Below, piece by piece: positions 1 to 64,000 of a stretch of 64,000 nucleotides of DNA. Source of the stretch: Asanoa ferruginea (lineage in GTDB: Bacteria > Actinomycetota > Actinomycetes > Mycobacteriales > Micromonosporaceae); assembly GCF_003387075.1 (NCBI RefSeq), contig NZ_QUMQ01000001.1, positions 1,302,001 through 1,366,000 of the forward strand. The letters are read 5' to 3'. The notes under the pieces were generated by a model. The model had not been told where the DNA came from, did not search any database, and saw only the letters and a program-made list of their open reading frames with translations. Both the position numbers and the translations under genes were made by a program. The stretch's first letter is position 1. Every line of letters starts with the position of its first letter.

Positions 1-668
1 ATCGGGGTGCCCATCAACAGGCCGCGGGTGGTCTCCACGATCGGCGTGATCGGCTGGTGTTCGGCTACGCCGCGCAGCCAGGTGGGCAGCGTGTCCACCG
101 GCACAAAAGCGCTGCTCACATAGGGCAGGAAGGTGATCGCGAAGGTCGCGCCGCCGGCCGCGTCGACGCTGCGCACCAGCAGGCCCAGGCAGGCCGCCAG
201 CCACGAGATCGACAGCATGAACAGGGCCAGGAAGCCGATCGCCGCGAGCCAGTCGGCGAAACCGGCCGCCGGGCGCCAGCCGACCAGCAGGCCGACACCA
301 ATGACCAACGCCATCGCGACCAGGTTGCGGGCCACGCTGGCGACCACGTGTCCGGTGAGGACGGCCGAGCTGACCACCGGCATCGAGCGGATCCGGTCGA
401 TGATGCCGCCGACCATGTCGTGCGTGACGCTGACCGCGGTGGTCGACGCGCCGAACCCGGCACACAGGATGATGATTCCGGGTACGACGTAGTTGACGTA
501 CTCCGTACCCGAGTTGATCGCTCCGCCGAAGACGAATACGAAGATCAGCATCAGCATGATCGGCAGCATGACCGCCATCAGCAACGCCTCGATGTTGCGT
601 GCCGATATGCGCAGGCTCCGCCCGATCAGCGCGAACGAGTTGTCGACGGCCCAGTAGGCGCTGGTCAT
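1..668 (-). CDS. ABC-2 type transporter permease, DrrB-like (C-terminus cut by window edge)
   Basis: This is the membrane half of a drug/lipid-type ABC exporter. I read it from an ATG at 668; the stop lies beyond position 1, leaving 222 residues. The chain opens MTSAYWAVDNSFALIGRSLR and then alternates hydrophobic segments (about residues 28-45, 58-78, 100-125, 130-150, 165-185) typical of ABC-2 permeases. The visible end, with TRGLLMGTP, is the usual late segment of the DrrB/ABC2 family. The ATG overlaps the TGA of the upstream ATPase by 4 nt (ATGA), so the two are translationally coupled. Substrate unknown; the neighbouring TetR gene suggests inducible export. Confidence 0.9.
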   Translation of the reverse strand, partial: MTSAYWAVDNSFALIGRSLRISARNIEALLMAVMLPIMLMLIFVFVFGGAINSGTEYVNYVVPGIIILCAGFGASTTAVSVTHDMVGGIIDRIRSMPVVSSAVLTGHVVASVARNLVAMALVIGVGLLVGWRPAAGFADWLAAIGFLALFMLSISWLAACLGLLVRSVDAAGGATFAITFLPYVSSAFVPVDTLPTWLRGVAEHQPITPIVETTRGLLMGTP

Positions 669-1588
669 CGCGGGTTACCTCCGGTCAGGGCGAAGAACAC
701 GTCGTCGAGCGTGGGACGGTGGATGGCGACCTTGTCGACGGTCGCGCCGAGCTTCTCCATCCGGTCGAGCAGCTCGCGGACCTCGGCCGCGCTGCCGGTC
801 GTCGCGACCGTCACCGACAGATCGGTCGACGCCACGACCGCCGCGTCCAGGTCGGCCGCCGCCAGCACGCGGTCGGCCGCGGACCCGAACGCGAGCTCGA
901 CCCGCTCGCCGCCGATCCGCACCTTGAGCTCGTCGGCGGTGCCCTCGGCGACCGCGATGCCGTGGTCGATCAGCATGATCTGATCGGCGAGCTGGTCGGC
1001 CTCCTCCAGATATTGCGTGGTCAGGAAGATGGTGCTGCCGGCGTCGCGCAGCTCCCGGACGAACGACCACATCTGCTGCCGGCTGCGCGGGTCGAGCCCG
1101 GTGGTCGGCTCGTCCAGGAAGATCACTGGCGGGTTGGTCACCAGGCTCATCGCCAGGTCGAGCCGGCGCCGCATGCCGCCGGAGTAGGTCTTGACCAGCT
1201 TGCGACCCGCGTCGGCGAGGTCGAAGCGGTCCAGCAACTCGGTGGCCCGCCGCTTGGCGCCCGCGCGGCCCAGCCGGCGGAGCCGCCCGACCATCGTCAG
1301 GTTCTCCAGCCCGGTCTGTAGCTCGTCGACCGCGGCGAACTGCCCGGTGAGACTGATCTTCTGACGGACCTCGAAGGGCTCTGCCAGCACGTCGTGCCCG
1401 GCGACCTCGGCGCGCCCGGCGTCGGGCCGGACCAGTGTCGCGAGGATCCGCACGAGCGTCGTCTTGCCCGCGCCATTGGGCCCCAGCAGCCCGAACACCG
1501 AGCCGGCCGGCACGGCCAGGTCGATACCGGTGAGCACCCGCTGGCCGCCGTAAGCCTTCTCGATTCCTGAAACGCGGATCGCGTCCAC
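665..1588 (-). CDS. ABC transporter ATP-binding protein, DrrA/CcmA-like
   Basis: Cytoplasmic ATPase of the DrrAB-type exporter, 307 residues from a GTG start. It has Walker A GPNGAGKTT at about residues 36-44, the signature SGGMRRRLDLAMSL near 136-150, Walker B VIFLDEPTTGLD near 152-163, and the ATTGSAAEVRELL-type C-terminal extension with a final HRPTLDDVFFALTG motif characteristic of the daunorubicin-resistance subfamily (TIGR01188-like). It is the first gene of a two-gene unit with the permease and is divergent from the tetR gene across a 69-bp gap carrying two operator-like repeats. Energises export; the substrate cannot be read from sequence. Confidence 0.95.
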   Translation of the reverse strand: MDAIRVSGIEKAYGGQRVLTGIDLAVPAGSVFGLLGPNGAGKTTLVRILATLVRPDAGRAEVAGHDVLAEPFEVRQKISLTGQFAAVDELQTGLENLTMVGRLRRLGRAGAKRRATELLDRFDLADAGRKLVKTYSGGMRRRLDLAMSLVTNPPVIFLDEPTTGLDPRSRQQMWSFVRELRDAGSTIFLTTQYLEEADQLADQIMLIDHGIAVAEGTADELKVRIGGERVELAFGSAADRVLAAADLDAAVVASTDLSVTVATTGSAAEVRELLDRMEKLGATVDKVAIHRPTLDDVFFALTGGNPR

Positions 1589-1604
1589 GCCTCGCCCCCC
1601 AACT

Positions 1605-1619
1605 GTTTATGCCCTACAC
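1605..1619. promoter_or_regulatory. TetR-operator-like inverted repeat 1 in the drrA/tetR divergent region
   Basis: The 15-nt sequence GTTTATGCCCTACAC has half-sites GTnTA and TAnAC separated by 5 nt. It lies 17 bp from the ATPase start and shares its half-sites with a second copy at 1626-1638. The placement between the exporter and the divergent TetR gene fits autoregulation plus repression of the exporter. Operator function is inferred. Confidence 0.5.
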
Positions 1620-1625
1620 GATTTG

Positions 1626-1638
1626 GTTTAGGCTATAC
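1626..1638. promoter_or_regulatory. TetR-operator-like inverted repeat 2
   Basis: GTTTAGGCTATAC is an imperfect 13-nt palindrome, with half-sites GTnTAG and CTAnAC around a central base. It starts 21 bp after the start of repeat 1, so both could be bound on the same helix face. It ends 19 bp before the tetR ATG. Likely one of a pair of TetR binding sites; inferred. Confidence 0.5.
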
Positions 1639-1657
1639 GCAGTTTTAGGATGAAGCA

Positions 1658-2413
1658 ATGCCCGACCTACCACCCGGCGTTGACGTGCTGTGGGGACAGC
1701 GCGAGCCCGCCAAGCGCGGCCCGCGTCCCAACCTCAGCATCGAGCAGATCGTCGACGCCGCCATCGAGATCGCCTCCGCCGAGGGGCTCGGCCCCCTCTC
1801 GATGACCCGCGTCGCGGAGAAGCTCGGTAAGTCGGCGATGTCGCTCTACCGCTACGTCCGCACCAAAGACGAGCTGCTCCAGCTCATGACAGACGTCAGC
1901 GCGGTCAAGGCGCCGCCACCCGAACCCGACGACACGGTGGGCTGGCGAGAAAATCTCGAGCGTTGGACGTACGCGCTGGTCAAGCTCTATCAGCAGTTCC
2001 CCTGGGTCCTCCACGTGCCACTCGGCCCGACGCCGCCGGTCGGCCCCGGCCAGCTCAGTTGGCTCGACCGGGGGCTGGCCTGTTTGCGGAAGACACACCT
2101 GCCCGCCGAGATCCGGCTCGGCGTGATGATGCTGCTGCTGATCTTCGTTCGCGGCCAGGTACGCATGGCGCAGGAGGTCAACCAGGGCGCGGCCGGCGCG
2201 GCGCTGGGCTATCCCGCGTACGGCGAGATGCTCCGCCTGGTCGTCGACAAGGACCAACTGCCCGAGCTGGCCAAACTCGTCGACCATGGCATCTTCGACG
2301 ACCCCGATGAGGGGATGAGCGATCAGGAGTTCGACATGGAGGTCCGGTTCGGCCTCACTATGATTTTCGACGGCATCGACCGCCTGGTCACCGCCCACGA
2401 GGAGGAGCAGTGA
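1658..2413 (+). CDS. TetR/AcrR family transcriptional regulator
   Basis: DNA-binding repressor of 251 residues. The N-terminal helix-turn-helix spans about residues 22-70, with LSIEQIVDAAIEIASAEGLG, the recognition region VAEKLGKSAMSLYRYV, then TKDELLQLM. The C-terminal part resembles the TetR_C_1 ligand-binding domain (PF02909), common beside DrrAB-like exporters. AGGA lies 8 nt before the ATG. The stop overlaps the GTG of the aminotransferase by 4 nt, so the two are coupled. It probably controls the divergent ABC exporter through the repeats at 1605-1638. The ligand is unknown. Confidence 0.92.
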   Translation: MPDLPPGVDVLWGQREPAKRGPRPNLSIEQIVDAAIEIASAEGLGPLSMTRVAEKLGKSAMSLYRYVRTKDELLQLMTDVSAVKAPPPEPDDTVGWRENLERWTYALVKLYQQFPWVLHVPLGPTPPVGPGQLSWLDRGLACLRKTHLPAEIRLGVMMLLLIFVRGQVRMAQEVNQGAAGAALGYPAYGEMLRLVVDKDQLPELAKLVDHGIFDDPDEGMSDQEFDMEVRFGLTMIFDGIDRLVTAHEEEQ

Positions 2414-3579
2414 CCGATCCACTGGTCGCCCGGATGCGCCCGTTCGGCACCACGATCTTCGCCGAGATGTCGGCGCTCGCCGTCCGGACCGGCGCCGTCA
2501 ACCTCGGTCAGGGCTTCCCCGACACCGACGGTCCGAAGGAGATGCTCGACGCCGCCGTCGATGCGATCCACGGTGGACAGAACCAATACCCGCCGGGGCC
2601 GGGCATTCCGGCGCTGCGGGCGGCGATCAGCGCGCACCAGAAGCGGTTCTGGGGCCTCGACTACGACCCCGACGGCGAGGTGCTGGTCACCGCCGGCGCG
2701 ACCGAAGCGGTGGCCGCGGCGATCCTGGCGCTCTGCGAGCCCGGCGACGAGGTGGTCTGCTTCGAGCCCTACTACGACTCCTACGCGGCGTCGATCGCGC
2801 TCGCCGGTGCGGTGCGCCGGCCGGTGACGTTGCGGCCGGGCGCCGACGGGCGTTACGCGGTCGATCCCGACGAGTTGCGCGGCGCGTTCGGGCCGCGTAC
2901 CCGGATGGTGTTGTTGAACTCCCCGCACAACCCGACCGGCAAGGTCTTCACCCGCGCGGAGTTGGCCCTGGTGGCGGAGCTGTGCCAGGCCCACGATGTC
3001 TACGCGGTCACCGACGAGGTCTACGAGCACCTGGTCTTCACCGACGCCACGACACCGCACGTGCCGCTCGCGACGTTGCCCGGCATGCGCGAGCGCACGC
3101 TGCGGATCTCGTCGGCCGGCAAGACCTTCTCCTGCACCGGCTGGAAGATCGGCTGGGCCAGCGGCCCGCGCGACCTCGTGTCGGCGGCGCTGCGGGTCAA
3201 GCAATTCCTGACGTTTGTCAACGGCTCGCCGTTCCAGCCGGCCATCGCCATCGCGCTCGGCCTGCCCGACTCCTATTTCGACGAGTTCCGCGCGGGCCTG
3301 GAGGCGCAGCGTGACCTGCTGGTCGCGGGCCTGCGCGACGCCGGGTTCGGGGTGTTGATCCCGGAGGGCACCTACTTCGTCACCGCCGACATCACGCCGC
3401 TCGGCGGCACCGACGGCGTCGAGTTCTGCCGCGCGCTGCCCGAACGCTCCGGCGTGGTGGCGGTGCCGACCCAGGTGTTCTACGACCATGAGGACGCCGG
3501 CCGCCGCCTGGTGCGGTTCGCGTTCTGCAAGCGGCCGGCGGTCCTCAACGAGGCGGTCGCCCGCCTAAGAAAAAACTAG
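2410..3579 (+). CDS. PLP-dependent class I/II aminotransferase
   Basis: Fold-type I aminotransferase, 389 residues, GTG start in a GTGA overlap with tetR. Visible marks are the N-terminal NLGQGFPDTDGP (substrate strand), GATEAVAAAIL (cofactor phosphate contact), NSPHNPTGKVF (the Asn of the PLP ring site), DEVYEHLVF and SSAGKTFSCTGWKIGW with the Schiff-base lysine. This sequence type includes kynurenine aminotransferase-like enzymes and the actinobacterial DapC (N-succinyldiaminopimelate aminotransferase). I cannot choose between these from sequence. The 3' end overlaps the convergent DoxX gene by 4 nt (CTAG). Confidence 0.93.
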   Translation: MTDPLVARMRPFGTTIFAEMSALAVRTGAVNLGQGFPDTDGPKEMLDAAVDAIHGGQNQYPPGPGIPALRAAISAHQKRFWGLDYDPDGEVLVTAGATEAVAAAILALCEPGDEVVCFEPYYDSYAASIALAGAVRRPVTLRPGADGRYAVDPDELRGAFGPRTRMVLLNSPHNPTGKVFTRAELALVAELCQAHDVYAVTDEVYEHLVFTDATTPHVPLATLPGMRERTLRISSAGKTFSCTGWKIGWASGPRDLVSAALRVKQFLTFVNGSPFQPAIAIALGLPDSYFDEFRAGLEAQRDLLVAGLRDAGFGVLIPEGTYFVTADITPLGGTDGVEFCRALPERSGVVAVPTQVFYDHEDAGRRLVRFAFCKRPAVLNEAVARLRKN

Positions 3580-3950
3580 AAGGAGTAGGGGCCGAAGCGG
3601 CCCCACGCCACCACGGCCGCCAGCACCAGCAGGACCAGGTTGGCGATCACCATCGGCGTCTCCCGCCGGCGGCCGTGCACGACCACCGCGCCGATCATCA
3701 GGAGCACGATGCCGACGGCGGCGAGCGGCACGAGGACCTCGGCGACGCCGACGGCGGCCGGGAGGATCAGGCCAACGCCGGCCAGGAGGTCGAGCGCACC
3801 GATGATCTTGACGTGCCCGGGCGCGAAGGTCTCGACCCAGCCCAGCCCGGTCTCGATCAGCTTCTCCTTCGGCTGCAGGATCTTCATCAGACCGGCAGCG
3901 ATGAAGGCGAGGCCGAGCAGGATCGCGATGATCCATAACACGACGTTCAT
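3576..3950 (-). CDS. DoxX family membrane protein
   Basis: Small integral membrane protein of 124 residues with four predicted transmembrane helices (about residues 4-22, 50-68, 75-92, 100-116). The N-terminal pattern AFIAAGLMKILQPKEKL and the KIIGALDLLAGVGLILP helix match the DoxX/DoxX-like family. Such proteins are often linked to quinone or thiol redox balance, but the biochemical role is poorly defined. A perfect 6-bp inverted repeat lies 20 bp upstream of the ATG. The gene stands alone between convergent and same-strand neighbours. Confidence 0.85.
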   Translation of the reverse strand: MNVVLWIIAILLGLAFIAAGLMKILQPKEKLIETGLGWVETFAPGHVKIIGALDLLAGVGLILPAAVGVAEVLVPLAAVGIVLLMIGAVVVHGRRRETPMVIANLVLLVLAAVVAWGRFGPYSF

Positions 3951-3970
3951 GAGGGGTCCGTTCCGCTAAA

Positions 3971-3986
3971 AGTTGAATCGTCAACT
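3971..3986. promoter_or_regulatory. MarR-type operator candidate upstream of the DoxX gene
   Basis: AGTTGA-ATCG-TCAACT is a perfect inverted repeat with 6-bp arms and a 4-bp centre, 20 bp before the DoxX start. TTGA/TCAA half-sites are typical of MarR-family regulators, which often govern DoxX-like genes. No MarR gene is present in this window, so the regulator would act in trans. Function inferred. Confidence 0.4.
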
Positions 3987-4026
3987 AATAGACAGTAGGG
4001 CCCATTGATCAAACGTCAAGAGATCT

Positions 4027-5376
<1,350 letters not shown>

Positions 5377-5412
5377 CTGAACCTCCGCTGTGGATTGATC
5401 GCGGGAATGCCA

Positions 5413-5456
5413 ACGGCCGGGCTGCCGCCGCCCGTGGCGATGGCAATCCCGGCCGT
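5413..5456 (-). terminator. Stem-loop between rpsI and glmM
   Basis: Arms ACGGCCGGG (5413-5421) and CCCGGCCGT (5448-5456) form a perfect 9-bp stem. Internal TGCC/GGCA pairing shortens the loop. No U-tract follows on the minus strand, as is common for actinobacterial terminators, so it may be only a partial terminator or an RNA stability element. Confidence 0.5.
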
Positions 5457-5468
5457 ATGGTCAGTGAA

Positions 5469-5969
5469 TCAACGCTTGGAGTACTGCGGAGCCTTACGGG
5501 CCTTCTTGAGACCGTATTTCTTGCTCTCCTTGACGCGAGCGTCACGGGTGAGGAAGCCGGCCTTCTTGAGCGCCGGGCGGTCATCGGGTTCGTTGGTGAT
5601 CAGCGCACGGGCGATGCCGAGGCGCAGCGCGCCGGCCTGACCCGTGATGCCGCCGCCACGCAGGTTGGCGACGACGTCGAACGCCTCGGCCTTCTCGACG
5701 GTGCCGAGCGGCTCACGGATGAGCTGCTGGTGCACCTTGCTCGGGAAGTATTCCTCGAGCTCGCGGCCGTTGCAGGTGATCTTGCCGGTGCCCGGCACGA
5801 TGCGCACCCGGACGATGGCTTCCTTGCGCCGCCCGACGGTCTGGATCGGACGGTCGCCGCGCGGTGCGCGGGTAGCGGGCGCGGGTGCCGGAGCGGTGGC
5901 CTCGGCGACGGCGACCGGAGTGGGCGCGCTGATGTCGGTCATCTCTGTGGCTTCCTCGTCCGCGCTCAC
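5469..5969 (-). CDS. rpsI: 30S ribosomal protein S9 (uS9)
   Basis: Small-subunit head protein whose C-terminal tail reaches the P-site tRNA. It has 166 residues: an Ala/Glu/Thr-rich N-terminal extension of about 38 residues (common in actinobacteria), then the conserved core from [19 protein letters not shown] through [19 protein letters not shown]. It ends in the basic [12 protein letters not shown] tail. The GTG start overlaps the rplM TGA (GTGA). An in-frame ATG nine codons on is the alternative start. Confidence 0.97.
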
Positions 5970-6409
5970 TGCGCGATCTGCTTGATCTCGAAAGGCACCG
6001 GCTGCTGGGCGGCGTGCGGGTGCTCGGCGCCGGGGTAGACCTTCAGCTTCTTGATGAGCTGACGGCTGAGCTTGTTGTGCGGGAGCATGCCCTTGACGGC
6101 AAGCTCGACCGCGTGCTCGGGGCGCTTTTCCAGCAGCTCGGAGTAGGCGACCTGCTTGAGCCCGCCCGGGTAGCCGGAGTGCCGGTAGGCCACCTTGGTC
6201 TCACGCTTGTTGCCCGTCAGCGCGACCTTGCCAGCGTTGATGATCACAACGAAGTCACCGGTGTCAACGTGGGGGGCGAAAGTGGGCTTGTGCTTGCCGC
6301 GCAGCAACGTGGCCGCGTGGGTGGCCAACCGGCCCAGCACGACGTCAGACGCGTCGATGATGAGCCACTGACGCTCGATCTCACCCGGCTTCGGGCTGTA
6401 CGTACGCAC
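5966..6409 (-). CDS. rplM: 50S ribosomal protein L13 (uL13)
   Basis: Early-assembling large-subunit protein, 147 residues with the chosen GTG start. This gives the family N-terminus (M)[18 protein letters not shown] lies 8 nt upstream. The core includes [34 protein letters not shown] and the [14 protein letters not shown] signature. An in-frame upstream extension to 6511 overlaps the promoter and was not used. First gene of rplM-rpsI-(glmM). Confidence 0.98.
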
Positions 6410-6481
6410 AGGTTTACCTTGTCTCGTCGTCGGTCTGGGGTCGCACGCCAGAAATGTTCGCGTCGCGCACAACAGCAGACA

Positions 6482-6511
6482 ACGATACCTGCTGCGAGCA
6501 GGCAGGGTCAA
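6482..6511 (-). promoter_or_regulatory. Sigma-70-type promoter of rplM operon
   Basis: On the minus strand there is TTGACC (-35, 6511-6506), an 18-nt spacer and TATCGT (-10, 6487-6482). The -10 box lies about 72 bp before the rplM GTG. The spacer contains an inverted repeat CCTGCT-GCG-AGCAGG (6488-6502), which may be an operator or a coincidence. Confidence 0.65.
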
Positions 6512-6536
6512 AACGAGGTTGTGCTCTAGCGCGGCG

Positions 6537-7619
6537 TCAGTCTACCGCGAGGCGGTAGCCGCGTTTCACCACGGTCTGCACCACTCTAGGGATGCCCAAT
6601 CCGGCACGCAGCCTGGCCACCGCCATTTCGACCGCGTGCTCGTCGGCGCCGCGCGGCAGGGTGCGCAGCAGGGCGGCCCGGGGGAAGACCCGGCCGGGCT
6701 CGGCGGCCAGCGCGCGGAGCACCGCCATCGGCCCCGGCGCGAGCGGCCGGAGCACCCCGTCGACCACGGCGGCGTGGCCACGCAGGGTCAGGTCGTGGCC
6801 GCCCGCGCGCACGCTGACCGCCCGGGGTGGCAGCTCCTTGATGATCGTCCTCACCAGCGCGCCGACCCGGGCCCGGCGCGGCGCGACCACCGGCACGCCG
6901 TGGCGGCGCAGCGGTGCCGCGGTGACCGGGCCCACACAGGCGGCCAGCACGTCGGAGCGCAGCGCGTCGAGGACGTCTTCGCTGCTCGGGCCGGCCGCGC
7001 GGAGCAGGGCGTTGACGGCTGGGGCGGAAGTGAACGTGACCGCGTCGACCAGCCGGCCGGTGACCAGGTCGACCATTCGGTGCAGTGGCGCCGGGTCGAG
7101 CGGTGGCGCCCAGCGATAGACCGGTATCTCGATGACAGTGGCGCCGGCCGCCTCCAGCGCCGCGGTCCACTCCGGCTGGCGCTCACCGGGCAACTGCATG
7201 GCCACCACCTGTCCGCGTACGCCGCGGTGGCGCAGGTGGTCGATCACCTCTGCGTAGCTCTCCTCGACGGGCGTGGCGTGCTCCGGCCCGCCGCGTACCC
7301 GGGGATCGCGGGTGACCAGGTAGGCCTCGGCCAGCACGCCGCGCAACGGTTCGGCCAGGCCCCAGCCGTCAGCGGCCTCCAGCCAGCCGCGCATGCCGAT
7401 CGAGGTGTTGGCCACCACTATGTCGGGCGGGCGGTCGAGGCAGGCCCTGGTCGCCGCGCGCAGCTCGGTGTCGTCGGCCAGCGGGACGATCCGCAGGGCC
7501 GGCGCGAGCACGACCCGGGCGCCATGCCCCTCCAGCAGGGTGGCCAGCGCGTCACGGCTCCGGTCGGCCGTGACGCCGACGGTGAAACCGGTCAGCTCGG
7601 CGGACACCGGGCGGCCCAT
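6537..7619 (-). CDS. Uroporphyrinogen-III synthase (HemD)-like protein fused to a winged-helix DNA-binding domain
   Basis: A two-domain protein of 360 residues. Residues 1-250 resemble HemD, with [27 protein letters not shown] at the start and the bilobal pattern with [11 protein letters not shown] and [14 protein letters not shown]. Residues 265-358 form an OmpR-type winged helix, including [38 protein letters not shown] and the wing [11 protein letters not shown]. Such fusions are known in actinobacteria (Rv0260c-type) and are treated as regulators; synthase activity is doubtful. A TTG one codon earlier is an alternative start. The ATG at 7619 is preferred. The gene appears monocistronic. 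Confidence 0.9.
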
Positions 7620-7768
7620 CAAGGAGTCCGAGCCGACCGCTGGTGCATGTCCGGAAGCGTGCAGGTGTCCCGTTTCGGTCGGGCGTCCCGTTTGTTTCGA
7701 AAGTGCTAAGAGCCGCGCACCGTACGCTCAGCCGTACCCCTGGGATGCTTCTTGGTATGGTCTTTGGT

Positions 7769-8026
7769 ATGACCGCCAAGGTGACTCTCTCGTTTTCCGA
7801 CGAGACCATCGAAGAGGCCCGCCGGTTCGCCAAGCGCGAGGGGCTGTCCCTGTCCGCGTGGATGGACCAGGCCGCCCGCGAGAAGGCGGTCCGCGAGCTG
7901 TTCACCGCACACGCCGCCGCGGTCGGCCGGGCCGGCGTCGATCTCGAGGCCGCCGCCCTGGCCGACGAGCACGAGGTCGCGATGGTCGACGACGCGCTGT
8001 TCGGAGGCGACGGGCGTGCAGCGTAG
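7769..8026 (+). CDS. Putative antitoxin of a MazEF-type toxin-antitoxin module
   Basis: Small acidic protein of 85 residues from the ATG at 7769. An N-terminal beta strand plus two helices (TAKVTLSFSDETIEEARRFA, EGLSLSAWMDQAARE) resemble ribbon-helix-helix antitoxins. The Ala/Asp-rich tail would wrap the toxin. The reading frame continues upstream to 7643, but that part is basic and unlike antitoxins. The 3' end overlaps the toxin gene by 11 nt, the usual coupling. No strong ribosome site is seen, so the exact start is uncertain. Confidence 0.8.
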   Translation: MTAKVTLSFSDETIEEARRFAKREGLSLSAWMDQAAREKAVRELFTAHAAAVGRAGVDLEAAALADEHEVAMVDDALFGGDGRAA

Positions 8027-8309
8027 GGGCGAGATCTGGCGCATCAACGGCGCCCGTGAACGCCTCGGCCTGGTGATCAGCTCAGACCTCTACAACAGCA
8101 CCGACGTGCCGATCCTGATCGTGGCCGAAGTGGTCGAGTCCGATCTGCTGCGCGACTCACCGCTGGCGGTGCCGATGGGCTCCTATGTGGTCATGCCCGA
8201 CCGGCTGTCCTCGCCGATGAAGAAGTGGTTCACCGAGGTGGTCGAAGTCGCCGACAGCGACACCATGTTCCGGGTCTCGCGGGCCCTGCGTATCCTCCAG
8301 AACCTCTGA
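8016..8309 (+). CDS. MazF/PemK-family toxin (putative mRNA interferase)
   Basis: Toxin of 97 residues with GTG start; GGAGG lies 8 nt upstream inside the antitoxin gene. The N-terminal QRRGEIWRING is the MazF beta-strand motif, followed by the LGLVISSDLYN segment and the YVVMPDRLSSPMKKWF region, close to the family layout. MazF enzymes are sequence-specific endoribonucleases neutralised by the partner. The usual G-x-E-x-x-x-x-RP loop is degenerate here (GARERLGLV), so activity should not be assumed. Confidence 0.82.
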   Translation: MQRRGEIWRINGARERLGLVISSDLYNSTDVPILIVAEVVESDLLRDSPLAVPMGSYVVMPDRLSSPMKKWFTEVVEVADSDTMFRVSRALRILQNL

Positions 8310-8319
8310 CACTGAGTAG

Positions 8320-8328
8320 TTATCCACA
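8320..8328 (+). other. Isolated perfect DnaA box
   Basis: TTATCCACA matches the strong bacterial DnaA box exactly. It lies 52 bp upstream of the start of the large membrane protein. No cluster of boxes or dnaA/dnaN gene accompanies it, so it is not oriC. It may be a regulatory or titration site, or chance. Confidence 0.4.
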
Positions 8329-8379
8329 GTCTCCGATTGGCGGGTGGCGGTCCGCGATGCGGCGCCGTACCGTGCCCGC

Positions 8380-11300
8380 ATGGCCTATCGGACCTGGGGC
8401 AGGGTGTTGCTCGCGGCGCTTGTCGTCGGCCTGCTCGCCGGTGCCGGCCAGCTCGGCTTCGCCTACGGGCTGGGCGTGGTGCGGTTCTCCCGTGACTTTG
8501 AGCAGTTGTCCGGGCAGTGGACCGCACACCTCGCCTGGGTGGCGTGGTTCGCGATGTTGGCCGCCGTCGCCGGCGGCCTCGCGGGCAACTGGCTGGCCCG
8601 CCGCGACGGCCTGCCGGCCACGATCGGCGAGCGGGTGGCGGTGGCGGTCGCCGGCGGCGTCGGCGCACTGGCGGTCGCACCCTTGGCGATGCTCCCGGCC
8701 CGGGCGGCCACGACCGGCGACGGCAACCCGGTCGCGATCGCCGGCCTGTCGGCCGCGTTGGGCGCCCTGGTCGGCGTGTTCGCGGCCCTGGCCGTCTTGT
8801 CACAGCGCGTGGCCGGCCTCAACCTCGGCGCGGTCACCCTGGTGGTCTGGCTGGTCGCGCTCCTCTCGGTGGCGCCGTCGTTGGGCCCCGACGACCCATT
8901 GCCAGAAGTACGCCTGGGCGTGCTCGACGCGACCTGGCTCGGCGACAGTCTGGCGCAGCGGCTGGCCGTGATCGTGATGCCGGCGATAGCGCTGGCCGTC
9001 GGCGCCGGCATCGGCGCCCTGGCCCGCTGGCGCGGCCTCCCGATGATCCCCGTGGCGGTGTCCGGTGTGGTGGGTCCGGCCCTGCTGGCGCTGGCCTACC
9101 TGATCGCCGGCCCGGGCAACGACGCCGACCGCTACCAGGCGGCGCCCTACTGGGGCGCACTGATCGCGGTGGCGGCGGGCGGGCTGGGCTCGGTGCTGGC
9201 CTCGGTGGCCCGGCAACTCACCGCCGGCGGCGGCGCGGCCGCACCGGCAGCCGGTCCCGGCCCCCGACACGGCGGCGACCACACGGCGGAGGTCTTCCCC
9301 AGCTACGGCGGCTCGGCGTCCGAGTCCTGGAGCAGCGAGAAGCCGGATAGTGCGACCGGCTCATTCGGGCGCGAGCCCGACAAGGACCTGTTCGGAAACC
9401 CGCGCCACGAGCAGCGCGAACCGGGCGACGCCTCGTTCACCGGCTTCGGCCGGGCCGGGTCGCCGAGCGATCCGGACAGCGACCGGATCGACGAGCGCGA
9501 CCCCCTGGGCGGCGGCGCCTCCTTCACCGGCTTCGGCAGCGGACCGGCCCGCGGGTCAGACCGCGACGCGCTCGGCAGCCCCGAGAGTGACGCCTCCTTC
9601 GGCGGCGCCAAGCGCGACGCCCTCGGCAGCGCTGAGAGCGGCGCGTCCTTCACGAGCTTTGGCGGCACCAAGCGCGACCCACTCGGCAGCGCCGAGCGCG
9701 ACGCCTCGTTCACCAGCTTTGGCGGCGCCAAGCGCGACCCACTCGGCAGCGCCGAGCGCGACGCGTCCTTCACGAGCTTTGGCGACGCCGAGCGCGACCC
9801 ACTCGGCAGCGCCGAGGGCGACGCGTCCTTCGGCAGCTTTGGCGGCGCCAAACGCGACCCACTCGGCAGCGCCGAAGGCGACGCCTCGTTCACCAGCTTT
9901 GGCGGCGCCAAACGCGACCCACTCGGCAGCGCCGAAGGCGACGCGTCCTTCACGAGCTTCGGTGGCGGCGAGCGCGAGCCGCTCGGCAGCGCCGAGGGCG
10001 ATGCCTCCTTCGGCGGCGCCAGGAGCGAACCGCTCGGCAGCGCCGAGCGCGACGCGTCGTCCACGAGCTTTGGCGGCGCCAAGCGCGACCCGCTCGGCAG
10101 CGCCGAGGGCGATGCCTCCTTCGCGAGCTTCGGCGGCGGCGAGCGCGAGCCGCGCGGCGGTGAACGCGACCGGCTCACCGGCGCCGCGAGCGGCGGGTTC
10201 GGCAGTGGCGAGGGTGATCCACTCGGCATGTCCGGGAGTGCTGGGCGTGACCCGCTCGGCGCGGCCGGAGGCGGCGGGCCCGGTGCCGGCCGTGGCCGGT
10301 CCGGTGCCGAGCCGCGCGGTGGCACCGGCGCCCGGTCCGAGGGCGTTGCTGCGCCGAGCAGCGAGTCCGCCGCCGCCAGGCGGGCGCGTGACCTGAGCGA
10401 CATGGAGCGGTCGACCGCGCCGCGGGTGGGTGACGGAAAGTCGCCGTCCGCGCCGGCGCGGGCGTCGTTGTTCAACCCGCCCACGCCGGTGGCGCCGCCG
10501 CGCCAACCCGAGGTGGTCTCGCCGCCGCCGGGTCCGGAGCCGACGCCGATCCGGCCCTTCGAGCGGCAGAGCACCCCTGGTCCAGGCGACTGGCGCACCG
10601 ACAGAACCTCGACGTTCCCGGCGTCGTCCGTGCCCGTCGTGCCGGCTTCGCCGGCGAGCGGGTCCGAGCGGCGCGACGACGGCGACCTCCACTCGCGGCC
10701 GACATCGATCCGGCCGCAGCCACCGGCGCCGGGCGCGATCCCGCGCCAGCCGGGGCGCGGCGAGCCCGAGCAGGCTGGCCAGGCGGCCGGCACGAGTTGG
10801 GCCAGCCGCGCCGATCAAGGCGCCAGCCAACCCGGCGGCGAGATGCCCGACTGGCGGCTCGCGCCGCCGGCGTGGACGCCGCCGCCACCGGTGACGCCGG
10901 GCAGCGATCCAGCGGCCGGACCCAGCGCGCCACCGGTCCCGGCCCGAGACGCGGCCCCGGCCGCCGAGGCCGCGCCGGCCAAGGCACCGGAGCAGAAGCG
11001 GCGCGGCCTGTTCCGCCGCAAGAACAAGTCCGAGCCGACGCCGGTGGCGGAGGCCGCCGACAGTGGCTGGGTCGATGTTCCATCCGCCGGCGGACCCGGA
11101 TCCGGGTCCGAGCAGCCGACCACCGGCGACCCAACCCCGAGCGGCCCCCGCGGCTTCGGCTTCGGCGGCCTGGTCACCAGCCGCTTCGGCGGCGGCGACG
11201 ACCGGTCCGACCGCGACCCGACCGACAGCGGCTCCGACCTGGGTCGGCGCGGGGACGCCTTTGGCCGGCCTCACGACGCGGACGGCCTCGGGTCCCGCGA

Positions 11301-12213
11301 CAGCAGCGCCCCCGACAGCGGCGGCCGCGACAGCGGCGGCCGCGACAGCGGCGGCCGCGACCGGCAAGGCCAGGGCTCCAGCGCGGACGGCTTCGCCGGC
11401 CGCGACAGCGGCGCCCGCGGTCGCGACACGGACAGCCTCGCGGCCCGCGACAGCGGCGCCCACGACCTGGGCGCCCGGGACTCCGGCGCTCGGGACCGCG
11501 GAGCCGGCCTCGGGACCAGCGGCCTCGGCGCCGCCAACCGGAGCCGCAACTCCTGGGACACCGCAGACGACACCGACCGGCCTCCGGCCGACCCCGCCAC
11601 GACCGGCCGCGGCGCCAGCCGAAGCCGCCCCTCGTGGGACCCGGCAGCCACCAGCGAGCAGGACCAGGGTCCGACGGCCGCCCGAAGCCGCACCTCCTGG
11701 GACACCAACGGCCCAGGCCGGCAGGACACCGGCACACCCAGCGCCGGCCGCGGTTCCTGGGACCCCGCCGGCCAAAACCAGCCGGCCCCGGCCGACGACG
11801 ACCGCGGCACCGGCCGGAAGGCGGGCCGAGCCCAGCGCCACCTGCACAGCGTCGACCTGGGCAGCGACGACGGCAGCTGGGACATCGACGACGCCCCGGC
11901 CCGCAGCACCCCGACCAACGACGACAACGACAAGGCCGACGAAGCAGACAGCGCCGAGACGGCGAGCCCGTCCCGCGGCCTCTTCCGCCGCAACCGCAAC
12001 AACACCGCGGAGAGCACCGACCCGGCCCCCGACGCTCCGGCCGACCAACCCCGCGGCAAGCGCGGCAAGGGCGACAAGCCGATCCGCGAGCGCGACGAGG
12101 AATACGTTGACTGGGTCACCGGCCTCAGCGCACCGGAGCCGGTCAACGAGCGCCGCCGCGACGAAACGCCGCGCCGCTCGCTGCGCTCGACGACCCGGCA
12201 GAAAGACGAGTAG
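8380..12213 (+). CDS. Large membrane-anchored protein with long repetitive disordered C-terminal region
   Basis: I do not recognise a family. The preferred ATG at 8380 gives 1277 residues; a GTG 12 codons upstream is possible. Residues 1-285 contain about eight hydrophobic helices. The rest is Gly/Ser/Asp/Arg/Pro-rich and predicted disordered. Residues 396-591 carry about ten 20-residue repeats of the type DPLGSAEGDASFTSFGGAKR. DSGGR is repeated near 979, RSxxSWD motifs recur near 1045-1130, and GLFRRK/GLFRRN basic motifs occur near 875 and 1200. The C-terminus is basic. It may be an envelope scaffold or substrate of a modifying enzyme; function unknown. The opposite strand shows long open frames only because of base composition. 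Confidence 0.85.
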   Translation: MAYRTWGRVLLAALVVGLLAGAGQLGFAYGLGVVRFSRDFEQLSGQWTAHLAWVAWFAMLAAVAGGLAGNWLARRDGLPATIGERVAVAVAGGVGALAVAPLAMLPARAATTGDGNPVAIAGLSAALGALVGVFAALAVLSQRVAGLNLGAVTLVVWLVALLSVAPSLGPDDPLPEVRLGVLDATWLGDSLAQRLAVIVMPAIALAVGAGIGALARWRGLPMIPVAVSGVVGPALLALAYLIAGPGNDADRYQAAPYWGALIAVAAGGLGSVLASVARQLTAGGGAAAPAAGPGPRHGGDHTAEVFPSYGGSASESWSSEKPDSATGSFGREPDKDLFGNPRHEQREPGDASFTGFGRAGSPSDPDSDRIDERDPLGGGASFTGFGSGPARGSDRDALGSPESDASFGGAKRDALGSAESGASFTSFGGTKRDPLGSAERDASFTSFGGAKRDPLGSAERDASFTSFGDAERDPLGSAEGDASFGSFGGAKRDPLGSAEGDASFTSFGGAKRDPLGSAEGDASFTSFGGGEREPLGSAEGDASFGGARSEPLGSAERDASSTSFGGAKRDPLGSAEGDASFASFGGGEREPRGGERDRLTGAASGGFGSGEGDPLGMSGSAGRDPLGAAGGGGPGAGRGRSGAEPRGGTGARSEGVAAPSSESAAARRARDLSDMERSTAPRVGDGKSPSAPARASLFNPPTPVAPPRQPEVVSPPPGPEPTPIRPFERQSTPGPGDWRTDRTSTFPASSVPVVPASPASGSERRDDGDLHSRPTSIRPQPPAPGAIPRQPGRGEPEQAGQAAGTSWASRADQGASQPGGEMPDWRLAPPAWTPPPPVTPGSDPAAGPSAPPVPARDAAPAAEAAPAKAPEQKRRGLFRRKNKSEPTPVAEAADSGWVDVPSAGGPGSGSEQPTTGDPTPSGPRGFGFGGLVTSRFGGGDDRSDRDPTDSGSDLGRRGDAFGRPHDADGLGSRDSSAPDSGGRDSGGRDSGGRDRQGQGSSADGFAGRDSGARGRDTDSLAARDSGAHDLGARDSGARDRGAGLGTSGLGAANRSRNSWDTADDTDRPPADPATTGRGASRSRPSWDPAATSEQDQGPTAARSRTSWDTNGPGRQDTGTPSAGRGSWDPAGQNQPAPADDDRGTGRKAGRAQRHLHSVDLGSDDGSWDIDDAPARSTPTNDDNDKADEADSAETASPSRGLFRRNRNNTAESTDPAPDAPADQPRGKRGKGDKPIRERDEEYVDWVTGLSAPEPVNERRRDETPRRSLRSTTRQKDE
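9565..10152 (+). repeat. In-frame 60-nt minisatellite, about ten copies
   Basis: A 60-nt unit repeats in register from 9565, changing phase slightly after 10020 where a shorter unit occurs. Each unit encodes about 20 residues (DPLGSAE-x-DASFTSFGGAKR). Copies at 9661-9960 are the most alike, and third positions differ modestly between copies. The unit is a multiple of three, so copy-number changes keep the frame. Confidence 0.9.
11314..11358 (+). repeat. Three perfect 15-nt in-frame repeats (DSGGR)
   Basis: GACAGCGGCGGCCGC occurs three times without a mismatch, encoding DSGGR x3 within the disordered tail of the large membrane protein. Degenerate copies continue around it (DSGAR, DSGAH). Perfect identity suggests recent expansion by slippage. 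Confidence 0.9.
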
Positions 12214-12228
12214 CGCGGCCGGCTCGGC

Positions 12229-13035
12229 CTAGGCGGAGAAAGCCGCGAAGCTGGGCCAGCCGAAGTGGTTGAGCGGACCGCTGCCGTTGCCCAGCTTCCA
12301 GTCGCGCGCGCCGACCAGGCCGCGGGCCACGTATTCCTTCGCCGCGACCAGGGCTTCGAGCACGTCGTCGCCCTGGGCCAGGCGGGCCGTGATCGCCGCC
12401 GAGAAGGTGCAACCGGTGCCGCGGCTGTTGCGGGTCTGCACCCGTGGGTAGCGCAGGAAGCGCGCCCCCGCGTCGGTCCAGACCGCGTCGACCGCCTCTT
12501 CGCCCGCGACCATGTCGCCGCCGGTCACCACGACGTAGGTCGGGCCGTTGGAGGCGATCTGGGCCGCCGCTCCGGCCATGTCGGCCGGTGTCGAGACCTG
12601 CCAGCCGACCAGCGCTGACGCCTCTTCGCGGTTGGGTGTCGCGACCGCCGCGTAGGGCAGCAGCCGCTCCAACGCGGTGATCACACCGCGCCGCCGCCCG
12701 GCCGCCGACTCGAGCACCGGGTCGACGACCAGCTTGGGCAACACGCCCGCCCGGGCCTTGGCGGTCACCGCCGCGGCGGCCTCGGCGGTGGCCAGCATGC
12801 CGACCTTCACCGCCGCGATCGGCATGTCGTCGAGCACAGCCGAGAGCTGTGCCGAGACCACGTTGCCGGGTAGTTCGAAGACGTCCTGGACGCCTCGGGT
12901 GTTCTGTGCGGTCACGGATGTCGCCACGAACGCGCCATAGAGCCGCATCGCCGCGAACACCTTCAGGTCGGCCTGCAACCCGGATCCCCCGCTGGAGTCC
13001 GAACCGCCGATCGCGAGCACCGCGAGTGGTGTCAT
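12229..13035 (-). CDS. thiD: Hydroxymethylpyrimidine/phosphomethylpyrimidine kinase
   Basis: Phosphorylates HMP and HMP-P in thiamine synthesis. It has 268 residues of the ribokinase-like ThiD fold. The start is MTPLAVLAIGGSDSSGGSGLQADLKVF; DPVLESAAGRR is the nucleotide/metal region and RGTGCTFSAAITARLAQG contains the anion hole and catalytic Asp/Cys region. GGGAGG lies 7 nt before the ATG and abuts a long hairpin (13044-13081). No TPP riboswitch motif was seen. It is not clustered with other thi genes. The 3' end lies 15 bp from the convergent large membrane gene. Confidence 0.96.
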   Translation of the reverse strand: MTPLAVLAIGGSDSSGGSGLQADLKVFAAMRLYGAFVATSVTAQNTRGVQDVFELPGNVVSAQLSAVLDDMPIAAVKVGMLATAEAAAAVTAKARAGVLPKLVVDPVLESAAGRRRGVITALERLLPYAAVATPNREEASALVGWQVSTPADMAGAAAQIASNGPTYVVVTGGDMVAGEEAVDAVWTDAGARFLRYPRVQTRNSRGTGCTFSAAITARLAQGDDVLEALVAAKEYVARGLVGARDWKLGNGSGPLNHFGWPSFAAFSA

Positions 13036-13043
13036 TGGTTCCT

Positions 13044-13081
13044 CCCGCCTCTCGTACTACACGGGTAGCACGAGAGGCGGG
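13044..13081 (-). terminator. Long perfect hairpin between the aldo/keto reductase and thiD
   Basis: Arms CCCGCCTCTCGT (13044-13055) and ACGAGAGGCGGG (13070-13081) pair perfectly. After one mismatch CTAC/GTAG continues the stem to a 4-nt loop. It can terminate the upstream aldo/keto reductase transcript. Because its 3' arm runs directly into the thiD ribosome site, it could also limit thiD translation. Confidence 0.65.
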
Positions 13082-13122
13082 CCGGACGACGGACTAAATC
13101 GCACTAACGATCGACAGTGGGG

Positions 13123-14076
13123 TCACCCCAGGGCGCGCAGCGCCGCGAGATCCTCGGCCGACGGCTGCCAGGCGGCGGCCGCCGCGTTGGCCCGGATCTG
13201 GTCGGGCGTCGTCGCACCGGCGATCACCGAGACGACGGCCGGCGCCGCCGCCAGGCCGCCGATGGCGACAGTGAGCATGGACAGGCCGCGCTCGTCCGCG
13301 TACTCCTGATAAGCCTCGATGCGATCCCACGGCGCTTCCGCCAGCCGCCGTGCGAACCGCTCCTTGGTCAGCCGGGTGCCCGCGGGCGCCGCCTGGCCGC
13401 GCCGGTATTTCCCGGTCAGCAGGCCGCTCTCCAGCGGGAAGAACGGCAGCACGCCCAGCCCGAACTTCTCGCAGGCGGGCACGAGCTCGGCCTCCACACC
13501 TCGGTGCAGCAGGCTGTAGTGGTTCTGGGCGCTGATGAACGGCGCCCAACCGCGGGTCTTCGACACCCAGGCCGCGTCGGCGACCTCCCAGGCGGCGAAG
13601 TTGGAGCAGCCGATGTAGCGCACCTTCCCCGCGGTCACCAGATCGTCGAGCGCCGACAGGGTCTCCTCGATCGGCGTCGACCGGTCCGGCTCGTGCATCT
13701 GGTAGAGGTCGATGTAGTCCGTCTCCAGCCGGCGCAGCGAACCCTCGACCGCCCGCATGATGTAGCGGCGGGCGCCGCGCGCACCCCGGTCCGGGCCGTT
13801 GATCCCCGACATCGACATGCCGAACTTGGTCGCCACCACCACGTCGTCGCGGCGGCCCTTGAGCGCCGCGCCGAGGAACCGCTCGGACGCCTCGTGGCGG
13901 GGGCCGCCATAGGTGTCGGAGGTGTCGAAGAAATTGATCCCGACCTCCAGCGCGGCATCGACGACATCGTGCGCGCCGTGCGCGTCGATATCGCGGCCGA
14001 AGGTGTTGCAACCGACTCCGGCAACGGACACGACCAGTCCCGAATTGCCGAGCCGGCGATAGATCATCGCGCTCAC
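13123..14076 (-). CDS. Aldo/keto reductase
   Basis: NADPH-dependent TIM-barrel oxidoreductase of 317 residues. Catalytic tetrad positions are visible: Asp in FFDTSDTYG with Tyr two residues later, Lys in VVVATKFG, and His in DLYQMHEPD. SVIAGATTPDQIRANAAA is the NADPH-binding C-terminal segment. I chose GTG at 14076 because GGAG lies 6 nt upstream; ATG at 14067 is the alternative. The open frame extending to 14274 overlaps the divergent glycosyltransferase promoter. Substrate unknown. Confidence 0.93.
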   Translation of the reverse strand: MSAMIYRRLGNSGLVVSVAGVGCNTFGRDIDAHGAHDVVDAALEVGINFFDTSDTYGGPRHEASERFLGAALKGRRDDVVVATKFGMSMSGINGPDRGARGARRYIMRAVEGSLRRLETDYIDLYQMHEPDRSTPIEETLSALDDLVTAGKVRYIGCSNFAAWEVADAAWVSKTRGWAPFISAQNHYSLLHRGVEAELVPACEKFGLGVLPFFPLESGLLTGKYRRGQAAPAGTRLTKERFARRLAEAPWDRIEAYQEYADERGLSMLTVAIGGLAAAPAVVSVIAGATTPDQIRANAAAAAWQPSAEDLAALRALG

Positions 14077-14260
14077 GCCGTACTCCAGAAAAGAAGGGGA
14101 TGTCACACCGTGCGCCCGTTTCCGCACCGCGGGCGACGGTGTCGGCCGATAGCCCACGCCGCAACGCGTGGCACTATCCTTTGCGCGGGCATTGCTAGAG
14201 TCTGACACCTTGTGGCGGCCACCTATTTCGGTCGCCCCCCGATGGGAGCGTGGACCGGAA

Positions 14261-15214
14261 ATGACGGCAACCAACAGGTTCCAGCAGCGGTCCGCCGCAG
14301 CGGAGCCAGCCGACGTCGCGGCGCCGGAGCGGCTGGACGTGACGGTCGTGCTGCCGTGCTACAACGAGCAGGATCACGTGCTGCTGGAGATCGAGCGGAT
14401 CTCCGCCGCCATGGACCGCAGCGGCTACAGCTATGAACTGCTGGCCATCGACGACTGCTCGACCGATAACACCCTCTCCGTCCTGCGCGACGCCGAGCTG
14501 CGCTTCCCGAATCTGCGTGTGATGCCGTTCCACCGCAACGGCGGCTCGGGCACGGCACGCCGGATCGGCACCCGGGAGGCGCGCGGCGAAATCGTCGTGT
14601 GGACCGACGCCGACATGACCTATCCCAATGAGCGCATCCCCGAGTTGGTGCAGCTCCTGGAGAAAGACCAGAACATCGACCAGGTGGTCGGTGCGCGCAC
14701 CAGCGAGCAGGGCACCCACAAGCTGCTCCGGGTGCCGGCCAAGTGGGTCATCCGCAAGATCGCCGAGCGGCTCGCCGGCCAGAAGATCCCCGACCTCAAC
14801 TCGGGCCTGCGGGCGTTCCGCCGCGAGGTGTCACTGCCCTACCTGCGGCTGCTCCCGCCCGGGTTCTCCTGTGTGACGACGATCACGATGGCGTTCCTGC
14901 ACAACCAGCACGACGTGCGTTACGTCTCGATCGACTACGCGAAGCGCGCCGGCTCGTCGAAGTTCCACTTCGTCCGCGACGCCTACCGCTACATCCTCCA
15001 GGTCGTCCGCATGGTGATGTACTTCAACCCACTCAAGGTGCTGATGCCCCCGGCGCTGTGGCTGATCGGCATCGGCATCGTGAAGGTCATCTACGACGTC
15101 ATCGCCCACCCGGTCCGGGTCGCCAACAACACCGTCATGCTCCTGATGGCCGGGCTGATAATCGCGGCCGTGGCGCTGCTGGCCGACCTCATCGTGCGGT
15201 CCCGCGCGGAATAG
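14261..15214 (+). CDS. GT2 glycosyltransferase, polyprenyl-phosphate sugar synthase-like
   Basis: Likely transfers a nucleotide-activated sugar to polyprenyl phosphate at the inner membrane face. It has 317 residues from the ATG at 14261. GT-A motifs are DVTVVLPCYNEQDHV, LAIDDCSTDNTL and WTDADMTYPNERI, where DAD is the metal site. Two C-terminal transmembrane helices (about 255-280 and 285-308) follow, as in dolichyl-phosphate glucose/mannose synthases. The membrane protein 4 bp downstream is a natural partner that would use the lipid-linked sugar. The sugar is unknown. Confidence 0.9.
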   Translation: MTATNRFQQRSAAAEPADVAAPERLDVTVVLPCYNEQDHVLLEIERISAAMDRSGYSYELLAIDDCSTDNTLSVLRDAELRFPNLRVMPFHRNGGSGTARRIGTREARGEIVVWTDADMTYPNERIPELVQLLEKDQNIDQVVGARTSEQGTHKLLRVPAKWVIRKIAERLAGQKIPDLNSGLRAFRREVSLPYLRLLPPGFSCVTTITMAFLHNQHDVRYVSIDYAKRAGSSKFHFVRDAYRYILQVVRMVMYFNPLKVLMPPALWLIGIGIVKVIYDVIAHPVRVANNTVMLLMAGLIIAAVALLADLIVRSRAE

Positions 15215-15218
15215 CGCC

Positions 15219-16712
15219 ATGACCGTCACCGACGTCGCGCCGGCGCAGGCCGCAGAACAGCCACCCCGTCCCACGCCTTCCAAGGAAGACCGCTGGGGCT
15301 GGACAGGCGTCGGCGCGATCACCCTCGTGCTGGCCGTCTCCTTCATCCCGCGGCTCAACCTGCCGTTCGGCGACAACCACATGGGCCGGATCATCAGCCG
15401 CTATGCGCTGCATCTGGCCAACCTGCACGAAAAGGGCATCGTCGGCTCCGACTTCAGCGCCGACTGGGAGCCCTACAGCAACGCCGCCTACGCGCACCAC
15501 CCGCCGCTGCTCAACATCCTGACCGCGCTGTTCGGCTCGTTCCCCGGCGACCAGCCCGTAGAGGTGTGGATCGCGCCCTACCTGCTCGCCCTGCTGGTCG
15601 TCCCGGCCGGCGCGGCCCTGCTGCGCGGTTTCGGCCTGCGCTGGACGGCCACCCTGCTCGCGGTCGGCCTGATGGCGTCGACGACGTTCTTCTGGGTCTA
15701 CAGCCCGATCATGTTCGACCTGGGCCCGATCCTGCTGATCTCCGCGGTCGTCGTGGTGCTGCGCCGCAAGGACTACCAGCCGCCCCGCTGGCTGCTGGTG
15801 ATCGCCTGCATCGCGGCCCTGCTGGCCACGATGGTCTCCTGGCCCGGCATCGGCTTCGCCGGCGCGATGGGCCTATGGCTACTCCTCGGCCGCCGCAAGA
15901 TCGACCGAGTCGTCCTCTGGGTCGGCGGCGCGATGGTCGTCGGCCTGCTGATCAGCCTGACCTTCATCGTCGGCGTCAGCGGCATCGCCGACCTGACCCA
16001 CCAGGCCGAGTTCCGCACGCAGGGCGGCACCTTCACCGCCGAACAGTTCGTCCGCCGCCAGGGCCGCAACCTCGACGCCCTGCTGCCGATCTGGTATCTG
16101 GTGCTGCTCGGCCTCGGCACCCTGGCCGGCCTGTGGGACAAACGCACCCGCCTCTACATGGCGTTCGCGCTGCTGTTCAACATCTTCTGGACCGTCGGCC
16201 TCAACAACGGCGCCTACATCCACGACTACTGGGACTACCCGGTCATGATCCTCGGCCTGGTCGGCATGGGCGTGCTGATCGACCGCGTGATCGCCTTCCT
16301 GCCCGGCAAGCTAACCCTGGCCGGTGCGAGCGCGGCCGGCCTGCTCATGGTCGCGTGGCTGGGCTTCATCGTGCTGGGCCGGATCGACCACAACTACGTC
16401 GAGACCCCGACCGACGCCGGCACGCTCGTCTCGGAGCACGACCCGGCCCCCAACCAGACGGTCGCCTGGGTAGCCGGCGGCGGCCTGTCCACCCCGCGCT
16501 GGTTCGCCTATTACTGGAACATGGCGCCGAAGGGTGTCACGCCCGCGGTGCTCGCCAGCAACGAGGCCAACCCCACCGACCTGGTCCTGATGGACCTCCG
16601 CAAGGTCCCCACCTGGCTGCCGAAGACGATCGGCGACCGCGCGGTGGCGGAGGAGGGCCATTACGCCCTGATCCGGATCTCCGACCTGAAGGCCGCCGAG
16701 ATCACCCCATAG
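15219..16712 (+). CDS. Multi-pass membrane protein, GT-C-type glycosyltransferase-like
   Basis: Integral membrane protein of 497 residues with about 10-11 hydrophobic helices. Early residues GRIISRYALHLANLHEKG and AYAHHPPLLNIL resemble the first extracytoplasmic loop of ArnT/PMT-like GT-C enzymes, where acidic and HPP-type motifs bind the lipid-sugar donor. A C-terminal extracytoplasmic domain follows residue 400. It is 4 bp after the GT2 gene, so they form an operon for transfer of a lipid-linked sugar outside the membrane. The acceptor is unknown. A strong terminator follows. Confidence 0.82.
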   Translation: MTVTDVAPAQAAEQPPRPTPSKEDRWGWTGVGAITLVLAVSFIPRLNLPFGDNHMGRIISRYALHLANLHEKGIVGSDFSADWEPYSNAAYAHHPPLLNILTALFGSFPGDQPVEVWIAPYLLALLVVPAGAALLRGFGLRWTATLLAVGLMASTTFFWVYSPIMFDLGPILLISAVVVVLRRKDYQPPRWLLVIACIAALLATMVSWPGIGFAGAMGLWLLLGRRKIDRVVLWVGGAMVVGLLISLTFIVGVSGIADLTHQAEFRTQGGTFTAEQFVRRQGRNLDALLPIWYLVLLGLGTLAGLWDKRTRLYMAFALLFNIFWTVGLNNGAYIHDYWDYPVMILGLVGMGVLIDRVIAFLPGKLTLAGASAAGLLMVAWLGFIVLGRIDHNYVETPTDAGTLVSEHDPAPNQTVAWVAGGGLSTPRWFAYYWNMAPKGVTPAVLASNEANPTDLVLMDLRKVPTWLPKTIGDRAVAEEGHYALIRISDLKAAEITP

Positions 16713-16726
16713 CCGAAATAGCTGAA

Positions 16727-16765
16727 GCCGCCGCCTCGACCACGTCGGGGCGGCAGCTTTGTTTT
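16727..16765 (+). terminator. Intrinsic terminator after the GT-C-like gene
   Basis: GCCGCC(g)CC(t)CGAC pairs with GTCGGGGCGGC around a CAC loop, giving an 11-bp stem with two single-base bulges, followed by TTTGTTTTG. It lies 14 bp past the stop codon. Confidence 0.8.
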
Positions 16766-16796
16766 GACTCGGGTCCGCGGTGGGCACGACCGTCGC

Positions 16797-16829
16797 TCCC
16801 GCCAGAGACCGCTTCGCTGCCAGATCCGC
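16797..16829 (+). repeat. 33-nt repeat, left copy flanking the IS30 element
   Basis: Matches 18181-18213 at 30 of 33 positions in the same orientation. Core: CGCTTCGCTGCCAG. A small CAGnG/CGCTG hairpin is possible. It lies about 90 bp left of the IS end. It is too far from the IS ends and too diverged to be a target duplication. Confidence 0.8.
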
Positions 16830-16918
16830 GCCCGGTCACCGGCCACCCCAACCCGAGGCCCGCGCGCCGGCTCCGAGCGCGGGTTCAGCCGAGATCTAGG
16901 TAAATAGATGCTCCGATA

Positions 16919-18000
16919 GGCGGGGTCAACCAGTGGTTGCAACACCGAGTAGTTGGGCCATCTTCTCACTCGGCTTGGCCCACCCCAGGGTCATCCGGGG
17001 TCGGTCGTTGAGCTCGTCAGCGACAGCGTCCAGACCGGCCTGGTCGATGGTGGTGAAGTCGAAGATCCCTTTCGGGAAGTACTGCCGCAGCAGACCATTG
17101 GTGTTCTCGTTGCTACCGCGCTGCCAGGGGCTGTGCGGGTCGCAGAAGTAGACCGGGCAACCCGTCGCGACGCTGAACCGGGCGTGTAACGCCATTTCGC
17201 TGCCCTGGTCCCAGGTCAACGAGGCCCGGAGCCGTTCCGGGAGCCAGCCCATCGCCGCGGTCAGCCGGGCCACGACATGCTCGGAGACCTTCCCATCCGG
17301 CAGGCCGACCAGGATCACAAACCGGGTATGCCGCTCCACCAACGTCGCGATCGCCGACCCACCCGACCCGCGCCGGCGGGTCCCCTCAAGCAGGTCACCC
17401 TCCCAATGGCCGGGCACCGCCCGGTCCGCAACCTCCGCCGGACGGGCGGAGATGTTCAACCCCAGCCACGCCCGGTTCGACCGCACCGCCCCACCCGCAA
17501 CCGGACGCGGCCGACGAGCCGCCCGACCCGACCGCAACGCCATCTGCCGGGTCAGCTCCGCCCGCAGGTTCCCGCGGGCCTGCAGATAGATCGCCTGATA
17601 GATCGTCTCGTGAGACACCCACATCTCCGACCGGTTCGGATAGTCGACCCACAGCCGGGCCGCCAACTGCCGCGGCGAGTACCGCCGCCGCAACCCTGCG
17701 AGCACCGCGGCCCGCAGCTCGGTGTTGACGACCAGCTTCGCAGGCCGCTTCGGCCGCCGATGCCGCAACCACGCCGCATAATCGGCCACCGACGGCAGAT
17801 ACCGCTGCCCATACCGCTCGAACCGGCCCGCCTCCCGCAAGACCGTCGACGGCGCCCGACCCAACCGACGAGCGATCGAGCGAATCGACTCACGCCCGAC
17901 CCAACCCGATCTGCTCCCGCTCCGCCATAGACAACCGCGATGCCATACCCACCTCCACCAACACAACGAGGTGGTGTTGCAACCAGCAGTTGACTACGCC
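16919..18000 (-). mobile_element. IS30-family insertion sequence
   Basis: Terminal inverted repeats of 28 nt lie at 16919-16946 and 17973-18000, matching at 23 of 28 positions. The shared inner part GGTTGCAACACC is perfect. They enclose one DDE transposase. As in other IS30 elements the transposase 3' end lies inside the left repeat. An additional inverted TCTAGGTAA at 16895-16903 and 18015-18023 may mark longer ends, so the outer boundary is uncertain. No clear short target duplication was identified. Confidence 0.85.
16926..17946 (-). pseudogene. IS30-family transposase, frameshifted near the N-terminus
   Basis: DDE transposase. The main frame from about 17891 to 16926 has SIRSIARRLGRAPSTV (HTH), GHWEGDLLEG (first Asp), LTWDQGSEM (second Asp) and QRGSNENTNGLLRQYFPKG with the Glu; 33 residues separate the second Asp and the Glu, the IS30 hallmark. 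The natural N-terminus MASRLSMAEREQIGLGR starts at ATG 17946 in another frame and meets TGA at 17892-17890. About 2 or 5 nt appear lost (or 1 gained) in the HTH. In the main frame, an open reading frame reaches TTG 17966 but encodes an unrelated Trp-rich leader. Probably inactive unless frameshifting occurs. Confidence 0.82.
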
Positions 18001-18128
18001 ATAACGACAACCGATTACCTAGATTCACTGGTGGGGACGCGAGTGCACGTCGTGTCGCGCGACGCCTGCGGCGTGTCACGGCGCAGGCGCGACGGAGCGC
18101 GGCGGTGCTGACCGCGGGCCGTCAAAGC

Positions 18129-18178
18129 GACCCCTGCGAAGCGCAGGATGTGGCAGTCCGCAGGGCTGCCACAAGGTC
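18129..18178 (+). repeat. Compact three-way-junction inverted-repeat element
   Basis: GACC (18129-18132) pairs with GGTC (18175-18178) around two perfect hairpins: CCTGCG-aag-CGCAGG (18133-18147) and TGTGGCAG-N9-CTGCCACA (18149-18173). It sits just right of the IS30 element and 2 bp before the 33-nt repeat copy. No gene overlaps it. It may be a REP-like element or a structured RNA end. Confidence 0.6.
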
Positions 18179-18180
18179 CT

Positions 18181-18213
18181 TCCCGCCAGCGGCCGCTTCG
18201 CTGCCAGGTCCGC
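18181..18213 (+). repeat. 33-nt repeat, right copy flanking the IS30 element
   Basis: Partner of 16797-16829, with three substitutions in 33 nt. It directly follows the three-way-junction element and precedes the tandem array by about 27 bp. Confidence 0.8.
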
Positions 18214-18240
18214 CGTGGCCGGGCCCAAAGACCGCCGACT

Positions 18241-18786
18241 CAGGCGGTCGCGGCGACCACTCAGAACACGAAGGCCAGGCCGCTGCGGCGACGGCTCAGC
18301 CGCGAGCGCCAGGCCCGTCGCGGCAACCGCTCAACCCTCAGCGCCAGGCCATCGCGGCGACACCTCAGCCCCAAAGGCCAGGCATCGCGGCAACACCCCA
18401 GCCCCAAAGGCCAGGCATCGCGGCAACACCTCAGCCTCGAAGGCCAGGCCACCGCGACGGCCACTCAGAGCACCCGGGCCAGGCCGCTGCGGCGACACCT
18501 CAGCCCTAAGGCCAGGCAGTCCCGGCAACCGCCCAACCCCGAAAACCAAGACGTCCCGGCAACCGCCCAACCCCGACAGCCAGGCCGTCCCGGCAACCGC
18601 TCAACCCCGAAGCCAGGCCGTCCCGGGAACCGCCCAACCCCGAAAACCAAGCCGTCCCGGCGACCACTCAACCCCGAAAAGGCCAGGCGGTCGCGGCAAC
18701 CGCCCAACCCCGAGAAGGCCAGGCCGTCCCGGCAACCGCTCAACCCCGAAGAGGCCAGGCCGGCGCGGCAACCGCGCCGAGATGGA
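18241..18786. repeat. Tandem array of 16 units of 33-36 nt, noncoding
   Basis: Units begin with CAGG or CAAG at 18241, 18276, 18310, 18345, 18379, 18412, 18445, 18480, 18513, 18547, 18581, 18614, 18648, 18684, 18720 and 18756. A typical unit contains CCAGGCCGTCCCGGCAACCG followed by CTCAACCCCGAA. Spacing varies (33-36), so no reading frame is preserved, and there are no unique spacers, which excludes CRISPR. The array fills the gap downstream of the methyltransferase stop at 18789. It accounts for most of the long gene-free stretch from 18001 to 18788. Confidence 0.85.
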
Positions 18787-18788
18787 CG

Positions 18789-19526
18789 TCAGGCCGGGCG
18801 TTGCGCGACGGCGACCAGGCCTGGGCCCTTACCAGTGCGCATGCGCTGGAGGCCGATGAAGGGTGACACAGCGAGCTTGATCGCGGCGCCAGCCGCGGCG
18901 CCGCTCGGCTGGAGGATGCGGCCCGAGCCCGAGGTGCGCTCCTCGGCCGTGTCGCCCTCGGCGGTCTTGCCGCCGGCCAGCCGGTCGCGGACCGAGTCGA
19001 GCAGATAGCCCAGCGGCCAGCCGTAGTGGATCATCTTGATGTCGACCGCGCCGGCTTCGGTCAAGCGGGCGGTCAGCCCGGCAGCGTCGTAGCGGCGGTA
19101 GTGGCCGACCAGCTCGTCCCACGGGCCGAAGCGGTGCGGCTCCGACGGGACCGACAGCACCAGGTGCCCGCCGGGCTTGACCAGCGGCAGCCAGCCGGCC
19201 AGCGCGGCCGCGTCGTCGGCGATGTGCTCGAGGACCTCGAAGGCGCACACCACGTCGTACGTCGAGCCCTCGGGGATCTTGTTGTGGTCGCCGTGGATGA
19301 CCGTGCCGCCCAGCGGCGTGATCCGGGCCTGCGCGGTCTCGAAGCTCTTGTCGTCGGGCTCCGCCGCCAGGTAGGTGCCCATCCGCGCCAGCCGGGTGCC
19401 CATCGCGCCCTGCCCGCAGCCGAGCTCGAGGATGGTCGTCGGGCGCAGGCCGGAAACTACCCGGCTCACGACGTTCCAGCGCAGCGCGGCCCGGGGGGCG
19501 AGGGGCGGGGTCTGCGGCGTTGTCAT
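18789..19526 (-). CDS. Class I SAM-dependent methyltransferase
   Basis: Rossmann methyltransferase of 245 residues. Motif I is ILELGCGQGAMGTRLA at about residues 32-47. AAEPDDKSFE is the acidic motif II, YDVVCAFEVLEHIAD is motif IV/post I, and LPLVKPGGHLVLSVPSEP is motif V. The ATG overlaps the upstream glycosyltransferase stop by 4 nt (ATGA), so it belongs to that operon and may methylate a glycan or lipid. The acceptor is not readable. The tandem repeat array begins immediately past the stop. Confidence 0.9.
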   Translation of the reverse strand: MTTPQTPPLAPRAALRWNVVSRVVSGLRPTTILELGCGQGAMGTRLARMGTYLAAEPDDKSFETAQARITPLGGTVIHGDHNKIPEGSTYDVVCAFEVLEHIADDAAALAGWLPLVKPGGHLVLSVPSEPHRFGPWDELVGHYRRYDAAGLTARLTEAGAVDIKMIHYGWPLGYLLDSVRDRLAGGKTAEGDTAEERTSGSGRILQPSGAAAGAAIKLAVSPFIGLQRMRTGKGPGLVAVAQRPA

Positions 19527-20665
19527 CGGGTCTCCTGCATAGCGGGGGGTATGGGGGACGTGCGGGCGACTTTCGCGCGGATCGGCTCGACAACCGTGGC
19601 GGCGGCGAACTCCGCGGCCGCGCGCGCCGCGGCTTTACGCTGGTAGGCCGCGAGCAGCGCCGGGTCGTCGGCGAGCGCACGCAGCGTCGCGGTCAGGGCA
19701 GGAGCATCACCCGGGGGTACGAACAGCGCGTCGTCGCCGAGGGTGCGGCGCTGCGGCGCGGTGTCGGAGGTGACGATCGCGCACGCGGCCGCGGCGCCCT
19801 GGAAGACCTTGGTCGGCACCACGTTCTGGGCCTTCTCGGTGGTGCCGAAGATGCCGAGCGAGACGTCGTGCGCGGCGACCAGCGCGGGCAATTCGGCGGC
19901 GGTGACCCAGTCGACCCAGGTGACCCGGGGGTTTGCGGCGGCGGCCGCGCGGCAGGCGTCGTAGTCCTGGCCCTTGCCGACCATCGTCACTTCGATGCGG
20001 TCGTCGGCGGCCAGGTCGGCCAGCGCGGCGCCGAGATATTCGGTGCCGTGCAGCGGCGTGAACAGCCCGACGAAGACCACCTTGAGCGGGCCGTCGGGCC
20101 GGGTGGCGGGCCGCGCGGCGCCGGCCGCGAACCACTGCTGGCCCGCGCCGACCAGGGCGACCACCCCGCGCGGCGCGGCGTCGGCGGGCAGCGCCGCCAG
20201 GTGCTCGTCGGTGTCGACCACGACCACATCGGCGGAGCGCAGCGCGCCCCGGTCGATCCAGCGCATCAGCTTCGACTTGAGCCCGCCGCCGCCCGCGGTC
20301 AGGCTGCGGTCGCGAGCGGTGCCGGCCGCGGAGACCAGGTGGTCGAGCACGATCGGCGTGCGGCTGCGGAACAGCCGGCGGGCCAGGCGCACGTCGAAAT
20401 GCCCGAGATAGCCGACCAGGACCGCGTCCGCGGCGCCGGCCCGGCGGGACCGCACCGCGAGCAGGGTCCAGCAGCGCGCCAGCAGCCAGGCCAGCTTGGG
20501 CAGCCGCCAGGGTTGGCGCAGCATGGCGACGCGTCCCGCCGTGTCGAGCTCGAGCGGGACGTTAACCTCGACCACTTCGTCACCGGCGGCCCGGAGGCCC
20601 TCGATCAGGACGCCCACCCGGGGGTGTCGGTGCACGTCGTAGGTTCCGAAAGCGAGCCAACGCAC
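19523..20665 (-). CDS. Glycosyltransferase, GT4-like
   Basis: GT-B-fold glycosyltransferase of 380 residues, GTG start. The N-terminal half (VDTDEHLAALPADA) is followed by the C-terminal Rossmann domain: LKVVFVGLFTPLHGTEYL, RIEVTMVGKGQDYDACR, VTWVDWVTAAELPALVAAHDVSLGIFG and VVPTKVFQGAAAACAIVTSD. The last segment is the donor-binding region where GT4 enzymes carry E-x7-E; here it is degenerate. It lies between the flippase-like and methyltransferase genes, so a role in surface glycan assembly is likely. Confidence 0.87.
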   Translation of the reverse strand: MRWLAFGTYDVHRHPRVGVLIEGLRAAGDEVVEVNVPLELDTAGRVAMLRQPWRLPKLAWLLARCWTLLAVRSRRAGAADAVLVGYLGHFDVRLARRLFRSRTPIVLDHLVSAAGTARDRSLTAGGGGLKSKLMRWIDRGALRSADVVVVDTDEHLAALPADAAPRGVVALVGAGQQWFAAGAARPATRPDGPLKVVFVGLFTPLHGTEYLGAALADLAADDRIEVTMVGKGQDYDACRAAAAANPRVTWVDWVTAAELPALVAAHDVSLGIFGTTEKAQNVVPTKVFQGAAAACAIVTSDTAPQRRTLGDDALFVPPGDAPALTATLRALADDPALLAAYQRKAAARAAAEFAAATVVEPIRAKVARTSPIPPAMQETR

Positions 20666-20721
20666 CGCGGTAGCGTAACGGACCCGCGCCGAACCGGACG
20701 ATCAGGGCAGCGGCGGTGGTG

Positions 20722-21786
20722 CTATTCGCTCGCGACCGCGGTCGATGCCGCCGGCGTGGGGTCGGGCACCGTGTCGATGTCGGGCGCGTTGACGATCGGC
20801 CGCTTACGCTTGCGGTCGGTGAGCAGTGCGATCGCCGGCCAGGCGAGGTCGGCGACGGTCATCAGCAGCCGCGAGACGAGCGCGGCGACCAGCGCGACCG
20901 GCTCGCTCACCGAACCGGCCAGGAGCACTACCAGCGCGGTCTCGCGGGGGCCGAGGCCGGCCGGGGCGATCGCCAGCAGGAAGCCGATCGACCAGGCACC
21001 GGCGAACGCGGCCACCGAGCGGATGATCAGATCGGAGCCGCCGGCGCCGAAGTCGAGCAGCAGCGCCCACAGGTGTGCGCCGTAGCAGAGCCAGGTGGCG
21101 ATCGCCCAGAAGACCGCCAGGCCGATCCCCTTGGCCGACAGCGGCTTGGGCATCGCCTCCCGGCGGGCCAGCCGCATGGCCAGCGCCAGCAGCCGGTTGA
21201 GCACCGGTGGCAGCAGCACCACGAGGGCGATCGGCACGGTGAACAGCGTCCACCAGTATTTGTGCCAGGCCTCGCCGCCGAGCAGCGGCAGCACCACCGC
21301 GGTCAGCAGTAGGCCGGTGCCGAGCGTGATGAACATGGTGATCAGCACAGCGGCGGCCGACGACCGGCCGGGCACCTGGTAGGCCTTGCCGAGCCGCATC
21401 TGGGTCAGCACCGGCCAGACCTTGCCGGGCAGGTATTTGCCGAGCTGGCCGACGAAGAAGATCCGCATCGCGCCGGTGAGCGGCACGTGGCTGCCGAAGT
21501 CGGCGAGCAGCACCCGCCAGCCCAGGAACGAGCACCAGACCGCGGCCAGGGAGCCGACCAGGGAGAGCGCGATCGCCGATACAGACAGGTCGCCGATCAC
21601 GCCCTGCACCTCGGACCAGCGCTTGCTCACCGACCAGGCCACGTAGCCGACGAACGCCACCGTGATGACGATCTCGGCAACCCGGCGCAGCACCGACTTG
21701 CGCTTCTTCGCCCGGGGCGGCGCTAGGGGCGGCGCCGGGGGCGACGCGGGAGCTGACACACGAGCACGATACCCACTCTTACTCAT
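20722..21786 (-). CDS. Lysylphosphatidylglycerol synthase TM region/YbhN-like (UPF0104) membrane protein
   Basis: Integral membrane protein of 354 residues from ATG 21786, with an Ala/Pro-rich cytoplasmic N-terminus and about 8 helices. Family marks are the first helix (VLRRVAEIVITVAFVGYVAWS), the GQLGKYLPGKVWPVLTQM segment and the LAIAPAGLGPRETALVVLL segment, both typical of the LPG_synthase_TM family. Members lacking the synthase domain are linked to lipid or lipid-sugar translocation. The start overlaps the ABC-F stop by 8 nt. With the adjacent GT4 and methyltransferase it forms a plausible glycan operon. Confidence 0.87.
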   Translation of the reverse strand: MSKSGYRARVSAPASPPAPPLAPPRAKKRKSVLRRVAEIVITVAFVGYVAWSVSKRWSEVQGVIGDLSVSAIALSLVGSLAAVWCSFLGWRVLLADFGSHVPLTGAMRIFFVGQLGKYLPGKVWPVLTQMRLGKAYQVPGRSSAAAVLITMFITLGTGLLLTAVVLPLLGGEAWHKYWWTLFTVPIALVVLLPPVLNRLLALAMRLARREAMPKPLSAKGIGLAVFWAIATWLCYGAHLWALLLDFGAGGSDLIIRSVAAFAGAWSIGFLLAIAPAGLGPRETALVVLLAGSVSEPVALVAALVSRLLMTVADLAWPAIALLTDRKRKRPIVNAPDIDTVPDPTPAASTAVASE

Positions 21787-23458
21787 CGCCCCAGACCGGC
21801 TCCGGGGTCTCGGTGACCTCGCCATCGCCGGCGAACCGGATGAACCGGTCGAACGACCTGGTGAACCAGCGGTCGTGGGTGACCGCGATGACGGTGCCCT
21901 CGAAGGCCGCCAGGCCCTGCTCCAGCGCCTCGGCCGAGGCCAGGTCGAGGTTGTCGGTCGGCTCGTCGAGCAGCAGCAGCGTGCAGCCGGACAGCTCCAG
22001 CAGCACCACCAGGAAGCGGGCCTGCTGGCCGCCGGAGAGGGTGCCGAACTTCTGGTCGCCCTGGCCGGCCAGCTCGTAGCGGCCCAGCACCTTCATCGCC
22101 TGGTGCCGGTCCATCCCGGTGCGGTGCTCGTCGCCGCGCCAGAGGATCTCGACCAGAGTGCGCCCCATCAGCTCGGGCCGGTCGTGAGTCTGTGAGAAGT
22201 GCCCGGGCCGGACCCGGGCGCCGAGCCGGGCGACGCCGCTGTGCGCGACCGCCGCCAGCTTCTCGCCGCCGTCGACCGGCAGATTGGCCGGGTCGGGGTC
22301 GGTGCCGCCGCGGGCCAGCAGCCGCAGGAAGTGTGACTTGCCGGTGCCGTTGGCGCCGAGCACGGCGAGCCGGTCGCCATACCAGAGCTCCAGGTCGAAC
22401 GGGAAGGTCAGCCCGTCCATCTCCAGCGCCTCGCAGATCACCGCCCGCTTGCCGGTGCGCCCGCCGGCCAGCCGCATCCGGATGTCCTGGTCGCGCGGCG
22501 GGGTCGGCGGCGGGCCGGCCTCTTCGAACTTGCGCAGCCGGGTCTGCGCCGCCCGGTAGCGCGATGCCATGTCGGAGTTGTAAGCGGCCTTCTGCTTATA
22601 CATCAGCATCTGCTCGCGCAGCTTCTGATGTTCTTCCTCCCAGCGCCGGCCGTCTTCCTCGAGCTTCTCGTGCCGGGTCACCCGGGCCTCGTGCCACGAC
22701 GCGAAGCCGCCCGGATGGATCCAGGCACTGCCGCCCTCGACCGCGACCACCCGGCCGGCGGTCTGTGCGAGCAGCTCGCGGTCGTGGGAGACGTAGAGCA
22801 CCGACTTGTCGGACTCGCGCAGCCGCGACTCCAGCCAGCGCTTGCCGGGCACGTCGAGGAAGTTGTCGGGCTCGTCGAGCAGCAGCACCTCGTCGGCGCC
22901 GCGGAGCAGCAGCTCCAGCGCGACCCGTTTCTGCTGGCCGCCGGAGAGCGTGCGCACCGGCCGGTGCTTGCTCGCTTCCCACGTCTTGCCCAGCACGATC
23001 GTCGTGACGGTGTCGAACAGCACCTCTGCGTCATAGCCGCCGGCCTCGCCCCAGGCGGCGAGCGCGTCGGCGTAGGCCACCTGAGCCTTGCCGGCCGCGG
23101 TGCTGTATTTGCCGCGTATCTCCGCGGTGTGCATGGCCGCCTCGGCGGTGGTCAGCCGCTCACCCGCGGCCCGCAGCGGCGGCGCGGCGAGCGAGAGCAC
23201 CAGCTCCTGGAGCGTGGTCTCGTCACCGACCATGCCGATGAACTGGCGCATGACGCCGAGCCCACCGGACCGGGCGACCACCCCGGTGCGCACCGGCAGG
23301 TCGCCGGCGATCATCCGCAGCAGAGTGGTCTTGCCGGCGCCGTTGGGCCCGACGAGCGCCACCTTGGCGCCCTCGCCGACCCGGAACGAGACGTCGGCGA
23401 ACAGCTCACGGCCGTCCGGCAGGACATGCGCCACGCCCGCCACATCGATGTAACCCAC
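21779..23458 (-). CDS. ABC-F family ATP-binding protein
   Basis: Cytoplasmic protein of 559 residues with two nucleotide-binding domains and no membrane segment, GTG start. NBD1: Walker A GPNGAGKTT, signature LSGGQQKRVALE, Walker B VLLLDEPDNFLDV. NBD2: GANGTGKSH, LSGGQQARFLVVLLE, LLLLDEPTDNLDLASAEA. A charged, helical interdomain linker (about residues 245-310) is the ABC-F hallmark. Members act on ribosomes as translation factors or antibiotic protectors. Linker length alone does not decide which. The DEPDNFLD motif replaces the commoner DEPTNHLD. Confidence 0.93.
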   Translation of the reverse strand: MGYIDVAGVAHVLPDGRELFADVSFRVGEGAKVALVGPNGAGKTTLLRMIAGDLPVRTGVVARSGGLGVMRQFIGMVGDETTLQELVLSLAAPPLRAAGERLTTAEAAMHTAEIRGKYSTAAGKAQVAYADALAAWGEAGGYDAEVLFDTVTTIVLGKTWEASKHRPVRTLSGGQQKRVALELLLRGADEVLLLDEPDNFLDVPGKRWLESRLRESDKSVLYVSHDRELLAQTAGRVVAVEGGSAWIHPGGFASWHEARVTRHEKLEEDGRRWEEEHQKLREQMLMYKQKAAYNSDMASRYRAAQTRLRKFEEAGPPPTPPRDQDIRMRLAGGRTGKRAVICEALEMDGLTFPFDLELWYGDRLAVLGANGTGKSHFLRLLARGGTDPDPANLPVDGGEKLAAVAHSGVARLGARVRPGHFSQTHDRPELMGRTLVEILWRGDEHRTGMDRHQAMKVLGRYELAGQGDQKFGTLSGGQQARFLVVLLELSGCTLLLLDEPTDNLDLASAEALEQGLAAFEGTVIAVTHDRWFTRSFDRFIRFAGDGEVTETPEPVWGDE

Positions 23459-23495
23459 GCACGAATGGTGCCCGACGGATGCCGCCGCCGTCGCC

Positions 23496-24107
23496 TCAAT
23501 TCCGAGCGACCCGCAGCACCCGGAAGCCCTTCTGGCTGGCGCGCCGTTCGACCTGCCAACCCTCGTCGACCAACCAGCGGTGCAACGAGTCGCCGCCGAG
23601 GTGCTTGCCGGCGACCAGCCAGGCCACGCCGTCCGGCGCCAACCGGGGCAGCCAGAGCGCGAGCAGCGCGTGCAACTCGCTCTTGCCGATCCGGATCGGC
23701 GGGTTGGACCAGATCTCGTCGAACCGGACGGCCTGGTCGACCTCGTCGGGCGCGCTCACCCGGACGCCGAGCGCCGCGGTGTTGGCCGCCGTCAGCGCGC
23801 GGGCCCGGGCGTTCACGTCGACCGCGTACACCGTCGCCCGCGGCGCCACGGTGGCCAGCACGCTCGCGATCGGCCCGTAGCCGCAGCCGAGGTCGAGGAG
23901 GTTGCCCGCCGATGCCGGGCCGGGCAGGTCGGCCTTGCGCAGCAGCACGCCGGTGCCCGGGTCGAGCCGGTAGGCGGAGAACACCCCGCCCGTGACGCGA
24001 AGGCTGAACTCGTGTCCCCCGGCGGCGAACTCGACGATGCGCTCGGCGCCGGCGGTGGCCGCGTCGGGCTCGGCGGTGAAGTAATGGTCCCCGGTCACGC
24101 CCCGCAT
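23496..24107 (-). CDS. RsmC/RlmG-like class I methyltransferase
   Basis: Likely an rRNA guanine-N2 methyltransferase of the small (single-domain) type. It has 203 residues. GDHYFTAEPD at the start, FSAYRLDPGTGVLL before motif I NLLDLGCGYGPIASVLA, VYAVDVNARA (motif II) and the catalytic SNPPIRIGK (NPP[FYI] motif IV) are all present. QKGFRVLRVARN closes the domain, as in this family. The target base cannot be assigned. Start at ATG 24107; transcribed away from the hypothetical gene at 24203. Confidence 0.9.
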   Translation of the reverse strand: MRGVTGDHYFTAEPDAATAGAERIVEFAAGGHEFSLRVTGGVFSAYRLDPGTGVLLRKADLPGPASAGNLLDLGCGYGPIASVLATVAPRATVYAVDVNARARALTAANTAALGVRVSAPDEVDQAVRFDEIWSNPPIRIGKSELHALLALWLPRLAPDGVAWLVAGKHLGGDSLHRWLVDEGWQVERRASQKGFRVLRVARN

Positions 24108-24202
24108 TCTCGCCCACCGCCAGCGCGGTCACCCGAACGGGCGCCACCCTTTCGGCGGGCCGGCCACGAATCCGCGGTCTGTCGCCATCGCCAGGGCCTA
24201 GC

Positions 24203-24943
24203 GTGGCCGGCGTGCTACTGCGGCGGGTGCTCGCGACCTGGTGGTCACCGACCTGGCGACCGTCCCGGCGCTGGCGGCCGGCCTGGGCGCTGGCGGCGTT
24301 CGCGGTGCTCACGCTCGCCGGCTACGGCACCTACCTCGTGTCCGCCGGAGGCCAGCAAGGCGTCGCGGCGGCCGAACAACCCGCGGCCGCGATCGTGCTG
24401 CGCGAGCTGACCTCGCGGGCCGACGACCCGCGCCCGCTGACAGCGGCCGAGGTCTTCCCCGGACCGGTGGTGGTCGCCGGGCCGGAGGGCCACACCTACC
24501 GGGTGCTCCGGGTGCAGGCGCTGGACCGGTGCGCGGTGGCGGCCGACGGCGGCGTCGTGGTGCTGCTCGAGGCGGCCGGGTGCAGCCAGGTGGTGCGCGC
24601 GACGCTGCGCTCCCCCGACGGCTTCTACGTGGTCACCGCGGGTCTGCTCAACCTCGCCGACGCGGCCGGCGCCCAGGCGGTGCACGGCGGCATCAGGTCG
24701 GTGCTCGACGCGGGCAACGGTCGGCTGCGCGGCCTGCCCGCGGGCCCCGGCACCGGCGCGCTCGCCCGGGACAAGACGCAACTCGGCTGGCACGTCCGCG
24801 GCCATTTCCTGGCGTACGCGGTGATCGCCCGCAGCGACGGCGGCAAGATCTATCCGGAGGACCCGGACGCCCGCCAGATCCTCTCCGACCTGATCGAGCA
24901 GTATCTGCACACCCGCGTGCTGGACCGCCGCGCCGCTAGCTAG
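24203..24943 (+). CDS. Hypothetical membrane-anchored protein
   Basis: Protein of 246 residues that I do not recognise. A basic N-terminus is followed by one hydrophobic segment (about residues 28-46, WALAAFAVLTLAGYGTYLV), then an extracytoplasmic or cytoplasmic alpha/beta region with two cysteines (DRCAVAAD and EAAGCSQVV) that might pair. The C-terminal KIYPEDPDARQILSDLIEQYL is helical. GTG start at 24203; GTG at 24212 is possible. It overlaps the convergent truA end by 8 nt. Confidence 0.75.
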   Translation: MAGVLLRRVLATWWSPTWRPSRRWRPAWALAAFAVLTLAGYGTYLVSAGGQQGVAAAEQPAAAIVLRELTSRADDPRPLTAAEVFPGPVVVAGPEGHTYRVLRVQALDRCAVAADGGVVVLLEAAGCSQVVRATLRSPDGFYVVTAGLLNLADAAGAQAVHGGIRSVLDAGNGRLRGLPAGPGTGALARDKTQLGWHVRGHFLAYAVIARSDGGKIYPEDPDARQILSDLIEQYLHTRVLDRRAAS

Positions 24944-25751
24944 CCGGCGCCCGCAGGCGGCGGGTCGCCGCGGCCCGCGCGGCCAGCGCACCCGACGACT
25001 CCGGATAGCCGACCGCGACCAGCGTCAGCCCGTGCGCCGGCGCCACCGTCACGGCACTGCTGCGCTCCCGGCGGGTGAGCTGCGCAGCCGGCCACGACGT
25101 GTCTCGGCGACCGTCGCCGGCGACCAACATCGCACCGACCAGGCTGCGCACCATCGCCTGGCAGAACGCGTCGGCCTGCACCGTCGCCTCCAGCACCCCG
25201 GAGGCGTCCCGGCGCCAGTCGAGCCGGGTCACCTCGCGCACCGTGGTGGCGTTCTCCTTGCGCTTGCAGAACGCGGCGAAGTCGTGCTCGCCGTGCAGGC
25301 CCACAGCGGCCTCGTTGAGGCGGTCCAGGTCGAGCGTGCGGGGCCAGGCCAGCGTGTCCAGCCGGCGCAGCGGGTTGGCACCCCAGGGCGCGTCAGTGAC
25401 CCGGTAGACGTAGCGGCGGAACAGCGCCGAGAAGCGGGCGTCGAACTCGGCCGGCGCCTCGGTCAGCGCGGTCACCCGCACGTCACCGGGCAGCAGGCCG
25501 GCCAGCCGGCGCAACAGCGTCGGACCGGTCGCCGCCCAGACCGGATCGGGCAGGTCGACGTGCGCGACCTGGCCGGTGGCGTGCACTCCGGCGTCGGTGC
25601 GCCCGGCCACGGTCAACCCGGTCGCCACGTCGGCGCCGAGCACCTGTTCCAGGACCGAAACCAACGAGCCGGCGACGGTACGCCGTCCAGGTTGCACCGC
25701 CCAGCCGGAGAAGTCGGTGCCGTCGTAGGCGATGTCCAGTCGCGCGCGCAC
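24936..25751 (-). CDS. truA: tRNA pseudouridine(38-40) synthase TruA
   Basis: Isomerises U38-40 in tRNA anticodon stems. With GTG at 25751 (GGGGG 6 nt upstream) the protein has 271 residues. It has RARLDIAYDGTDFSGWAVQPGRRTV at the N-terminus, AGRTDAGVHATGQVAHVD with the catalytic Asp, FDARFSALFRRYVYRV, and AFCQAMVRSLVGAML near the C-terminus. An open extension to 26057 overlaps rplQ and is not used. The gene follows rplQ past a perfect hairpin, so it may be expressed by readthrough, the usual actinobacterial arrangement. Confidence 0.96.
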   Translation of the reverse strand: MRARLDIAYDGTDFSGWAVQPGRRTVAGSLVSVLEQVLGADVATGLTVAGRTDAGVHATGQVAHVDLPDPVWAATGPTLLRRLAGLLPGDVRVTALTEAPAEFDARFSALFRRYVYRVTDAPWGANPLRRLDTLAWPRTLDLDRLNEAAVGLHGEHDFAAFCKRKENATTVREVTRLDWRRDASGVLEATVQADAFCQAMVRSLVGAMLVAGDGRRDTSWPAAQLTRRERSSAVTVAPAHGLTLVAVGYPESSGALAARAAATRRLRAPAS

Positions 25752-25774
25752 GTCGTACCCCCTGATGAGACGAA

Positions 25775-25800
25775 GAAGGCGCCCCGCGAAGGGCGCCTTC
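25775..25800 (-). terminator. Hairpin between rplQ and truA
   Basis: GAAGGCGCCC and GGGCGCCTTC form a perfect 10-bp stem with a 6-nt loop. On the minus strand it is followed by TTCGTCTC rather than a U-run. It most likely ends or attenuates the infA-rplQ transcript. Confidence 0.75.
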
Positions 25801-25818
25801 ATCGTCGTGCGGTGCTGC

Positions 25819-26331
25819 TTAGTTGTCGTCGTCCTTAGCTTCGGTCGTGACCGGAGCCGAAGTCGACGTGGCGGCCGGGGGCTGCTCGTCCTCGCGGGTG
25901 AGCGCCTCGACCTTGTCCCGCTGCGCGGCGGCCTTGCGGGCCGCCTTCTTCGCCGGCGCGGCCGGAGCCTCGACCAGCTCTTCGACCAGCTCGATGATCG
26001 CCATCGGAGCGTTGTCGCCCTTGCGGGGAACGGTCTTGATGATCCGCGTGTAGCCACCGTTGCGGCTGGCGTAGCGCGGGGCGATCTCGTCGAACAGGGC
26101 GAAGACCACGTCCTTGTCCCGGACGACGGTCAGCACCCGGCGCCGGGCGTGCAGGTCACCGCGCTTGGCCTTGGTGATCAGCTGCTCGGCGAGCGGACGC
26201 AGGCGCTTGGCCTTCGTCTCCGTCGTGGTGATCTTCCCGTGACGGAACAGCGCGGTGGCCAGGTTGGCCAGCAGCAGCCGTTCGTGCGCCGGGCTACCGC
26301 CGAGGCGGGGGCCCTTGGTGGGCGTGGGCAT
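25819..26331 (-). CDS. rplQ: 50S ribosomal protein L17 (bL17)
   Basis: Large-subunit protein of 170 residues. The conserved core, from [23 protein letters not shown] through [20 protein letters not shown] to [26 protein letters not shown], is followed by about 50 residues of Ala/Lys/Glu-rich low-complexity tail ending TTEAKDDDN. Such tails are common in actinobacterial L17. It is the last gene of the alpha cluster, 32 bp after rpoA. Confidence 0.98.
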
Positions 26332-26363
26332 CGTTGGTGCTCCTCAGGTGTCGCAGCGGGGTG

Positions 26364-27386
26364 TCAGAGCTGCTCGGTCTCGCGGTAGTCGTCGGTGTCG
26401 TAGTCAACCTCGCCGAAGGAGTCCACGACGTGCGCGGGGTCGAAGTTGGGCGCCGAGTCCTTCAGGCCCAGACCCATGCCGGCGAGCTTCATCTTGACCT
26501 CGTCGATCGACTTCTGACCGAAATTCCTTATATCGAGGAGGTCGGCCTCCGTGCGCCCGATGAGCTCACCGACGGTGTTGATGCCCTCGCGCTTGAGGCA
26601 GTTGTAGGAACGGACGGTCAGGTCCAGCTCCTCGATCGGCAGCGCCAGGTCGGCAGCGAGCTGCGCGTCCTGCGGCGACGGGCCGATGTCGATGCCCTCG
26701 GCGGTCTCGTCGAGTTCGCGGGCCAGGCCGAAGAGCTCGACCAGGGTGGAGCCGGCGGACGCCAGGGCGGTGCGCGGGCCGATCGACGCCTTGGTCTCGA
26801 CGTCGATGATCAGCCGGTCGAAGTCGGTGCGCTGCTCGACACGGGTCGCCTCGACCTTGTAGGTGACCTTCAGCACCGGCGAGTAGATCGAGTCGACCGG
26901 AATCCGGCCGATCTCGGCACCCGCGCTCTTGTTCTGGTTCGCGGTCACGTAGCCGCGGCCCCGCTCAACGGTCAGCTCCATGTCGAGCCGGCCCTTGCTG
27001 TTGAGCGTCGCCAGCTTCAGGTCGGCGTTGTGCACCGAGACGCCGGCCGGGGGCTGGATGTCGCCCGCGGTGACGTCGCCGGGGCCCTGCTTGCGCAGGT
27101 ACATGCTGACCGGCTCGTCGTGCTCGGAGCTGACGCACAGCTCCTTGACGTTCATGACCAGCTCGACGACGTCTTCCTTGACGCCCGGGATGGTGGTGAA
27201 CTCGTGCAGCACGCCGTCGACCTTGATGCTGGTGACAGCCGCGCCCGGGATCGAGCTGAGCAGGGTCCGGCGCAGCGAGTTGCCGAGCGTGTAGCCGAAG
27301 CCGGGCTCGAGCGGCTCGATGGTGAACCGGGAACGGGTTTCGCTGATCGACTCCTCGGAGAGGGTCGGCCGCTGGGTGATGAGCAC
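26364..27386 (-). CDS. rpoA: RNA polymerase subunit alpha
   Basis: Assembly platform of RNA polymerase and contact for UP elements and activators. It has 340 residues, GTG start. The N-terminal domain starts [20 protein letters not shown] and contains [26 protein letters not shown]. The linker at about 235-250 leads to the C-terminal domain with [22 protein letters not shown] and [16 protein letters not shown], which carries the two helix-hairpin-helix motifs. A stem-loop lies in the 98-bp gap after rpsD. Confidence 0.99.
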
Positions 27387-27440
27387 TTCGTTTCTTCCTT
27401 CGTTCGGGACCGCCCACTATTTGACGGTCGCCTTGATGTG

Positions 27441-27476
27441 GGGGGTCCCGCACCGCGGAACGGCGCGGGAACCCCC
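27441..27476 (-). other. Intercistronic hairpin, rpsD-rpoA gap
   Basis: GGGGGTCCCGC (27441-27451) pairs with GCGGG-A-ACCCCC (27465-27476), an 11-bp stem with one bulged A. It starts 8 nt past the rpsD stop on the minus strand and has no U-tract. It could be a partial terminator, RNase III site or stabiliser that sets rpoA dosage against the r-proteins. Confidence 0.6.
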
Positions 27477-27484
27477 GCGAGCTG

Positions 27485-28111
27485 CTACTTGGAGTAGAGC
27501 TCGACGATCAGCTGCTCCTGGACCTGGGTGTCGATCACCTGGCGGGCCGGGAGGGTGTGCACCAGCACCTTGTGCTGGGTGGGGATGGCCTCGAGCCACG
27601 CCGGGACGGTCTTCGAACCCGCCTCGGCCTGCGCGATGATGAAGGGCGTCATGTCCTGCGACTTCTCGCGCACCTGCACGATGTCGTGTTCCTTGACGCG
27701 GTAGGACGGGATGTCCACCTTCTTGCCGTTGACCACGAAGTGGCCGTGCTTCACGAGCTGACGAGCGTGGTCACGGGACTTGGCGAGGCCGGCCCGGTAG
27801 ACCACGTTGTCGAGGCGCGACTCGAGGATCTGGAGCAGGACCTCACCGGTCTTGCCCTTCTTCGAGACGGCTTCCTCGTAGTAACCGCGGAACTGCTTCT
27901 CCAGCACGCCGTAAACGCGGCGGGCCTTCTGCTTCTCACGAAGCTGGAGCAGGTATTCGGTCTCCTTGGTGCGGCCGCGGCCGTGCTGTCCGGGCGGGAA
28001 AGGCCGGGACTCGAACGGGCACTTCGGACCGTCGCACTTGCTGCCCTTGAGGAACAGCTTCATCTTCTCCCGCCGGCAGCGGCGGCAGTCTGGACCGGTG
28101 TAACGAGCCAT
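27485..28111 (-). CDS. rpsD: 30S ribosomal protein S4 (uS4), zinc-binding form
   Basis: 16S rRNA primary binder and classic autoregulator. It has 208 residues. The N-terminus MARYTGPDCRRCRREK with later KCDGPKC provides four cysteines, so this is the zinc-binding (C+) form. The S4 RNA-binding domain is RLDNVVYRAGLAKSRDHARQ and HGHFVVNGKKVDIPSYRVK. It lies 14 bp after rpsK. In other bacteria S4 regulates the alpha operon; no such target is demonstrated here. Confidence 0.99.
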   Translation of the reverse strand: MARYTGPDCRRCRREKMKLFLKGSKCDGPKCPFESRPFPPGQHGRGRTKETEYLLQLREKQKARRVYGVLEKQFRGYYEEAVSKKGKTGEVLLQILESRLDNVVYRAGLAKSRDHARQLVKHGHFVVNGKKVDIPSYRVKEHDIVQVREKSQDMTPFIIAQAEAGSKTVPAWLEAIPTQHKVLVHTLPARQVIDTQVQEQLIVELYSK

Positions 28112-28125
28112 CTCTCTCTAACCTC

Positions 28126-28533
28126 TCAGACCCGACGACGCTTCGGAGGACGGCAACCGTTGTGCGGCTGGGGGGTGACGTCGGCGATCTGGCCGACCTC
28201 GAGGCCCACGGCCTGCAGCGAACGGATCGCGGTCTCCCGGCCGGAACCGGGACCCTTGACGAAGACGTCGACCTTGCGCATGCCGTGCTCCATCGCGCGG
28301 CGCGCGGCGGCCTCGGCGGCGAGCTGCGCGGCGAACGGAGTCGACTTGCGGGAGCCCTTGAACCCAACCTGGCCCGCGGAGGCCCAGGAGATGACCGCAC
28401 CAGTCGGGTCGGTGATCGACACGATGGTGTTGTTGAACGTGCTCTTGATGTGCGCCTGCCCGTGGGCGACGTTCTTGCGTTCCTTGCGCCGGACCTTCTT
28501 TACAGCGGCCCCGGCACGAGCCTTCGGTGGCAT
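28126..28533 (-). CDS. rpsK: 30S ribosomal protein S11 (uS11)
   Basis: Platform protein of the small subunit, 135 residues. Family marks are [57 protein letters not shown] and the terminal [18 protein letters not shown]. Basic N-terminal extension typical of actinobacteria. It lies 19 bp after rpsM and 14 bp before rpsD. Confidence 0.99.
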
Positions 28534-28552
28534 AAGTCTTCTGCGCTCCTAA

Positions 28553-28933
28553 TTACTTCTTGCCGGGCTTCTTCTTGCCGGCGACGGTCCGCTTCGGGCC
28601 CTTACGGGTGCGCGCGTTGGTGCGCGTGCGCTGCCCGCGGACGGGCAGGCCACGGCGGTGCCGGATGCCCTCGTAGCAGCCGATCTCGACCTTGCGGCGG
28701 ATGTCAGCGGCGACCTCGCGGCGCAGGTCGCCTTCTACCTTGAAGTTGGCCTCGATGTAGTCGCGGAGCTGCACGAGCTCCTCGTCCGAGAGGTCCTTTG
28801 CACGCTTGTCCAGGGAAACGCCGGTAGCGCCAAGGGCTTCCTTGGCGCGGGTCCGACCGACCCCGTAAATGTAGGTGAGCGCGATCTCCATGCGCTTGTC
28901 GCGCGGGAGGTCGACGCCGGCTAGACGTGCCAT
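28553..28933 (-). CDS. rpsM: 30S ribosomal protein S13 (uS13)
   Basis: Head protein forming intersubunit bridges and contacting P-site tRNA. It has 126 residues, with [34 protein letters not shown], then [19 protein letters not shown] and a Lys-rich tail ending KKKPGKK. It is separated from rpmJ by 156 bp in which I see no gene. Confidence 0.99.
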
Positions 28934-29089
28934 GTGCGGGCGTACTCCTCGGGTGTTCGCGGAGGTCTGTGCCCATCCCGCCCCGCGTGCCCACGCGGGC
29001 CCTGGCCTCCGACCAGGGGTGTGCCACGAGTTCGCCTTGCTCCCGCGGCTGGGACGAGCTTGTGAAATTACGGCGATGCCGCCCGGGAC

Positions 29090-29203
29090 CTAGCCCTGGC
29101 GCTGCTTGTGGCGCGGGTCGTCACAGATGACCATGACCCGGCCGTGCCGGCGGATAACGCGGCACTTGTTGCAGATTCGCTTGACGCTCGGCTTGACCTT
29201 CAC
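29090..29203 (-). CDS. rpmJ: 50S ribosomal protein L36 (bL36), zinc-binding form
   Basis: Smallest large-subunit protein, 37 residues, GTG start at 29203. [18 protein letters not shown] and [15 protein letters not shown] give the C-x2-C-x12-C-x4-H zinc site at residues 11, 14, 27 and 32. It is placed between infA (107 bp upstream) and rpsM, its usual position. Confidence 0.98.
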
Positions 29204-29310
29204 GGTTTGCCTTTACTTCCCATCAACGCCCGGCGGCGCCGCATGGCATGCCGGACCGTCGTCACGGACGGGGACTGGTGTCGCTCCCCGGAGCCGTCAG
29301 TCAGGACGTG

Positions 29311-29532
29311 TTACTTGTAGCGGTAGACGATGCGCCCACGGGTCAGGTCGTAAGGCGAGAGTTCCACCACGACCCGGTCCTCGGGCAGGATGCGGATGTA
29401 GTGCTGCCGCATCTTGCCACTGATGTGAGCCAGAACCCTGTGGCCGTTGGCGAGCTCCACCCTGAACATGGCGTTCGGCAATGGCTCGATGACTCGACCC
29501 TCGATCTCGATGGCCCCGTCTTTTTTCGGCAT
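29311..29532 (-). CDS. infA: Translation initiation factor IF-1
   Basis: OB-fold factor that binds the A-site of the 30S subunit. It has 73 residues, the exact family length, from ATG 29532. The sequence [20 protein letters not shown] leads to [18 protein letters not shown] and [25 protein letters not shown] ends only 2 nt before the ATG, unusually close. A longer in-frame extension to 29646 is not conserved in type. First gene of the infA-rpmJ-rpsM-rpsK-rpsD-rpoA-rplQ cluster. Confidence 0.98.
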
Positions 29533-29676
29533 ATCCTCCGCTGTCCTGACGTCGGTGTTCCGGGTCGGTGCACAGAATCTCCCGAGCGAGGGATCACCCA
29601 GGCCAGCCGCGGGCCCTGTCGACCGCCGGAAGCGCGTGGCGGGCATGACAGAGCGGACGCTGTGCGCCGAAAGACC

Positions 29677-29706
29677 ATACTACGCGGGGGTACGCATCGA
29701 CGCCAA
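29677..29706 (-). promoter_or_regulatory. Candidate promoter of the infA cluster
   Basis: Minus strand TTGGCG (-35, 29706-29701), an 18-nt spacer and TAGTAT (-10, 29682-29677), giving a leader of roughly 140 nt before infA. The rest of the 202-bp gap between infA and the DUF1707 gene shows no other feature. Confidence 0.5.
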
Positions 29707-29734
29707 ACCGGCGCCGACCTGGGTGCGCCAGCGG

Positions 29735-30274
29735 TCAGTCGTCTTCGTTTTCAGCGTCTTCGGCAGCCCTTTTGTTCCGTTTCCGCTGTTCTTGCCGGGC
29801 CCGGTCGGCCGCCCACTTCTGCGGTTCACCGCTGGCCAGCCCGCCGATCGTCGAGACCAGCAGGACCGCGCCCCAGGGACCGGCGACCCAGGCCGGCCAG
29901 AAGTAGAGCCACTGCGCCGTCATCAGGCAGATGACCGCCCAGATGGCCACGACGATCGTGACCGTGGCGAAGTAGCTGTCCCAGGTGTGCGACAGCCAGC
30001 GCGCGGTGGCGTTGGGGAACCGCCCGTCCGGCCCCGGCACGAGGGCGTCGTTGCGGATGGGAACCATGAGTTGCGCGCCAGCGGTGGGTGGCATGGTGTC
30101 CGGGAGGTCGTCGAGGAGCCCGTCCAGGTCGCCGAACGTCTTCGCCGCATAGGTCCGGCTGAGCCGTTCGTCGTATTCGGTGAGGTCGAGGCGGCCCAGT
30201 TCGAGGGCTGCGCGGAGTTGGTCGGCCACCTGCTGCCGCTCCGCGTCGCCCGCCCGCATCTGACGCCGGTCCAT
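29735..30274 (-). CDS. DUF1707 domain membrane protein
   Basis: Protein of 179 residues from ATG 30274. The N-terminal DUF1707 motif is RAGDAERQQVADQLRAALELGRLDLTEYDERL followed by TYAAKTFGDLDGLLDDLP. A cytoplasmic linker leads to two hydrophobic helices (about residues 100-120 and 125-145), then a charged C-terminus rich in Arg, Glu and Asp. The function of DUF1707 proteins is not established. Upstream in-frame codons to 30319 overlap the divergent methyltransferase gene and are not used. Confidence 0.85.
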   Translation of the reverse strand: MDRRQMRAGDAERQQVADQLRAALELGRLDLTEYDERLSRTYAAKTFGDLDGLLDDLPDTMPPTAGAQLMVPIRNDALVPGPDGRFPNATARWLSHTWDSYFATVTIVVAIWAVICLMTAQWLYFWPAWVAGPWGAVLLVSTIGGLASGEPQKWAADRARQEQRKRNKRAAEDAENEDD

Positions 30275-30317
30275 ACAACTGAGGATGCCACCGGTTGGCC
30301 AGCTACCGTGCGGGGTC

Positions 30318-31094
30318 ATGAATGTCTCCGCGAATTACGAAACAGATCAGCATCTCAAGACCAGGCAGAGCATCTGGGCGTACGGTGCGGCCGGTCCCCT
30401 ACCCGCCCGAGTGCTCGACCTGGTCGCGGTTCCGGAGACAGCGCTGGTCGTGGACGTGGGCTGCGGAAACGGCAACTACCTCGGCGAGCTGCGCCGGCGC
30501 GGCCATCGCGGCCCGATGCTGGGCCTGGACCTCTCGCCGGGCATGGCCGCCGCCGCGGCGACGGCCTCGGGCGCGTCGACGGCTGTCGCGGACGCCCAGT
30601 TCCTTCCCGTCCGCACCGCCGTCGGGCGGCTGACCCTCGCGCCGCACATGCTCTACCACGTCCCGGACATCCCGCTGGCCCTGGCGGAGATCCGGCGCAT
30701 CACGGCACCCGGCGGGCGCGCCGCCATCGTGCTCAACAGCCTTCAACACACGCACGAGATCGACGCGCTGCTCGCCGCGGTCACGACCGACCTGCTGGGC
30801 CGCCCGGTCACCATGGTCTGGGAAGGCAAGCGGTTCCGCAGCGACCGCGCCGACGAGCTGCTGCCGACCGTGTTCGACGACGTCGAGAAGCACGACCTGG
30901 GCTGGGTCGCCACGGTCACGTCGGCGGCCGCGGTGCGCGGCTATGTCGAGAGCATCCCGGCGAGCGGGTTTGCCGTGCCCGACGACCGCCGCGCCGAGGT
31001 GCTGACCGAGTTCGAACGCCGCGTGGCGGCCCACATCGCCGCCGCCGGCAGCTTCCCGGTGACCAGCGGAGCCGTCGCCTACGTCTGCGGCTGA
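30318..31094 (+). CDS. Class I SAM-dependent methyltransferase
   Basis: Methyltransferase of 258 residues from ATG 30318. Motif I is VVDVGCGNGNYLGELRRRG, motif II MLGLDLSPGM, motif III DAQFLPVRTAV, and the post-motif LAPHMLYHVPDIPLALAEIRRI with TAPGGRAAIVLNS resembles the Methyltransf_11/UbiE-like class. Substrate unknown. It is the only plus-strand gene between map and infA, and its 3' end overlaps the convergent S9 peptidase by 16 nt. Confidence 0.9.
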   Translation: MNVSANYETDQHLKTRQSIWAYGAAGPLPARVLDLVAVPETALVVDVGCGNGNYLGELRRRGHRGPMLGLDLSPGMAAAAATASGASTAVADAQFLPVRTAVGRLTLAPHMLYHVPDIPLALAEIRRITAPGGRAAIVLNSLQHTHEIDALLAAVTTDLLGRPVTMVWEGKRFRSDRADELLPTVFDDVEKHDLGWVATVTSAAAVRGYVESIPASGFAVPDDRRAEVLTEFERRVAAHIAAAGSFPVTSGAVAYVCG

Positions 31095-33157
31095 AGCGCG
31101 TCGCGCAGGAAGTCGAGCTCGGCGACCAGGAGGTGGGCGGCGACGTCACCGCCGACCATGTGGCTGCCGGTCGGCACGGGCAGCACCTGGTGCGGCCGGC
31201 CGGCGGCCAGCAGCGCCGCGGAGAGCTTGAGCGTGTGTGCGACGTGGACGTTGTCGTCCTGGAGCCCGTGCATCAACAGCAGCGGGCGCCGCAGGTCGGG
31301 CGCGTAGCGCAGCAGCGAGTCCCGCTCGTACACGTCGGCGTTGTCGTCGGGGTGCCCGAGGAACCGCTCCTGCCAATGGGTGTCGTAGAGCCACTGGTCG
31401 GTGACGGGCGCACCGGCGACCGCCGCGTGGAAGACGTCGGGGCGTTGCAGCACCGCCCGCGCCGCGAGATAGCCGCCATAGGACCAGCCCCGCATGGCCA
31501 CCCGGGTCAGGTCGAGGTCCGGGTGCCGCCGCGCTGCCGCCGCCAACCCGCTGATCTGGTCTTCCAGCGCCGCCGCACCGAAGTCGAGGTGCACGGTGCG
31601 TTCCCAGCGCGGCCCGCGGCCCGGCGTGCCCCGGCCGTCGATGACCACCACCGCGAAACCCTGGTCGGCGAACCACTGCGAGGTGAAGAAGGCCGACTGC
31701 GCGGCGAGCACGCGCTGGGCCGCCGGGCCGCCGTAGGGGTCGAGGAGCACCGGCAGCGGGCCGTCGCCGGGGCGGTGGCCGGTCGGCAGCAACACGGCGG
31801 TCCACAGCCCGCCGGCCTGGAACAGGTCGACTCGTGGTGTCAGTGGTGGGCGCTCGGCGTGGCTGCGGATCGTGGCCGCCGGTGCGTCGCCCCGGTGGAT
31901 CGCGATGCGCGTCGCTGGGTCGTCGAGCCCGCGGCTGACCAGAACGGTGGTGCCACCCGAGCGCTGTCCATCGTGGACGCCCGCACCGGTCAACCGGGCC
32001 AGCCCGGCCGGCGCGGACCAGGTCCATACGTGCTGCTCGGTCGGCTCGGCCGACGCGCTGAACAGCACCGTGTCTTCGTCGACGCCGAGCACCTCGCGCA
32101 CCTGGAGCCCGGCCGGCGTGACCGGCTCGCCGCCGATCAGCAGGTGCCGGGTCTCGTCGACGTCGGAGGTCCACACCAGCGCGCCGCCGGCCGTCCGGGT
32201 CGGGGTGCCCGGCACCAGGGACACCCAGGCCGCGTCCCGCTGCTCGTGTTCGACCTCACTGGCGCCGCTGTCGGGGTCGACCCGGAGCACGCGTACGCAG
32301 GTCTGCGCCCGGTTCTGCACCGCGATGGTCAGGCCGCGGTGGTCCCAGGTCACGCCGGTGAGGTATTCGAAGCCGGTCCGGTCCCAGTCCACCGTGACCC
32401 GGCTGCCGGCGAGACCGAGGATGACCAGCCCGACATCGGCGTTGGTCGTGCCCGCCTCCGGGTAGCGCAGCGCGGTCGGCGGCGCAGCCGGATCGGACAG
32501 GTCAGCGATCCACCACACCTTCACCCGGCTCTCGTCGACCCGGGCGGCCACCAGCCGCTGGCCGTCGGGCGCCCACCAATAGCCGCGCAGGCGGTGCATC
32601 GACTCGCCGGCCACATGCTCGGCCAGCCCGTAGCGGACCTCCGGCGCCTCGGGTGCCGCGAGCGTCCGCCGGCCCGTGCCGTCGGCGCCGACGACGTGCA
32701 GGGCACCGGCGCTGACATAGCCGACCAACGCGCCGGTCGGGTCCGGTCGCGGGTCGACCACGCCGCCGCCGGTCGGCAGCGTCCGGACCGCACCGGAAGC
32801 GGGCTCGACCACCACGAGTTCGCCGCCGAGCGCCAGCGCCGCGACGGACTGGGCGCCGTCGCAGGCATACCCGGCGACGCCGCCGCCGGCCTCGCGGGCC
32901 CGCTCGCGCCGCCGGATCTCGGCTTCCGGCAGCGTGCTCTCGTCGAGCCCGAGGTCGCGCGGGTCGAGCAGCAACCGCTCGGCGTCGCCGGCGACGTCGT
33001 AGGCCCAGAGGCAGGAGATCGGGTCGACGCCGGAGTCGCTGCGGGTGAACAGCACCTGCTGCCCGTCGCCGCGGACCTGGAAGCGCGCCGGTGCGCCGAG
33101 GGTGAAGCCGCGGCTGCGGGCCCGGGCAACCGGGAAGCCCGACGCCGGCGTGGTCAG
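31079..33157 (-). CDS. S9 family serine peptidase (DPP IV/acylaminoacyl peptidase-like)
   Basis: Peptidase of 692 residues: an N-terminal beta-propeller (about 1-430) and C-terminal alpha/beta hydrolase. Catalytic residues are Ser in MRGWSYGGYLA (near 560), Asp in HGLQDDNVH (near 634) and His in PTGSHMVGG (near 666). No ATG, GTG or TTG suits the propeller start FTLGAPARFQV. The best choice is CTG at 33157, which makes a CTGA overlap with the map stop in place of the usual ATGA. The next ATG/GTG/TTG upstream (33598) lies inside map in another frame and encodes Arg/His-rich noise. No signal peptide is seen, so it is probably cytoplasmic. Confidence 0.85.
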   Translation of the reverse strand: MTTPASGFPVARARSRGFTLGAPARFQVRGDGQQVLFTRSDSGVDPISCLWAYDVAGDAERLLLDPRDLGLDESTLPEAEIRRRERAREAGGGVAGYACDGAQSVAALALGGELVVVEPASGAVRTLPTGGGVVDPRPDPTGALVGYVSAGALHVVGADGTGRRTLAAPEAPEVRYGLAEHVAGESMHRLRGYWWAPDGQRLVAARVDESRVKVWWIADLSDPAAPPTALRYPEAGTTNADVGLVILGLAGSRVTVDWDRTGFEYLTGVTWDHRGLTIAVQNRAQTCVRVLRVDPDSGASEVEHEQRDAAWVSLVPGTPTRTAGGALVWTSDVDETRHLLIGGEPVTPAGLQVREVLGVDEDTVLFSASAEPTEQHVWTWSAPAGLARLTGAGVHDGQRSGGTTVLVSRGLDDPATRIAIHRGDAPAATIRSHAERPPLTPRVDLFQAGGLWTAVLLPTGHRPGDGPLPVLLDPYGGPAAQRVLAAQSAFFTSQWFADQGFAVVVIDGRGTPGRGPRWERTVHLDFGAAALEDQISGLAAAARRHPDLDLTRVAMRGWSYGGYLAARAVLQRPDVFHAAVAGAPVTDQWLYDTHWQERFLGHPDDNADVYERDSLLRYAPDLRRPLLLMHGLQDDNVHVAHTLKLSAALLAAGRPHQVLPVPTGSHMVGGDVAAHLLVAELDFLRDALQPQT

Positions 33158-34008
33158 GACGGTGCCGAGGTCGACGCCGTGGCGCGCGCGGTGAGCAGGT
33201 CGCCGAGCCGGGCCCGGCCGCCGTCGGCGGCGGTGAGCACCCAGGCGCCGTCGGCGAGCAGGGCGATCGAGTGCTCGACGTGTGCGGCGACCGAGTTGTC
33301 GCGGGTGATCACGGTCCAGCCGTCGTCGAGCTCGACCGTGCGCGGCGAGCCCATCGTGATCATCGGCTCGATGGCCAGGCAGAGGCCGGGCACGAGCTTG
33401 ATGCCGCGGCCCGGTCGGCCGTGGTTGAGCACGTGCGGGTCCTGGTGCATCTCGGTGCCGATGCCGTGGCCGCCGTAGCCGTCGACGACGCCGTAGCGGC
33501 CGCCGGCGCGGACCGCGGTCTCGACCGCGTGGCCGATGTCGGTCAGCCGGCCGCGGCCGGAGATGGTGCCCCGGGCGGCGGTGGCGATGCCGGCCCACAT
33601 GGCGTCTTCGGCCACCTCGGCCATCCGCACCAGCTTCGGGTCGACGTCGCCGACCGGGACGGTGATGGCCGCGTCGCCGTGCCAGCCGTCGAGAACGGCA
33701 CCGCAGTCGATGGAGATGAGGTCGCCGGCCTTGAGGACCTGCTTAGGCGAGGGGATGGCGTGCACGATCTGCTCGTTGACCGAGGAGCAGATCGATCCCG
33801 GGTAGCCGTGGTAGCCCTTGAACGACGGGACGCCGCCGGCGTCGCGGATGATGCCCTCGGCGATCGCGTCAAGATCGGCGGTGGTGACGCCCGGCGCAAC
33901 GGCGGCGCGCATCGCGGCCAGGGCGTTGGCCACGACGAGGCCGGCCCGGCGCATCAGGTCGATCTGCTCAGGTGTCTTCAGCTGAACGTTCAGCTGGTGT
34001 CGGCGCAT
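33154..34008 (-). CDS. map: Type I methionine aminopeptidase
   Basis: Removes initiator methionine from nascent proteins. It has 284 residues from ATG 34008; a TTG one codon earlier is possible. Metal ligands are visible: Asp in ISIDCGAVLDGWHGD (two Asp), His in GYGGHGIGTEMHQDP, Glu in LAIEPMITMG and Glu in AHVEHSIALL. KTPEQIDLMRRAG opens the fold. It follows adk by 29 bp and overlaps the peptidase start by 4 nt. Confidence 0.97.
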   Translation of the reverse strand: MRRHQLNVQLKTPEQIDLMRRAGLVVANALAAMRAAVAPGVTTADLDAIAEGIIRDAGGVPSFKGYHGYPGSICSSVNEQIVHAIPSPKQVLKAGDLISIDCGAVLDGWHGDAAITVPVGDVDPKLVRMAEVAEDAMWAGIATAARGTISGRGRLTDIGHAVETAVRAGGRYGVVDGYGGHGIGTEMHQDPHVLNHGRPGRGIKLVPGLCLAIEPMITMGSPRTVELDDGWTVITRDNSVAAHVEHSIALLADGAWVLTAADGGRARLGDLLTARATASTSAPS

Positions 34009-34037
34009 CAATCGAGACTACCTAACGCCCTCGGGCG

Positions 34038-34691
34038 TCAGCCGCCGTAGGAACGGAGTGCGTCGATCGCCCGGACCGTGACGTCTTCCACCGGCCCGGT
34101 CGCGTCGATGCCGACCAGCTTGCCCTGCGCGCCGTAGTAGTCGACCAGCGGCGCGGTCTTCTCGGAGTATTCGACCAGCCGCTTGGCGATCGTCTCGGCC
34201 TTGTCGTCGTCGCGCTGGAACAGCTCCGAACCGCAGCGGTCGCAGATGCCCTCACGGGACGTCGCGTCGAACTCGACATGCCAGATCTTGCCGCAGCCGC
34301 GGCAGGTCCGGCGGCCGGACAGCCGCCGGATCACCTCGTCGTCGTCGACCACGAGTTCCATCACGAGGTCGAGCGCGGTGCCCAGGTCGGCCAGCAACTT
34401 GTCGAGCGCGGCCGCCTGGGGCGTGGTGCGCGGGAAGCCGTCGAGCAGGAAGCCCTCGCCGGCGTCGGGCTCGGCGAGCCGCTCACGCACCATGTTGATG
34501 GTCACCTCGTCGGGCACGAGCTTGCCGGCGTCCATGTAACGCCGGGCCTCGACGCCCAACGGGGTGCCCTGGGAAACGTTGGCGCGGAAGATGTCCCCGG
34601 TCGAGATCTTGGGCACGGCCAGGTGCGCGGCGATGAACTCGGCCTGCGTCCCCTTTCCCGCGCCCGGAGGACCCACGAGAACAATTCGCAC
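34038..34691 (-). CDS. adk: Adenylate kinase
   Basis: Interconverts ATP, AMP and ADP. It has 217 residues, GTG start. Walker A loop [14 protein letters not shown] lies at residues 6-19, the AMP-binding segment [10 protein letters not shown] near 85, and a long LID with [19 protein letters not shown] and [11 protein letters not shown] forming a four-cysteine zinc site. Many actinobacterial Adks have a short LID, so the zinc-type LID is noteworthy. The start overlaps the secY stop by 1 nt (TAGTG). Confidence 0.98.
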
Positions 34692-36022
34692 TAGCGGAGG
34701 AACCCTTCGTAGTTCCGCTGCATGAGCTGGCTCTCGATCTGCTTAACCGTCTCCAGCCCGACGCCGACCATGATCAGCACCGCCGTGCCGCCGAACGGGA
34801 AGTTCATGTATTGCTGACGGTCGAGCCAGATGAAGAAGAAGCTCGGCAGGATCGAGATGATGCCAAGGTAGAGAGCGCCGGGAAGGGTGATCCGGCTCAG
34901 GATGAAGTCGAGGTATTCGGCGGTCGGCTTGCCCGGCCGGATGCCGGGCACGAAGCCACCGTACTTCTTCATGTTGTCGGCAACCTCGGTCGGGTTGAAC
35001 GTGATCGACACGTAGAAGTAGGTGAAGAAGATGATCAGCAAGAAGTAAAGGGTGATGTAGACCCAGCTGGTCGGCGTGACCAGGTTGTTCTGGATCCAGG
35101 CCTGCCAGTTGTTGAGGTTGTTGCGGTCGTAGAACTGCAACAGCAGGGCAGGCAGGTAGAGCAGGGACGACGCGAAGATCACGGGGATGACGCCGGCCTG
35201 GTTGACCTTGAGCGGTATGTAGGTGGACGTGCCGCCGTACATCCGGCGCCCGATCATCCGCTTCGCATATTGCACCGGAATTCGGCGCTGGGCCTGTTCG
35301 ATGAAGACCACGAAGAAGATGATGAGCAGCACCAAGGCGATGACCAGGAAGAACTTCCACCAGCCCTGCGCGATCTTGATCTGCCAGCCCTCGCTGGGGA
35401 GGCGGGCCATGATCGAGGTGAAGATCAGGACCGACATGCCGTTGCCGACGCCGCGGTCGGTGATCAGCTCGCCCAGCCACATGACCACGCCGGTGCCGGC
35501 GGTCATCGTGATGACGAGCGACACCAGGGTGATCCAGCTCGGCAGCCCGGTGCCGTCCGGCACGATCGGGAACTGGTCGCACATGTTGTTGAACAGCTGC
35601 CCGGAGCGGGCCAGCGCGACGAACGCCGAGGCCTGGAGGATGCCGAGACCCAGGGTCAGGTAGCGCGTGTATTGCGTGATCTTCGCCTGACCGGCCTGAC
35701 CCTCCTTGCGTAGCTGCTCCAGTCGCGGGATCACGACGGTCAGCAGCTGCAGGATGATCGACGCTGTGATGTAGGGCATGATGCCCAGCGCGAAGACCGA
35801 CAGCGACAGCAACGCGCCACCGGAGAACAGGTTGAGCAGGTTGAACACGCCGCCTGCGTTGTTCGTCTGCATCAGGTCCATGCACTTCTGCACGTTTCCG
35901 TAGGAAACGCCCGGACTGGGCAAAGTGGCACCCAACCGGTAGACCGCGATGATCGCGACCGTGAACAACAGTTTCTTGCGCAGGTCAGGCGTGCGGAACG
36001 CACTGATAAATGCGGAGAGCAA
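34691..36022 (-). CDS. secY: Preprotein translocase subunit SecY
   Basis: Channel subunit of the Sec translocon in the cytoplasmic membrane. It has 443 residues, ten transmembrane helices. I chose TTG at 36022 because AGGAGG lies 6 nt upstream and it yields the family start [20 protein letters not shown]. The plug region ([26 protein letters not shown]), helix 3 and the [21 protein letters not shown] loop before helix 9 are present. A 231-bp gap with a long hairpin separates it from rplO. Confidence 0.98.
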
Positions 36023-36201
36023 CGTCTTCCTCCTGCGCGGGCGGACCGCCGGGGTCGTGGCGGTTCGAGGTGGCTGTCGGTAGTGACTCGACACCCTGTC
36101 GGGAACGGACTCTAACTTATCTGGCTCGGAAGAGAACCGGCACGCCGGACCCATCCATCCGGAACGATATCCGTGCGCATCGCTCCAGATCAACGCTGGA
36201 A

Positions 36202-36244
36202 GGGCGCGGCTCCTGACGGTCGCCTGACCGTTGGAGCCGCGCCC
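36202..36244 (-). terminator. Long nested hairpin between rplO and secY
   Basis: GGGCGCGGCTCC (36202-36213) pairs perfectly with GGAGCCGCGCCC (36233-36244). Inside, ACGGTC pairs with GACCGT around GCCT. This gives 18 pairs with only small bulges, starting 9 bp past the rplO stop. It probably terminates or strongly attenuates the spc transcript before secY. Confidence 0.75.
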
Positions 36245-36253
36245 TCGCCAACG

Positions 36254-36697
36254 TTACAGCTCTGTGGTGGCGCCACCAGCGGCTGCGATCTTCTCCTTGG
36301 CGGACGCGCTGAACGCGTGCGCCGAGATGCGGAGAGATACGCCACCGAGATCGCCCGTGCCGAGCACCTTGACCGGCTGGTTCTTGCGAACCGCGCCCGA
36401 CTCGACGAGCTCGACCGGGCCGATCTCGCCGCCGTTCGGGAACAGCTCGGCCAGCTTGTCCAGGTTGACGACCTGGAAGACGACCTTGTTCTGGTTGCGG
36501 AAGCCCTTCATCTTCGGCAGCCGCATGTGGATGGGCATCTGCCCGCCCTCGAACGACGCCGGGACGTTCTTGCGGGCCTTGGAGCCCTTCGTGCCGCGAC
36601 CGGCGGTCTTGCCCTTGGAGCCTTCACCGCGACCCACACGGGTCTTGTCGGTCTTGGCACCCGGGGCGGGACGCAGGTGGTGAACCTTGATCGTCAT
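36254..36697 (-). CDS. rplO: 50S ribosomal protein L15 (uL15)
   Basis: Large-subunit assembly protein of 147 residues. It has [41 protein letters not shown] (Gly/Lys-rich N-terminus), then [18 protein letters not shown] and the C-terminal [19 protein letters not shown] segment. The ATG overlaps the rpmD TAA by 1 nt (TAATG). It is the last spc-cluster gene before the terminator-like hairpin. Confidence 0.99.
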
Positions 36698-36879
36698 TAT
36701 TCGACCTCCTCGACCTTCACGAGGTGGTTGACGGTGAAGATCATGCCCCGAATCTCGGGGCGGTCCTCCTTGACCACCACGTCGTTGATCCGCTTCAGGC
36801 CGAGCGACCGCAGGGACTCCCGCTGGTTGTGCTTCGACCCGATGTGGGACCGGACCTGAGTGACCTTGAGCCGTGCCAT
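36697..36879 (-). CDS. rpmD: 50S ribosomal protein L30 (uL30)
   Basis: Small-form L30 of 60 residues. [40 protein letters not shown] and [16 protein letters not shown] match the bacterial family. The ATG overlaps the rpsE TGA by 1 nt (TGATG) and the stop overlaps rplO, so translation of the three is coupled. Confidence 0.99.
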
Positions 36880-37493
36880 CAGACACTCACCCCAGCCCGG
36901 CTCGCCAGCATCGCGGCCGGCGCCACGTCTTCGACGGGCAGGCCACGACGGGCGGCAACAGCCTCCGGCGACTCGAGCGCCTTGAGGGCCGCCACGGTCG
37001 CGTGGACGATGTTGATCGGGTTCGACGAGCCGAGGCTCTTCGAGAGCACGTCGTGGATGCCCGCGCACTCGAGCACGGCGCGGACCGGCCCGCCGGCGAT
37101 GACGCCCGTACCGGCCGAGGCCGGCTTGAGCAGCACCACACCAGCGGCGTCTTCGCCCTGCACCGGGTGCGGGATCGACTGTGCGATCCGGGGCACCTTG
37201 AAGAAGTGCTTCTTGGCCTCTTCGACACCCTTGGCGATCGCCGCGGGCACCTCCTTGGCCTTGCCGTACCCGACTCCGACCGTGCCGTCGCCGTCGCCGA
37301 CGATCACCAGAGCGGTGAAGCTGAACCGCCGACCGCCCTTGACGACCTTGGCAACCCGGTTGATCGCGACGACCCGCTCGAGGTGCGGGGTCTTCTCGAC
37401 GGGCGCGTTTCCGCGGCCGCCCTCGCGGCGGTTATCGCGGCGACCACCTTCGTTGCCACCGGACCCGCCGCCACGGCGCTGTTGACCTGGCAT
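36879..37493 (-). CDS. rpsE: 30S ribosomal protein S5 (uS5)
   Basis: Decoding-fidelity protein of 204 residues. A Gly/Arg/Asn-rich N-terminal extension of about 35 residues ([18 protein letters not shown]) precedes [45 protein letters not shown] and the C-terminal domain [18 protein letters not shown] with [22 protein letters not shown] lies upstream of the ATG at 37493. It is 31 bp after rplR. Confidence 0.99.
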
Positions 37494-37524
37494 CAGCAGC
37501 CTTCCTTTCTCAGATGTGACGGGG

Positions 37525-37914
37525 TCAGAACTCGAGCCCGGCTTCGCGCGCGGCCTTGGCCAACGCGGCGATGCGACCCGCATATTTGCTGCCACCGCGG
37601 TCGAAGACGACCTTCGACACGCCGGCGGCCTTGGCCCGCTCGGCGAGGAGCGCGCCGACCTTGCCGGCCATCGCGCTCTTGTCGCCGTCGGTGCCTCGGA
37701 TCGAGGCGTCCATGGTCGACGCCGATGCCAGGGTGTGACCCTTGGCGTCGTCGACGATCTGGGCGTTGATGTGCCGCAGCGACCGGGTGACGACCAGGCG
37801 CGGACGCTCGGCCGAACCCACCAGGTTCTTGCGGACCCGGAAGTGCCGACGCGCCCGGCCGATGGCCCGCTTCGCGGCAACGCCGCGACGGCGCTTGAGT
37901 AGCGTGGCGGTCAC
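37525..37914 (-). CDS. rplR: 50S ribosomal protein L18 (uL18)
   Basis: 5S rRNA-binding protein, 129 residues. [43 protein letters not shown] and the C-terminal [28 protein letters not shown] are the family motifs. It overlaps the rplF stop by 4 nt. Confidence 0.99.
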
Positions 37915-38450
37915 TTCTTACCTGCCTTTCCAGCCTTGCGGCGGACGACCTCACCCTGGTAGCGGACGCCCTTGCCCTTGTAGGGCTCCGGCGGACGGAT
38001 CTTCCGGATGTTGGCGGCCACCTCACCGACCTGCTGCTTGTCGATGCCGGCGATGTGGAACAGCGTCGGGCGCTCAACCGTGAAGGTGATGCCGTCCGGC
38101 GCCGGAACCACGACCGGGTGCGAGAAGCCGAGCGCGAACTCGAGATCCTTGCCCTTCGCGGTCACCCGGTAGCCGGTGCCGGCGATCTCGAGCGTCTTGC
38201 GGTAACCGTCGGTCACCCCGACGACCATGTTCGCCACCAGCGTACGCGAGAGGCCGTGCAGCTCCTTGGCCTTGCGCTCGTCGTTGGGGCGCTTGACCAC
38301 GAGCTCGTTCTCTTCGCGCTCGATCGTGATCGGCTCGGCCAGCACGTGGCTCAGCTGACCCTTCGGGCCCTTCACCTGAACGGTCTGGCCGTTGATCGTG
38401 ATATCGACGCCCGTCGGGACCGGGATCGTCTTACGTCCAATTCGCGACAT
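37911..38450 (-). CDS. rplF: 50S ribosomal protein L6 (uL6)
   Basis: Two-domain protein near the GTPase centre, 179 residues from ATG 38450. The opening [20 protein letters not shown], the middle [20 protein letters not shown], and the ending [20 protein letters not shown] are diagnostic. An in-frame extension through rpsH to 38888 is not real. It lies 17 bp after rpsH. Confidence 0.99.
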
Positions 38451-38467
38451 TTCTTTAAACTCCCCGG

Positions 38468-38875
38468 TTACCAGACGAAGGCGAGGACTTCCCCGCCCAC
38501 GCTCCGCTTGCGGGCCTGCCGGTCGGTCAGCAGTCCCTGGGACGTCGAAATGATCGCCACGCCCAAACCGCCGAGCACCCGCGGGAGCCCATCCGACTTG
38601 GCGTAAACCCGCAGACCGGGCTTGGACACGCGCTTGATCCCAGCCAGGCTCCGCTCGCGGTTCTGGCCGTATTTGAGCTCGACCACCAGTCGCTTGCCGA
38701 CGACGCCCTCGGCGGGCTCCTCGACCGCCCAGGTGGCGATGTAGCCCTCGCTCTTGAGGACCTCGGCGATGTTCGCCTTGATCTTCGAGTAGGGCATCGT
38801 CACCCGGTCGTGGTAGGCCTGGTTGGCGTTGCGCAGACGGGTGAGCATGTCTGCGATCGGGTCGGTCATCGTCAT
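38468..38875 (-). CDS. rpsH: 30S ribosomal protein S8 (uS8)
   Basis: 16S rRNA central-domain binder and, in E. coli, the spc operon repressor. It has 135 residues: [40 protein letters not shown] and the C-terminal [21 protein letters not shown] motif. It is 73 bp after rpsN. No S8 target resembling the L5 mRNA site was confirmed. Confidence 0.99.
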
Positions 38876-38948
38876 GAGTTCTCGTCAACCTTTCTCGCCG
38901 TGGTTCCCCGCGCGGGGCCTACGGCGAAGCGGTATTTCGGGTGGTGGC

Positions 38949-39134
38949 TTACCACGAGGCCTTCGACACACCGGGGAGCTCACCACGGTGAGCCATCTCC
39001 CGGATGCAGACCCGGCAGAGACCGAACTTGCGGTAGACCGCCTTGGGACGCCCGCAACGCTGGCAACGGGTGTAGGCACGAACCGCGAACTTCGGCTTCG
39101 CGGCAGCCTTGATGATCAGCGCCTTCTTAGCCAT
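38949..39134 (-). CDS. rpsN: 30S ribosomal protein S14, type Z (uS14)
   Basis: Zinc-binding S14 of 61 residues. [21 protein letters not shown] provides the C-x2-C and C-x2-C site. The short length and intact cysteines identify the primary (C+) form, not the longer zinc-free paralogue made under zinc limitation. It is 4 bp after rplE. Confidence 0.99.
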
Positions 39135-39138
39135 GTGC

Positions 39139-39702
39139 TCAGTTCTCCTTGAACGGGAAGCCCAGGAGCTTGAGCAGCGCCCGGCCCTCGGCGTCAGTCG
39201 TCGCGGTCGTGACCACCGTGATGTCCATGCCCCGTACGCGGTCGATCCGGTCCTGGTCGATCTCGTGGAACACCGACTGCTCGGTCAGCCCGAACGTGTA
39301 GTTGCCGTTGCCGTCGAGCTTGCGGGCATCGAGGCCGCGGAAGTCACGGATACGCGGGAGGGCGATCGACAGCAGCCGGTCGAGGAACTCCCACATCCGG
39401 TCGCCGCGCAGCGTCACCTTGGCGCCGATCGGCATGCCCTCGCGCAGCTTGAACTGCGCGATGGACTTGGTCGCCCGGCGGACCAACGGCTTCTGGCCGG
39501 TGATCGTGGCCAGGTCGCGGACCGCGCCGTCGATCAGCTTCGCGTCGCGGGCCGCCTCGCCGACGCCCATGTTGACGACGATCTTGACGAGGCCCGGCGT
39601 CTGCATCGGGTTGCTGTAGGTGAACTGCTCGCGCAGCTGCCCAACAACCTCTTCGCGGTAGCGCTGCTTCAGGCGCGGCAGCGTGGGGGCTGTCGTGGTC
39701 AT
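39139..39702 (-). CDS. rplE: 50S ribosomal protein L5 (uL5)
   Basis: 5S rRNA-binding protein that contacts P-site tRNA, 187 residues. [63 protein letters not shown] and the ending [19 protein letters not shown] match the family. It overlaps the rplX stop by 1 nt. Confidence 0.99.
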
Positions 39703-40016
39703 CAGAGTTCCTTACCGGTGCTGCGTGCGATGCGCACCTTGATGCCGTCGTCGCCGACGCGGTAGCCGACGCGGGTCGGCTTGCCGTCGGAGTCCACGAC
39801 CATCACGTTCGAGACGTGAATGGGTGCCTCCTGCGTGACGATGCCGCCGGTCTTGGCGCCGCGCTGGGTCGTGCGAATGCGTTCGTGCTTCTTGACCCGG
39901 TTGACGCCCTCGACAATGACCTTGTCCTGGCGCGGCAGGGCCGAGATGACCTTGCCCTTGGCGCCCTTGTCCTTGCCGGCGATGACGACGACCGTGTCGC
40001 CCTTCTTCACCTTCAT
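39702..40016 (-). CDS. rplX: 50S ribosomal protein L24 (uL24)
   Basis: Early-assembly protein of 104 residues with a KOW domain: [42 protein letters not shown] and [20 protein letters not shown] complete the family pattern. The gap to rplN is 2 bp. Confidence 0.99.
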
Positions 40017-40018
40017 GG

Positions 40019-40387
40019 CTAGAGCACCTCCGGTGCCAACGAAATGATCTTCATGAAACGCTTGTCCCGGAGCTCCCGGCCAACCGGACCGAAGATACGG
40101 GTGCCACGCGGGTCACCGCCATCTTTGATGATCACGGCCGCGTTCTCGTCGAAGCGGATGTAGGAACCGTCCGGACGCCGCTTCTCCTTCGCGGTGCGAA
40201 CGATGACCGCCTTGACGACGTCACCCTTCTTCACACCGGCGCCGGGGATGGCGTCCTTGACGGTGGCGACGATCACGTCGCCAATGCCCGCGTAGCGCCG
40301 ACCCGAGCCGCCGAGGACCCGGATGCACAGGATCTCCCGCGCACCCGTGTTGTCGGCGACACGCAGTCGCGACTCTTGCTGAATCAC
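40019..40387 (-). CDS. rplN: 50S ribosomal protein L14 (uL14)
   Basis: Intersubunit-face protein of 122 residues. [52 protein letters not shown] and [20 protein letters not shown] are canonical. A small perfect stem CTCCGGC-gct-GCCGGAG (40412-40428) lies in the 63-bp gap between rpsQ and this gene. Confidence 0.99.
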
Positions 40388-40450
40388 GTCTATCTCCTCT
40401 GTCTGCCAGTCCTCCGGCGCTGCCGGAGCTTGGAAGAACCGGTCGGCTTA

Positions 40451-40732
40451 TTACTTCGCGCGCTCGAGGATCTCCACGACGCGCCAGCGCTTGGTGGCGG
40501 ACAGCGGACGGGTCTCCATGATCAGGACCCGGTCGCCGGTGCCACAGGCGTTCTGCTCGTCGTGGACCTTGAGCTTCCTCGTACGCCGCAGAACCTTGCC
40601 GTAGAGCGGGTGCTTGACCCGGTCCTCGACCTCGACCACGACGGTCTTGTCCATCTTGTCGCTCACCACGAGACCCTCACGGGTCTTGCGGGTGGCCCGC
40701 TCGGGAGCGGCGGTGGTGTTCTCAGTCATCAC
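40451..40732 (-). CDS. rpsQ: 30S ribosomal protein S17 (uS17)
   Basis: OB-fold 16S rRNA binder of 93 residues. After a short Thr/Ala-rich N-terminus it has [40 protein letters not shown] and [20 protein letters not shown]. It overlaps the rpmC stop by 4 nt. Confidence 0.99.
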
Positions 40733-40962
40733 GCAGTCACCTCAGTTGGCGCGGCCGAGAGCCCCAGCTCACGCTCACGCATGATCGTGTAGATCCGGGC
40801 GATCTCCTTGCGGATGACCTGCAGCCGACGGTTGTTGTCGAGCTGGCCCGTCGCGGACTGCACGCGGAGGTTGAACAGCTCCGCCTTGGCCTCGCGCAGC
40901 AGCGAGATCAGCTCCTCTTCGGGGAGCTCTCGCAGCTCGGAGGCCTTGGTGCCCGCTGCCAT
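40729..40962 (-). CDS. rpmC: 50S ribosomal protein L29 (uL29)
   Basis: Tunnel-exit protein of 77 residues, two-helix coiled form: [56 protein letters not shown] spans nearly the whole chain. It overlaps rplP and rpsQ by 1 and 4 nt, so all three are coupled. Confidence 0.98.
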
Positions 40963-41387
40963 CAGGATTCACCCACTTCGCGTGTCACGATGCGGCACTT
41001 CATCGGAAGCTTGTGGATCGCGCGACGCATCGCCTCTCGCGCAATCTGCTCGTTGGGGAACGACATCTCGAACAGGACGCGACCCGGCTTGATGTTGGCC
41101 ACCCACCACTCGGGCGAACCCTTGCCGGAACCCATGCGGGTTTCGGCCGGCTTCTTGGTCAGGGCCTGGTCCGGGAAGACCGTGATCCAGACCTTGCCAC
41201 CACGCTTGATGTGGCGGGTCATCGCGATACGGGCGGCCTCGATCTGCCGGTTGGTCAGGTAGGCCGACTCGATCGCCTGGATACCGAACTCGCCGAAGAC
41301 CACCCGGTTGCCGCCCTTGGACGAACCATGACGGTCCGGGTGGTGCGGCTTGCGGAAGCCCTTCGGGGGCTTACGTGGCATGAGCAT
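40962..41387 (-). CDS. rplP: 50S ribosomal protein L16 (uL16)
   Basis: A-site-adjacent protein of 141 residues. The opening [71 protein letters not shown] and [20 protein letters not shown] are typical. It is 5 bp after rpsC. Confidence 0.99.
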
Positions 41388-41392
41388 CGGGA

Positions 41393-42277
41393 TCAGCCCT
41401 CCTGCGCTGAGCTGTCTTGGCCGGCGTCCGGCGCCGGCGTTGCTGCCGGAGCAGCACTCTCGGTCGGGGCCGCCGCGGCGGGCGCGGCCGGCGGACCACC
41501 GGCGAGCTCGGCCTGGGCCGCGCGGCCCGCCTCGGTGCCGCCCGCGGTCGTGCCGGACGAACCGGAACGGCCACGACGCGGACGCTCGGGACGGTCGCCC
41601 CGCTCGCGACGGGGACGCGGCGCGCCGGCGTCGGCCGGAGCCTCGCGACCCGGAACGGCGTCGCCCTTGTAGATCCAGACCTTCACGCCGATGCGGCCGA
41701 ACGTCGTGCGGGCCTCGAAGAAGCCGTATTCGATGTTGGCCCGCAGCGTGTGCAGCGGAACGCGACCCTCGCGGTAGAACTCGGTGCGGCTCATCTCGGC
41801 GCCGCCGAGGCGGCCGGAGACCTGCACCCGGATGCCCTTGACGATCGGGTTCTTCATCGCCGACTGCATGGCCTTGCGCATCGCCCGGCGGAAGCTGACC
41901 CGGCTCGACAGCTGCTCGGCCACGCCCTGCGCGACGAGCTGAGCGTCGGACTCGGGGTTCTTCACCTCGAGGATGTTGAGCTGCACCTGCTTGCCGGTGA
42001 GCTTCTCGAGCTCGCCGCGGATCCGGTCAGCCTCCGCACCCTTACGGCCGATGACGATGCCCGGCCGGGCGGTGTGGATGTCGACCCGGACCCGGTCGCG
42101 GGTGCGCTCGATGTCGACCTTGGAAATGCCGGCGCGCTCAAGACCCTTGGACATCATCCGGCGGATCTTGACGTCTTCGCCGATGTAGTCCTTGTAGAGC
42201 TTGTCCGCGAACCAGCGCGACTTCCAATCGGTCGAGATGCCGAGCCGGAACCCGTGCGGGTGAACCTTCTGACCCAT
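41393..42277 (-). CDS. rpsC: 30S ribosomal protein S3 (uS3) with Ala/Pro-rich C-terminal extension
   Basis: Head protein at the mRNA entry channel. It has 294 residues; the core ends near residue 212 ([13 protein letters not shown]). [23 protein letters not shown], the KH domain with [23 protein letters not shown], and [32 protein letters not shown] are present. About 80 residues of Arg/Gly then Ala/Pro-rich tail follow, as in other actinobacteria. It overlaps rplV by 1 nt. Confidence 0.99.
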
Positions 42278-42855
42278 TACTCGGTCCCCTCCTCGGCGGT
42301 CTCGTCCGCCTTGGTCTCCGTCGCCTTGCTTTCGGTCGCCTTCTTGGCGGCCTTCTTCGCCGGCGCCTTCTTGGCTGGCGTCGGCTCGGCGGCGGTCGCC
42401 TCGGTCGGCGTTTCCGTCTCCTGCACCGCGGTCGCGGGTGCGGCCTTGGCGGCCTTCGCCGGCGCGGCCTTACGCGTCGAACGCTGAGCCGGAGCCACTG
42501 CCTCGACGGCCACTGTGATGTGGCACGTCCGCTTGCGGATCCGGTAGGCCCGACCCTGTGCGCGCGGCCGGAACCGCTTCATGGTCGGACCCTCGTCGAC
42601 GAACGCCTCGCTGACGAGCAACGCGTCGGGGTCCAGCCGCTCGTTGTTCTCCGCGTTGGCGATCGCGCTGGCGAGCACCTTGTAGACCTGCTCGCTCGCC
42701 GACTGCGGCGCGAACTGGAGCACCGTGAGCGCCTCCTTCGCGGGCAGACCGCGGACGAGGTTGACCACCCGGCGCGCCTTGTTCGGCGAGATGCGCACGT
42801 GGCGCGCAACCGCCCGTGCGCCCGGAAGCGCCGGAGCGTCGCCCTTGACTGGCAT
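42277..42855 (-). CDS. rplV: 50S ribosomal protein L22 (uL22) with Lys/Ala/Glu-rich C-terminal extension
   Basis: Tunnel-constriction protein. It has 192 residues: the core ([40 protein letters not shown]) occupies about the first 120. A 70-residue [16 protein letters not shown]-type tail follows. Several macrolide-resistance changes map to the L22 loop; I see the loop present but draw no resistance conclusion. It is 35 bp after rpsS. Confidence 0.99.
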
Positions 42856-42890
42856 CGCTGTAACCCCTCTGATCCTCTATCTGCACCGCG

Positions 42891-43172
42891 TCAGCGGCGG
42901 CGGCTCTTCCGGTCGTCCTTCTCGTGACCCTTGAACGTGCGGGTCAACGCGAACTCGCCGAGCTTGTGCCCGACCATGGCCTCGGTGACGAACACCGGGA
43001 CGTGCTTGCGACCGTCGTGCACGGCGATCGTGTGCCCGAGCATCTCGGGGATGATCGTCGAACGGCGCGACCACGTCTTGATGACGTTCTTCGAGCCCTT
43101 GTCGTTCTGCGTCTCCACCTTCTTGATCAGGTGGTCGTCGACGAACGGGCCCTTCTTCAGGCTGCGTGGCAT
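42891..43172 (-). CDS. rpsS: 30S ribosomal protein S19 (uS19)
   Basis: Head protein forming an intersubunit bridge, 93 residues. [71 protein letters not shown] spans the family domain in full. It is 6 bp after rplB. Confidence 0.99.
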
Positions 43173-43178
43173 CTCGGG

Positions 43179-44018
<840 letters not shown>

Positions 44019-44033
44019 TGTTGTCTACACCCC

Positions 44034-44336
44034 TCAGCTGACCGGGCCGCCGAAGGCCTCGATGCGGTCGCCCTCAGCCAGCTTCACCATCGCGCGCTTG
44101 GTGTCCTTGCGCTTGCCCCAGCCGGTGCGGGTGCGCTTGCGCTTGCCCTCACGGTTGAGCGTGTTGACGGTCAGGACGCGGACGTTGAAGATCTGCTGAA
44201 TCGCGATCTTGATCTGCGTCTTGTTCGCATCCGGGGCCACGAGGAACGTGTACCAGTTGCGGTTCAGCTCGCTGTAGCTCTTCTCCGAGACGATCGGCGC
44301 GACGATGATGTCGCGCGGATCCGCGATGGTCGGCAT
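44034..44336 (-). CDS. rplW: 50S ribosomal protein L23 (uL23)
   Basis: Tunnel-exit docking site for trigger factor and SRP, 100 residues. [69 protein letters not shown] is the family pattern. The start overlaps the rplD stop by 1 nt. Confidence 0.99.
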
Positions 44337-44983
44337 CAGTTCTCCTCTTGCGCGGCTTCGGCCGGCACACCGAGGAACTCGTCCAGGGCGTCCTTGGTGA
44401 AGACCACGTCGTCGGCGACCAGCACGTCGTACGTGTTGAGCTGGCCGGCCTCGATCAGGTGCACCCGCGGCTCGTTGCGCAGCGAGAGCCAGTTGATCTC
44501 GTCGGTCGCGGTCAGCACCACGAGCACCCGCTTGGCCTGCGTCACCTTGGTGAGCGTGCCGAGCGCTGCCTTCGTGGAGGGCGCCTCGCCGGAGACGAAC
44601 GCCTCGACCACGTGGACGTGACCGCTGCGGGCCCGGTCGGAGAGGGCACCGCGGAGCGCGGCGGCCTTCATCTTCTTGGGCGTCCGCTGGCTGTAGTCAC
44701 GCGGAACCGGACCGTGGACAACGCCACCGCCGGTGAACTGCGGCGCCCGCAGTGAGCCCTGCCGGGCGCGGCCGGTGCCCTTCTGCTTGTAGGGCTTCTT
44801 GCCGCCGCCCCGGACCTCGCCGCGGGACTTGGCCTTGTGCGTGCCCTGGCGCGCGGCGGCCAGCTGGGCCACCACGACCTGGTGCATCAGCGGAATGTTG
44901 GCCTGCGCGTCGAAGATGTCAGCGGGCAGCTCCACAGAGCCGCTCTTGCCACCGTCGACGGTGATCACGTCGACCGCAGTCAT
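44336..44983 (-). CDS. rplD: 50S ribosomal protein L4 (uL4)
   Basis: Tunnel protein; in enterobacteria also the S10 operon autorepressor. It has 215 residues from ATG 44983 (a GTG one codon earlier would also overlap the rplC stop). [21 protein letters not shown], the loop [41 protein letters not shown], and [19 protein letters not shown] are present. Whether L4 acts on the structured rpsJ leader here is unknown. Confidence 0.98.
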
Positions 44984-45642
44984 CACGCACCACCCTTCGT
45001 GGCCAGCACCTTCGCCGCCGAGCGGACCAGGATCAGCGCGCCCTTGGGGCCGGGAATGGCGCCCTTGACGAGCAGCAGGTTGTTCTCGGTGTCGACCGCC
45101 TGGATCGTCAGGTTCTGCACCGTGTAGCGGCGACCGCCCATGCGACCGGCCATCCGGACACCCTTGAACACGCGACCCGGGGTCGCGCAGGCGCCGATGG
45201 AGCCGGGCGAGCGGTGCTTGCGCTCGACGCCGTGGCTGGCCTTGAGGCCGTGGAAGCCGTGCCGCTTCATGACGCCGGCGAAGCCCTTGCCCTTGGTGCG
45301 GCCGGTCACGTCGATCGACGCGCCGGGCGCGAACGCCTCGACGGTGACCTCCTGGCCGAGCTCGTAGTCGCCGGCGTCGTTGGTACGCAGCTCGACGATG
45401 TGGCGCCGAGGTGCGACGCCCGCCTTCGCGTAGTGGCCGGACTTCGGCTTGTTGACCTTGCGCGGGTCGATCGCGCCGTAGGCCAGCTGGACGGCCGCGT
45501 AGCCGTCGTTGTCACCGGTGCGGACCTGGGTCACGACGCAGGGGCCGGCCTGGACCACGGTGACCGGAACAACACGGTTGTTGTCCCAGACCTGGGTCAT
45601 GCCGAGCTTGGCGCCCAGGATGCCCTTCACTTGCCTGTCCAT
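44983..45642 (-). CDS. rplC: 50S ribosomal protein L3 (uL3)
   Basis: Assembly initiator near the A-site, 219 residues from ATG 45642; AGGGA lies about 10 nt upstream. [41 protein letters not shown] and [23 protein letters not shown] are the family signatures. It is 13 bp after rpsJ. Confidence 0.99.
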
Positions 45643-45655
45643 GAGTTCGCAGTCC

Positions 45656-45964
45656 CTACAGCTTGATCTCGATGTCGACACCGGCCGGCAGGTCGAGGCG
45701 CATCAGCGAGTCGACCGTCTTCGGCGTCGGGTCGATGATGTCGATCAGCCGCTTGTGCGTGCGCATCTCGAAGTGCTCGCGCGAGTCCTTGTATTTGTGC
45801 GGCGAGCGGATGACGCAGAAACGGTTGATCTCCGTGGGCAGCGGCACCGGGCCCGCGACCTGCGCCCCGGTGCGGGTCACCGTCTCGACGATCTTGCGCG
45901 CCGACGAGTCGACGACCTCGTGGTCGTAGGCCTTGAGCCGGATGCGGATCTTCTGTCCCGCCAT
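45656..45964 (-). CDS. rpsJ: 30S ribosomal protein S10 (uS10/NusE)
   Basis: Head protein that also binds NusB and NusG. It has 102 residues from ATG 45964. [41 protein letters not shown] and [24 protein letters not shown] are canonical. It is the first gene of the S10 cluster, preceded by a highly structured leader of about 250 nt. Confidence 0.99.
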
Positions 45965-46217
45965 GGTGGCTTCTGTTCCTTCTCTCGATGCCGCTCTTGT
46001 CGTGGGTTTGACCCCACTCCTCCGACCCCCGCGGTCGGGCGTGTCGTGCCCTGTGACCAGGCTCCGCCGCAAAGCGGCGGTGTCTTTCGGGGTCGGACGC
46101 CTCTGAAGGAGGCGCCACGCGCGAGGTGGCTGCTGAGCCATTTGTCGCCCCTCTCGGCGCCAAATGGCGCAGAGAGCGGACCGCCTAGGGGCCAGCAGCC
46201 ACCGTCGCGTACGCAAC
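45965..46217 (-). ncRNA. Structured 5' leader of the rpsJ (S10) operon, candidate regulatory RNA
   Basis: This 303-bp gap has no gene. In RNA sense it starts with GGTGGCTGCTG pairing with CAGCAGCCACC, about 55 nt apart. The enclosed part can form either GCGCC-ATTT-GGCGC or GCCATTTG with CAAATGGC, and these exclude each other. Downstream are CGCCTC/GAGGCG, CCGCCGC-ttt-GCGGCGG (46064-46080) and CCGACC/GGTCGG hairpins. The last contains a 19-nt sequence (46028-46046) identical to one in the rpsL leader. Regulation by an r-protein is inferred; I know no named family that this matches. Confidence 0.5.
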
Positions 46218-46223
46218 CTGACT

Positions 46224-46253
46224 AGTATGCCGGATCCAGCCCGGCAGACCTAA
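46224..46253 (-). promoter_or_regulatory. Candidate promoter of the S10 operon
   Basis: Minus strand TTAGGT (-35, 46253-46248), 18-nt spacer, CATACT (-10, 46229-46224). The spacer carries TGCCGG/CCGGCA (46228-46233 and 46241-46246), which may also act as the tuf terminator. The -35 is weak. Confidence 0.4.
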
Positions 46254-46267
46254 TCGGGGTTACCTGT

Positions 46268-47461
46268 TTACTTGATGATCTTCGTGACGCGACCAGCGCC
46301 GACCGTGCGACCACCCTCGCGAATCGCGAACTTGAGGTTTTCCTCCATCGCGATGGGCTGGATGAGCTTGACCGACATCGTGGTGTTGTCGCCCGGCATG
46401 ACCATCTCGGTGCCCTCGGGCAGCGTGACGACGCCGGTAACGTCCGTGGTGCGGAAGTAGAACTGCGGACGGTAGTTCTGGAAGAACGGGGTGTGCCGGC
46501 CACCCTCCTCCTTGGAGAGGATGTAGACGGTCGCCTCGAACTCGGTGTGCGGGGTGTTCGTGCCCGGCTTCACCACGACCATGCCGCGCTCGACCTCGTC
46601 GCGCTTGGTGCCGCGCAGCAGAAGGCCGACGTTCTCACCGGCGCGAGCGTCCTCAAGGGTCTTGCGGAACATCTCGATCGCGGTGACCTTGGTCTTGAAG
46701 CCCTTCTCCTTGATGCCAAGGAGCTCGACGTCCTCGTTCGGCAGGAGCACACCGCGCTCCACCCGACCGGTGACGACGGTGCCACGACCGGTGATCGTGA
46801 AGACGTCCTCGACGGGCATGAGGAACGGCTTCTCGATCTCGCGCTCGGGCTGCGGGATCGAGGTGTCGACCGCGTTCATCAGCTCCATGAGCTTGTCGGT
46901 CCACTCGGGGTCACCCTCGAGGGCCTTGAGCGCCGAGACACGCACGACCGGCAGGTCGTCGCCCGGGTATTCCTGCGCCGACAGCAGCTCGCGGACCTCG
47001 AGCTCGACGAGCTCGAGCAGCTCCTCGTCATCGACCATGTCGCTCTTGTTGAGCGCCACGACGATGTAGGGAACGCCGACCTGGCGAGCCAGCAGCACGT
47101 GCTCGCGGGTCTGCGGCATCGGGCCGTCGGTCGCCGCGACCACCAGGATCGCGCCGTCCATCTGCGCGGCACCGGTGATCATGTTCTTGATGTAGTCGGC
47201 GTGACCGGGGCAGTCGACGTGTGCGTAGTGCCGCGCCTCGGTCTGGTACTCGACGTGCGCGATCGAGATCGTGATGCCGCGGGCCTTCTCCTCCGGCGCC
47301 TTGTCGATCTCGTCGAACGGCGTGTAGGGGTTCAGGTCCGGCATCTTGTCGTGCAGGACCTTGGTGATGGCCGCGGTCAGCGTCGTCTTCCCGTGGTCGA
47401 TGTGACCAATGGTGCCGATGTTGACGTGCGGCTTAGTCCGCTCGAACTTCGCCTTCGCCAC
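46268..47461 (-). CDS. tuf: Elongation factor Tu
   Basis: GTPase delivering aminoacyl-tRNA to the ribosome. It has 397 residues from GTG 47461, with AGGAGG 6 nt upstream. Motifs: [14 protein letters not shown] (G1), [12 protein letters not shown] (G2), [12 protein letters not shown] (G3), NKSDMVDD (G4), and domains 2/3 with [13 protein letters not shown] and the ending [18 protein letters not shown]. It is 113 bp after fusA, with a hairpin at the junction. Confidence 0.99.
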
Positions 47462-47536
47462 TGGTGTCCTCCTCAAGGACTTCTTGTTCCGTACGTCCTC
47501 GGCACCCTATGGCACCGACGACACTGTCCACTTGGT

Positions 47537-47566
47537 GGGTGCTGGGACGATGAAGCCCCAGCACCC
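47537..47566 (-). other. Intercistronic hairpin, fusA-tuf gap
   Basis: GGGTGCTGGG (47537-47546) and CCCAGCACCC (47557-47566) form a perfect 10-bp stem with a 10-nt loop, beginning 9 bp after the fusA stop. No U-tract follows. It may tune the tuf:fusA ratio by partial termination or by stabilising 3' ends. Confidence 0.6.
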
Positions 47567-47574
47567 TCACACAG

Positions 47575-49671
<2,097 letters not shown>

Positions 49672-49707
49672 TTCAATCCCTCTTCGTCGTCGTCGTTCGG
49701 CGGTGTG

Positions 49708-50181
49708 TTACCACCGGTAGTGAGCGAAGGCCTTGTTGGACTCCGCCATCTTGTGCGTGTCCTCGCGCCGCTTCACGGCGGCACCGAGACCGTTGCTGGC
49801 GTCGAGCAACTCGTTCATCAGCCGCTCGATCATGGTCTTCTCCCGGCGGGCCTTCGAGTACTGCACCAGCCAGCGCAGACCAAGGGTGGTCTGGCGCGGG
49901 GTGCGCACCTCGATCGGCACCTGGTAGGTGGCGCCACCGACGCGGCGGCTCTTCACCTCGATGGCCGGCTTCACGTTGTCCATCGCGCGCTTGAGGATGA
50001 CGACGGGATCGGTGCCGCCGCTCTTCTCACGGGCGCCTTCGAGAGCGCCGTACACGATGCGCTCGGCGAGCTGACGCTTGCCGCGCATCAGGATCTTGTT
50101 GACCAGCTGGGTGACCAGCGGCGAGTTGTAAACCGGGTCCGCGACCAGCGGACGGCGCGGAGCGGGGCCCTTACGCGGCAT
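49708..50181 (-). CDS. rpsG: 30S ribosomal protein S7 (uS7)
   Basis: Head assembly initiator, and str operon repressor in E. coli. It has 157 residues from ATG 50181: [61 protein letters not shown] and [21 protein letters not shown]. It starts 1 bp after the rpsL stop. Confidence 0.99.
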
Positions 50182-50182
50182 G

Positions 50183-50557
50183 TCAGCTCTTCTCCTTCTT
50201 GGCGCCGTAACGGCTGCGGGCCTGCTTGCGGTTGCGGACACCCTGGGTGTCGAGCGAGCCACGCACGATCTTGTAACGAACGCCGGGAAGGTCCTTCACG
50301 CGGCCGCCACGCACGAGCACGATCGAGTGCTCCTGGAGGTTGTGGCCGACGCCAGGGATGTAGGCGGTCACTTCGATCTGGCTGCTCAGCTTGACGCGAG
50401 CGACCTTGCGAAGAGCCGAGTTGGGCTTCTTCGGGGTGGTGGTGTAGACGCGAGTGCAGACGCCCCGCCGCTGCGGGCTGCCCTTGAGCGCGGGTGTCTT
50501 GGTTTTGGTCGTCTTTGCCTGCCGGCCCTTGCGGACCAGCTGCTGAATCGTGGGCAC
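50183..50557 (-). CDS. rpsL: 30S ribosomal protein S12 (uS12)
   Basis: Decoding-centre protein of 124 residues from GTG 50557. [44 protein letters not shown] and [30 protein letters not shown] are present. The lysines whose change gives streptomycin resistance (in TPKKPNS and GRVKDLP) are wild type. First gene of rpsL-rpsG-fusA-tuf, after a leader of about 260 nt. Confidence 0.99.
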
Positions 50558-50820
50558 CGGGTTTTCCGCTCCCTTCGGCCGCTTCCTAGCAGCCGCGCCG
50601 TCGCCATAACCGCCCGAATGAACGGTTCTCTTACAACTCCCACCGGGCCACGTGCTCCCGGTACCCGCGGTCGGGCGTGTCGGCCTCTCCACGGTCCCCG
50701 TGCGCGCTGACGCGAGCCCGGGTTTTCTGCCATTGTCGTGCTCGCGCACTCGGCGGCTTGTCGCTGCCTGGCCAGAACGGTGCGCGCACGCACGGATTGC
50801 CCGGGCGAGCCCGGGCACGA
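50558..50820 (-). ncRNA. Long 5' leader of the rpsL operon with a 19-nt box shared with the rpsJ leader
   Basis: No gene is seen between rpsL and 50944. The leader from about 50820 to 50558 holds GCCCGGG-ctc-GCCCGGGC near its 5' end. It also holds the sequence CGACACGCCCGACCGCGGG (50682-50664 in RNA sense), identical to that in the rpsJ leader, and an AACCG/CGGTT hairpin nearer rpsL. Function is inferred from the match and the GC-rich pairing. Confidence 0.45.
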
Positions 50821-50827
50821 AAGGAAA

Positions 50828-50856
50828 GAGTACCGATCGTCAGCGCACAGGTCAAA
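50828..50856 (-). promoter_or_regulatory. Promoter of the rpsL (str) operon
   Basis: Minus strand TTGACC (-35, 50856-50851), exactly 17 nt, then TACTCT (-10, 50833-50828). This is close to the actinobacterial housekeeping sigma consensus and lies in the gene-free stretch upstream of rpsL. Transcription would start near 50821. Confidence 0.75.
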
Positions 50857-50943
50857 ACCCCCTGTGCCACCCGCGATCAGGCCCTACCGCAGTCAATTGT
50901 AGCGACTGCTCCGGGAGACTGCCGAGCCAGGCGTCGTGCCCGG

Positions 50944-51426
50944 TTACGCGGCAAGTTGCAGGGCGAGCGCGGCCACGAACGCGACCACCGCGATGACCAA
51001 CCCGGCGATGCCGCAGATGAACCCGGCCGACGCCAGTCCCTGCCCCTGGAACCGCATCGAGGCGGCCGGACCTACCCGCCGGATCTGCCGCCGGGCCAAC
51101 ACGCCGAGCGCCACCCCCGCGGTTCCCGCCGCCACCGCCAGCACCGTGAACGCTCCCGCGGCCCAGGCGCCCCACCCGGCGTCGGCACCGACCAGCCCGA
51201 AGCAGAGCACCACGAAGGCCACGACGATCGCGGCGATGCCCGCGACCAGGGCTCCGATGGCCAGCCCCGAGGTCGCCGGCGCCACCTCGAGATGCACGAC
51301 ACCGAAGACGGTGCCCGGAACAGAATCGACGCGGCGGGTGCGTTGCTGCGCGTCAGTCGGCGGCGGCGGCACCGAAAGAGGTCGCGGTTGATTCACCGGG
51401 TAAGACGGTCCGCCCTGCTGCGCCAC
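50944..51426 (-). CDS. DUF4190-like membrane protein
   Basis: Protein of 160 residues from GTG 51426. A Pro/Gln-rich cytoplasmic N-terminus (NQPRPLSVPPPPTDAQQ) is followed by SGLAIGALVAGIAAIVVAFVVL, WAAGAFTVLAVAAGTAGVALGVLARRQIRRVG and GQGLASAGFICGIAGLVIAVVA. That alternation of four small-residue-rich helices with a Gly motif is typical of DUF4190. Function unknown. An upstream extension to 51486 would overlap the paralogue and was trimmed. It sits 25 bp after that paralogue. Confidence 0.8.
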   Translation of the reverse strand: MAQQGGPSYPVNQPRPLSVPPPPTDAQQRTRRVDSVPGTVFGVVHLEVAPATSGLAIGALVAGIAAIVVAFVVLCFGLVGADAGWGAWAAGAFTVLAVAAGTAGVALGVLARRQIRRVGPAASMRFQGQGLASAGFICGIAGLVIAVVAFVAALALQLAA

Positions 51427-51451
51427 CCAACGAGCATGCCATGCCGGCCGG

Positions 51452-51790
51452 TCAGTCGACGCCGGGCGCGTAGTCCTGGACGCCACCGGTCCAGTGCAGG
51501 ACCCCGATCACGATCGCGACGACCACGGTGACCAGGCACAGCATGATGCCGGTCCAGGCCAGCCGCTCGCCGCGGCGGATCCAGTCGCTCCCGGTCAGAT
51601 AGCCGCCGGAGGCGAAGGCCTCCCGGCGCGCCTGCCGAGCCAGCAACAGGGCGATGGTGGCGGGCACGATCCCACCGACGAGCAACCCGGCGATGGCACC
51701 GGCCAGCCCGAGCCCGAAGACCGCGCCGGCCTTGGTGGACCGGATCGGATCCGGATCGAGCGGATGCCGCGTCACCTGCGTCGGTTGCAC
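51452..51790 (-). CDS. DUF4190-like membrane protein (paralogue)
   Basis: Protein of 112 residues with RSTKAGAVFGLGLAGAIAGLLVGGIVPATIALLLARQARREA and a second hydrophobic part ERLAWTGIMLCLVTVVVAIVIGVLHW. It resembles its downstream neighbour in layout, and the two probably form a membrane pair in one transcription unit. Function unknown. It is divergent from the phosphotransferase gene 46 bp away. Confidence 0.8.
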   Translation of the reverse strand: MQPTQVTRHPLDPDPIRSTKAGAVFGLGLAGAIAGLLVGGIVPATIALLLARQARREAFASGGYLTGSDWIRRGERLAWTGIMLCLVTVVVAIVIGVLHWTGGVQDYAPGVD

Positions 51791-51836
51791 GAACCCGACC
51801 CTATCCGCCCGGGACGGCCACCAGCATCATGATCGG

Positions 51837-52523
51837 GTGACCGACTGGCTCCCCGTGTCGACGGGCAAGTCCGGCGCCCGCGTCTGGCGCGGCGATGGCC
51901 ACTACCGCAAGGAAGGCCCGCCGGCCGAGATCGCCGCGGAGGCCGACCGCCTGACCTGGCTCGGCGGCCAGGGCTTCCCCTGCCCGTCGGTCGTCGACCA
52001 TTCGCCGGGGCGCCTCATCACCACGGCCCTTCCGGGCCGCGCCGGCGACGACCCCGGTTGGCCGGACTGGATGCGCCCCCGGCTGGCCGCCGGCCTCGGC
52101 GAACTGCTCCGCAGGTTGCACGCCCTCCCGGTGTCGGAGTGCCCGTTCGACCACACGCTGGCCCGGACGATCCCCGAGGCCGAGACCGCCGAGGTCGACC
52201 TGACCGACCTCGACCCGAACCACGCCGGCTGGTCCGGTGACCGCCTGCTGCGGGAGTTGCACGCGACCCGCCCGGCAACCCCGGAAGACCTGGTCGTCGG
52301 CCACGGCGACCCGACCCGGGCCAACGTCCTCTTCGCCGCCGACGGCACACCCACCGGCATGGTCGACGTCTCCCGCCTGGGCGTGGCCGACCGCCACAAC
52401 GACCTGGCGATCGCCACCCGAAGCTTCACCGCCTGGTCACCGAACCTTCTTGCCGCCTACGGTGTCCCCGACCCCGACCCGGCGAAGATCACCTTCTACC
52501 GCCTGCTCGACGAGTTCTGCTGA
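51837..52523 (+). CDS. Aminoglycoside phosphotransferase (APH(3')-like) family protein
   Basis: Small-molecule kinase fold, 228 residues from GTG 51837. The Brenner motif LVVGHGDPTRANVLF supplies the catalytic Asp and metal Asn. GMVDVSRLGVADRHNDLAIATR is the DFG-like metal loop, nearly the APH(3') pattern DCGRLGVADRYQD, and FYRLLDEFC closes the chain as in APH(3'). The N-lobe is shorter than in characterised APH(3') enzymes (about 264 residues), with the likely ATP lysine in HYRKEG. It could phosphorylate an aminoglycoside or another hydroxyl substrate. Resistance is plausible but unproved. Confidence 0.88.
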   Translation: MTDWLPVSTGKSGARVWRGDGHYRKEGPPAEIAAEADRLTWLGGQGFPCPSVVDHSPGRLITTALPGRAGDDPGWPDWMRPRLAAGLGELLRRLHALPVSECPFDHTLARTIPEAETAEVDLTDLDPNHAGWSGDRLLRELHATRPATPEDLVVGHGDPTRANVLFAADGTPTGMVDVSRLGVADRHNDLAIATRSFTAWSPNLLAAYGVPDPDPAKITFYRLLDEFC

Positions 52524-53029
52524 CCGTCGACGAAGTCGACCACCGCGCCGAGGTCGGGCTGATAGCCGTCGGTCGTGTCCACATCGAGCTCCGGCACGGG
52601 CAGCGCGATCCGCTCGAAGCCGGGCACGCTCCACTGCCCGTCGGCATGCGCCGGCCGCCGCCGCTCACCCATCCGCCGGGCCGCGACCGCGGGATCGACG
52701 TGACATTGGATGACCCGGAGCTGCGCCAGGGGCCTTAGCGGCTCCAGCCCCGGCCGCCACAGCCGGTCCTGAAAGGCGGCCTCGGCGACCGTCGTCACGC
52801 CGGCGCTGAGCAGCAGCCGCAGCAGGTCGAAGAAGACCGGCAGGGTCCGCATCGTCAGCGGGTCGCTGGGTGCGGCGACGAAGCCGGGCGTCGCGTGCGC
52901 CATCCCCTCCTTGATCTCGTCCCGGGAGACAACGGGACACCCGACCGCGCGACCGATCGCGTGGGCCAGCGTGGTCTTGCCGCTCCCCGGCGGTCCGCTG
53001 ACAACAACAAGCGTGGGTAGACCCGTCAC
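52496..53029 (-). CDS. P-loop kinase-like ATPase (AAA_33/Zeta-like)
   Basis: Protein of 177 residues from GTG 53029. TLVVVSGPPGSGKTTLAHAIG has Walker A at residues 12-20. VVSRDEIKEGMAH provides the acceptor-side Asp, VTTVAEAAFQDRLWRPGL is the middle segment, and LRVIQCHVDPAVAARRMGERRR contains the lid arginines. This is the small kinase family that includes gluconate, chloramphenicol and Zeta kinases; the substrate is not assignable. No antitoxin gene adjoins it. It overlaps the convergent phosphotransferase by 28 nt. Confidence 0.85.
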   Translation of the reverse strand: MTGLPTLVVVSGPPGSGKTTLAHAIGRAVGCPVVSRDEIKEGMAHATPGFVAAPSDPLTMRTLPVFFDLLRLLLSAGVTTVAEAAFQDRLWRPGLEPLRPLAQLRVIQCHVDPAVAARRMGERRRPAHADGQWSVPGFERIALPVPELDVDTTDGYQPDLGAVVDFVDGQQNSSSRR

Positions 53030-53169
53030 TGCTCGGTTATATCCCGCATGGCCTTCCAGGGTTTGGCCGTGACCAGCGGCGGAGGTGGCAGGGACGGGCC
53101 CCTCGGGCCCGGCCCGGTCTCCGGCGGGAGCAACGGTCCGGACCGGACGCGGACCCGGGCAACGCAAAA

Positions 53170-53197
53170 GGCGCCCTCCCCCGAAGGGGAGAGCGCC
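53170..53197 (-). terminator. Intrinsic terminator of rpoBC
   Basis: GGCGC-c-CTCCCC (53170-53181) pairs with GGGGAG-a-GCGCC around a CGAA-type loop. The minus strand continues TTTTGCG after the stem, a short U-tract. It lies 17 bp past the rpoC stop. Confidence 0.85.
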
Positions 53198-53214
53198 CTG
53201 AGCGTCAGACCTGA

Positions 53215-57105
<3,891 letters not shown>

Positions 57106-57151
57106 TTTATGTCCCTCGAGTCTGTCGTTGCACTTTATCTACCGGGCGGGG

Positions 57152-57179
57152 GGAGCCGGGGCCTGTCGGCCCCGGCTCC
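57152..57179 (-). other. Perfect hairpin in the rpoB-rpoC gap
   Basis: GGAGCCGGGGCC (57152-57163) and GGCCCCGGCTCC (57168-57179) form a 12-bp perfect stem with a 4-nt loop, only 3 nt after the rpoB stop. rpoB and rpoC must be co-expressed, so this is unlikely to be a full terminator. An RNA-processing or stabilising role is more likely. Confidence 0.65.
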
Positions 57180-57182
57180 GAC

Positions 57183-60614
<3,432 letters not shown>

Positions 60615-60740
60615 GATGCGTCCTTCCGAGGACCGGTGGTGCTAAACGGCCGTTGTTCGTGCAGTCCGACGGGCCCTCCCCGCAAACGTCCAGATGGACA
60701 TTACGGACAGGGTCAAAGACGGAAGACACGGCAAACTAGC

Positions 60741-60769
60741 AGTGTAGCCGAACGGCTAACCGCTGTCCA
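60741..60769 (-). promoter_or_regulatory. Proximal rpoB promoter
   Basis: Minus strand TGGACA (-35, 60769-60764), 17 nt, TACACT (-10, 60746-60741); start near 60735, about 120 nt before rpoB. A palindrome TAGCCG-aa-CGGCTA (60745-60758) overlaps the -10 box and part of the spacer. Confidence 0.7.
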
Positions 60770-60919
60770 GCCCACAGCGCAGCAGGCCGCGGAGCGTGTC
60801 TTCGGGGCGCTTATCGCGCCTCCCTGGCCGCTCAGAACGCGTCTTCTGCACCTCGATGGGGTGTGGTGTCCCATACCCAACCGGTGGCTGTTGCAAGCGC
60901 GGAAGGTCTTGCTGATAGC

Positions 60920-60948
60920 AGCGTGCCTGTAAGCACACTCCGCGTCAA
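60920..60948 (-). promoter_or_regulatory. Distal rpoB promoter candidate
   Basis: Minus strand TTGACG (-35, 60948-60943), 17 nt, CACGCT (-10, 60925-60920). The -10 is weaker than that of the proximal promoter. Both lie in the gene-free 468-bp stretch between rplL and rpoB. Confidence 0.45.
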
Positions 60949-60997
60949 GGGTTCTGACGCGGGTCGGACCAGGTCTTTGAACTTGATCCGATTCCAG

Positions 60998-61072
60998 CCT
61001 ACGCCGACGGGCGGCGGCCCATGACCGGAAGCCGTCGTGCCGCTCCAGGTCTGGACCACCGCCCGTCGTAGG
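60998..61072 (-). other. Large stem-loop in the rplL-rpoB gap
   Basis: CCTAC-(GCC)-GACGGGCGG (60998-61014) pairs with CCGCCCGTC-GTAGG (61059-61072), 14 bp with one bulge. The 44-nt apical region can fold further (CCAG/CTGG). It starts 10 nt after the rplL stop. As in other bacteria with an rplL-rpoB attenuator/RNase III site, it probably sets the r-protein to polymerase ratio; here that is inferred. Confidence 0.6.
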
Positions 61073-61082
61073 CGGGTGGAAC

Positions 61083-61469
61083 CTACTTCATGGTGACCTT
61101 GGCGCCCTCGGCCTCGAGCTTGGCCTTGGCCTTCTCCGCGGTCTCCTTGTTGGCCTTCTCCAGGACGGCCTTCGGCGCGGCCTCGACCAGGTCCTTGGCC
61201 TCCTTGAGGCCCAGACCGGTCAGCTCACGCACGACCTTGATGACCTGGATCTTCTTGCCGCCGTCGGCGTCGAGGATGACGTCGAACTCGTCCTGCTCCA
61301 CGGCCTCTTCGGCAGCGGCGCCGCCGCCGGCCGGGCCCGCGGCGACCGCAACCGGGGCGGCGGCCTTGACGTCGAAGGTGTCCTCGAACTGCTTCACGAA
61401 CTCGGAGAGCTCGATCAGCGTCATCTCCTTGAACGCGTCGAGCAGCTCGTCGGTGCTGAGCTTCGCCAT
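61083..61469 (-). CDS. rplL: 50S ribosomal protein L7/L12 (bL12)
   Basis: Stalk protein recruiting translation GTPases, 128 residues. The N-terminal dimerisation domain [31 protein letters not shown] is followed by an Ala/Gly-rich hinge ([16 protein letters not shown]) and the C-terminal domain [44 protein letters not shown]. It is 42 bp after rplJ. Confidence 0.99.
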
Positions 61470-61511
61470 GTTTCCTTACCTCTTCTGGTAGATCGTGGGT
61501 CGGTGGTGCGC

Positions 61512-62066
61512 TCAGGCCGCTTCCGCGGCCGGTGCGCCTTCCTGCTCGCGCTTGTCCTGCAGAGCGGCGACCGTGCGAACGGTCTTCGACAACGGCGCCT
61601 GGAACAGGGCCGCGGCCTTGGCCAGGTTGGCCTTCATCCCACCGGCCAGCTTGGCCAGCAGCACCTCTCGGGACTCGAGATCGGCGAGACGGTTGACCTC
61701 AGCGGCCGTGATCGTCTTGCCCTCGAAAACTCCGCCCTTGATGATCAGAAGCGGGTTGGCCTTCGCGAACTCGCGCAGACCCTTCGCCGCTTCAACGACA
61801 TCGCCGGAGACGAAGGTGAGCGCGGTAGGACCGGTGAACAACGCCTCGAGGCCGTCAATCCCTGCCTCCGACGCCGCCCGCTTGGCCAAGGTGTTCTTGG
61901 CAACCGAGTAGGTAGCGTCCTTGCCCAGTGAGCGCCGCAGCGTAGTCAGCTGCGAGACCGTCAGACCGCGGTACTCGGTCAGCACGGTGGCGCCCGAGCT
62001 ACGGAACCGCTCGGTGAGCTCGGCGACGGCAGTGGCCTTGTCGGCCCGAACCGGCTTGTCCGCCAT
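61512..62066 (-). CDS. rplJ: 50S ribosomal protein L10 (uL10)
   Basis: Stalk base that carries L7/L12 dimers and autoregulates its own mRNA. It has 184 residues: [52 protein letters not shown], then the C-terminal L12-binding helix region [35 protein letters not shown] lies just before the ATG. The upstream L10 leader and attenuator fit feedback control. Confidence 0.99.
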
Positions 62067-62110
62067 GTCCCTCCTTCCAAATGCTCGAAGCTGGTTGGCT
62101 CCGGCAAACG

Positions 62111-62265
62111 AAAACGCCCCGGCGCAGGGCGCACGGGGCGGGAGGCGACTTGGGGCCGCTGACTCACGAACCGTCCAGCCTGCGCGGGCCGCCCACGATT
62201 TGCGGGGCCTTCGATCGCGCCTGACGGCACGATGACCAGCGGTCTCTGGTGGAACTTCGTGTTGA
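62111..62265 (-). ncRNA. L10 leader RNA with attenuator hairpin
   Basis: In RNA sense the leader carries GACCGCTGGTC, whose CCGCTG (62242-62237) pairs with CAGCGG (62161-62156) to close the L10-binding region. The conserved-type GGCGGCCCGCGCAGGC segment is inside. It ends in an intrinsic terminator, CGCCCCG/CGGGGCG (62140-62115) followed by TTTTCGTTT. This arrangement is that of the Rfam L10_leader class: excess L10-(L12)4 binding favours termination. The named class is from memory; pairing is seen. Confidence 0.75.
62115..62140 (-). terminator. Attenuator terminator of the L10 leader
   Basis: CGCCCCG and CGGGGCG flank a 12-nt loop and are followed on the minus strand by TTTTCGTTT (62114-62106). 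It lies about 50 nt before the rplJ ATG, so it must be bypassed for rplJ expression. Confidence 0.75.
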
Positions 62266-62295
62266 AGGTTAGAGGCTAAAACTCAAAAACGCTAA
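62266..62295 (-). promoter_or_regulatory. Candidate promoter of rplJL
   Basis: Minus strand TTAGCG (-35, 62295-62290), 18 nt, TAACCT (-10, 62271-62266), beginning directly at the end of the ABC permease gene. It is AT-richer than the surroundings. The expected transcript start would place the L10 leader at its 5' end. Confidence 0.4.
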
Positions 62296-62964
62296 TCAGC
62301 TCCTGGTACGACGCAGAAAGGCGTAAAAAGCCGTAACCACGGCCGACCAAGTTATGGCGTGAACGGAAAGGCCGAGAACGGACCCACTGCCGGGCTGGTC
62401 CGCCAGGGTACGCGCGGCGGCCATCAGCGGCGGTGCGAGCCAGGGTGCCACGGAGCCGTTGAGGCCGAGCACGATCGCCAAGACGGAGCCGGTGACCAGC
62501 ACGGCTATCCCGTACAACGTCGATCTTGTGACCGGCCGACTGGCCAGCGCGCCCAGCCCGACGGCCGCGACCAGGCTCGCGGCATGCGCCCAGGAGCCGA
62601 GCGTGAGCCCGCGGCCCACGGGCCCTTCGATCCCGCCCATCAGCCAGGGCAGCCCCATCGCGAAGATCACCGTGGCGAGGCCGACGACGCCGGCGGCGAG
62701 CAGCCCGGCGACCACCTCCCGGCGCAACCCCACGGCGGTCACGGCCAGCCGGCGCTGCACGTCGGGCTCGGTATCGAGGATCAGTTTGGCCTGCCAGGCG
62801 ATCACCGGGAAGAGCGCGACGGCGGAGAACCCGTAGGCCTCGGCGGCCTCGGACTTGCCGCCGCCGTAGATGATGGCGACCACGACCAGGGTGCCGAGCA
62901 GGCCGGGCAGCACCCGGCCGCTGCGCAGGAACCCGGTGAGCCGCATCCGGACCAACGCGCCCAT
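62296..62964 (-). CDS. ABC transporter permease
   Basis: Membrane protein of 222 residues from ATG 62964, one base after the ATPase stop. About six hydrophobic segments, including RVLPGLLGTLVVVAIIYGG, AVALFPVIAWQAKLIL, REVVAGLLAAGVVGLATVIFAMGLPWL and SLVAAVGLGALASRPV, are typical of small ABC-2-like permeases. It pairs with the ATPase 62966-63709. Substrate unknown. Upstream in-frame codons to 63012 overlap the ATPase and were not used. Confidence 0.85.
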   Translation of the reverse strand: MGALVRMRLTGFLRSGRVLPGLLGTLVVVAIIYGGGKSEAAEAYGFSAVALFPVIAWQAKLILDTEPDVQRRLAVTAVGLRREVVAGLLAAGVVGLATVIFAMGLPWLMGGIEGPVGRGLTLGSWAHAASLVAAVGLGALASRPVTRSTLYGIAVLVTGSVLAIVLGLNGSVAPWLAPPLMAAARTLADQPGSGSVLGLSVHAITWSAVVTAFYAFLRRTRS

Positions 62965-62965
62965 C

Positions 62966-63709
62966 TCAGACCGTCGCCTTCGGTGCCGCGGCGCGCACAC
63001 CGACCACGTCATGGCCGGCCTCGCGGAGGGCGGCGGCCGTCTGTGCCGCGGCGCCGGCTGCGACGGCTATCTCGATGATGGCGGTGCCCTCCTCGTCGGC
63101 GGCCGCGCCTTGTGCCACGGTGCCCTCGGCGACCGTCCAGGTGATGGCGCCGGGCAGCCGCCCGGTCTCGCCGCGGTGGTCGCTGACCAGAACGATGCCG
63201 CCCCGCTCCACGATCTCGGCGACGATGCCGGGCACCAGGTCACGCGCGGCGGCGTCGAGGCCCTCCCAGGGCTCGTCGAGCACCAGCAGCTTCGGATCCG
63301 GTGCCAGCGCCTGGGCGAGCCCGACCTTCTGGGCGGTGCCCTTGGACAGCTCGGCCAGCCGGGTGCCGCGATAGGGCGTGAGGCCCAGCCGCTCGACCCA
63401 GGTGTCGACCGCGGCGGCCGGATCGCCGACGCCGTGCAGCCGGGCCATCGAGGTGAGATAGCCGTCGACGGTGAACGGCTGGTCGGCCGGAAACCGCTCG
63501 GGCACCCATCCGACGGGCCGTGGCCGCTCGCTGACCACGCCCCGGCTGGGCTTCAACACACCGGCCGCGAGCTGGAGCAAGGTGGACTTGCCGGCCCCGT
63601 TGCGGCCGAGCACCACGATCGTGGCGCCAGGCGGCAGGTCAACGGAGACTTCGCGCAGGATCCACCGGCCAGCCCGCCCATAGCGGTAGGAAACGCCATC
63701 GAGACGCAC
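62966..63709 (-). CDS. ABC transporter ATP-binding protein
   Basis: ATPase of 247 residues, GTG start. Walker A VLGRNGAGKSTLLQ near residues 34-42, signature LAELSKGTAQKVGLAQALA, Walker B KLLVLDEPWEGLDA, and H-loop VLVSDHRGE. The C-terminal 50 residues, IIEIAVAAGAAAQTAAALREAGHDVVG, form a small Ala-rich domain. It is divergent from the partial gene at 63818 across a palindrome-bearing gap. Export of an unknown substrate is likely. Confidence 0.92.
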   Translation of the reverse strand: MRLDGVSYRYGRAGRWILREVSVDLPPGATIVVLGRNGAGKSTLLQLAAGVLKPSRGVVSERPRPVGWVPERFPADQPFTVDGYLTSMARLHGVGDPAAAVDTWVERLGLTPYRGTRLAELSKGTAQKVGLAQALAPDPKLLVLDEPWEGLDAAARDLVPGIVAEIVERGGIVLVSDHRGETGRLPGAITWTVAEGTVAQGAAADEEGTAIIEIAVAAGAAAQTAAALREAGHDVVGVRAAAPKATV

Positions 63710-63748
63710 GCCGGTGACTCTCCCACGCGAAGCTGAGAAACGAAACCC

Positions 63749-63772
63749 CTTGCATCAAGGCCTTGATACAAG
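63749..63772. promoter_or_regulatory. 24-nt near-perfect palindrome in the divergent ABC/unknown-gene region
   Basis: CTTGCATCAAGG is directly followed by CCTTGATACAAG; the halves are complementary at 11 of 12 positions. It lies 40 bp from the ABC ATPase start and 46 bp from the plus-strand gene. Its right half contains TTGATA, a possible -35 box (63763-63768) with CACAAT at 63787-63792. Likely a repressor operator controlling one or both genes. Confidence 0.55.
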
Positions 63773-63817
63773 TCGCGTCGAGTTGTCACAATCTCCTGAC
63801 ACAAACGAGGAGGATCG

Positions 63818-64000
63818 ATGGCAAGTCTTCTGCGCCTGGCCGGGGTGGCCGGCGGCCTGCTGGCCGCGGTTCTGCTGACACTCGGCCGCGAGCCGGGCCT
63901 CCGGGCGGTCTTCGCGGTGCCGGCGCTGGCTTTCTTTGTGGCGGCCGGGCTGCTGGCGGCCGACCGAACGGTGCCCCGCCCACCCGGGACGGGCATCCGC
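63818..64000 (+). CDS. Hypothetical membrane protein (truncated by window end)
   Basis: Partial reading frame of 61 codons starting at ATG 63818, with GAGGAGG 5 nt upstream. It opens MASLLRLAGVAGGLLAAVLL and contains a second hydrophobic stretch VFAVPALAFFVAAGLLAAD, so it is a membrane protein with at least two helices. The stop lies outside the window. Family not recognised. Confidence 0.65.
   Translation, partial: MASLLRLAGVAGGLLAAVLLTLGREPGLRAVFAVPALAFFVAAGLLAADRTVPRPPGTGIR

Follow-up and report, generated by a model that had tools for sequence, protein, structure and literature searches.

A Conserved 25-Nucleotide Box in the rpsJ and rpsL Leaders of Actinobacteria, a Candidate Element for Coordinate Control of Two Ribosomal-Protein Operons

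Introduction

Why should the leaders of the S10 and str operons of Asanoa ferruginea carry the same 19 nucleotides? The first-pass annotation of the window, which is the whole 64,000-nucleotide stretch of this genome that was analyzed, had pointed to such a 19-mer before rpsJ and rpsL. In the parts of the literature that we found, the control of these two main ribosomal-protein operons is little described for actinobacteria, among them antibiotic producers, corynebacteria, and mycobacteria. The one case of autogenous control in mycobacteria that we met, within the part of the source available to us, was that of rpsO (PMC8470358).

The 19-mer and the 25-Nucleotide Box

In a mismatch scan of the window, the 19-mer CGACACGCCCGACCGCGGG was found exact at positions 46028-46046 and 50664-50682 of the minus strand, as the first-pass annotation had it. 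The rest of the window contained one site with three mismatches and none with fewer. These two are the only exact sites in the 9,071,909-base genome, which holds one further site with one mismatch and eight with two. When up to three mismatches were allowed, 65 sites were counted genome-wide, compared with 75 for the reversed-pattern control; this count does not exceed the control, so the exact pair alone stands out. Occurrence of the 19-mer at many unrelated places in the 9.07-Mb genome, against which the annotation had cautioned, was not observed. The one-mismatch site (genome position 8221236) was considered as a third target and rejected because it is not kept in the genus: it did not recur in five other genomes of the genus, where three further one-mismatch sites lay beside other genes.

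The conserved unit is longer than the 19-mer. It comprises 25 nucleotides, CGACACRCCCGANCNCGKGNNYCGG, of which the 19-mer is the 5′ part, followed by NNYCGG. Counted from its first base, the box stands 82 nt ahead of the start codon in the case of rpsJ and 125 nt ahead of it in the case of rpsL. The two boxes are thus in different frames relative to their genes, and for this reason, we rejected the possibility that the box is shared coding sequence. The positions of the boxes and of the surrounding features are given in Table 1.

Table 1. Features of the rpsJ and rpsL region, in window coordinates.
Feature	Position	Strand	Remark
rpsJ (uS10), first gene of the S10 operon	45656..45964	-	
rpsL (uS12), first gene of the str operon (rpsL, rpsG, fusA, tuf)	50183..50557	-	
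rpsG (uS7), tentative candidate ligand	49708..50262	-	named from translation; open frame as listed extends upstream past the likely start
rpsJ leader, predicted transcription start to start codon	45965..46217	-	predicted start
rpsL leader, predicted transcription start to start codon	50558..50820	-	predicted start
Predicted rpsJ promoter, -10 region and start, GGCATACT-AGT-CAGGTTGC	46213..46231	-	0 mismatches to the rpsJ promoter consensus
Predicted rpsL promoter, TTGACC, 17 nt, TACTCT, then TCGTGCCCGG	50811..50855	-	read from sequence
25-nt box in the rpsJ leader, CGACACGCCCGACCGCGGGGGTCGG	46022..46046	-	hairpin CCGACC/GCGGG/GGTCGG possible; 48.1 bits with model R1, itself built from sequences of such kind
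25-nt box in the rpsL leader, CGACACGCCCGACCGCGGGTACCGG	50658..50682	-	3′ arm of hairpin imperfect; 41 bits with model R1, itself built from sequences of such kind

Conservation of the Box in Actinobacteria

Sixteen whole genomes were searched with two mismatches allowed. All 24 sites with no or one mismatch were located before rpsJ (12) or rpsL (12). This conservation in place bears out the view of the first-pass annotation that the match is unlikely to be due to chance. An order-level scan of 150 genomes, which used the 19-mer with G or T at position 18 and at most one mismatch, detected it in 124 of them. In public species genomes, the exact 19-mer occurred at least 124 times in at least 120 stretches: 88 sites before rpsJ, 27 before rpsL, and 9 elsewhere. 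Among the matches listed, three of the nine lie near a stretch edge (L141, L142, and L171, the last reading into rpsL), three in closely similar coding frames (L088, titled Reyranella, L161, and L165), and three elsewhere (L109, L120, and L170). The carriers with a title (80 of at least 120) include Streptomyces, Micromonospora, Actinoplanes, Nocardioides, Arthrobacter, Nocardia, and Rhodococcus; further carriers among the matches listed are Mycolicibacter, Corynebacterium, Dietzia, Frankia, Nonomuraea, and one uncultured Acidimicrobiales.

The public scan used an exact pattern, and its sequences are therefore uninformative about variability, so leaders were also collected with the uS10 protein. 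A phylum sample of 396 genomes contained 60 from the window's class, many of which come from two families (f8 and f18). A site with no or one mismatch was present in 54 of these 60. The six without it all belong to a third family, f87, where six of eight genomes lack the box at this threshold and two carry it. Outside the class, such a site was found in 6 of 336 genomes, in two of these before rpsL, which indicates that the element is not general in the phylum. The search of rpsJ and rpsL upstream regions of other actinobacteria that the annotation had proposed thus showed the box conserved in place, and its absence from the leaders of sister genera was not what we found.

The occupancy of the two leaders was determined in a class sample of 89 loci (L190-L278), consisting of 29 from the search output and 60 stretches picked from 144 genomes with a match. 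The box was present in 40 of the 85 rpsJ leaders in view and in 34 of the 39 rpsL leaders in view. Where both leaders could be seen (38 loci), 12 carried the box in both, 22 only before rpsL, 2 only before rpsJ, and 2 in neither. These leader counts leave out the rpsL leaders of L099 and L249 and the rpsJ leaders of L246 and L247, whose gene starts fall outside or at the edge of the stretch; the k-mer counts, the 5′-end helix test, and the class box variation described below may include at most one or two of these edge rows.

In a sister class (families f28, f43, and f59), the element was located with the covariance models R1 and R2. It is carried by 24 of 49 genomes, in every one before rpsL. 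Seventeen new stretches from outside the window's class were taken, with G563, G269, and one of the two G197 sites left out. The sister-class matches lay at rpsL in 14 of 17 first and 10 of 17 further stretches; the remaining 3 and 7 lay before neither gene and are probably due to chance. We conclude that the box is a real RNA element kept across the main actinobacterial class and part of a sister class, at one or both leaders.

Predicted Promoters and Leaders

The first-pass annotation had placed both boxes inside untranslated leaders. This is borne out by predicted promoters upstream of both. In k-mer counts, TTTGACC and TCGTGCC were enriched in rpsL leaders, and two conserved promoters emerged, GGCATACT-N3-CAGGTTGC before rpsJ and one with TTTGACC before rpsL. 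With a crude sigma-70 score, a promoter-like pair was detected upstream of the box in 133 of 134 rpsJ and 80 of 81 rpsL leaders, many from close relatives, compared with 86 and 48 in shuffled sequences. Between box and gene, such pairs were rarer than in shuffles (13 versus 26 for rpsJ and 4 versus 10 for rpsL). In 131 of 133 rpsJ and 74 of 80 rpsL leaders, the predicted start preceded the box by 100-280 nt. By this prediction, the box is transcribed. For rpsJ of Actinoplanes, measured start sites are reported to be in a supplementary file (PMC6599336).

The presence of the box before rpsJ goes with the presence of a promoter. In 84 rpsJ leaders of the class sample, box and promoter were found together in 37, the box only in 3, the promoter only in 3, and neither in 41 (Fisher p = 1e-16, a link inflated by the fact that leaders with the box supplied the promoter consensus, which could miss diverged promoters elsewhere). 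Where the end of tuf could be seen, it preceded rpsJ by 74-326 nt (median 139) at 40 loci without the box and by 183-520 nt (median 378) at 19 loci that have it. The co-occurrence and the gap together indicate that the box goes with independently started transcripts and not with the gene as such.

The spacing of the box is loose. It lies 39-274 nt before the start codon among the 115 sites listed, and the sister-class leader L402 has it at 20 nt. L229 and L277, which are related genomes, have the box only about 16 nt after the predicted transcription start and thus do without the long leader stretch that precedes it elsewhere. The orientation is fixed, with 229 core sites in box sense versus 2 antisense. 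Loose spacing together with fixed orientation suits an RNA element better than a DNA site.

Possible Fold of the Box

The first-pass annotation had proposed that the 19-mer folds alone into the hairpin CCCG-ACCG-CGGG. We did not find this supported: pair 9/18 is broken in 17 of 43 distinct sequences, with no covariation, and in all nine sister-class 25-mers. An alternative hairpin, CCGACC-NCGKG-GGUCGG, pairs positions 9-14 with 20-25 around a loop at 15-19, and its 3′ arm lies beyond the 19-mer. Three alignments were used, comprising 43 of the 61 distinct class and sister 25-mers (A1), 29 sequences (A2), and 19 distinct 31-mers from 24 sister-class rpsL sites (A3).

In the sister class, 94.7% of the cells of this hairpin are paired. 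For the paired share, for the covariation score, and for the count of pair types alike, 1 of 500 shuffles did as well, and slid versions of the hairpin scored far lower. Pair 14-20 appears as CG, AU, UA, and UG, and pair 12-22 as GU, AU, and GC. Full double changes relative to the commonest pair occur in two cells only (as many in 46 of 500 shuffles; 119 of 500 when counted by pairs). Because double changes are few and shuffling is a lenient test when the sequences are related, the reading that compensatory change keeps the hairpin in the sister class is supported, not proven.

The 43 mostly-class sequences showed no covariation of hairpin 9-14/20-25 beyond shuffles, and in the mixed-class set, it was not significant (72 of 500 shuffles as good). 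The box is nearly frozen in sequence in the window's class, and Mycobacterium-like leaders have mismatches in the middle of the hairpin. The covariance-model check suggested by the annotation gave a divided answer, with support for compensatory changes in the sister class and no signal in the mostly-class set.

Two longer-range helices were tried and rejected. An outer helix of the bases after the box with the upstream leader was weak and did not form at one place (z up to 4.2 for one of eight segments at rpsJ, mostly below 2.5). A helix of the 5′ end of the rpsJ transcript with the region after the box gave a z of 0.9. The minimal leader of L229 can fold its 5′ end with the region after the box, and 91 of 200 shuffles fold at least as well.

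Comparison with Known Leader Elements

No family of Rfam 15 reached its gathering score in the window, and within 45900-51000, no match overlapped either box up to E = 10. A literature search (titles, beginnings of abstracts, and a 14-mer as a string) found no described actinobacterial rpsJ or rpsL element. As far as these searches reach, the best reading is that the box belongs to an undescribed ribosomal leader RNA. By its conservation and its place in a predicted 5′ UTR, it is akin to the ribosomal leaders found by comparative genomics, conserved structured elements that precede the genes of ribosomal-protein operons in the 5′ UTR (Eckert and Weinberg 2020, PMC7247131). The part of the leader table in that paper available to us has actinobacterial leaders for L17 and L31 only and none for rpsJ or rpsL. 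The same source, as far as seen, also lists one element at two places, the L13 leader of Bacteroidia (rplM and rpsI, plus rpsB).

The following comparisons rest on parts of the cited papers. The E. coli regulation of str by uS7 concerns the same operon and possibly a mimic of the part of 16S rRNA that uS7 organizes, but its site lies between rpsL and rpsG, whereas the box stands before rpsL and rpsJ (PMC10931766). Among the 16 whole genomes, sites with no or one mismatch occurred before rpsL or rpsJ only, never between rpsL and rpsG. The E. coli S10 operon has a long leader before rpsJ, on which uL4 acts through a Rho-independent terminator; in contrast, the box serves two operons, and the two systems were compared by counts of T runs (PMC10931766). 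Four T in a row occurred within 60 nt downstream of the box in 9 of 144 rpsJ and 4 of 85 rpsL leaders (shuffles, 2 and 2), and this rarity makes a general intrinsic attenuator unlikely.

Attenuators have been reported in rpsL leaders as well (Naville and Gautheret 2010, PMC2965389). They differ from the box in being terminator-based, in having no globally conserved feature, and in the bacteria named in the portion seen, which are Listeria, Xanthomonas, Pseudomonas, Rickettsia, and streptococci. The motif RLC-47-1 shares the rpsJ leader with the box; we set it apart by its description, since it was assigned to three Peptostreptococcaceae genera and that paper nowhere mentions rpsL (0 occurrences; PMC11109978).

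Proposed Mechanism

Coordinate control of the rpsJ and rpsL operons by the box is our best reading, and it probably lets the cell adjust the str and S10 messages together. We somewhat favor the following form of it: a cis-acting leader RNA of actinobacteria would have the box as its conserved core and would allow a ribosomal protein from the gene cluster to feed back on both operons. Binding, repression, and feedback are all inferred here. The box would be part of the leader transcribed before the str genes (uS12, uS7, EF-G, and EF-Tu) and, in about half of the sampled class leaders, of the S10 leader too. In the RNA, CGAMACRC would be unpaired, and a short hairpin with NCGKG as its loop would come next. 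When in excess over rRNA, a ribosomal protein of the same gene cluster would most likely bind the box and lower the expression of the operon or operons behind it, and this would tie the str and S10 units together. Given a distance of 39-274 nt to the start codon, a direct block of the ribosome-binding site is unlikely in general, and binding might act through a longer leader structure, or on transcription or stability. With an element of 25 nucleotides so well kept at just two operons, a few base changes would suffice for a direct test of coordinate control.

The main competitor needs no ribosomal protein. The box could be read by the general machinery as a co-transcriptional signal for pausing, antitermination, or Rho protection, or as a site for ribonuclease cleavage or stabilization of the 5′ end. 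The 5′ half, which is frozen in sequence and not in pairing, would fit such a signal, as would the loose spacing to promoter and gene and the tie to the start of independent transcripts. However, it should then also occur at other long operons, and only rpsJ and rpsL carry the box (24 of 24 sites in 16 genomes); the covariation in the sister class also points to a specific fold. We consider this explanation rather unlikely.

Candidate Ligand

If feedback by a ribosomal protein is the right reading, likeness of the box to rRNA may hint at the protein. In the case of the sister-class boxes tried and of the Streptomyces form, the best gapped window of the genome's mature rRNA was CGACCCCGTGAAGTCGGA, a hairpin, which we take to be helix 42 of 16S rRNA. 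Shuffled queries did as well in 106 of 200 trials for the sister consensus, 15 for G470, 1 for G528, and 27 for the Streptomyces form. The rpsJ and rpsL boxes of the window had their best rRNA match elsewhere than helix 42, and 190 and 146 of 200 shuffled queries, respectively, did no worse. Permutations that preserve pairs and were made jointly in all sequences of a set did as well in 6 of 150 trials for six sister sequences, in 14 of 150 for twelve mixed sequences, and in 129 of 150 for the class alone. For 17 sister sequences, the numbers were 45 of 400 with the whole box and tail and 13 of 400 with the hairpin alone. On the rrn stretch, the plain sequence likeness of the window box was no better than that of shuffles, and model R1 gave no match up to E = 5.

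The sister-class box thus bears a weak resemblance to helix 42, which would favor uS7. Helix 42 is contacted by uS13 and uS19, with uS7 nearby, and the uS7 gene, rpsG, comes second after the rpsL box. In E. coli, uS7 starts the assembly of that part of 16S rRNA and represses str, according to the portion of the source seen (PMC10931766). We put uS7 first because the sister hairpins resemble helix 42 and uS7 is a known str repressor in E. coli; as the ligand of the box, it is a guess to which we give low confidence.

The second ligand candidate comes from an apparent likeness of the 5′ part of the box to 5S rRNA. The unpaired 5′ segment and first pairs might mimic 5S loop B/helix III, and the ligand would then be uL18 or uL5, encoded further down in the S10-spc cluster. 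For box positions 2-12, the genome's own 5S stretch GAAACGCCCGG is the best site in the 7.5-kb rrn stretch, and within 5S, its score was reached by only 3 of 5000 column-permuted profiles in the sister class and by 62 of 5000 in the class. In the window, 63 nt separate rpsQ from rplN, which would allow rplE and rplR to be on the same transcript; these genes were named from their translations. When all mature rRNA was searched, however, the class profile was matched by 1233 and the sister profile by 31 of 5000 permutations. The likeness involves one strand only, 16S helix 42 scores higher in the gapped comparison, and the segment was picked after being seen. Moreover, going by a 2015 title of Cortes and Cox, rplN is reportedly its own operon in the tubercle bacillus, which counts against this reading. 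We regard mimicry of 5S rRNA as improbable.

DNA Site and Chance

A role of the box in DNA, as the target of a transcription factor, is suggested by five leaders of family f87 with a copy of its first 11-12 bases upstream of the rpsJ promoter, four of which have no copy in the leader. Elsewhere, the box lies downstream of the predicted start, in the great majority of cases at the distances given above (131 of 133 rpsJ and 74 of 80 rpsL leaders within 100-280 nt), in one orientation and with loose spacing, and covariation of the hairpin would mean nothing for DNA. This possibility seems very improbable to us. Chance likeness in GC-rich sequence, to which the many three-mismatch sites in the genome (no more than in the reversed control) could be put down, is counted as refuted, since the box is kept in place across the class.

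Possible Origin of the Two Copies

The simplest history has an ancestral element before rpsL that was duplicated later, as rpsJ acquired a promoter for itself; the counts within the class fit loss in either direction just as well. A fuller account can be imagined, in which an old ribosomal leader of two classes copies 16S helix 42 of the 30S head, and uS7 or a neighbor (uS19) throttles str and S10 as one unit, the element having stood first before rpsL and been copied with the gain of the rpsJ promoter. As a whole, this account is speculative, and we would not expect all of it to hold. The element also offers a natural history that can be tested, as it follows the promoter and is mostly absent before rpsJ where that gene has no recognizable promoter of its own. 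In the seven leaders outside the class with tuf in view, rpsJ lies 12-208 nt behind tuf.

Second Conserved Element in the rpsJ Leaders

Besides the box, the 25-nt element conserved in the rpsJ and rpsL leaders, another conserved element, approximately GACANNNGAACAGYGGY, was observed in rpsJ leaders. It was found in family f8, in Nocardia-, Rhodococcus- and Corynebacterium-like loci, and in family f87 of the window's class, where it is retained in rpsJ leaders that lack the box. In most leaders, it is located about 12-19 nt 3′ of the box (e.g., loci L046, L086, and L260). Its core, AACAGYGG, was present in 30 of the 205 rpsJ leaders vs. 4 in shuffles, and in none of the 98 rpsL leaders.

Promoters, Reading Frames, and Minimal Leaders

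The predicted promoters of both genes are listed in the table below. The rpsJ and rpsL reading frames contain no upstream stop across the entire leader, to near the predicted transcription start; therefore, automatic annotation could place the starts far too early. The rpsJ leaders of loci L229 and L277 are minimal (only ~95 nt). In them, the box sits inside a possible hairpin, with the arms AGGTTGCC/GGCAACCT in L229 and GGTTGCC/GGTGACC in L277, and a T run follows.

Location of the features
Feature	Position	Strand	Remarks
rpsJ promoter	window 46231-46213	-	sequence conserved, including bases directly 3′ of predicted start (CAGGTTGC)
rpsL promoter	window 50855-50811	-	sequence conserved, including bases directly 3′ of predicted start (TCGTGCC)
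rpsJ open frame	window 45656-46216	-	
rpsL open frame	window 50183-50818	-	
19-mer copy, 1 mismatch	L001 1737-1755 = genome 8221236-8221254		between anti-anti-sigma-like and DivIVA-like ORFs

Related Copies at Other Positions

The one-mismatch copy of the 19-mer (the 5′ part of the box) in stretch L001 of the window's genome is without the YCGG tail. Its flanking ORFs were named by eye. Five further genomes from the genus were searched, and none of the 19-mer sites found there lies beside such ORFs. A perfect class-type 19-mer was observed 5′ of rpsJ in L087 (uncultured Acidimicrobiales), a bin titled as another order; it may be real or mis-binned.

In f87 genomes L261, L265, L266, L271, and L272, CGACACGCCCGGGTT(T)GC or a near variant was observed upstream of the rpsJ promoter, 347-443 nt upstream of rpsJ. 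When ≤2 mismatches were allowed in 6 f87 genomes, 3/4 matches of this type were at rpsJ. L272 carries two such copies upstream of the promoter, and L266 has the box in its rpsJ leader as well.
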